This document shows positions 1 through 21,848 of a stretch of DNA of 21,848 bases, in pieces. Numbering within the stretch: position 1 is the stretch's first letter; each line of letters begins with the position of its first letter. The position numbers and the translations under genes are program-made. The notes below the pieces were generated by a model. That model saw only the letters and a list, made by a program, of their open reading frames with translations, was not told the DNA's origin and ran no database searches. This DNA is from a virus: the IMG/VR virus record IMGVR_UViG_3300017739_000135, positions 1 to 21,848 of that record; one strand, given 5' to 3'.

Positions 1-369
1 GACGAGTGGGCTGACAGTGTGGGGCTTGTAGCGTCAACACATTACAACCACCCGTCAACCGTTTGGGTACGCTCTAGCGTTGACCATTACCAATGGATGC
101 AACAGCTTCTTGTTCACCTATTAGCACAAAAGCTGTTACGTTTTGGCACACCTCATATGTACACCAAGTTCGTTGACATCTTAGCTGTTGTGCCTGACAA
201 CATAGACGATGTTGGCTTTACGCCACCACCACCAGCTATGCCTGACGAGTACAAGACAGACTGTTCCATTCAGTCCTATCACAATTATTATGTAGGTGCT
301 AAGTCACACTTTGCTAAGTGGGCGCACACAGAAATGCCAGCATGGTATGCAATGCGGTTATTCGCTTGA
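1..369 (+). CDS. Conserved phage protein, 5'-truncated by the window edge
   Basis: An open frame runs from the first base to TGA at 367-369, so the true start lies upstream. The visible 122 residues carry a pattern I recognise from many phage proteins: a histidine/asparagine-rich stretch (HYNHPSTVW), an aromatic helix (VDHYQWMQQLL), GTPHMYTK, then MPDEYK, a SYHNYY motif, a K-x-x-x-A-x-W spacing and a terminal P-x-WY. Family members are usually listed as hypothetical and some are compared with pyrimidine-dimer glycosylases. I cannot confirm an enzymatic role, because the N-terminal part, where a 'cDKH'-type motif usually sits, is outside the window. The gene ends just before the regulatory region at 370-600. 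An internal GTG at 19 is not needed as a start. Membership of a conserved family is fairly secure; function is unknown. Confidence 0.75.
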   Translation, partial: DEWADSVGLVASTHYNHPSTVWVRSSVDHYQWMQQLLVHLLAQKLLRFGTPHMYTKFVDILAVVPDNIDDVGFTPPPPAMPDEYKTDCSIQSYHNYYVGAKSHFAKWAHTEMPAWYAMRLFA

Positions 370-377
370 CACTTTAT

Positions 378-391
378 ATCCACTCAGGCAT
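378..391 (+). repeat. 14-nt element ATCCACTCAGGCAT, copy 1, inside a palindrome
   Basis: This copy is identical over 14 nt to the one at 4576-4589. Its 3' end forms half of a perfect inverted repeat: AGGCAT (386-391), CGT, ATGCCT (395-400). It sits between the first gene and the regulator/integrase genes. It may be an operator or part of a promoter. The role is inferred only from recurrence in intergenic positions. Confidence 0.6.
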
Positions 392-422
392 CGTATGCCT
401 TAACATTATTACGGAGAGTTTA

Positions 423-734
423 TTGCTTAAATATAAGTATGTGAAGATTCCATTCATCGGGGGGAGCGTCTACGTTGAACACAACAAAGACAACAACTCG
501 TTGTGTGGGTGGGAGTGGTGTTGTAATACACCTGACAGAGAACTCTTTTTGTACATCCGTAAGATACGGGTAATCTATACACCACCATCATGGAGACACA
601 ATGGTCAAACCAATGGCACGGGTAACGGAGAAGCAGGAAGCACTATCACAGATACTGAAAGTGATAGAGAGGTTTCGAGATTTAGACCCAGAGATACAAA
701 CACAAACCGTGGCAGTATTTCTGACTGTGGCTAA
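423..734 (+). CDS. Possible small protein with TTG start, overlapping the regulator gene
   Basis: A GGAG (413-416) lies 6 nt before TTG at 423, opening a 103-codon frame to a stop at 732-734. The first 60 residues look protein-like (hydrophobic and aromatic stretches such as FLYIRKIRVIYTP). After 601 the frame overlaps the far better supported MarR-like gene in another phase and becomes a polar, low-complexity sequence (NTNRGSISD). An overlap of 134 bp is unusual for this genome, where most overlaps are 1-60 nt. I do not recognise the product. The alternative is that 370-600 is a non-coding control region and this frame is fortuitous, which I think slightly more likely. Confidence 0.25.
   Translation: MLKYKYVKIPFIGGSVYVEHNKDNNSLCGWEWCCNTPDRELFLYIRKIRVIYTPPSWRHNGQTNGTGNGEAGSTITDTESDREVSRFRPRDTNTNRGSISDCG
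557..569. promoter_or_regulatory. Palindrome CCGTA-AGA-TACGG upstream of the regulator gene
   Basis: This is a perfect 5-bp inverted repeat with a 3-nt spacer, ending 31 nt before the regulator ATG. MarR-family proteins commonly bind palindromes near their own promoters, so it could be an autoregulatory operator. No binding evidence exists in the sequence itself. The more upstream palindrome at 386-400 has the same arm-3-arm design but a different sequence. Confidence 0.3.
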
Positions 735-957
735 ACATCCTGTACCTATCAAGATGCAGGAAATAGCTGACGAATTGGGGCTTGCACAATCCAGTGTGAG
801 CCGCAACGTGGCATGGCTGGGTAGCTGGTCACGCCACCACAAGAAGGGTCAAGAGTTGCTGGAAGCATACGAAGACCCGATGGAACGCAGACGAAAGCTG
901 GTGAGGCTGACTGCCAAAGGCACACGCTTTGCCAAGTCTTTGTCTGCATTAATATAG
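601..957 (+). CDS. MarR-like winged-helix transcriptional regulator
   Basis: The product is 118 aa. Residues about 50-73 form a helix-turn-helix (MQEIADELGLAQSSVSRNV), with the recognition helix in SSVSRNV. Residues about 97-104 (RRKLVRLTAKG) match the wing and 'LT-x-KG' turn typical of MarR proteins. Basic and acidic helices flank the domain and could form the dimer interface. GGAG at 592-595 lies 5 nt before the ATG, supporting this start; an in-frame ATG at 613 is an alternative. The gene is followed after 10 nt by the integrase, and the integrase ribosome-binding site overlaps the regulator stop codon, so the two are probably co-transcribed. From that linkage I infer a role in controlling integrase or RNA polymerase expression, perhaps as the lysogeny repressor. 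The fold is well supported; the role is inference. Confidence 0.8.
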   Translation: MVKPMARVTEKQEALSQILKVIERFRDLDPEIQTQTVAVFLTVAKHPVPIKMQEIADELGLAQSSVSRNVAWLGSWSRHHKKGQELLEAYEDPMERRRKLVRLTAKGTRFAKSLSALI

Positions 958-967
958 GAGACTGCCT

Positions 968-1969
968 ATGCCAGTACGCAAACGGGGTAACAAGTGGCAA
1001 GTCGATGTCCGTAAACAGGGCATCGTGTTTCGTCACAATTACCCAGCACAAGAACAGGCTGATGCAATGCTTGTTCAGGTTGAGGATGCCATATCCAAAG
1101 GCTTGCCTCTGCCTGACCCTGAGTGTGCTATGCCACAGGCCATGACTGTCGCTGAGTTGTTCAACAAGACAGCCGATAGGTACTGGTCTGAAACTAACTG
1201 GGGCATGACTGCCATCCGTACATCACAAGAGATTGTTGATGTGGTGGGTAGGAACTGTCTCGCCAGCCAGATTGATGACAATCTTGTTGATGACCTGATT
1301 GCTTTCTTCAAACGAAAAGGCAACGGGAATTGTACAATCAATAAGAAGCTGTCTGTATTATCCAAGGCTTGTAACTTTGGGTTCAAACGTGGCTGGCGTA
1401 AAACAAAGCTCAATATTGAGTGGCTTGACGAGGGCAGAGGCCGCATCAGGTTCGTCACTGAAGACGAGGAACTTATGTTGTGGAATATGTTTCGTCAGAT
1501 GCGGATGTATGACGAGCTAGACACTTTCATGTTCCTGATAGATACCGGGATGCGTGTAGGTGAGCTACGCAACATCCAATTCAAAGACCTCAATGGCAGT
1601 CGGTTGACTGTCTGGAAAACCAAGAGTGGGAAACCTCGCACTGTTGTTCTGACAACACGAGCAAAAGAAATATTTGTTCGGCGTAACGGTGACCTTTCAA
1701 TGACACCTGATAAGGTGCAGTATTCTTGGAACAAGGTTAAACGTGCGATGGGCATGGGGCATGACAAAGAATTTGTGCCTCACTGTCTTCGCCATACTTG
1801 TGCCTCTCGCCTCGTGCAGAGGGGTGTTCCCCTTCTTGTTGTGAAGGAATGGCTTGGTCACGCTGACATTCAGATGACCCTAAAATATTCCCATCTGTGT
1901 CCAACAAATCTGGAAGACGCAGTGAAGGTTCTTGAACCTAGCAACAAGGTGACAAAACTTGTGGCATAA
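968..1969 (+). CDS. int: Tyrosine recombinase integrase
   Basis: A 333-aa tyrosine-family site-specific recombinase. A basic N-terminal segment (residues 1-30, MPVRKRGNKWQVDVR) resembles the arm-site-binding domain. Residues about 60-150 form the SAM-like core-binding domain. The catalytic domain has Arg196 in TGMRVGEL, a lysine in the beta-hairpin WKTKSGKPR (217-224), His272-x-x-Arg275 in HCLRHT, His298 in LGHAD and the nucleophile Tyr307 in KYSH. The full catalytic set is therefore present and the enzyme looks active. GGAG at 957-960 is 7 nt before the ATG. Integrases at this place, just upstream of the phage RNA polymerase, are known from P-SSP7 and several pelagiphages. The phage is therefore probably able to integrate, with the attachment site most likely near this gene. 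Confidence 0.96.
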   Translation: MPVRKRGNKWQVDVRKQGIVFRHNYPAQEQADAMLVQVEDAISKGLPLPDPECAMPQAMTVAELFNKTADRYWSETNWGMTAIRTSQEIVDVVGRNCLASQIDDNLVDDLIAFFKRKGNGNCTINKKLSVLSKACNFGFKRGWRKTKLNIEWLDEGRGRIRFVTEDEELMLWNMFRQMRMYDELDTFMFLIDTGMRVGELRNIQFKDLNGSRLTVWKTKSGKPRTVVLTTRAKEIFVRRNGDLSMTPDKVQYSWNKVKRAMGMGHDKEFVPHCLRHTCASRLVQRGVPLLVVKEWLGHADIQMTLKYSHLCPTNLEDAVKVLEPSNKVTKLVA

Positions 1970-2051
1970 TGGTGACATTGTGACACGTATGTCGTTGTGG
2001 CAGAAGGACTTACAGGCGGTTAGCTAGTAACTGATTCTATAAGTTCTGTAT

Positions 2052-2065
2052 ATCCACTACGGCAT
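2052..2065 (+). repeat. 14-nt element, copy 2 (12 of 14 matches)
   Basis: ATCCACTACGGCAT differs from the consensus ATCCACTCAGGCAT at two positions. It is followed by CAATACCTTAAC, and the copy at 378 is followed by a similar TATGCCTTAAC. It lies in the RNA polymerase leader, 55 bp upstream of another copy. Confidence 0.5.
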
Positions 2066-2106
2066 ACATCAATACCTTAACCAAACTGGCTTGGACAATA
2101 GCCATC

Positions 2107-2120
2107 ATCCACTCACGCAT
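2107..2120 (+). repeat. 14-nt element, copy 3 (13 of 14 matches)
   Basis: ATCCACTCACGCAT differs from the consensus at one position. It lies between an in-frame TTG at 2091 and the preferred RNA polymerase ATG at 2163, which supports reading this stretch as leader rather than coding sequence. Tandem copies upstream of one gene would suit cooperative binding by a regulator; that is inference. Confidence 0.5.
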
Positions 2121-2162
2121 CAGTCAGCATGGGTGGATGTCACAAACAGGAGTGTATTGTAT

Positions 2163-4571
2163 ATGTCTAGTGACAAACAAGTTTTACTAGAACGTGAGAT
2201 GCGAGAACATGGATTGTCTCGCTATCACAAAAACAATCTGAAGAAGGCTGAACGCAATCAGGAATCAACCACTGATTACGGACAGCATCTTCTGAGGGCA
2301 ACCTTAGAATCACTTGAGGTTGCCATCACAAGCTTCATCGAAGACAGCATGAATGGAAGGGCTGGTAAGGCCGCAACCAGTGCTGTCCTACTCTCAAACC
2401 TTGAGCCTTCAGTCATCTCTGTCATCACGCTGAAGGTTGTGCTTAATCAAATCACAAGGCAACGTGCCTACACATCTTCAGCAGTGGCACTGGGTATGGC
2501 TCTGGAAGACGAGCTACGCATCAGGTCATTTGAGGAGAACAATCCAAGGCTGATGAAGGTGGTGATGAAAGACCTTGAGTCTCGCTCATCATCCTACTCA
2601 TACAAACGCCGCAAGCTCATCGAAGCGGCACGGCGTGACGGGGTAGAGTGGCAAGCATGGACACAACGTGAACGGCTTCTTGTTGGCAATGCTCTGATTG
2701 ACTTGACCATCCAGCATACTGGGCTTCTGTCTCACAAGATGGTCACATCAGGGGGCAAGAAGCGTAGGCTCTTGTTACCTACCGAAACCACAATGGATGC
2801 CATCAAGGACTTGAACGCTTTCAAGGAAGTGCTGAAGCCTGACTTCTATCCTTGTGTTGTCCCACCCCGTGATTGGATTAGCCCTTACGATGGTGGGTAT
2901 CACTCACACCACATCAGGCCGCTGACTATGGTGAAGACCGACAATCACAATTATCTGTCGGAACTAAAACACTTTGATATGCCTCAAGTCTACGGTGCGG
3001 TGAACGCCATGCAGAGGACAGCCTTCAAGGTGAACACCAGTATCTTGGATGTGCTTCGTGAGGTGTGGAACACGGGCATTGACTTGCCTACCCTACCACC
3101 ATCTGAAAACTATCCCATCCCAGCAAAGCCACAGGACATTGCAACCAACAAGGAAGCAAGGACAGCGTGGAAACGGGAAGCGGTCATCATCCACACCGAA
3201 AACAACAGGCTCGATTCCAAGCGGCTCTTGTTGAGGAAGACCATCGAAGTGGCTGACAAGTTTCAGGATGAACCAGAGTTGTACATGGTTTACCAGCTAG
3301 ACTTTCGTGGCAGGGCGTACTGTGTCCCCAACTACCTCAACCCACAAGGCACTGACTTTGCCAAGGCATTGCTCATGTTCAGCGAGGGCAAGCCGATAGA
3401 TGACAACGGTGCGTGTCACCTTGCCATACACGGGGCTAACTGCTTCGGGTTCGACAAGGTATCACTTCAAGAACGGATTGATTGGGTGCAAAAAAATCAG
3501 AAGCAAATCCTGTCTTGCGCTTCAGACCCATTGGCTGACTTGTGGTGGGCAAAGGAAGCTGACTCTCCGTTCCAGTTCCTTGCCTTCTGCTTTGAGTGGG
3601 CTGGCTGGGTTCAGCAGGGTGCAGGGTTTGTCTCTCACCTTCCTGTGTCTGCTGATGGCTCGTGCAATGGACTGCAACACTTCGCCGCCATGCTTCGGTC
3701 ATCTACCACAGGCAAGGAAGTCAACCTCATCCCACATGAAGAACCACAGGACATTTATCAGAAGGTGGCTGACCGGGTAACCGATAAGCTGAAGACGATG
3801 GACAATCCTCTGGCTAGTCAGTGGCTTGAGTTTGGTGTCAAGCGTGGATGTACCAAGCGTCCCTGCATGGTGTTGCCTTACGGGGGCAAGCAGTATTCTT
3901 TCTCTGACTTTGTGATGGACTACATCGTGGAACAGAAAGAAAAAGGTAATATGCACCCCTTCGGTGACGATGCGTTCAAGGCATCTACCTTCCTTGCCAA
4001 AGTTATCTGGGACTCGATTGGTGAGATTGTCCATGCCGCAACGGATGCGATGGCATGGCTTCAGAAAGCCTCACGGGTTGCCAGTTCGGAAGGCTTGCCT
4101 ATCCGCTGGGATACCCCGGTCAACTTCCCGGTGCTTCAGGCGTACAAGGCCACCAAGCCCTTCCGGGTAGACACCAAGCTTCTTGGTTCTGTCATCCAGC
4201 CCACGCTCTACAAGGAGACAGGTAAGATTGACAAGAACCGTCAGTCCAATGGCATCAGCCCCAACTTTGTACACAGCATTGATGCGGCACACATGATGAT
4301 AACGATTGACGTTGCCACACAGTGTGAAATCTACAGCTTTGCGATGGTGCATGACAGCTACGGTACTCATGCGGCAGATGCAGAATTGATGTGGTGGTGT
4401 CTCCGTAAAGCCTTCGTTGAGATGTACTCTCAGACAGATGTGCTTGAGGATTTCCGTGCTGACTTGCTTGGAGTTCTTCCCAGACACAGGCACTCAGAGA
4501 TAGAGTCTGTCCCATCGAAGGGTGACCTCGACATCAGTGTTGTTGAGGACAGCCCATTCTTCTTTGCCTAG
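2163..4571 (+). CDS. T7-like single-subunit DNA-directed RNA polymerase
   Basis: With ATG 2163 the product is 802 aa (T7 gp1 is 883). AGGAG at 2148-2152 supports this start; the longer frame from TTG 2091 would read through a repeated leader element. Landmarks are DFRGRAY with NPQGTDFAK (about 380-400), the catalytic Asp498 in SADGSCNGLQHF, and Lys565 and Tyr573 in TKRPCMVLPYGGK. These match T7 Lys631 and Tyr639 with the same 8-residue spacing. A specificity-loop region follows at about 672-698 (KLLGSVIQPTL...), then SPNFVHSIDAAHM, the second catalytic Asp731 in MVHDSYGTHAAD, and the FFFA end that parallels T7's FAFA. All key residues are intact. It would transcribe the middle and late genes from dedicated phage promoters, candidates for which lie at 4591, 13186 and 16238. 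The unusual specificity loop fits promoters that differ from T7's. Confidence 0.98.
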   Translation: MSSDKQVLLEREMREHGLSRYHKNNLKKAERNQESTTDYGQHLLRATLESLEVAITSFIEDSMNGRAGKAATSAVLLSNLEPSVISVITLKVVLNQITRQRAYTSSAVALGMALEDELRIRSFEENNPRLMKVVMKDLESRSSSYSYKRRKLIEAARRDGVEWQAWTQRERLLVGNALIDLTIQHTGLLSHKMVTSGGKKRRLLLPTETTMDAIKDLNAFKEVLKPDFYPCVVPPRDWISPYDGGYHSHHIRPLTMVKTDNHNYLSELKHFDMPQVYGAVNAMQRTAFKVNTSILDVLREVWNTGIDLPTLPPSENYPIPAKPQDIATNKEARTAWKREAVIIHTENNRLDSKRLLLRKTIEVADKFQDEPELYMVYQLDFRGRAYCVPNYLNPQGTDFAKALLMFSEGKPIDDNGACHLAIHGANCFGFDKVSLQERIDWVQKNQKQILSCASDPLADLWWAKEADSPFQFLAFCFEWAGWVQQGAGFVSHLPVSADGSCNGLQHFAAMLRSSTTGKEVNLIPHEEPQDIYQKVADRVTDKLKTMDNPLASQWLEFGVKRGCTKRPCMVLPYGGKQYSFSDFVMDYIVEQKEKGNMHPFGDDAFKASTFLAKVIWDSIGEIVHAATDAMAWLQKASRVASSEGLPIRWDTPVNFPVLQAYKATKPFRVDTKLLGSVIQPTLYKETGKIDKNRQSNGISPNFVHSIDAAHMMITIDVATQCEIYSFAMVHDSYGTHAADAELMWWCLRKAFVEMYSQTDVLEDFRADLLGVLPRHRHSEIESVPSKGDLDISVVEDSPFFFA

Positions 4572-4575
4572 TACA

Positions 4576-4589
4576 ATCCACTCAGGCAT
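4576..4589 (+). repeat. 14-nt element ATCCACTCAGGCAT, copy 4, abutting the first phage promoter
   Basis: This copy is identical to that at 378-391 and ends 1 nt before the TAATAC of the promoter at 4591. Its GGCAT forms an imperfect inverted repeat with the promoter's ATACC (GGCAT, TTA, ATACC). A protein bound here would overlap or touch the promoter. It directly follows the RNA polymerase stop codon. Confidence 0.6.
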
Positions 4590-4590
4590 T

Positions 4591-4608
4591 TAATACCCTG
4601 CATATTAG
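4591..4608 (+). promoter_or_regulatory. Putative phage RNA polymerase promoter before the DNA-metabolism genes
   Basis: TAATACCCTGCATAT (4591-4605) recurs exactly at 13186-13200, also between genes. Aligned with the T7 consensus, TAATAC occupies -17 to -12, 11 nt follow ending in an AT-rich ATATTA, and G4608 falls at +1. The known T7 promoter has TAATAC, 11 nt and then G. It lies just after the RNA polymerase gene, as expected for a middle-gene promoter. Confidence comes from the exact repeat plus the layout; it has not been tested. Confidence 0.7.
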
Positions 4609-4633
4609 ACCAGCAGAGTGTTCTGTTGGTCTA
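4606..4633 (+). ncRNA. Strong RNA hairpin at the predicted 5' end of the middle transcript
   Basis: TAGACCAGCAGA (4606-4617) pairs with TCTGTTGGTCTA (4622-4633) in 12 bp with one G-U pair and a GTGT loop. Starting from the predicted +1 (4608) the transcript would open directly with a 10-bp stem. It could protect the mRNA 5' end or be an RNase III site, as in T7 intercistronic hairpins. No T-run follows, so it is not an intrinsic terminator. This is a structural element in a leader, not an independent RNA gene. Confidence 0.55.
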
Positions 4634-4649
4634 TCTAACGGAGACCAAT

Positions 4650-4778
4650 ATGGAAGAACTCCTTGAATTATATGAAGAATTGGATGTTGCAGTACCTGTA
4701 GATATCCAGACCAAGGCCATAGAAACCTATGGCTTCATCTTAAAAGACAACTATCCACAGGAGAATATGGATGGCTAG
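4650..4778 (+). CDS. 42-aa acidic small protein of unknown function
   Basis: ATG at 4650 follows GGAG (4640-4643) with ideal 6-nt spacing, and the frame ends at TAG 4776-4778. The peptide is acidic and helical-looking (MEELLELYEELDVAVPVDI at the N-terminus) and ends in NMDG. It is the first gene after the predicted phage promoter and hairpin and overlaps the SSB start by 8 nt, suggesting coupled translation. I do not recognise it. T7 has a small acidic inhibitor of host RNA polymerase (gp2, 64 aa) near the equivalent position, but no sequence match supports calling this gp2. Confidence 0.65.
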   Translation: MEELLELYEELDVAVPVDIQTKAIETYGFILKDNYPQENMDG

Positions 4779-5397
4779 AAAAGAACATGAACCTTTGCTT
4801 ACACCAAGTGGCATTGCTGTTTACCCTCATCTCAATCGCCCTGATGTTTACAAAGACCCACAGTCTGGTGTCTCTGGCAAGCCTCAGTACAAGGTGAACC
4901 TCTCTCTTACACAAGAAGAAGCTACACCTCTTATCACCAAGATTGAAGAGACCAAGAAGACTGCCCTTGCAATGATACCAAAAGACAAGAAGCAGAAGGA
5001 ATCGGATGACCCTTACTACAACGAGCTTGACAGTGAGGGACAAGAGACAGGCCGTGTCATCTTTAAGTTCAAGATGAACGCTGAGATTAACACAAAGGAT
5101 GGACGCAAGATTGACATTGCACCGAAGCTGTTTGATGCCAAGGGTGTCTTGCTCAACGATTGTGATGACATCTGGGGTGGTTCAATCATGCGTGTATCGG
5201 CTGACCTCATCCCATACTACGTTGCCGCAGTCGGTGCTGGTGTATCACTCAGACTGAAAGCCGCACAAATCATTGAACTTAAAACAGGTGGGGGTGCTGA
5301 TGCCTCGTCATACGGCTTCTCTGCAACGGAAGGATTTACTGCACCGACAGAGACAACCACGAGTTCGGAGTTCTCTGACGATGATGAAGACTTCTAG
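4771..5397 (+). CDS. T7 gp2.5-like single-stranded DNA-binding protein
   Basis: The 208-aa product has the gp2.5 plan. An OB-fold-like body contains Y-K-V-N-L-S-L (about residue 40), VIFKFKMNAEI and IDIAPKLFDAKG. VSADLIPYYVAAVGAGVSLRLKA parallels T7's VKYSLVPYKWNTAVGASVKLQLE. A Thr/Ser/Glu-rich tail ends in FSDDDEDF. The acidic tail with a terminal phenylalanine is the element that contacts DNA polymerase and helicase in T7. T7 gp2.5 is 232 aa. AGGAG at 4759-4763 lies 7 nt before the ATG. The protein would coat single-stranded DNA during replication and recombination. The following endonuclease gene starts inside its last codons. Recognition rests on the conserved core and tail. Confidence 0.9.
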   Translation: MARKEHEPLLTPSGIAVYPHLNRPDVYKDPQSGVSGKPQYKVNLSLTQEEATPLITKIEETKKTALAMIPKDKKQKESDDPYYNELDSEGQETGRVIFKFKMNAEINTKDGRKIDIAPKLFDAKGVLLNDCDDIWGGSIMRVSADLIPYYVAAVGAGVSLRLKAAQIIELKTGGGADASSYGFSATEGFTAPTETTTSSEFSDDDEDF

Positions 5398-5821
5398 TCA
5401 GTACCGCAGTGGTTTAGAACAAAAGGTTGCTGACGAACTGACCCAGCTAGGTGTGAAATTTTACTACGAACCACCCGGCTGGGTTCACTACACCAAACCC
5501 CAATCGAAGTACAAGCCTGACTTTGTGTTGCCCAACGGAATCATAGTTGAGACTAAAGGCCAGTTCCTTTCATCAGATCGTTCCAAGCATAAGCTTATCA
5601 AGGAACAGAACCCTGACTTGGTTATCAGGTTTGTCTTCTCTAACTCTAAAACAAAAATCGGAAGCAAGTCCAAGACAACATATGGAATGTGGTGCAGTAG
5701 GTTCGGCTTTGAATACGCCGACAAGAGCATACCAACAAGCTGGTTGAACGAGGACTTACAACCTAAACAGAAGGAAGCAACCTTTGCTTTATTAAAATGC
5801 GGAAAGAAACGAAAGAAATAA
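5381..5821 (+). CDS. T7 endonuclease I-like Holliday-junction resolvase (gp3)
   Basis: Read from ATG 5381 the protein is 146 aa, close to T7 gp3 (149). The catalytic set is complete: Glu13 in YRSGLEQK, Asp47 in KPDFVLPNG, and Glu57 and Lys59 in IVETKG, matching T7 Glu20, Asp55, Glu65 and Lys67. Further matches are LIKEQNPDLVIRFVFS and the basic C-terminus KCGKKRKK. The longer open frame from 5273 would add 36 residues unlike the family. GGAG at 5367-5370 supports 5381. The gene overlaps the SSB end by 17 nt and the amidase start by 25 nt. The enzyme cuts branched DNA and helps break down host DNA and resolve concatemers in T7; the same role is expected here. Confidence 0.95.
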   Translation: MMKTSSQYRSGLEQKVADELTQLGVKFYYEPPGWVHYTKPQSKYKPDFVLPNGIIVETKGQFLSSDRSKHKLIKEQNPDLVIRFVFSNSKTKIGSKSKTTYGMWCSRFGFEYADKSIPTSWLNEDLQPKQKEATFALLKCGKKRKK

Positions 5822-6222
5822 TCATCCACTGTGCGGCAACAAAGCCCAGCATGGATGTCGATGCAGAGACCATAGACAGGTGGCATCGTGAGCGTGGCTG
5901 GCTAAAGATTGGCTACCACTATGTAATCAAGCGTGACGGTACAGTCGAGACAGGCCGTGAACTGGAAGAGGTAGGCGCACACGCCAAAGGACACAACGCA
6001 ATCTCAGTTGGCATCTGTTTGATAGGTGGGTTGTCAGAAGACAACGAACCAGAGAACAACTTTACAGATGAACAATGGGATGCACTAGGTACTTTGGTTG
6101 ACTCGCTCAAAGCTAAATACCCAGAGGCCAGTGTCATTGGACACAACGATGTATCGGACAAAGCTTGTCCAACATTTAATGTAGGAGAATGGTATGAGGG
6201 ATACAAGCGAGACTCTAACTGA
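5797..6222 (+). CDS. T7 lysozyme-like N-acetylmuramoyl-L-alanine amidase (gp3.5)
   Basis: A 141-aa zinc amidase of the Amidase_2/PGRP fold. Likely zinc ligands are His11 (IIIHCAAT), His116 and Cys124 (GHNDVSDKACP). Tyr40 (GYHYVI) and Lys122 match the catalytic Tyr46 and Lys128 of T7 lysozyme. It lacks a signal peptide, as T7 gp3.5 does. In T7 this protein both cleaves peptidoglycan and inhibits the phage RNA polymerase; inhibition here is plausible but not visible in the sequence. Its start overlaps the endonuclease end by 25 nt and lacks a strong nearby Shine-Dalgarno sequence, so translation may be coupled. Its end overlaps the primase-helicase start by 29 nt. Confidence 0.95.
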   Translation: MRKETKEIIIHCAATKPSMDVDAETIDRWHRERGWLKIGYHYVIKRDGTVETGRELEEVGAHAKGHNAISVGICLIGGLSEDNEPENNFTDEQWDALGTLVDSLKAKYPEASVIGHNDVSDKACPTFNVGEWYEGYKRDSN

Positions 6223-7840
6223 GTCAGTCTGTATCAGCCATGAACCCTGCCCAGAGTGCGGTTCTAGGGATAACCTAGGCCGCTACTCTGACGGTCATGG
6301 ATACTGTTTTGGATGTGGCTATTATGAGAAAGCTGAAGAAGAAATGTTACAACCCAGTAGCGAAGACTTTGGCTTCACCTCAGTACAAGCAGAGAGTAGT
6401 GAAGTCGAAGAAAATATATTCACGAAAGGGCAAATCAAAGCCCTTTCAAAACGTGGTATCAACGAAGATACCTGTCGTAAATTTGACTACCGTGTAACTA
6501 AACACAACGGGAAACCCTGTCAGGTAGCAAACTATTACGACAACCAGAAGCTCATCGCACAGAAGTTTCGCTTCCCTGATAAGACATTCAAGTGGAGTGG
6601 CAATGCGGCTGGGCTGTATGGTCAGTGGCTGTGGCGTGACGGTGGCAAGATGGTGGTGGTGACCGAAGGGGAACTGGACTGTCTCTCTGTCAGCATGGTA
6701 CAGCAAAACAAATGGCCTACTGTGTCCGTTAAGAATGGGGCACAGGGGGCAAAGCGTGACGTACAGAAATCTCTTGAATGGCTTGAGGGCTTTGACACAG
6801 TGGTGTTCATGTTTGACATGGACGAGGCTGGTCAGTCTGCCGCCAAAGCCTGTGCCTCTGTCCTCACGCCGGGTAAGGCAAAGATAGCACAGCTACCCAT
6901 GAAGGATGCTAATGAGATGCTCATGGCGAACAAGGGTAAAGAGATTATCTCTGCCATCTGGGAAGCCAAGACTTTCAGACCAGACGGTATTGTTCACGGC
7001 ACTGACCTGTGGTCAACCATCTCAACCAACGAGGTTGTCTACTCTGTGGACTACCCTTTCATCGGACTTAACGAGAAGACACACGGCCTTCGCAAATCAG
7101 AGTTGACTTGCATAACAGCCGGGAGTGGCATCGGGAAGTCTGCCTTTGTGCGAGAGATTGGCTATGACCTCATTAAGAAGGGGGAGAAAGTCGGCTTCAT
7201 CATGCTTGAAGAAACCGTTAAGAGAACGGCTCTTGGTCTCATGGGTCTTCACCTCGACAAACCTTTACATCTGGGCTTATCACCTGTTGAAAGTGATGAG
7301 CTTCGGGGTGCATTTGATTCTGTCATCGGTAATGGCAGGGTATATTTCTATGATTCTTTTGGTAGCACTGCTATCGAAAACCTCTTGGCTAGAATCAAGT
7401 TTCTTAGTAAGGGAGAAGAGTGCGATTGGATTATTCTTGACCACCTGTCTATTGTCGTTTCTGGTCTTGGGGACGGTGATGAAAGACGATTGATTGATAA
7501 CGCCATGACTGCCCTTCGTACTCTGGTACAAGAGACAGGCGTGGGGCTGATACTGGTGTCACACCTCAAGCGTCCTGACGGTAACAAAGGACACGAGGAA
7601 GGCGCACAGACCAGCCTGTCACAGCTACGTGGTAGCCATGCTATTGCACAGCTAAGTGACATGGTGCTGGGGCTAGAGAGAAACCAGCAGGGTGAAGAGT
7701 CTAACGTCACCACCGTCAGGGTTCTCAAAAATCGCTTCAGTGGTGACACTGGGGTAGCTTGTCATGCCCAGTACAATCCACTGACGGGACGGATGCAAGA
7801 ATGTAATCCTGAATTTAACGAAAGCGAGGACGAGTTTTGA
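6194..7840 (+). CDS. T7 gp4-like bifunctional primase-helicase
   Basis: The product is 548 aa (T7 gp4A is 566). An N-terminal zinc finger has Cys19, Cys22, Cys38 and Cys41 (CPEC...CFGC). The TOPRIM primase core shows Glu158 in VVTEGELD and Asp208/Asp210 in FMFDMDEAG. The RecA-type helicase domain has a Walker A P-loop at 310-316 (GSGIGKS), Glu339/Glu340 in FIMLEE, Walker B around 413-416 (IILDH), His457 in VSHLKR and an arginine-finger region ending in LGLERNQQ (Arg496). The acidic tail ending SEDEF resembles the polymerase-contacting tail of gp4. TAGGAGA just upstream of ATG 6194 supports the start. It would unwind the fork and lay down primers for the DNA polymerase encoded two genes downstream. 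Confidence 0.97.
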   Translation: MRDTSETLTESVCISHEPCPECGSRDNLGRYSDGHGYCFGCGYYEKAEEEMLQPSSEDFGFTSVQAESSEVEENIFTKGQIKALSKRGINEDTCRKFDYRVTKHNGKPCQVANYYDNQKLIAQKFRFPDKTFKWSGNAAGLYGQWLWRDGGKMVVVTEGELDCLSVSMVQQNKWPTVSVKNGAQGAKRDVQKSLEWLEGFDTVVFMFDMDEAGQSAAKACASVLTPGKAKIAQLPMKDANEMLMANKGKEIISAIWEAKTFRPDGIVHGTDLWSTISTNEVVYSVDYPFIGLNEKTHGLRKSELTCITAGSGIGKSAFVREIGYDLIKKGEKVGFIMLEETVKRTALGLMGLHLDKPLHLGLSPVESDELRGAFDSVIGNGRVYFYDSFGSTAIENLLARIKFLSKGEECDWIILDHLSIVVSGLGDGDERRLIDNAMTALRTLVQETGVGLILVSHLKRPDGNKGHEEGAQTSLSQLRGSHAIAQLSDMVLGLERNQQGEESNVTTVRVLKNRFSGDTGVACHAQYNPLTGRMQECNPEFNESEDEF

Positions 7841-8247
7841 TGAGAGATACAACAAGAGAAGCCAGCGTTTCACAGTTTCAAAAAGCTATGGGGCAGGATG
7901 TTGACATCCCCTACAGCAAGTCAGCTTTACATCTAAGAATGCGGCTGATTAAAGAAGAGGTGGAAGAGCTAGAGGCTGAAGTCAAGCAAGCAACGCATCA
8001 ACTTCAAGAGTACAACAAGGTTTCATACGAGACCAAAGAACAGCTTATGAAAGAGCTATGCGATGTGATGTATGTGGTCTCTGGATTTGCTGTAACTTTT
8101 GGTTTACCCATCCAGCCAGCTTTCAACCGTGTTCATCAATCTAATATGAGCAAGCTCGTTGATGGCAAACCAGTGATAGATGCTGGCGGCAAGGTGCTGA
8201 AGGGTGAGAACTACAAACCACCAACAATGGAAGGACTGATTACATGA
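7840..8247 (+). CDS. MazG-like nucleoside triphosphate pyrophosphohydrolase
   Basis: The protein has 135 aa from ATG 7840, which overlaps the helicase TGA; an in-frame TTG lies at 7837. The all-alpha NTP-PPase signature is clear: E39-E40-x-x-E43 in KEEVEELEAE, then E72-x-x-D75 in KELCDVMYV, the metal-binding pattern of the MazG/PRA-PH superfamily. The C-terminal RVHQSNMSKLVDGKPV is typical of small phage and bacterial members. Family enzymes hydrolyse NTPs or dNTPs to the monophosphate and pyrophosphate; marine phage versions have been proposed to affect (p)ppGpp or to recycle host nucleotides. Its insertion between helicase and polymerase, overlapping both, ties it to the replication operon. 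The specific substrate cannot be read from the sequence. Confidence 0.88.
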   Translation: MRDTTREASVSQFQKAMGQDVDIPYSKSALHLRMRLIKEEVEELEAEVKQATHQLQEYNKVSYETKEQLMKELCDVMYVVSGFAVTFGLPIQPAFNRVHQSNMSKLVDGKPVIDAGGKVLKGENYKPPTMEGLIT

Positions 8248-9989
8248 GGTACATCTTTGATATAGAGACAGACGGTCTGTTAGATACTGTTTCTACTATC
8301 CATTGCCTCATCCTCAAGGACATAGACTCAGGCGAGATTATTAGCTACACCGATAACTGGCCTGAAGGTGTCAAGAGGTTAGAGGAAGCTGACCTAATCA
8401 TAGGCCACAACATCATCAAGTACGATATCCCTGTACTGAAAAAGCTAGGTACTTTTAATACACAAGCACAGATAAAAGATACCTTGGTCTGCACCCGTTT
8501 GATATGGGCAGACATCAAGCAGTCTGACTTCAACCGTACTGACTTCCCCCGGAAGCTCATTGGCAGTCACAGTCTTGAGGCATGGGGGCATCGCATTGGC
8601 AACTACAAAGGCAACTACGATGGTGGCTGGGAACACTTCAGTCAGGAGATGTGGGAATACTGCATCCAAGATGTCGAGGTGACTAGCACACTGTGGGATA
8701 AAATTGTTGCAAAAAATTATAGCGAACAAGCGATGGAGCTAGAACATGAGTTGGCTGAAATTATTTACAGGCAAGAAACTTTTGGATTTGCCTTTGACAA
8801 AGAGAGGGCTGGTTCTTTATATGCTCAACTATCAGGACGAAAGCTTGAGCTTCAACAACAACTCAAAGCAACCTTCCCCGATTGGGAAATCAAAACCCCA
8901 TTCACCCCCAAGGTAAACTCTAAGAAGTTTGGTTACGAAAAGGGTGTGCCCACCTACAAAGTAAAGACGGTGGAGTTCAACCCCGGTAGCCGTGACCATG
9001 TGGCTGACCGTTTGATGAAGCTCAGAGGCTGGAAGCCAAAAGACTTTACCAATGACGGGAAGCCGAAGGTAGATGAAGAGACTCTCTCAACCCTAGACTA
9101 CCCCGAATCAAAGCTCCTTGTTGAATATTACACCCTCATCAAGAGGCTGGGTCAGCTAGGCGATGGCAACTATGCGTGGATAAAGGAAGAAATAAATGGG
9201 CGTATTCATGGTTCAGTCAACACTAATGGCGCAGTCACTGGACGAGCTACACATAGCTTTCCGAACTTGGCGCAAGTCCCAGCCATCGGTGTCCCCTATG
9301 GAAAAGAGTGTCGTGAGTTGTTCACTGTTGCTTCTGGCAACAAGCTTGTGGGCGTTGACGTAAGTGGGCTTGAGTTAAGATGCTTGGCTCATTACATGGC
9401 AAAATATGATGGGGGTGCTTATGCAGAAACAGTCGTTAGTGGCGATGTCCATAGCGAGAACCAAAAGGCGGCTGGCCTACCCACCCGTAGTACAGCCAAG
9501 ACGTTCATCTATGGATTCTTGTACGGGGCAGGGGCACAGAAAATCGGAAGCATCGTTGGTAAAGGAGCAAAGGAAGGGGCACAACTTAAAGCCAGATTCC
9601 TGAAGCAGTTACCAGCCTTGGACAAACTAATAACAAAAGTTCAGAAAGCATCTGAACGAGGACACCTTATTGGACTAGACGGCAGACAACTGAAAGTTCG
9701 CTCGTCTCATGCCGCACTTAATACCCTTCTGCAATCTGCTGGTGGCTTAATCTGCAAGCAGTGGATTGTTGAATTTGACCGTGCCTTGAAACAGGCAGGG
9801 TTGTCGAGTTCATGTGACCAAGTGTGTTGGATACATGATGAGATTCAATTAGAAGTAAAGGAAGATATGGCAGATGACATTGGAAAACTCGCAGTTGAAT
9901 GTATTGGTAGGTCAGGAGATTTCTTCGGAGTTCGATGTGAACTCACTGGAGAATACAGAGTCGGAAACAACTGGGCAGAAACCCATTAA
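8244..9989 (+). CDS. T7-like family A DNA polymerase (gp5), short form
   Basis: The product is 581 aa (T7 gp5 is 704). The 3'-5' exonuclease has Asp6 and Glu8 (FDIETDG), Asp61 (HNIIKYD) and Asp143 (CIQDVEV). Polymerase motif A is VGVDVSGLELRCLAHYM (Asp372). Motif B is STAKTFIYGFLYG (Lys419, Tyr423 at the T7 Tyr526 position). Motif C is CWIHDEIQLEV (Asp532). HGSVNTNGAVTGRATH and SFPNLAQVP match T7 closely. From the third exonuclease aspartate to motif A there are 229 residues against 301 in T7. That deficit is about the size of T7's thioredoxin-binding loop, which therefore seems absent. It starts with an ATGA overlap with the MazG-like gene. It would replicate the phage genome together with the helicase and SSB. 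Confidence 0.97.
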   Translation: MRYIFDIETDGLLDTVSTIHCLILKDIDSGEIISYTDNWPEGVKRLEEADLIIGHNIIKYDIPVLKKLGTFNTQAQIKDTLVCTRLIWADIKQSDFNRTDFPRKLIGSHSLEAWGHRIGNYKGNYDGGWEHFSQEMWEYCIQDVEVTSTLWDKIVAKNYSEQAMELEHELAEIIYRQETFGFAFDKERAGSLYAQLSGRKLELQQQLKATFPDWEIKTPFTPKVNSKKFGYEKGVPTYKVKTVEFNPGSRDHVADRLMKLRGWKPKDFTNDGKPKVDEETLSTLDYPESKLLVEYYTLIKRLGQLGDGNYAWIKEEINGRIHGSVNTNGAVTGRATHSFPNLAQVPAIGVPYGKECRELFTVASGNKLVGVDVSGLELRCLAHYMAKYDGGAYAETVVSGDVHSENQKAAGLPTRSTAKTFIYGFLYGAGAQKIGSIVGKGAKEGAQLKARFLKQLPALDKLITKVQKASERGHLIGLDGRQLKVRSSHAALNTLLQSAGGLICKQWIVEFDRALKQAGLSSSCDQVCWIHDEIQLEVKEDMADDIGKLAVECIGRSGDFFGVRCELTGEYRVGNNWAETH

Positions 9990-10488
9990 GCATTGCATTG
10001 ATTGCGGTGACCCCCTTGTTATTGGAGATAACTGGACAGAAGCCAGAGAAAATCAGAGCAAGTATGTATGTAAGTCATGCTGGCACAAAGGCAAACGTGC
10101 TGAGATGTGGGTGGGTGGAAAGTATATCGCAAAGTCCCACCCGTTATGGAAGCCCGGACGTTACAAAACATTTGAAGAAGCGGCCTTTGAAAGTCTTGGT
10201 AACTACACTCGCAGTAAGGAAGGTGAAGTGTACATCATCACCAACCCTGCTTGGCCTGAGTGGATTAAGGTAGGCATGGCAGTCGATGCTGATGACCGTT
10301 GCAACGGTTACCAAACAAGTAGCCCATTTCGTGACTATGAAATTGTGTATTCGTTTAAGACCGATGACAGGCGCAAATCAGAGCGTGATGCTCATACTTT
10401 GATTGAACGGTATGCAGAAGAGAGGCGTGGTGAATGGTTTAAGATTACACCGGGCACGGCATCTCATTTATTATCAACTATCCACTGA
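9937..10488 (+). CDS. Zinc-ribbon plus GIY-YIG/T5orf172-type protein
   Basis: With GTG 9937 the product is 183 aa. GGAG at 9927-9930 with 6-nt spacing favours it, though the frame stays open from ATG 9874. The N-terminal part has two cysteine pairs (HCIDCG and CKSC, about 27 residues apart) forming a probable zinc ribbon. The C-terminal half (GEVYIITNP, WIKVGMAVDADDRCNGYQTSSPF, DAHTLIERYAEERRGEWFKI) matches the T5orf172/MUG113 branch of the GIY-YIG nuclease fold. The catalytic Tyr, Arg and Glu are plausible in VYII, DDRCNGYQ and GEWF. The gene overlaps the polymerase end by 53 nt. It may be a structure-specific or homing-type nuclease. The fold assignment is good, the function uncertain. Confidence 0.8.
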   Translation: MNSLENTESETTGQKPIKHCIDCGDPLVIGDNWTEARENQSKYVCKSCWHKGKRAEMWVGGKYIAKSHPLWKPGRYKTFEEAAFESLGNYTRSKEGEVYIITNPAWPEWIKVGMAVDADDRCNGYQTSSPFRDYEIVYSFKTDDRRKSERDAHTLIERYAEERRGEWFKITPGTASHLLSTIH

Positions 10489-10496
10489 GGTATATT

Positions 10497-11219
10497 ATGG
10501 AAAGAACACTACTAATTGACGGTGACATCATGGTCTACCAATACTCTAGCACAGTCGAGCAAGAGATAGATTGGGGTGACGATGTGTGGTCACTGTGGGC
10601 TGACGCAAGTGAAGCCAAAGGGTTAATCCTACAATACATCGACTTACTGATGGAAGAAACTGCGGCAGATGATTTCATTATCTGTTTCAGTGACAAGGAT
10701 AACTTTCGCAAAGAGGTTGCGTCCACCTACAAATCCAACCGCAAAGGCAAGCGCAAGCCTGTCTGCTACAAAGCAATAGTTGAGTGGATTAAAGAAACCT
10801 ACACCACAGAACAGTGGGCTGGGTTAGAAGCTGATGATGTCATGGGCATCATGTCTACATCTGAAATGGTTCAAGGGGAGAAGGTCATTGTCTCAGAAGA
10901 CAAGGACATGAAGACCATCCCCGGTTTGCTCTGGCGTTCAGGCGAGATGCTCAACATCACACAGGAAGAAGCTGACTATAACCACCTGTACCAAACCCTT
11001 GTTGGTGATACTACAGATGGCTACCCCGGCTTGCGTGGTGTGGGGGACAAGAGAGCAACAGAGCTACTCAAAAAACCTACGTGGGAAACTGTAGTCAAAG
11101 CATTTGAGAAGGCTGGTCAGACTGAAGAGGACGCATTAGTCCAAGCACGGCTGGCTCGTATTCTCCGGGCTAGTGATTACAACTTTGAATTTGACCAACC
11201 TATTTTGTGGAGACCTTAA
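10497..11219 (+). CDS. T7 gp6-like 5'-3' exonuclease (FEN/PIN family)
   Basis: The product is 240 aa (T7 gp6 is 300). Metal-binding acidic residues are Asp8 and Asp10 (LLIDGDIMVY), Asp66 (FSDKDNFRK), Glu111, Asp113 and Asp114 (LEADDVMG), Asp135 and Asp137 (SEDKDMKTIPG), and Asp171 and Asp174 (GDTTDGYPG). The helix-hairpin-helix segment GLRGVGDKRATELL follows. A basic stretch, KSNRKGKRKP (79-88), fits the helical arch. TGAGG at 10486-10490 sits 6 nt before the ATG. In T7 the enzyme removes RNA primers and degrades host DNA, feeding nucleotides to replication. The adjoining nucleotide-metabolism genes fit that purpose. The stop codon overlaps the next start by 1 nt. Confidence 0.94.
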   Translation: MERTLLIDGDIMVYQYSSTVEQEIDWGDDVWSLWADASEAKGLILQYIDLLMEETAADDFIICFSDKDNFRKEVASTYKSNRKGKRKPVCYKAIVEWIKETYTTEQWAGLEADDVMGIMSTSEMVQGEKVIVSEDKDMKTIPGLLWRSGEMLNITQEEADYNHLYQTLVGDTTDGYPGLRGVGDKRATELLKKPTWETVVKAFEKAGQTEEDALVQARLARILRASDYNFEFDQPILWRP

Positions 11220-11497
11220 TGCCGCTACCAACGGATGCACAAGAACGTAAAGCCATCCCTATCTACACAGGCTTTATCAAATACTTTCCTGATGCGATTG
11301 CTGAAGTAGCAAGGGTGTCCCTCAAGGGGGGCATCCAGCATGGGCAAACACCTGAGACCCTACACTGGGACAGAACAAAATCAAAAGACGAACTAGATGC
11401 CATGATGCGCCACATCATTGATGAAGATTGGGCACAGGTAGCTTGGAGAGCTATGGCAAACTTACAAAAGCAGATTGAGCAAGGACAGAATCAATGA
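11219..11497 (+). CDS. DUF5664-type (dATP/dGTP diphosphohydrolase N-terminal-like) small protein
   Basis: From ATG 11219 (TAATG overlap with the exonuclease; GGAG at 11209-11212) the protein has 92 aa. The motifs LPTDAQERKAIPIYTGFIKYFPDA, HWDRTKSKDELDAMMRHI and GGIQHG are those of a phage family filed as DUF5664 or 'dATP/dGTP diphosphohydrolase, N-terminal'. The conserved E-x-D and histidines suggest a metal-binding helical fold. The frame ends with an ATGA overlap with nrdJ, so it is probably co-translated with the reductase and linked to dNTP balance. I saw no purZ-like gene, so there is no sign of a diaminopurine genome. Family recognition is from memory of the motif and the substrate is inferred. 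Confidence 0.72.
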   Translation: MPLPTDAQERKAIPIYTGFIKYFPDAIAEVARVSLKGGIQHGQTPETLHWDRTKSKDELDAMMRHIIDEDWAQVAWRAMANLQKQIEQGQNQ

Positions 11498-13188
11498 TAC
11501 CAAACCAGCATTACGGGATGACACTTCCCATTTCAGATGAGATTGACGCAATTAAGTATAGGCAGACAGGGGAAGATTTCTATTCCAAGGTAGTTCGTAT
11601 TGCTGGGGCATTGAAGGATGACCCACTGCACTTTGAGACATTCAAGGATGTACTCAGGCACATGAGGTTTCTCCCTGCTGGCAGAGTACAAAATGCTATG
11701 GGTGCTACACGGCAGACCACAGCGTTCAACTGCTTTGTGTCAGGCATCATTGAAGACAGTATGGACAGCATCATGCACCGGGCTACACAGGCCGCAGAAA
11801 CCATGAGGCGTGGTGGTGGTATCGGCTACGACTTCAGCCGCTTGCGTCCACGGGGTGACCGTATCAAGTCACTCGACTCTAAGGCATCTGGTGCTGTGTC
11901 TTTCATGCAGATTTATGATGCAGTCTGTCAGACCATCGCATCCTCTGGTCATAGGCGTGGGGCACAGATGGGGGTACTTCGTATTGACCACCCTGACATT
12001 GAACAGTTCCTTACAGCCAAGCAGAACAGTGACAAGCTGACAGGCTTCAACATCTCCATCGGTGTGACTGACAAGTTTATGCGGTGCTTGGAAGATGGTG
12101 AGCCATTCCCTCTTGAGTATCAGGGTGAAGTCTACAAAGAGGTAGACCCTGAGAACCTATGGGACATGGTGATGCGTAGCACATGGGATTGGGCTGAACC
12201 GGGCGTTCTGTTCATCGACACAATCAACAAGATGAACAACCTACGCTACTGTGAAACCATCGAAGCCACTAACCCATGTGGTGAACAGCCCCTGCCACCA
12301 TTCGGTGCGTGTCTGCTGGGGTCTTTCAACCTACCTAAGTATGTCATTGATGGTAAGTTTGACTTCGGATTGTACGTCAACGACATCTATCAGGTAGTTC
12401 GTGCGATGGATAACATCATTGACCGTACTATCTACCCACTCCCAGAACAGAAACAGGAAGCAAAGAACAAGCGTAGAATGGGGCTTGGTGTAACAGGCTT
12501 GGCTAATGCGGCTGAGATGTGTGGACACGCCTATGCCTCTGATGAGTTCATGGAGTTTACTGAGACTGTACTGGAAACCTTACGTGACCATTGTTACTCA
12601 GCGTCTGCTGACCTAGCAGAAGAGAAGGGTTCATTCCCACTCTATGATGAGTACAACTATATGGACAGTAAGTTTGTTAAGACGCTACCTGAGTGGGTAC
12701 AAGAGAAAATCAAACGTCAGGGTATCCGTAACTCTCACCTCACATCTATCGCACCTACAGGCACAATCAGTCTGACTGCTGACAACGTGTCATCAGGGAT
12801 TGAACCACCGTTCAGCCTCTTCTATGACCGCACAATCCAGCAGTTTGATGGGCATACAGTCGAGCGTGTTGAGGACTATGCCTACCGTCAGGGGGTATCA
12901 GGCCGTACCGCTAACGAGATTTCTGCACAGGAACATTTAGCTGTGTTGGCTCTGGCTTCTCAGTACGTTGACAGTGCGGTGTCTAAGACCTGTAACGTGG
13001 GAGATAACGTCACCTATGACGAGTTCAAGAACCTCTATTACGATGCGTGGAAACAAGGATGCAAAGGAATAACTACCTTCCGTGCCGCTGGAAAAAGGTA
13101 TGGAATTTTGAACGAGGTAAAAGAAGACGAGCCAAACGTAGAGGCTTGCTTTATTGACCCGGATACTGGGTTAAAATCCTGTGAATAA
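11494..13188 (+). CDS. nrdJ: Adenosylcobalamin-dependent (class II) ribonucleotide reductase
   Basis: A 564-aa NrdJ-type reductase. The active site has Cys80 (FNCF), the loop Asn260-x-Cys262-x-Glu264 (ATNPCGEQPLP) and Cys273 (GACLLGSFNL). The 11-residue spacing between the thiyl-radical cysteine and its partner equals that in the Thermotoga enzyme. Glycine-rich MRRGGGIGYDFSRLRP and APTGTISLTADNVSSGIEP are further class II hallmarks. The C-terminal Cys pair (ACFIDPDTGLKSC) may act in re-reduction. No NrdB-type small subunit is encoded nearby, consistent with use of coenzyme B12 from the host. The enzyme makes deoxynucleotides for phage replication. P-SSP7 also carries a reductase between the exonuclease and portal genes. 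It starts within an ATGA overlap. Confidence 0.96.
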   Translation: MIPNQHYGMTLPISDEIDAIKYRQTGEDFYSKVVRIAGALKDDPLHFETFKDVLRHMRFLPAGRVQNAMGATRQTTAFNCFVSGIIEDSMDSIMHRATQAAETMRRGGGIGYDFSRLRPRGDRIKSLDSKASGAVSFMQIYDAVCQTIASSGHRRGAQMGVLRIDHPDIEQFLTAKQNSDKLTGFNISIGVTDKFMRCLEDGEPFPLEYQGEVYKEVDPENLWDMVMRSTWDWAEPGVLFIDTINKMNNLRYCETIEATNPCGEQPLPPFGACLLGSFNLPKYVIDGKFDFGLYVNDIYQVVRAMDNIIDRTIYPLPEQKQEAKNKRRMGLGVTGLANAAEMCGHAYASDEFMEFTETVLETLRDHCYSASADLAEEKGSFPLYDEYNYMDSKFVKTLPEWVQEKIKRQGIRNSHLTSIAPTGTISLTADNVSSGIEPPFSLFYDRTIQQFDGHTVERVEDYAYRQGVSGRTANEISAQEHLAVLALASQYVDSAVSKTCNVGDNVTYDEFKNLYYDAWKQGCKGITTFRAAGKRYGILNEVKEDEPNVEACFIDPDTGLKSCE

Positions 13189-13203
13189 TACCCTGCATAT
13201 AAG
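13186..13203 (+). promoter_or_regulatory. Putative phage RNA polymerase promoter before the virion genes
   Basis: TAATACCCTGCATAT (13186-13200) is an exact 15-nt copy of the element at 4591. G13203 is at the predicted +1, giving a transcript starting GAGGAC. The promoter starts on the nrdJ stop codon and marks the switch from DNA metabolism to structural genes, where T7 also places late promoters. The predicted leader is only 10 nt long and its first bases (GAGG) would serve as the ribosome-binding site of the next gene. Confidence 0.7.
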
Positions 13204-13212
13204 AGGACTAGA

Positions 13213-13419
13213 ATGTCTAAAGATATTAATGAAGTAGAACATCTACCCGTCACAGTAGTTCAACTTATTGAGACACTAGACCAAGTATATCCCGAAGAAT
13301 CTGCCAGATTAGAATGGTCAGACAGAGAAGTTTGGATAAGGGCTGGTCAACGGTCTGTCGTAAATTGGTTGTTAGAGTTGAAGAGACGGGACGAAAACCC
13401 TAACACTGAGGATGGATAA
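13213..13419 (+). CDS. Conserved small phage protein, function unknown
   Basis: A 68-aa soluble protein opening MSKDINEVEHLPVTVVQL, followed by an amphipathic helix (IETLDQVYPEE) and a second helical part (REVWIRAGQRSVVNWLLELKRR). Similar proteins with 'EHLP...LDxxYPE...W..AG.RSVV..L' sit before the connector genes in several marine podoviruses. I know of no assigned function. GAGG at 13203-13206 provides the ribosome-binding site and is also the predicted first bases of the late transcript. The next gene begins directly at the stop codon. Confidence 0.82.
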   Translation: MSKDINEVEHLPVTVVQLIETLDQVYPEESARLEWSDREVWIRAGQRSVVNWLLELKRRDENPNTEDG

Positions 13420-13728
13420 ATGTGTGACCCAATAACCATTGCGGTTGCGGCTGGTACAGCTTTAGTTGGCAAGAAAATGGCTGACGATTCAGCTAAAAAG
13501 AAAGAAAATGCTTTCAAGAAACAGCAAGCAGATGCTAACGCTCAAGCCGCCGCAGAGCAAAAGAAGCTCCAAGACCAACTAAAAGAAAACGAAAAGAACC
13601 CAATGCTGTTAGGCAAAGGGGGACAGTACAAGTCAGGCTCAGACTCACTGAGAGTTAAGAAAGCCGCTACCTCACCCAATACATCTATTGGAACAGGCGG
13701 TTCTACGGGTACTGGGTTGAACATATAA
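13420..13728 (+). CDS. T7 gp7.3-like tail assembly protein
   Basis: The product is 102 aa (T7 gp7.3 is 99). It has a short hydrophobic N-terminus (MCDPITIAVAAGTALVG), then a lysine/glutamine/alanine-rich helical middle that could form a coiled coil. A Gly/Ser/Thr-rich tail contains SDSLRVKK and ends in TGTGLNI. The SL-x-V motif and the G-x-NI end parallel the end of T7 gp7.3 (SLSV...GGGINI), and the position directly before the portal is the same. T7 gp7.3 is a small virion protein needed for tail assembly and adsorption. The assignment rests on position, size and the C-terminal motif rather than full-length similarity. Confidence 0.65.
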   Translation: MCDPITIAVAAGTALVGKKMADDSAKKKENAFKKQQADANAQAAAEQKKLQDQLKENEKNPMLLGKGGQYKSGSDSLRVKKAATSPNTSIGTGGSTGTGLNI

Positions 13729-13741
13729 TAGGGATAGTGTC

Positions 13742-15277
13742 ATGCACGAGAATACTTCTTGCGCCAAGCGTTACTATAAACTTGCGGCTGACAGGGAGAT
13801 TTATCTTGACCGGGCTAGAGAGTGTTCAGAATTAACTCTTCCGGCCTTAGTTACACCTGAAGGCTTTAGCTCTGCTACAGACCTTTATCAACCTTTCCAA
13901 AGCATAGGCGCACGGGGTGTCAACAATCTGGCATCTAAGCTTATGCTTTTACTTTTCCCCCCGAACTCCCCGTTCTTCCGTCTGTCAATGGACACAAAGA
14001 CCAAACAGGAACTAGACGGTAACGGTGAGCTACGGGCAGAAATAGAACAGGGACTTGCTGGTATTGAACGAGAAGTCATGGGCGAAATAGAAGCCCGTGC
14101 CCTGAGAGTACACGTATTTGAAGCTCTCAAGCACCTGATTGTTTCTGGAAACGTACTTATACATCTCCCTAAAAATGGTGGGCTACGGGTATTCCCGTTG
14201 TCTAGCTACGTCACAAAGCGTGACCCACAGGGGGAACTACTTGAGGTTATCCTTGAAGAGAAAGTGTCACCAAGGGCACTACCTGAAGGCATCGACAATA
14301 TAGATTACACAGGCGATGAAGACCTCAAGATTTACACAAAAATTTATAGAGAAAATTCTGATTACTATTACGTCTATCAGGAAGTCGAGGGACAAGTAGT
14401 CCCCGGCTCTGATGGGCGATACAAGAAAGAACTGATGCCGTGGATTGCTCTGCGGATGGTTCACTTGGACGGTGAAAACTACGGACGCTCTTTCGTGGAA
14501 GAGTATCTGGGTGACCTCAAGTCATTAGAAGGCTTGATGGAAGCGTTGGTAAGCTCTGCCGCCGCCAGCGCAAAGCTAGTATTTATGGTGCGTCCTAATG
14601 CCAGTGTCCGAAGAACTGACCTTGCTAAATCAAAAAACGGTGATGTCATTCTAGGTGACCCTAACGATGTACGGGTATTACAAACGGAAAAGTACCCAGA
14701 TATGCGTGTTGTCCTAGAGACAGTCCAGCGAATCGAAGATCGTCTTTCTTATGCGTTTCTTCTCAACACCGCCATCCAGCGTAAAGCTGACCGGGTAACG
14801 GCTGAAGAGATACGCTATATGGCACAGGAACTAGAGACTGCCCTTGGTGGTGTCTACTCAATCCTGTCACAAGAAATGCAGTTACCTGTAGTCAACATAT
14901 TGATGGACAGGATGTCTGCATCTAAGAAAATTCCTAAGTTGCCAAAGGGCACAGTCACCCCTGTCATTGTAACAGGTGTGGAAGCACTAGGCCGTGGAAA
15001 TGACCTAAACAAAATCAGGGCATATGTAACAGACCTTGTGCAACTAGCACAGGCGAACCCTGCAACCCTTCAACAAATTAACTTCGGTGACCTTGTAGCA
15101 CGACTCGCTACAGGACATGGCATTGATACGATTGGCCTCATCAAGACTGAGCAAGAGATGCAAGCAGAAATGGAACAGCAAGCTCAAGCACAGCAACAGA
15201 TGATGATACAAGAAACAATGAAGGATGCCGCACCCGGAGTGATAAAAGAAGCTGTCAAACAGCAACAGGTAAATTAA
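13742..15277 (+). CDS. Head-tail connector (portal) protein, T7 gp8-like
   Basis: The product is 511 aa (T7 gp8 is 536). Family features include the N-terminal RYYKLAADREIYLDRARECSELTLPAL, the QSIGARGVNNLASKLMLLLFPPNSPFF block (about 52-78) and YVTKRDPQGELLEVILEEKVSP. LNTAIQRKADRVTAEEIRYMAQELETALGGVYSILSQE (about 340-378) follows, and a Gln/Met/Ala-rich helix ends in VKQQQVN. The protein forms the dodecameric ring at the capsid vertex through which DNA passes and to which the tail tube attaches. AGGGA at 13730-13734 lies 7 nt before the ATG. Its TAA overlaps the ATG of the next small gene. Confidence 0.96.
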   Translation: MHENTSCAKRYYKLAADREIYLDRARECSELTLPALVTPEGFSSATDLYQPFQSIGARGVNNLASKLMLLLFPPNSPFFRLSMDTKTKQELDGNGELRAEIEQGLAGIEREVMGEIEARALRVHVFEALKHLIVSGNVLIHLPKNGGLRVFPLSSYVTKRDPQGELLEVILEEKVSPRALPEGIDNIDYTGDEDLKIYTKIYRENSDYYYVYQEVEGQVVPGSDGRYKKELMPWIALRMVHLDGENYGRSFVEEYLGDLKSLEGLMEALVSSAAASAKLVFMVRPNASVRRTDLAKSKNGDVILGDPNDVRVLQTEKYPDMRVVLETVQRIEDRLSYAFLLNTAIQRKADRVTAEEIRYMAQELETALGGVYSILSQEMQLPVVNILMDRMSASKKIPKLPKGTVTPVIVTGVEALGRGNDLNKIRAYVTDLVQLAQANPATLQQINFGDLVARLATGHGIDTIGLIKTEQEMQAEMEQQAQAQQQMMIQETMKDAAPGVIKEAVKQQQVN

Positions 15278-15435
15278 TGACTACACCCAAGATGACCTTG
15301 AAGAACGATAACCCAAAGGAAACTAAGGTAAAAAAGCCTGAGTATCCAGAGTGGCCGGGACGAGATAAAGCCGAAGCTGGTGTCAAGTACATCAACAAAA
15401 AAGGTAATATCATCCAGTTGGGGAGTTCTAAGTAA
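15277..15435 (+). CDS. 52-aa basic small protein between portal and scaffold
   Basis: ATG 15277 overlaps the portal stop (TAATG) and its own TAA overlaps the scaffold ATG (TAATG), so the gene fills the interval exactly, which argues that it is real. The peptide is lysine-rich at the N-terminus (MTTPKMTLKNDNPKETKVKK), then has EYPEWPGRDKAEAGVKYIN and ends IIQLGSSK. I do not recognise a domain. Being translated between connector and scaffold, it could be a minor morphogenesis factor, but that rests on position alone. Confidence 0.7.
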   Translation: MTTPKMTLKNDNPKETKVKKPEYPEWPGRDKAEAGVKYINKKGNIIQLGSSK

Positions 15436-16169
15436 TGGCTGAAACTCAAACCGTACAGGTAGATGGAAATGTCACAGGCTCTGAAGCACCAGTACCAGAA
15501 GTTAGTGAAGACCGTCCAGAATGGTTACCAGAAAAGTTTAAGTCTCCTGAAGAACTTGCAAAATCATATACTGAGTTGGAAAAACAATTCACTCAAAGCC
15601 GCCAAAGTTCTGATACAGATGCTACTGAATCATCTGAACCAGAAGCTACAGCGGATGCTAGACAAGCTGTAGAGAACGCTGGCCTAGACTTTGAGTCACT
15701 CCAACAAGAGTTCTCAGACAACGGTAACTTATCTGACACAACTTATGCTGACCTACAGGCACGAGGCATCCCCAAAGAAATGGTGGATACCTACATTGAA
15801 GGTCAAAAATCATTAGCTACTGAATACCAGCAAGAACTATATGGTGTTGTTGGTGGTGAAGAGAGCTATGAACAGATGTCCGAATGGGCAACTGACAATC
15901 TGTCTGATGACGAGATTGACGCATTTAACGATGCGATTGTTTCAGGCAACATATCCCAAGCAAGACTAGCGATTGACGGTCTTGCATCAAGATACAGACA
16001 AAGCGGTAGCGCAGAACCAGCACTCGTTGGTGGCAAAGCTTCTTCCTCTGTAGAAATGTACGATAGCTGGGCACAAGTAACAAAGGACATGGCAAGTCCT
16101 GACTATAAGAAAGACCCTGCTTATCGTGACGCTGTGCAAAAGAAACTGGCACGGAGTAATCCTAAGTAA
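15435..16169 (+). CDS. Capsid assembly scaffolding protein, T7 gp9-like
   Basis: The product is 244 aa (T7 gp9 is 307). It is strongly acidic and polar with predicted long helices. The N-terminal RPEWLPEKFKSPEELAKSYTELEKQF (about 26-52) is a hallmark of podovirus scaffolds. A Ser/Asp/Glu-rich linker follows, and the C-terminal helix DPAYRDAVQKKLARSNPK carries the basic residues that usually contact the coat protein. GGGGAG at 15420-15425 precedes the ATG. The protein would guide procapsid assembly around the connector and then leave. Position between portal and major capsid confirms it. Confidence 0.93.
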   Translation: MAETQTVQVDGNVTGSEAPVPEVSEDRPEWLPEKFKSPEELAKSYTELEKQFTQSRQSSDTDATESSEPEATADARQAVENAGLDFESLQQEFSDNGNLSDTTYADLQARGIPKEMVDTYIEGQKSLATEYQQELYGVVGGEESYEQMSEWATDNLSDDEIDAFNDAIVSGNISQARLAIDGLASRYRQSGSAEPALVGGKASSSVEMYDSWAQVTKDMASPDYKKDPAYRDAVQKKLARSNPK

Positions 16170-16196
16170 CTTAACCAGCCTAGCAAGGCTGTTAGA
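16170..16196 (+). other. Hairpin downstream of the scaffold gene
   Basis: CAGCCT (16176-16181) and AGGCTG (16186-16191) form a 6-bp stem with an AGCA loop, extended by TAA/TTA around one bulged C. No T-run follows, so it is not a classical intrinsic terminator. It may be an RNA-processing or stability site between scaffold and capsid messages. Confidence 0.4.
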
Positions 16197-16237
16197 AAGT
16201 TATCTCTATCCAAGTAAACAGTTTGGCTCTCTGCGGA

Positions 16238-16255
16238 GAATACCCGTTCTTGTAG
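16238..16255 (+). promoter_or_regulatory. Possible third phage promoter before the capsid gene
   Basis: GAATACCCGTTCTTGTAG (16238-16255) keeps AATACCC, the 11-nt spacing and G at +1 with TA at -2/-1, but differs from the 15-mer at 4591 and 13186 in its middle part. It lies in a 141-bp gap before the capsid gene, where T7 has its strong phi10 promoter. This is the weakest of the three candidates. Confidence 0.45.
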
Positions 16256-16294
16256 AAGCGATTAGCAGAATAACACCCCATTTTTAATTTTAAC

Positions 16295-16310
16295 AATCGA
16301 GGAAACGATT
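16295..16310 (+). promoter_or_regulatory. Capsid ribosome-binding site displayed in a small hairpin loop
   Basis: AATCG (16295-16299) pairs with CGATT (16306-16310), leaving AGGAAA in the loop directly before ATG 16311. The Shine-Dalgarno bases would stay unpaired, which could favour high initiation for the most abundant structural protein. A 5-bp stem is short, so this is suggestive only. Confidence 0.4.
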
Positions 16311-17264
16311 ATGGCAAACGCTAACGTATCCGAAATTGGTAAGGTAAATAATACAGGTACTGCTGATGCCCTCTTTTTAAAGGTGTTCGCAGGAGAAGTC
16401 CTTACCAGTTTTGAGCAAACTACTGTGACTGCTGACAAGCACATGGTTCGTACCATTGCAAACGGCAAGTCTGCACAGTTCCCCGTGATGGGACGCAGTG
16501 AAGCGGCTTATCACACACCGGGTAATGAAATTACTGGCACAGATGTCAACCACAACGAGAAGGTCATCACAATCAATGACCTGTTGATTTCAAGCCACTT
16601 CATTGCAAACATTGACGAAGCTAAGAACCACTACGATGTGCGTTCAGTCTACTCATCTGAGATGGGACGGGCACTTGCTTTCCAGATGGACAAGCACGTT
16701 CTCCAGACTATGCTTCAAGCCGCCGCCGCTACAGCTAACGTAGCTGACTCAGGTTATGCGGCTGGTACAATCATCACAAGTGCCAACTCTGGCACAACAG
16801 CCTCTGCACTGATTACTGCACTGTATGATGCCGCTGAAGCTATGGATGATGCCTACGTACCATCTGAAGGCCGCTGTGCTTTCTTGAAGCCAGAGCAATA
16901 CTACTTGCTCGCTAACGCTTCTAACGCAATCAACGTAGACTTCTCAGGTCAAGGCTCTATCGCTACTGGTCAAGTACCACAGCTTGCTGGCATTAACCTG
17001 ATTAAGACCCCTCATCTGCCAACTGGTAACATTACTGGTACTGGCGTTGATGCTGGTGGTGCTGGTTCAGCACAGGCTATTGATGCGTCCAACACAACTG
17101 CCATCGTCACACACCCATCTGCTGTGGGTACAGTGAAGCTGATGGACTTGGCTGTCGAGTCAGAATACGACATTCGCCGCCAAGGCACACTCATGGTAGC
17201 AAAATATGCTATGGGTCACGGCGTGTTGCGTCCAGAAGCGGCTGTTCAAATTCAGTCTGCTTAA
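16311..17264 (+). CDS. Major capsid protein, T7 gp10A-like
   Basis: The product is 317 aa (T7 gp10A is 345), HK97-fold family. Recognisable blocks are ADALFLKVFAGEVLTSFEQTT (about 19-39), the SAQFPVMGRSEAAYHTPG region (about 55-72) and ITINDLLISSHFIANIDEAKNHYDVR. Others are MGRALAFQMDKHVLQTMLQAA and the C-terminal VESEYDIRRQGTLMVAKYAMGHGVLRPEAAVQI. It would assemble around the scaffold into the icosahedral shell. No frameshift signal producing a longer minor form, as in T7 10B, is evident, and a terminator follows within 10 nt of the stop. A dedicated leader with a possible promoter and an exposed ribosome-binding site precedes it. Confidence 0.97.
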   Translation: MANANVSEIGKVNNTGTADALFLKVFAGEVLTSFEQTTVTADKHMVRTIANGKSAQFPVMGRSEAAYHTPGNEITGTDVNHNEKVITINDLLISSHFIANIDEAKNHYDVRSVYSSEMGRALAFQMDKHVLQTMLQAAAATANVADSGYAAGTIITSANSGTTASALITALYDAAEAMDDAYVPSEGRCAFLKPEQYYLLANASNAINVDFSGQGSIATGQVPQLAGINLIKTPHLPTGNITGTGVDAGGAGSAQAIDASNTTAIVTHPSAVGTVKLMDLAVESEYDIRRQGTLMVAKYAMGHGVLRPEAAVQIQSA

Positions 17265-17271
17265 TCTCTCT

Positions 17272-17306
17272 AGCGGAGGCTCTTTCGGGGGCTTCCGCTT
17301 TTTTTT
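17272..17306 (+). terminator. Intrinsic terminator after the capsid gene
   Basis: AGCGGAGGCTC (17272-17282) pairs with GGGCTTCCGCT (17289-17299) in a GC-rich 11-bp stem with two G-U pairs and a TTTCGG-type loop. Eight Ts follow (17299-17306). T7 has its main terminator T-phi at the same place, after gene 10. Partial read-through would let tail genes be expressed at a lower level than capsid. Confidence 0.9.
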
Positions 17307-17326
17307 ACTTTTGAGGAATTATCATC

Positions 17327-17935
17327 ATGGCTATTACACCTACCTCTAAACTAGAGGCTGTAAACATTATGTTAAGTGCCATCGGTGAGTCTCCCGTTTC
17401 CAGTTTGAATAACCCCTCTCTGGTAGATGTGTCACTCGCAGAGTCTATTATTGATGAGACATCGGTGGATATACAGACACAAGGGTTGCACTGTAATACA
17501 GAAGTAAACTTTCCGCTTACACCAGATGTTAATGGTGAGATTATTGTTCCTACTAACTGTGTCCGTATTGATACCACTGAAACATCAGCAGACATTGATG
17601 TAACACAGCGTGGCACTCGCTTGTATGACAAGAAAGAACGTAGCTACACATCTTTTACAGGCACATTAAAAGTAGAGATGGTGTTGCTGTTAGACTTTAC
17701 AGACTTACCACAGCACGTTAGACGCTACATTACAGTCAAAGCCGCCAGACGCTTTCAGGCCAGATTCATGGGGTCTCAGCAGTTAGGTGGATTTACAGAA
17801 ATGGATGAGCGTGAGTCGCTGATACAATTTGAACGTGCAGAGAAGCTAAACGAAGACAACAACATTCTGTCAGACAACTTCGACACTTATAAGATTCTAT
17901 CCAGAGGTTCGCCTCGCAGAGCAGTAAGGTTCTAA
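17327..17935 (+). CDS. Tail tubular protein A, T7 gp11-like
   Basis: The product is 202 aa (T7 gp11 is 196). The N-terminus SKLEAVNIMLSAIGESPVSSL is the classic start of the family, followed by LAESIIDETSVDIQTQG and, near residue 100, GTRLYDKKERSYTS. The C-terminal helix VRRYITVKAARRFQARFMGS (about 128-147) is also conserved. The protein forms the upper tail ring docking to the portal. GAGGAA upstream of the ATG is the ribosome-binding site, and the gene is the first after the capsid terminator, so it depends on read-through or an unseen promoter. Confidence 0.95.
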   Translation: MAITPTSKLEAVNIMLSAIGESPVSSLNNPSLVDVSLAESIIDETSVDIQTQGLHCNTEVNFPLTPDVNGEIIVPTNCVRIDTTETSADIDVTQRGTRLYDKKERSYTSFTGTLKVEMVLLLDFTDLPQHVRRYITVKAARRFQARFMGSQQLGGFTEMDERESLIQFERAEKLNEDNNILSDNFDTYKILSRGSPRRAVRF

Positions 17936-17937
17936 TT

Positions 17938-20025
17938 ATGCCGCTAGTTTCTACCAGTATTCCTAATCTACTTAATGGTATTAGCCAACAGCCATCCCCA
18001 TTGAGACAGGTAACACAGGGAGAAACTCAGATTAACGCATTGTCCTCTGTGATTGATGGGTTGATTAAACGCCCAGCTACAGAACACATTGCGAAACTAC
18101 AGAACACTTCACTAGCAACTGCGGCTATCCATGTGATTAACCGTGGGGTTGACCAGCGGCACGTTATGATTGTCACATCAGACGGAAGCACCGCTACACT
18201 AGATGTGTATGACATTGACGGTAACACGATGAATGTGAATAACTTCTCATCGACTAGAATTTCATACTTAGTATGTAACAACCCTGCACAAGACCTAAAG
18301 TTTCTGACTGTCGCTGACTTTACATTTATCGTAAATACGACAAAAACAGTCGTTGCCAGTACAGCACAGTCTCCCGGCACATTGCAGTCAGCCAAAAAAC
18401 AAGAGTTTGGTGACCTACCTACAAACGCAAGTGTTGGTCAGATATTTGAGGTGGTTGGTGATGATGGTAACGCCTTTGACAATTATTATGTAAAGGCACT
18501 GTCAGCAGACACCTATGAGGAAACGCTGAAGCCGGGTGAGTTATATGCTCTTGATAGCATGACTATGCCCCTAAAGTTAGTACCTTCGTTTAATAATTCA
18601 CTTGTCACATCAACCAATCCATTAGGCTTAGAGTTTACAATAGACCATATCCAATGGATTAACAGGATTGCTGGTGACACAGACAGCGCACCTTTCCCGT
18701 CTTTTGTAGACAACAAAATATCTAACATCTTCTTCTATAAGAACCGTCTAGGTTTCTTGTCAGATGAAAATGTGGTGATGTCAGCGGCTGGTGACTTCTT
18801 TAGGTTCTTTCCTAAGACTGTCACAACTATCCTACAGGACAGCCCCATAGATGTATCTGTCAGTCATACTAAGGTGTCGCTACTGAAACACGCTATCGCC
18901 TTTAATGACTCGCTTACCATCTTCTCTGATGGCACACAGTTTACAATCGACAATCGTGGCAACCTAACGCCACAGACAATATCAATTATTCCTAGTACAG
19001 AGTTTGAGAATGACTCTACAGTTGCCCCTGTGGGTGCTGGTAACTTTCTCTATTTTGCATCCAAGAAGGGTGACTTCTCTAGTATCAGGGAATACTTCAT
19101 CCAATCAGATACCGTTATCTCTGATGCGATGGAAGTTACAGGACACGTTCCTAAATACATACCAAAGAATATTGCAAAGCTAGAAGCCTCTAGTAACGAA
19201 GACATACTTATATGCCTATCCAAAGACAACCAACAGAAACTATATGTTTACAAGTGGTACACAGACGGTAGACAAAAGCTACAGTCAAGCTGGTCAGAAT
19301 GGGAGATGTCTACAGGCTCAACTATTCTCGACATTGAGATTATTGAGAACACTCTGTATCTCGTTATTAGCCGTTCTGATGGCGTGTTCCTTGAGTCTGT
19401 TGACCTACAGTACCTAGAAGATACTGGCCTTACATTTCATGTACGGGCTGACAGGAAGACCCCACTGACAGGTACTTACGATAGCGCAACCAACACAACC
19501 ACATGGACGCTTCCCTATCAGTATACCGGGGATGTGATTGCGGTTAAGTCGGGTAGCTGGCCTACACGTAAAGGTGTGGACATTACAACAACCAGACCCA
19601 CAAACACCACAGTTGCCGCTATAGGAGACTACAGTGCCCATTCCGTCATCATAGGCATACCCTACACAATGACCTATGAGTTCTCTACACAGCACGTTAG
19701 AGAGAAGGACGGAAAGCAGTCTGTGCAGTCTGGTAGGCTACAGCTTAGAACCATGCGAGTGAACTATGAGGACACAGGGTTCTTCAAGGTTGAGGTAACG
19801 CCAGAGGCGAGGACATCATACGAGTACGAATTTACTGGTGTGATTCTGAACCAAGCTAGTTCAACAATCGAGGATGTCATCTTATCTGATGGCACATTCC
19901 GTTTCCCTGTTCAGTCTAAGAACGACAGAGTTATAATCAAAATACTCTCCGATAGTTACCTTCCCTGCGCCATCCAGAACGCAGAATGGGAAGGTTTCTA
20001 CACAATCAGGTCACAGAGAATTTAA
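17938..20025 (+). CDS. Tail tubular protein B, T7 gp12-like
   Basis: The product is 695 aa (T7 gp12 is 794). The N-terminus PLVSTSIPNLLNGISQQPSPLR and TQGETQINALSSVIDGLIKRPATEH is diagnostic of the family. Central motifs such as FFYKNRLGFLSDENVVMSAAGDFFRFFPKT (about 262-291) and SDGTQFTIDN also match. The rest is beta-rich, in keeping with the beta-propeller nozzle seen in T7. It would form the lower tail tube that carries fibres and contacts the host. The start lies 2 nt after the gp11-like stop. The stop TAA overlaps the next ATG. Confidence 0.96.
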   Translation: MPLVSTSIPNLLNGISQQPSPLRQVTQGETQINALSSVIDGLIKRPATEHIAKLQNTSLATAAIHVINRGVDQRHVMIVTSDGSTATLDVYDIDGNTMNVNNFSSTRISYLVCNNPAQDLKFLTVADFTFIVNTTKTVVASTAQSPGTLQSAKKQEFGDLPTNASVGQIFEVVGDDGNAFDNYYVKALSADTYEETLKPGELYALDSMTMPLKLVPSFNNSLVTSTNPLGLEFTIDHIQWINRIAGDTDSAPFPSFVDNKISNIFFYKNRLGFLSDENVVMSAAGDFFRFFPKTVTTILQDSPIDVSVSHTKVSLLKHAIAFNDSLTIFSDGTQFTIDNRGNLTPQTISIIPSTEFENDSTVAPVGAGNFLYFASKKGDFSSIREYFIQSDTVISDAMEVTGHVPKYIPKNIAKLEASSNEDILICLSKDNQQKLYVYKWYTDGRQKLQSSWSEWEMSTGSTILDIEIIENTLYLVISRSDGVFLESVDLQYLEDTGLTFHVRADRKTPLTGTYDSATNTTTWTLPYQYTGDVIAVKSGSWPTRKGVDITTTRPTNTTVAAIGDYSAHSVIIGIPYTMTYEFSTQHVREKDGKQSVQSGRLQLRTMRVNYEDTGFFKVEVTPEARTSYEYEFTGVILNQASSTIEDVILSDGTFRFPVQSKNDRVIIKILSDSYLPCAIQNAEWEGFYTIRSQRI

Positions 20026-20483
20026 TGATTAAGATGGTAGATGCTCATCCTATGGATGCAGTCTACCTAGCCCCAAGGCTGAGAGCTATAGATGCCCTTG
20101 AGGTTAGGTGTACAGGTAAGACTCCTGAAGAAAGCCTGATGATAGGCTTTGATTTAGTACGAGCAAAGGTGCTGTCTGCACTAAACAGTGACGAAGAAGT
20201 TGTTGCTATGTGTGGCGTATCAGAGTCACCACAGAACCCCAAAGCTGGGGTGATATGGTTGCTTGCCTCAGACAAATTTGATGAGCATAAGAAAGACTTT
20301 CTCACTGTTTGCAAGCCTGTGATAGAAGAGCTATCAGAGGGTTACCAGTATGTCTATAACCTAGTCCACATCAACAACACTAAAAGCATTAGGTGGTTGG
20401 AGTGGTATGGGTTTACTGTCGAGAAGCACAAAACCTACGAACAGGGTGGGGAAGATTTTTATTTATTAGTTAAGGAAACATAA
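20025..20483 (+). CDS. T7 gp13-like internal virion protein with acetyltransferase-like fold
   Basis: From ATG 20025 (TAATG overlap) the product is 152 aa (T7 gp13 is 138). The C-terminal YNLVHINNTKSIRWLEWYGF and the DFYLLVK end align with T7 gp13's WNYVWVGNTSHIRFLKTIGA and its terminal strand. The 'N-x-x-x-x-R-x-L-x-x-x-G-F' pattern is that of GNAT proteins, which fits reports that gp13-type proteins keep a GNAT-like fold. Its position between the tail tube and gp14-like genes matches T7. It is needed for virion morphogenesis in T7; catalytic activity is doubtful. Confidence 0.82.
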   Translation: MIKMVDAHPMDAVYLAPRLRAIDALEVRCTGKTPEESLMIGFDLVRAKVLSALNSDEEVVAMCGVSESPQNPKAGVIWLLASDKFDEHKKDFLTVCKPVIEELSEGYQYVYNLVHINNTKSIRWLEWYGFTVEKHKTYEQGGEDFYLLVKET

Positions 20484-20485
20484 CG

Positions 20486-21022
20486 ATGTGTACAGCTAGT
20501 TCAGCCGCTTCCGCAGGGTTATCAATCGGTAGTCAGTATGGTGCGGCAAAGGGTGAAGAACGGTTTACAAACTTGCAACGAGGCGCACTGACAGACTCTG
20601 CCAAGGATGCCTACGCATTTGATAAGAAACAAATCCTAAGAAATCAAAAGCAAGTAAATAAGCAGTTCTCTCAGAAACAAGTTGATACACGCATTAGAGC
20701 TATGGAACTGGAAGCCGCCGCTAATGTGATGTCTGGTGAAGGCGGTGTAGGGGGTATCTCTGTAAGCCGCCTTATGAGAGACGTTAAGGGACAAGAAGGC
20801 AAAGCCAATGTCCGTATGGGTAACGACTTTGAAGCCGCCCAACAGTCTCTACAAGATAGAGGTGAGGTTGCGGCTATGAAACTGAAAAGAACAATGATGT
20901 CTCTGCCCATCCCTGCACAGCCTAATCTTATGGGGATAGCTGTAGGTGCGGCTGTGAATAATATTCCAGATTCATACATGACAAAGATTGATGATTACTT
21001 TAATACCCTTGGGTCTGACTAG
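20486..21022 (+). CDS. T7 gp14-like internal virion protein B
   Basis: The product is 178 aa (T7 gp14 is 196). Like gp14 it starts with MC followed by an alanine/serine-rich small-residue segment (ASSAASAGLSIGSQYGAA), a possible membrane-active part. Long helices follow (KKQILRNQKQVNKQFSQKQ, RIRAMELEAAANVMSGEGG, VSRLMRDVKGQEGKANVRM). A C-terminal segment, PNLMGIAVGAAVNNIPDS, is mildly hydrophobic. In T7, gp14 leaves the head first and forms the outer-membrane pore for DNA entry. AAGGAAA upstream serves as ribosome-binding site. Assignment rests on order, start motif and helical make-up. Confidence 0.8.
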   Translation: MCTASSAASAGLSIGSQYGAAKGEERFTNLQRGALTDSAKDAYAFDKKQILRNQKQVNKQFSQKQVDTRIRAMELEAAANVMSGEGGVGGISVSRLMRDVKGQEGKANVRMGNDFEAAQQSLQDRGEVAAMKLKRTMMSLPIPAQPNLMGIAVGAAVNNIPDSYMTKIDDYFNTLGSD

Positions 21023-21032
21023 GAGATGAGGC

Positions 21033-21848
21033 ATGGCAACTAAACGACAGATGCTTAATAAGCTTCAGGGGTCAGAGAGTGTTAGTTCAGCTATCACCCC
21101 TACTACTAGCCTTCCCTCTGGTGCTTTACCACAGATGCAGAGAGATAGCTCTGCTGATATTCTTGCAAAATCTCTAGGTAACTTTGGTAACAACCTTAGA
21201 CGGGCACAGGCCGCTAACGAAAAGAAGCGTCTGAAAGAGCAAGAAGAGCTTGTCCCGATGTACGCTGAGATGGTCAAGAAGCAGTACAATATCGAGTCTA
21301 TTGAGGACATACCATCCAAGGTACAGCTACGTGAAGACGGGTTTATGCCTGAAGATTCTATGGTTGTATCTACCCAGATTATCCAAAGTCTTGGCAAAAA
21401 ATTCGGTAAAGAATTTATGCTGGAAAAGATTGAGGGTGTTCGTGACGAGGATGGTAATTTTATTGAGGGTCAAGAAGGTCTTTCTAATGAAATCAGGAAC
21501 AACCCTGAAGCACTTAATGATTGGATAAGAAGCACAAAAGAAGAACTCTTTGATACTGTTGGTGACAAACCATTTATGTCTGCTGGCGCACTAGAGGGTG
21601 CGGATGCTGAAGCAGAGATACTTGTAAATATAGCAAGACAGCAACGTGCTAATGTCCACCGTGCTTTAGATACAGAGCATTTTGTAGAAGAAATTGAAGA
21701 TGTAATCGCCAACTCTTCTCCAGAAGAATTAGTAGCAAACATTAAAGCACTTGATGCTGAACGAGGTCTTACAGGTTCGCTTAACAATCTGGAACGCAAG
21801 AAGACTTTAGTTGCCACTATGATTACTGAAGCTACAGCTAACAGAGAC
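21033..21848 (+). CDS. T7 gp15-like internal virion protein C, 3'-truncated by the window end
   Basis: ATG 21033 follows AGGAGATGAGG and stays open for 272 codons to the window end. The visible part is hydrophilic and helical: MATKRQMLNKLQGSESVSS, then ADILAKSLGNFGNNLRRAQAANEKKRLKEQEELVPMYAEMVKKQ, and later AEAEILVNIARQQRANVHRALD. T7 gp15 is 747 aa, so most of the gene would lie beyond the window. Place (after gp13- and gp14-like genes), helical character and the long open frame support the call; I see no unique signature. In T7, gp15 and gp16 form the ejected periplasmic channel that carries DNA into the cell. Confidence 0.7.
   Translation, partial: MATKRQMLNKLQGSESVSSAITPTTSLPSGALPQMQRDSSADILAKSLGNFGNNLRRAQAANEKKRLKEQEELVPMYAEMVKKQYNIESIEDIPSKVQLREDGFMPEDSMVVSTQIIQSLGKKFGKEFMLEKIEGVRDEDGNFIEGQEGLSNEIRNNPEALNDWIRSTKEELFDTVGDKPFMSAGALEGADAEAEILVNIARQQRANVHRALDTEHFVEEIEDVIANSSPEELVANIKALDAERGLTGSLNNLERKKTLVATMITEATANRD

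Follow-up and report, generated by a model that had tools for sequence, protein, structure and literature searches.

The window, that is, the whole 21.8-kb stretch of DNA analysed here, is an IMG/VR record of a T7-like phage in which genes for a regulator, a tyrosine integrase, an RNA polymerase, SSB, a primase, a DNA polymerase and an exonuclease are followed by the structural genes. A short sequence, ATCCACTCAGGCAT, recurs along it on the plus strand, with exact copies at 378-391 and 4576-4589 and near-copies carrying one mismatch (2107-2120) or two mismatches (2052-2065 and 10480-10493). This recurrence, first pointed out in the initial annotation, was borne out: with up to three mismatches allowed, 10 matches were counted in the window against 2.2 expected, a number reached in 0 of 100 shuffles. 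A further match with two mismatches, at 10252 on the minus strand, falls within a coding ORF and looks like a chance occurrence. The features of the locus are collected in Table 1, where the operator PWM scores are to be read against a median best score of 10.5 in shuffled sequence. Neither an Rfam match, as might be expected of an RNA element, nor a tRNA, as might be expected near an att site, was found in the window.

Table 1. Genes, putative operators and promoter features of the window.
Feature	Position	Strand	Remarks
TTGACA-like -35 hexamer near this position, in the sequence from 361 (ttcgcTTGACActttat)	366..371	+	Kept in L021 and L011
Putative operator O1, core 378-391, ahead of regulator-integrase operon	376..393	+	PWM score 22.8
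AGGCAT-CGT-ATGCCT palindrome	386..400	.	GCAT-N3-ATGC echo also in LUZ100 P1/P2
MarR-like winged-helix regulator, 118 aa, proposed repressor	601..957	+	PHROG 9665 'transcriptional regulator'
Tyrosine integrase	968..1969	+	
Putative operator O2, core 2052-2065, integrase/RNA polymerase gap	2050..2067	+	PWM score 24.0
Putative operator O3, core 2107-2120, integrase/RNA polymerase gap	2105..2122	+	PWM score 20.9
Inverted partner of O3, CAGCATGGGTGGAT (= ATCCACCCATGCTG on the - strand)	2125..2138	-	
T7-like single-subunit RNA polymerase	2163..4571	+	
Putative operator O4, core 4576-4589, 4 nt past RNA polymerase stop codon	4574..4591	+	PWM score 24.7
Promoter of the phage RNA polymerase, TAATACCCTGCATATTA|GA, next to O4 and ahead of SSB; start near 4608	4591..4609	+	Exact
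SSB	4771-5397		
Operator-like O5, core 10480-10493, less certain	10478..10495	+	PWM score 19.1
Second promoter of the phage RNA polymerase, without adjoining operator	13186..13204	+	1 mismatch to TAATACCCTGCATATTA|GA

Ahead of the regulator-integrase operon, O1 starts 6 nt downstream of the TTGACA-like hexamer (the spacing is 4 nt in promoters P1 and P2 of phage LUZ100); no good -10 was found beside this hexamer in the window, and the promoter listing has no entry there. The copy at 378 had originally been described as part of a perfect palindrome. The palindrome does exist, and L021 retains part of it (GGCA-ATC-TATGCC), but L011, L012 and L013 have none at this location; it is therefore not the conserved feature, and this outer palindrome was rejected as the operator. 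At O3, the ATCCAC...GTGGAT pair formed with the inverted partner was kept in five relatives (L009, L011, L012, L013 and L021). Neither this inverted copy beside 2107 nor the imperfect dyad of the 14-mer itself had been recorded in the initial annotation. The degenerate copy at 10480, placed there at the exonuclease ribosome-binding site, indeed overlaps this site as well as the stop codon of the upstream gene. It is considered real because it was kept in the six closest relatives (L008, L010, L017, L018, L022 and L026), and coding or ribosome-binding-site constraint may explain part of its conservation.

Conservation was followed in a window clade of 21 loci from 20 related IMG/VR records, the RNA polymerases of which are 78-100% identical. 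The element recurred in the 20 related records on the coding strand and at equivalent intergenic places, namely before the regulator, twice between the integrase and the RNA polymerase, and once between the RNA polymerase and SSB, and was also present in the early region of the longer records G005 and G010. The strong copies lie between genes and nearly all share one orientation, with a nearly invariant left half (ATCCAC) and a less conserved right half (GGCAT). The late region of near-complete records is almost devoid of copies, and the single late matches in G012 (25398) and G008 (25760) fall within coding sequence. In the 39.9-kb record G008, the regulator, the integrase and the operators on the RNA polymerase side have apparently been lost, while the SSB-side copy is kept; its RNA polymerase gene is separated by 64 nt from the ORF that in G010 precedes the operator, regulator and integrase. 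Judged from this arrangement, G008 seems to be a natural deletion, and its remaining copy may reflect a recent loss, a missing part of the contig or another role for the element.

The 14-mer is an imperfect dyad. Symmetry was assessed over pooled phages, since a test on single sequences is weak for the window clade, whose sites are the least symmetric (2-6 of 9 pairs). When an 18-mer was anchored on the site in 20 phages, a mean of 5.4 of 9 pairs was obtained compared to 2.3 (sd 0.3) at random sites, a statistic that is optimistic because the 20 phages are related and their sites consequently not independent. The best reading of these sequences is that the operator would be the 14-18 bp imperfect dyad itself, adjoining the TAATAC promoter, rather than the outer palindrome at 378. 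The one-way orientation of the strong copies and the stronger left half are unusual for a site of a symmetric dimer.

For the protein encoded next to O1, HTH_27 was the only Pfam model to reach its cut-off, and the Pfam MarR models remained below theirs (MarR_2, 18.6 bits against a cut-off of 27). The structure model, with a moderate pLDDT of 66, displayed a winged helix together with helices at residues 10-24 and 105-117. Nearly all top Foldseek matches were MarR proteins, including a MepR-DNA complex, with weak E values (>0.04) and none passing E 0.001. The regulator is likely a MarR family member and is regarded here as a MarR-like putative repressor.

A comparison was made with Pseudomonas phage LUZ100, for which experimentally mapped promoters are described in the available part of its report (PMC10134795) and in which the RNA polymerase and the regulator are 42% and 49% identical, respectively, to those of the window. 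In LUZ100, the host promoters P1 and P2 contain ATCCAC(T/C)NNNGCAT in their -35/-10 spacer; they are laid out as TTGACA-N4-ATCCACCAGCGCAT with the -10 TAAGAT beginning at the last base of ATCCACCAGCGCAT. Additional sites were found in the integrase/RNA polymerase gap (3941 and 3997), in the RNA polymerase/SSB gap (6691 and 6967), and at the primase-DNA polymerase, capsid-tail and terminase junctions, and the element reached 13 matches with at most one mismatch against 0.7 expected. The available part of the LUZ100 paper proposes that phi1 is repressed through binding sites flanking it, and puts forward MarR-based lysogeny control for LUZ100 and, by citation, for other temperate T7-like phages including Pasto; an operator sequence and sites in P1/P2 or beside SSB were not found in that part (PMC10134795). 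As far as this source goes, MarR control of T7-like lysogeny is already proposed, and what is added here is the candidate operator sequence, its dyad, the shared layout with sites inside host promoters and next to the phage promoter, and the co-occurrence with the regulator.

The first working idea was that the T7-like RNA polymerase of the phage uses the element as its promoter, as it occurs in a single orientation upstream of genes, is conserved across the clade and has a CACT core resembling T7/SP6 promoters. However, its sequence differed from the promoter mapped or inferred for the respective phage. The phage promoters annotated in the LUZ100 record read AATTACCACACAG(T/G)NNTGGA, whereas its ATCCAC sites sit in host promoters, and the window clade possesses a separate promoter of T7 geometry, TAATACCC, in three genome places. 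Clade variants of TAATACCCTGCATATTA|GA were identified in G005, G008, G010 and G012, and a promoter of this type was also present past the terminase region in G005, G008 and G012. Because the LUZ100 phage promoters differ and the window clade has its own TAATACCCTGCATATTA|GA, the promoter idea was dropped and is now regarded as highly improbable; pelagiphages lacking the regulator moreover retain a promoter-like sequence without the element. Overlap or abutment with promoters was seen in the LUZ100 P1/P2 spacers and in the window. The initial annotation had the 4576 copy overlapping the TAATAC promoter, which does not hold: the core ends at 4589, and one base separates it from the promoter starting at 4591.

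Outside the clade, 12 pelagiphages carry a MarR-like regulator 42-57% identical to that of the window. In 11 of these 12 held-out phages the element lies 2-4 nt past the RNA polymerase stop codon (+17 in S28C10), usually adjoining the middle promoter. Starting within 2-3 nt of the stop codon, the sequence is CTATGCACTAGCGGATAG in HTVC022P, CTATGCACATGTGGATAG in HTVC048P and similar in others, and in several phages, such as HTVC019P, a T7-like promoter (TAAAGTTACACTATTAG) follows without a gap. With the window clade and LUZ100 as its sole training set, a symmetrised matrix scored against random windows of the same phage picked the spot after the RNA polymerase in all 12 MarR-bearing pelagiphages, at +2/+3 in 11 and +17 in the remaining one, with p from 0.03 to <0.001. 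In the four relatives examined whose annotations contain no regulator or integrase (Eistla, HTVC168P, HTVC031P and HTVC142P, the last covering the first 4.6 kb only), the element was missing after the RNA polymerase, and a promoter-like TAAAGTACCCATAGTAG follows the stop codon almost directly. For the MarR-less HTVC168P the matrix yielded a nominal p value of 0.029, but from a match at another position, inside the promoter-like sequence. The same test returned no such site after the RNA polymerase in the distant MarR phages Pasto, Limnohabitans phage and P-SSP7. Conservation in relatives that keep the regulator, suggested earlier as a check, was thus found in the window clade, LUZ100 and the 12 MarR-bearing pelagiphages, and the proposal that the linked MarR-like protein reads the element gains support. 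Among relatives without the regulator, the element is absent in the four pelagiphages that also lack the integrase, but one copy is kept in G008, which seems to have lost the regulator.

A different dyad, CTAACC...GTTAG, occupies the same spot in the roseophages CRP-125 and CRP-361, which have a divergent regulator with the recognition helix TQTTLNR or PQTTINR versus AQSSVSRN. As the dyad changed along with the regulator, recognition by a host factor, for instance DnaA, fits less well than a regulator-specific operator. The DnaA box has the consensus TTATNCACA, which CTATCCACT and CTATGCACA match at about 7-8 of 9 positions, and the sites could in principle be such boxes. However, exact TTATNCACA is absent from G005, G010, G012 and LUZ100, the exact boxes of the window lie elsewhere, and half-sites unlike the box (CTAACC, TAACCCAGT) stand at the same spot where the regulator differs. 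With the element also missing in regulator-less phages of the same hosts, recognition by DnaA instead of the phage regulator appears very unlikely.

Searching genome contigs with the LUZ100 regulator as query revealed no prophages; a query with the RNA polymerase of LUZ100 brought up a single distant prophage, in which no regulator lies beside the polymerase. The 385 genomes of the class of this prophage contained four T7-like polymerases; at the three of these loci examined there was no regulator homologue nearby, and two of them were without a comparable site.

Owing to the recurrence, position, orientation and dyad of the element, its co-occurrence with the regulator and its separation from the phage promoter, the 14-mer is probably the operator of the linked MarR-like repressor, to which we assign a probability of roughly 0.8 on these sequence grounds. 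We infer that the regulator binds the element, that it represses rather than activates, and that a lysogenic state results. The regulator, probably as a dimer, would bind the imperfect 14-18 bp dyad, which reads ATCCACT.NNGGCAT in the window and, among relatives, CTATSCACT.AGYGSATAG. Bound to O1, the regulator would occupy the spacer of a host-type promoter and thereby control the regulator-integrase operon that encodes it, while binding at O2, O3 and the inverted partner would keep transcription from entering the RNA polymerase gene, and binding at O4 would mask or roadblock the first phage (middle) promoter. The prophage would then be silent at two levels, since the phage polymerase would not be made and the promoter it acts on would be blocked. 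The two copies just downstream of the integrase gene could also suggest arm-type binding sites of the integrase, but other copies lie kilobases away and those of LUZ100 are found inside host promoters and late genes, and this explanation is very improbable.

A variant of the operator reading, compatible with it, is that the repressor sites also roadblock elongating polymerases at gene junctions in the manner of stoperators. By this analogy, the mostly asymmetric conservation, the single orientation and the location of sites just behind stop codons would be accounted for, as would the LUZ100 sites at the primase-DNA polymerase, capsid-tail and terminase junctions and O5 in the window. On the other hand, copies are few in the window clade and almost lacking in late genes, and some sites lie squarely within promoters. 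Furthermore, the symmetry of the pelagiphage dyads suggests binding by a dimer, whereas the cluster A mycobacteriophage repressor is, in the available part of its description, a monomer that has two DNA-binding domains and recognises an asymmetric site (PMC9283540). Such additional roadblocking is possible, but rather unlikely.

The operator reading can tentatively, and with the odds against it, be extended to an operator code shared by temperate T7-like phages. One MarR-like protein would block host promoters, the polymerase gene and the phage promoter and roadblock junctions, the dyad would track the recognition helix, and virulent relatives would have arisen via joint loss of regulator, integrase and operators. 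T7-like phages have long been regarded as strictly lytic, yet some of them persist as silent prophages. A defined operator common to LUZ100, cultured pelagiphages and uncultured relatives would allow the MarR hypothesis to be tested directly on DNA and protein of LUZ100. It would also serve as a sequence signature that distinguishes temperate phages of the group from virulent ones, and may offer a repressor-operator pair acting beside orthogonal T7-like promoters.

Among known systems, MarR-family regulators with palindromic operators combine a winged helix with flanking helices, as predicted for the window regulator by a model of moderate confidence, and their dyad operators overlap promoter elements, as proposed here; the window regulator differs in having only 118 aa and a Pfam MarR match below the cut-off. 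LUZ100 shares with the window the gene order (MarR-like regulator, integrase, RNA polymerase, SSB), the sites around the RNA polymerase gene and the element itself. Compared to T7-type promoters (TAATACGACTCACTATAG), TAATACCCTGCATATTA|GA is equal in length and identical in its first six bases but differs at the specificity positions, and it adjoins the element rather than being identical to it. Cluster A stoperators are mostly one-directional and placed at gene junctions, in which they resemble the element described here. They consist of many short repressor sites across the genome, according to the available part of their description (PMC9283540), whereas the phages studied here combine a MarR-type winged helix with a dyad and far fewer sites.

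The T7-like promoter of this clade was found in the window and also in four related IMG/VR records (G005, G008, G010 and G012), and a further copy lies directly past the terminase region in longer records. Past that region in G012 and G005, the TAATACCC promoter comes first and is followed by GGGACACTATAGG, which resembles the core of SP6/K11-type promoters. In L066 (G234), a divergent T7-like element within a bacterial genome, AATCCACGACTGCCAACCTA is repeated on the reverse strand both upstream of and after the RNA polymerase, and may be that element's own operator or promoter.

Positions of promoters, stems and an operator match
Feature	Record	Position
T7-like promoter, TAATACCC(TG/AC)CATATTAGA or TAATAGGGTGCATATTAGA	window	4591-4609; 13186-13204
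GGGACACTATAGG	G012; G005 (both on reversed contigs)	32316; 24423
GGCT-N8-AGCC stem	window	2088-2103
TCTC-TGMG-GAGA hairpin	window	16228-16239
Inverted operator match	LUZ100 (L036), minus strand	2226-2243

The small stem flanked by the operators O2 and O3 is possibly an RNA processing site; comparable stems stand 5' of the RNA polymerase gene in G005 and G008. The short hairpin 5' of the capsid gene recurs at corresponding sites in all four related records, with pairing preserved in G010, where the stem is TCAC/GTGA instead.

Compared with G010, G008 (L014, L032 and L033) has apparently undergone a natural loss of the regulator, the integrase and the RNA-polymerase-side operators, with one operator copy retained. 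In Pseudomonas phage LUZ100, a weaker, inverted operator match lies inside P3, the host promoter of the regulator-integrase operon, which hints at autoregulation.

Follow-up and report, generated by a model that had tools for sequence, protein, structure and literature searches.

The window, that is, the whole stretch of DNA analysed here, is a 21,848-base IMG/VR virus fragment of which the left end is missing. Its gene order is T7-like: a marR-type regulator, an integrase and an RNA polymerase (RNAP) are followed by genes for a ssDNA-binding protein, endonuclease, amidase, primase-helicase and DNA polymerase, and further on by those for exonuclease and ribonucleotide reductase and the portal, capsid and internal virion genes. 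The first three genes (marR, int and RNAP) lie head to tail on the + strand, with intergenic gaps of 10 nt between marR and int and 193 nt between int and RNAP:

601..957, + strand: marR-type winged-helix regulator, 118 aa (profile matches, AlphaFold2 model)
968..1969, + strand: tyrosine integrase, 333 aa (PF00589, catalytic residues)
2163..4571, + strand: T7-type single-subunit RNA polymerase, 802 aa (PF00940, PF14700, PHROG 414)

A first-pass annotation had described a regulator and an intact integrase directly before a T7-type RNA polymerase, and these genes proved to be real and intact. The marR open reading frame matches PHROG 9665 'transcriptional regulator' (E 1.5e-31), PDB entry 2eth (E 1.2e-6) and, exactly at the family cut-off, Pfam HTH_27 (E 1.7e-4). 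Its AlphaFold2 model has a pLDDT of 90, and nearly all of the 50 best PDB matches listed for this model are MarR-family proteins. Judged by fold, the regulator is a small MarR-type protein with a winged-helix fold of MarR topology. MarR-family proteins have long C-terminal dimerisation helices; in the model, which is of a monomer, the wing is followed by a single short helix (105-115) and the protein ends soon after the wing. The integrase was said to possess all of its catalytic residues, and the complete R..H-x-x-R..H..Y pattern (R196, H272, R275, H298 and Y307) is indeed present in a protein that matches PF00589 with E 2.5e-22. RNAP starts with the ATG at 2163 and has its stop at 4571; its catalytic domain is full-length, as the PHROG 414 match (E 2e-267) spans residues 4-802 of 802, and both PF00940 (E 9e-108) and PF14700 are matched.

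Matches to the regulator (E up to 0.1) were found in 51 of 50,697 phage records, comprising 22 Pelagibacter, 9 Synechococcus, 6 uncultured and 5 Roseobacter phages, the phage LUZ100 and others, and among phage records the RNAP of the window is closest to that of pelagiphages, with up to 46% identity. To these we added viral contigs, namely the 80 best of at least 600 that match by their RNAP, 78 of which were assessed. Upstream genes could be scored in the 28 of 78 with at least 3.5 kb before RNAP, duplicate loci (L001, L002, L014, L016, L018, L110 and L167) having been removed ahead of the count. Both marR and int precede the related RNAP in 14 of these 28 contigs, int only in 6, neither in 8 and marR only in none. 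Since half of the assessable contigs carry the pair before RNAP, the three-gene order marR-int-RNAP is, on this comparison of sequences, not due to chance. Four contigs with an RNAP 69-72% identical to that of the window possess int, and marR was not found in the 8 kb upstream examined in L116 and L118 or in the only 2-3 kb available in L115 and L030; the pair is therefore common, not obligatory. Absence of the regulator from close relatives that lysogenise had been named as evidence against its proposed role, and L116 and L118 do carry int without detectable marR, but neither is a known lysogeniser. In nine named phages, picked for having marR, this gene lies upstream of RNAP, at 1.5-1.8 kb in eight and at 4.3 kb in Pasto, compared to 1.6 kb in the window. 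Conversely, the marR-less pelagiphages HTVC168P, HTVC142P, HTVC031P and Eistla, chosen as controls, gave no int match in the sequence fetched. The regulator travels with int in T7-like phages, and a lysogeny module is a plausible role for the two genes, as had been suggested.

Several known phages share this arrangement. The HTVC019P-type temperate pelagiphages HTVC022P and HTVC019P have the same gene order, a regulator 54-55% and an RNAP 43% identical to those of the window, and a dyad 4 nt past the RNAP stop. They differ in showing no clear site near marR and in their G+C content of 34-35% compared to 47% in the window, a gap that makes a different host likely. The Rhizobium phage Pasto also has an HTH regulator, integrase and RNAP in this order, but its regulator is only 25% identical and lies at the larger distance given above, and no window-type motif was found past its RNAP. 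LUZ100 has the same gene order (identity 48.6% for the regulator, 33% for the integrase and 41.6% for RNAP) and shares with the window a 14-bp motif, likewise 4 nt past the RNAP stop.

In the window this motif belongs to a set of four candidate operators, which together with candidate promoters are distributed around the three genes as follows:

366..396, + strand: candidate host-type promoter of the marR-int operon (TTGACA at 366-371, an operator in the spacer, a weak -10-like TCGTAT at 391-396, spacing 19)
378..391, + strand: candidate operator O1, ATCCACTCAGGCAT, beside the -35 box TTGACA, before the marR operon
2052..2065, + strand: candidate operator O2, ATCCACTACGGCAT, between int and RNAP
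2107..2120, + strand: candidate operator O3, ATCCACTCACGCAT, also the 5' arm of the hairpin 2106-2139
4576..4589, + strand: candidate operator O4, ATCCACTCAGGCAT, 4 nt past the RNAP stop and immediately ahead of a candidate phage promoter
4591..4609, + strand: candidate phage-RNAP promoter, TAATACCCTGCATATTAGA, directly after O4
13186..13204, + strand: second candidate phage-RNAP promoter, TAATACCCTGCATATAAGA

The pattern ATCCACTNNNGCAT, which was defined only after the four sites had been noticed, occurs 4 times in the window and in none of 100 shuffles, and all copies fall in three control regions. The candidate operators of the window are weakly symmetric, with O4 pairing at 3 of 7 positions, and those between int and RNAP recur in relatives whose RNAP is about 77-92% identical. 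A pairwise search for words shared by the regions upstream of marR and of RNAP was run on 10 loci, and only the window beat all 40 shuffles. The candidate promoter at 366..396 is kept in the relative L003; a consensus scan of positions 1-5400 called no host-type promoter on the + strand and missed this one because its spacing of 19 falls outside the 16-18 allowed. As for the candidate phage promoters, the first 15 bases of the one at 4591 form a core that occurs exactly elsewhere in the window only at 13186, and a related form is present in L005 and L006.

The interval between int and RNAP of the window yielded no copy of the window's phage promoter, and no intrinsic terminator was called in it on the + strand. 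LUZ100 differs in this respect, as it has both a terminator and a phage promoter in that interval. The RNAP leader of the window does hold two conserved hairpins, one arm of which (in the hairpin 2106-2139) is O3; they were considered as a terminator and dropped, because neither is followed by a T-run.

The promoters of LUZ100 have been mapped by ONT-cappable-seq (PMC10134795), and the accessible text of that paper places host promoters P1, P2 and P3 at 356-405, 557-606 and 2224-2273. The motif ATSCN6GSAT occurs 13 times in LUZ100 compared to 1.67 expected, a number reached in 0 of 100 shuffles, and its sites at 378, 579 and 2228 lie one inside each of P1, P2 and P3. The copies adjoining RNAP were known before the weight matrix described below was trained, those in P1, P2 and P3 were not. 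In P1 and P2 the site has the -35 TTGACA on one side and the -10 region on the other, and the same layout of a -35 box and then a site is found at O1 of the window and in L003 and L111. From P3, marR and int are co-transcribed (PMC10134795). If these sites are operators, the regulator would shut all host-driven entry points and not RNAP alone.

If the dyads were phage promoter parts, RNA processing signals or sites for host proteins rather than operators of the regulator, as we consider unlikely, it would be hard to account for LUZ100, where they occupy all three host promoters, which carry sigma70-like sequences, while its phage promoters share a different element; on this ground a role as phage promoter part was rejected. 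A role in RNA would, however, fit O3, which doubles as an arm of one of the conserved leader hairpins. To follow the dyads in relatives, a weight matrix was built from the window and four of its close relatives (threshold at least 8), the training loci being left out of the test, and loci identical in the first 30 nt past the RNAP stop were counted once in all matrix and dyad counts; far-end prophages L048 and L103 were thereby left out, leaving 16 of the 18 such prophages described below. A matrix site 2-4 nt past the RNAP stop is present in 18 of 25 phages and contigs with marR compared to 2 of 11 without (Fisher 0.004), in 7 of the 16 far-end prophages and in 1 of 54 other genome contigs. 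Independently of the matrix, a 14-bp dyad with at least 5 of 7 pairs starts exactly 4 nt past the RNAP stop in 15 of 35 loci with marR, a group to which the window and its close relatives belong, as do Pasto and those genome contigs that have marR upstream. The expected rate is about 1.3% (binomial 1e-19, for loci that share descent), and no other offset occurs in more than 2 loci.

Such dyads are also found at offset 3 in 4 and at offset 4 in 4 of the 16 far-end prophages. Their presence at offset 4 in 8 of 47 other genome contigs, in which marR was not assessed, would suit a function apart from the regulator. Of the 11 viral or phage loci without marR, 3 have a dyad at offset 3; two of these are strong and would suit such a function too, L184 and L187 combining 6-7 of 7 pairs past RNAP with an integrase and no detected marR. 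Most marR-less loci of the pelagiphage type, by contrast, have a phage-promoter-like sequence directly past RNAP and no dyad there. Moreover, the dyads vary between phages (ATCCGC, ACCCAC, ATACAC and TCCCAT types) yet recur inside one genome, which speaks against such a function: a copy of the genome's own dyad stands before RNAP with 14 of 14 matching positions in L045 and L072 and with 13 of 14 in L036, L076, L095, L104, L142 and L170. In many other genomes a matching copy before RNAP does not stand out, and copies near marR are weaker, being clear in L006 and L071 and elsewhere, pelagiphages included, mostly at background level.

A search of bacterial genomes for prophages with the gene pair, which the first-pass annotation had proposed, did uncover them, with the pair in another place than anticipated. 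Genome contigs carry neither marR nor int upstream of RNAP in 52 of 66 assessable cases. From the position of the phage attachment site (attP), it was predicted before the genomes were searched that marR-int would lie at the far end of the prophage. With marR and RNAP alignments, we searched 27 of 80 genome contigs with a related RNAP, mainly large chromosomal ones. In 16 of 27, marR shares the strand of RNAP and is located 34.6-40.3 kb downstream of it, which is about one phage genome, and two more (G005 and G006) are consistent with a prophage divided between two contigs. A true absence of marR, as its lack upstream of RNAP in chromosomal loci might suggest, is thus rejected for 16 to 18 of the 27 genomes, where it is a matter of position. 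The 9 exceptions have marR upstream (G001 and G013), 5.5 kb downstream (G016), or give no match (G010 and G015) or weak unlinked matches only (G020, G023, G024 and G027). In all 18 far ends read, int directly follows marR, while in free phages the pair precedes RNAP.

Direct repeats that join the side behind int to the side before RNAP were detected in 8 of the 18 (98, 60, 56, 24, 21, 17, 17 and 15 bp), several of them at tRNA genes, as in L044 and L087, which have a tRNA gene at their 60-bp and 56-bp repeat, respectively. The short repeat cores fit the 12-bp tRNA-Leu att motif given for the rhizobial T7-like vTRX32-1 group in the accessible text of PMC8631192. The far-end location of marR-int in prophages and these repeats together argue that attP of these relatives is situated in the int-RNAP interval. 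The corresponding place in the window is:

1970..2051, + strand: inferred attP place, between int and O2 (att repeats of relatives lie between int and RNAP)

An attempt to locate attP of the window by matching to tRNA genes gave a best match of 9 nt, equal to controls. With attP placed as in the related prophages, integration separates the marR-int pair from RNAP, and because marR lies 34.6-40.3 kb from RNAP in prophages, any control of RNAP in lysogens must act in trans. These data bear on the arrangement originally envisaged, in which a regulator directly upstream silences the prophage in place by controlling the polymerase gene alone. The free phage has just this layout and candidate sites do precede RNAP, but in 16 of 27 related genomes the regulator sits at the other end of the prophage, and candidate sites also occur in the promoter region of the operon itself and, in LUZ100, in all three host promoters that have been mapped. 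A model with the pair in front of a single controlled gene is wrong as to place and probably too simple, and we regard it as very improbable. Neither the pairing nor the idea that the regulator silences RNAP is new, because the LUZ100 paper, in its accessible part, already suggests repression by MarR of the phage promoter that precedes RNAP, giving credit to Boeckman 2022, which it cites for binding sites that flank this promoter (PMC10134795). What we add are the candidate operator set and the integration-coupled layout.

Taken together, we think that the locus is probably a lysogeny module of a temperate T7-like phage, with dyad operators and with integration separating marR-int from RNAP. 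Starting from the gene order, the recurrent dyads, the far-end pair of related prophages and the att repeats in 8 of 18, we infer a scheme in which the regulator binds the dyads and represses, transcription reads through, the lysogen is silent and the window's own phage integrates in this way. After infection, host RNA polymerase would start near 366-396 and transcribe a small ORF, marR, int and then, by read-through, the phage RNAP; read-through is proposed because the int-RNAP interval had no intrinsic terminator called in it. A dimer of the MarR-like regulator would bind the 14-bp dyads in three places, namely at its own promoter, upstream of RNAP and in the gap that separates the RNAP stop from the first phage promoter, and would so be placed to stop both the supply and the use of RNAP. 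Integration would then place marR-int, still expressible, at the far prophage end, whereas RNAP would stay at the other end, cut off from upstream phage-borne host promoters. There it would be without a starter, because the sole mapped promoter between int and RNAP of LUZ100 is the phage-type phi1, which depends on RNAP itself (PMC10134795), and in the window this interval yielded neither a host-type nor a phage-type promoter. The regulator, acting in trans on the nearby dyads, would constitute a second lock, and excision would rejoin the circuit. In L087 the stretch that separates the att repeat from RNAP contains a promoter-like sequence; integration alone would therefore not silence RNAP there, which argues for the need of a second lock.

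The same genes could instead serve the lytic cycle, the regulator being an early transcription factor that redirects transcription to the phage and integration being transient, without true lysogeny. In the expression data considered, all from lytic infection, marR, RNAP and int of HTVC022P are high early, and the authors suggest a takeover of transcription, in a paper whose accessible text also cites integration of this phage into tRNA-Cys (PMC12753301). T7-like cyanophages integrate at tRNA-Leu, with attP downstream of int, and are described in the accessible text as not forming stable lysogens (PMC8776855), and the LUZ100 authors report that, despite its integrase, stable lysogens were not obtained (PMC10134795). 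Prophages with far-end marR-int nevertheless occupy the chromosomes of many bacteria, and marR without int was found in 0 of 28 assessable viral contigs, just as the four marR-less control pelagiphages lack an int match, so that a purely lytic factor seems to us an unlikely explanation.

Returning to the lysogeny module, the nearest known logic appears to be the integration-dependent immunity of mycobacteriophages, in which, following the accessible text of a review (Broussard 2013, via PMC9262239), attP is part of the repressor gene itself and the repressor becomes active through integration. Both cases would have repressor and integrase in one operon, and in both integration would change the regulatory state. 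They differ in that related prophages have their att repeats after int, outside both genes, and in that integration would here cut the polymerase off from upstream promoters. As a broader and more tentative proposal, which may well prove wrong, integration itself could be the switch of T7-like lysogeny: with attP inside a transcription unit, the self-amplifying polymerase would be disconnected from all upstream host promoters that the phage carries while the repressor is still expressed, excision would reconnect them, and operators around the polymerase gene would guard against stray start-up, the same logic applying across temperate T7-like phages of many phyla. In the open-access literature searched, we did not meet this idea for T7-like phages.

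T7-like phages have long been regarded as purely lytic. The candidate operators and the integration-dependent layout make the dormancy of T7-like phages directly testable. They could help to tell lysogeny-capable T7-like phages from others, which is of relevance to phage therapy, and to estimates of the frequency of lysogeny among ocean bacteria.

Within the leader of the gene for the T7-type RNA polymerase (RNAP), a tandem hairpin pair (window 2087-2139) is conserved across 7 sequences, with both-side changes in 4 of the 16 pairs, and the second hairpin contains the candidate operator O3; a role for the pair in processing or translation control is possible. In pelagiphages without marR and without the integrase gene (L023, L027, L029 and L020), RNAP is preceded by TTCCCATAGTAGAT, and in L020 a resembling sequence is also present immediately 3' of RNAP, both of which are probably phage promoters.

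Upstream of marR, a conserved small open frame (window about 422-600) is situated between candidate operator O1 and marR, and its gaps among relatives occur mostly in threes. A weaker copy of the candidate operator motif, ATCCACTGAGGTAT (window 10480-10493), lies immediately 5' of the exonuclease gene start. A further frame was noted:

Window 9874-10488: ORF with a T5orf172/MUG113 nuclease-type domain, overlapping the DNA polymerase gene end

MarR-type genes outside the window were located as follows:

L035 7319-8722 and L055 6181-7017: tandem array of two or three MarR paralogs, immediately 5' of RNAP (Vampirovibrionales bin)
L010 1299-1769 and L011 4741-5061: MarR homologue, 66% identical

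No integrase was found with the tandem paralogs of L035 and L055, and the contigs L010 and L011 gave no matches to RNAP or integrase. Since L010, lacking such matches, carries terminase-like and portal-like ORFs, as judged by eye, the MarR-type regulator may also be employed by unrelated phages.
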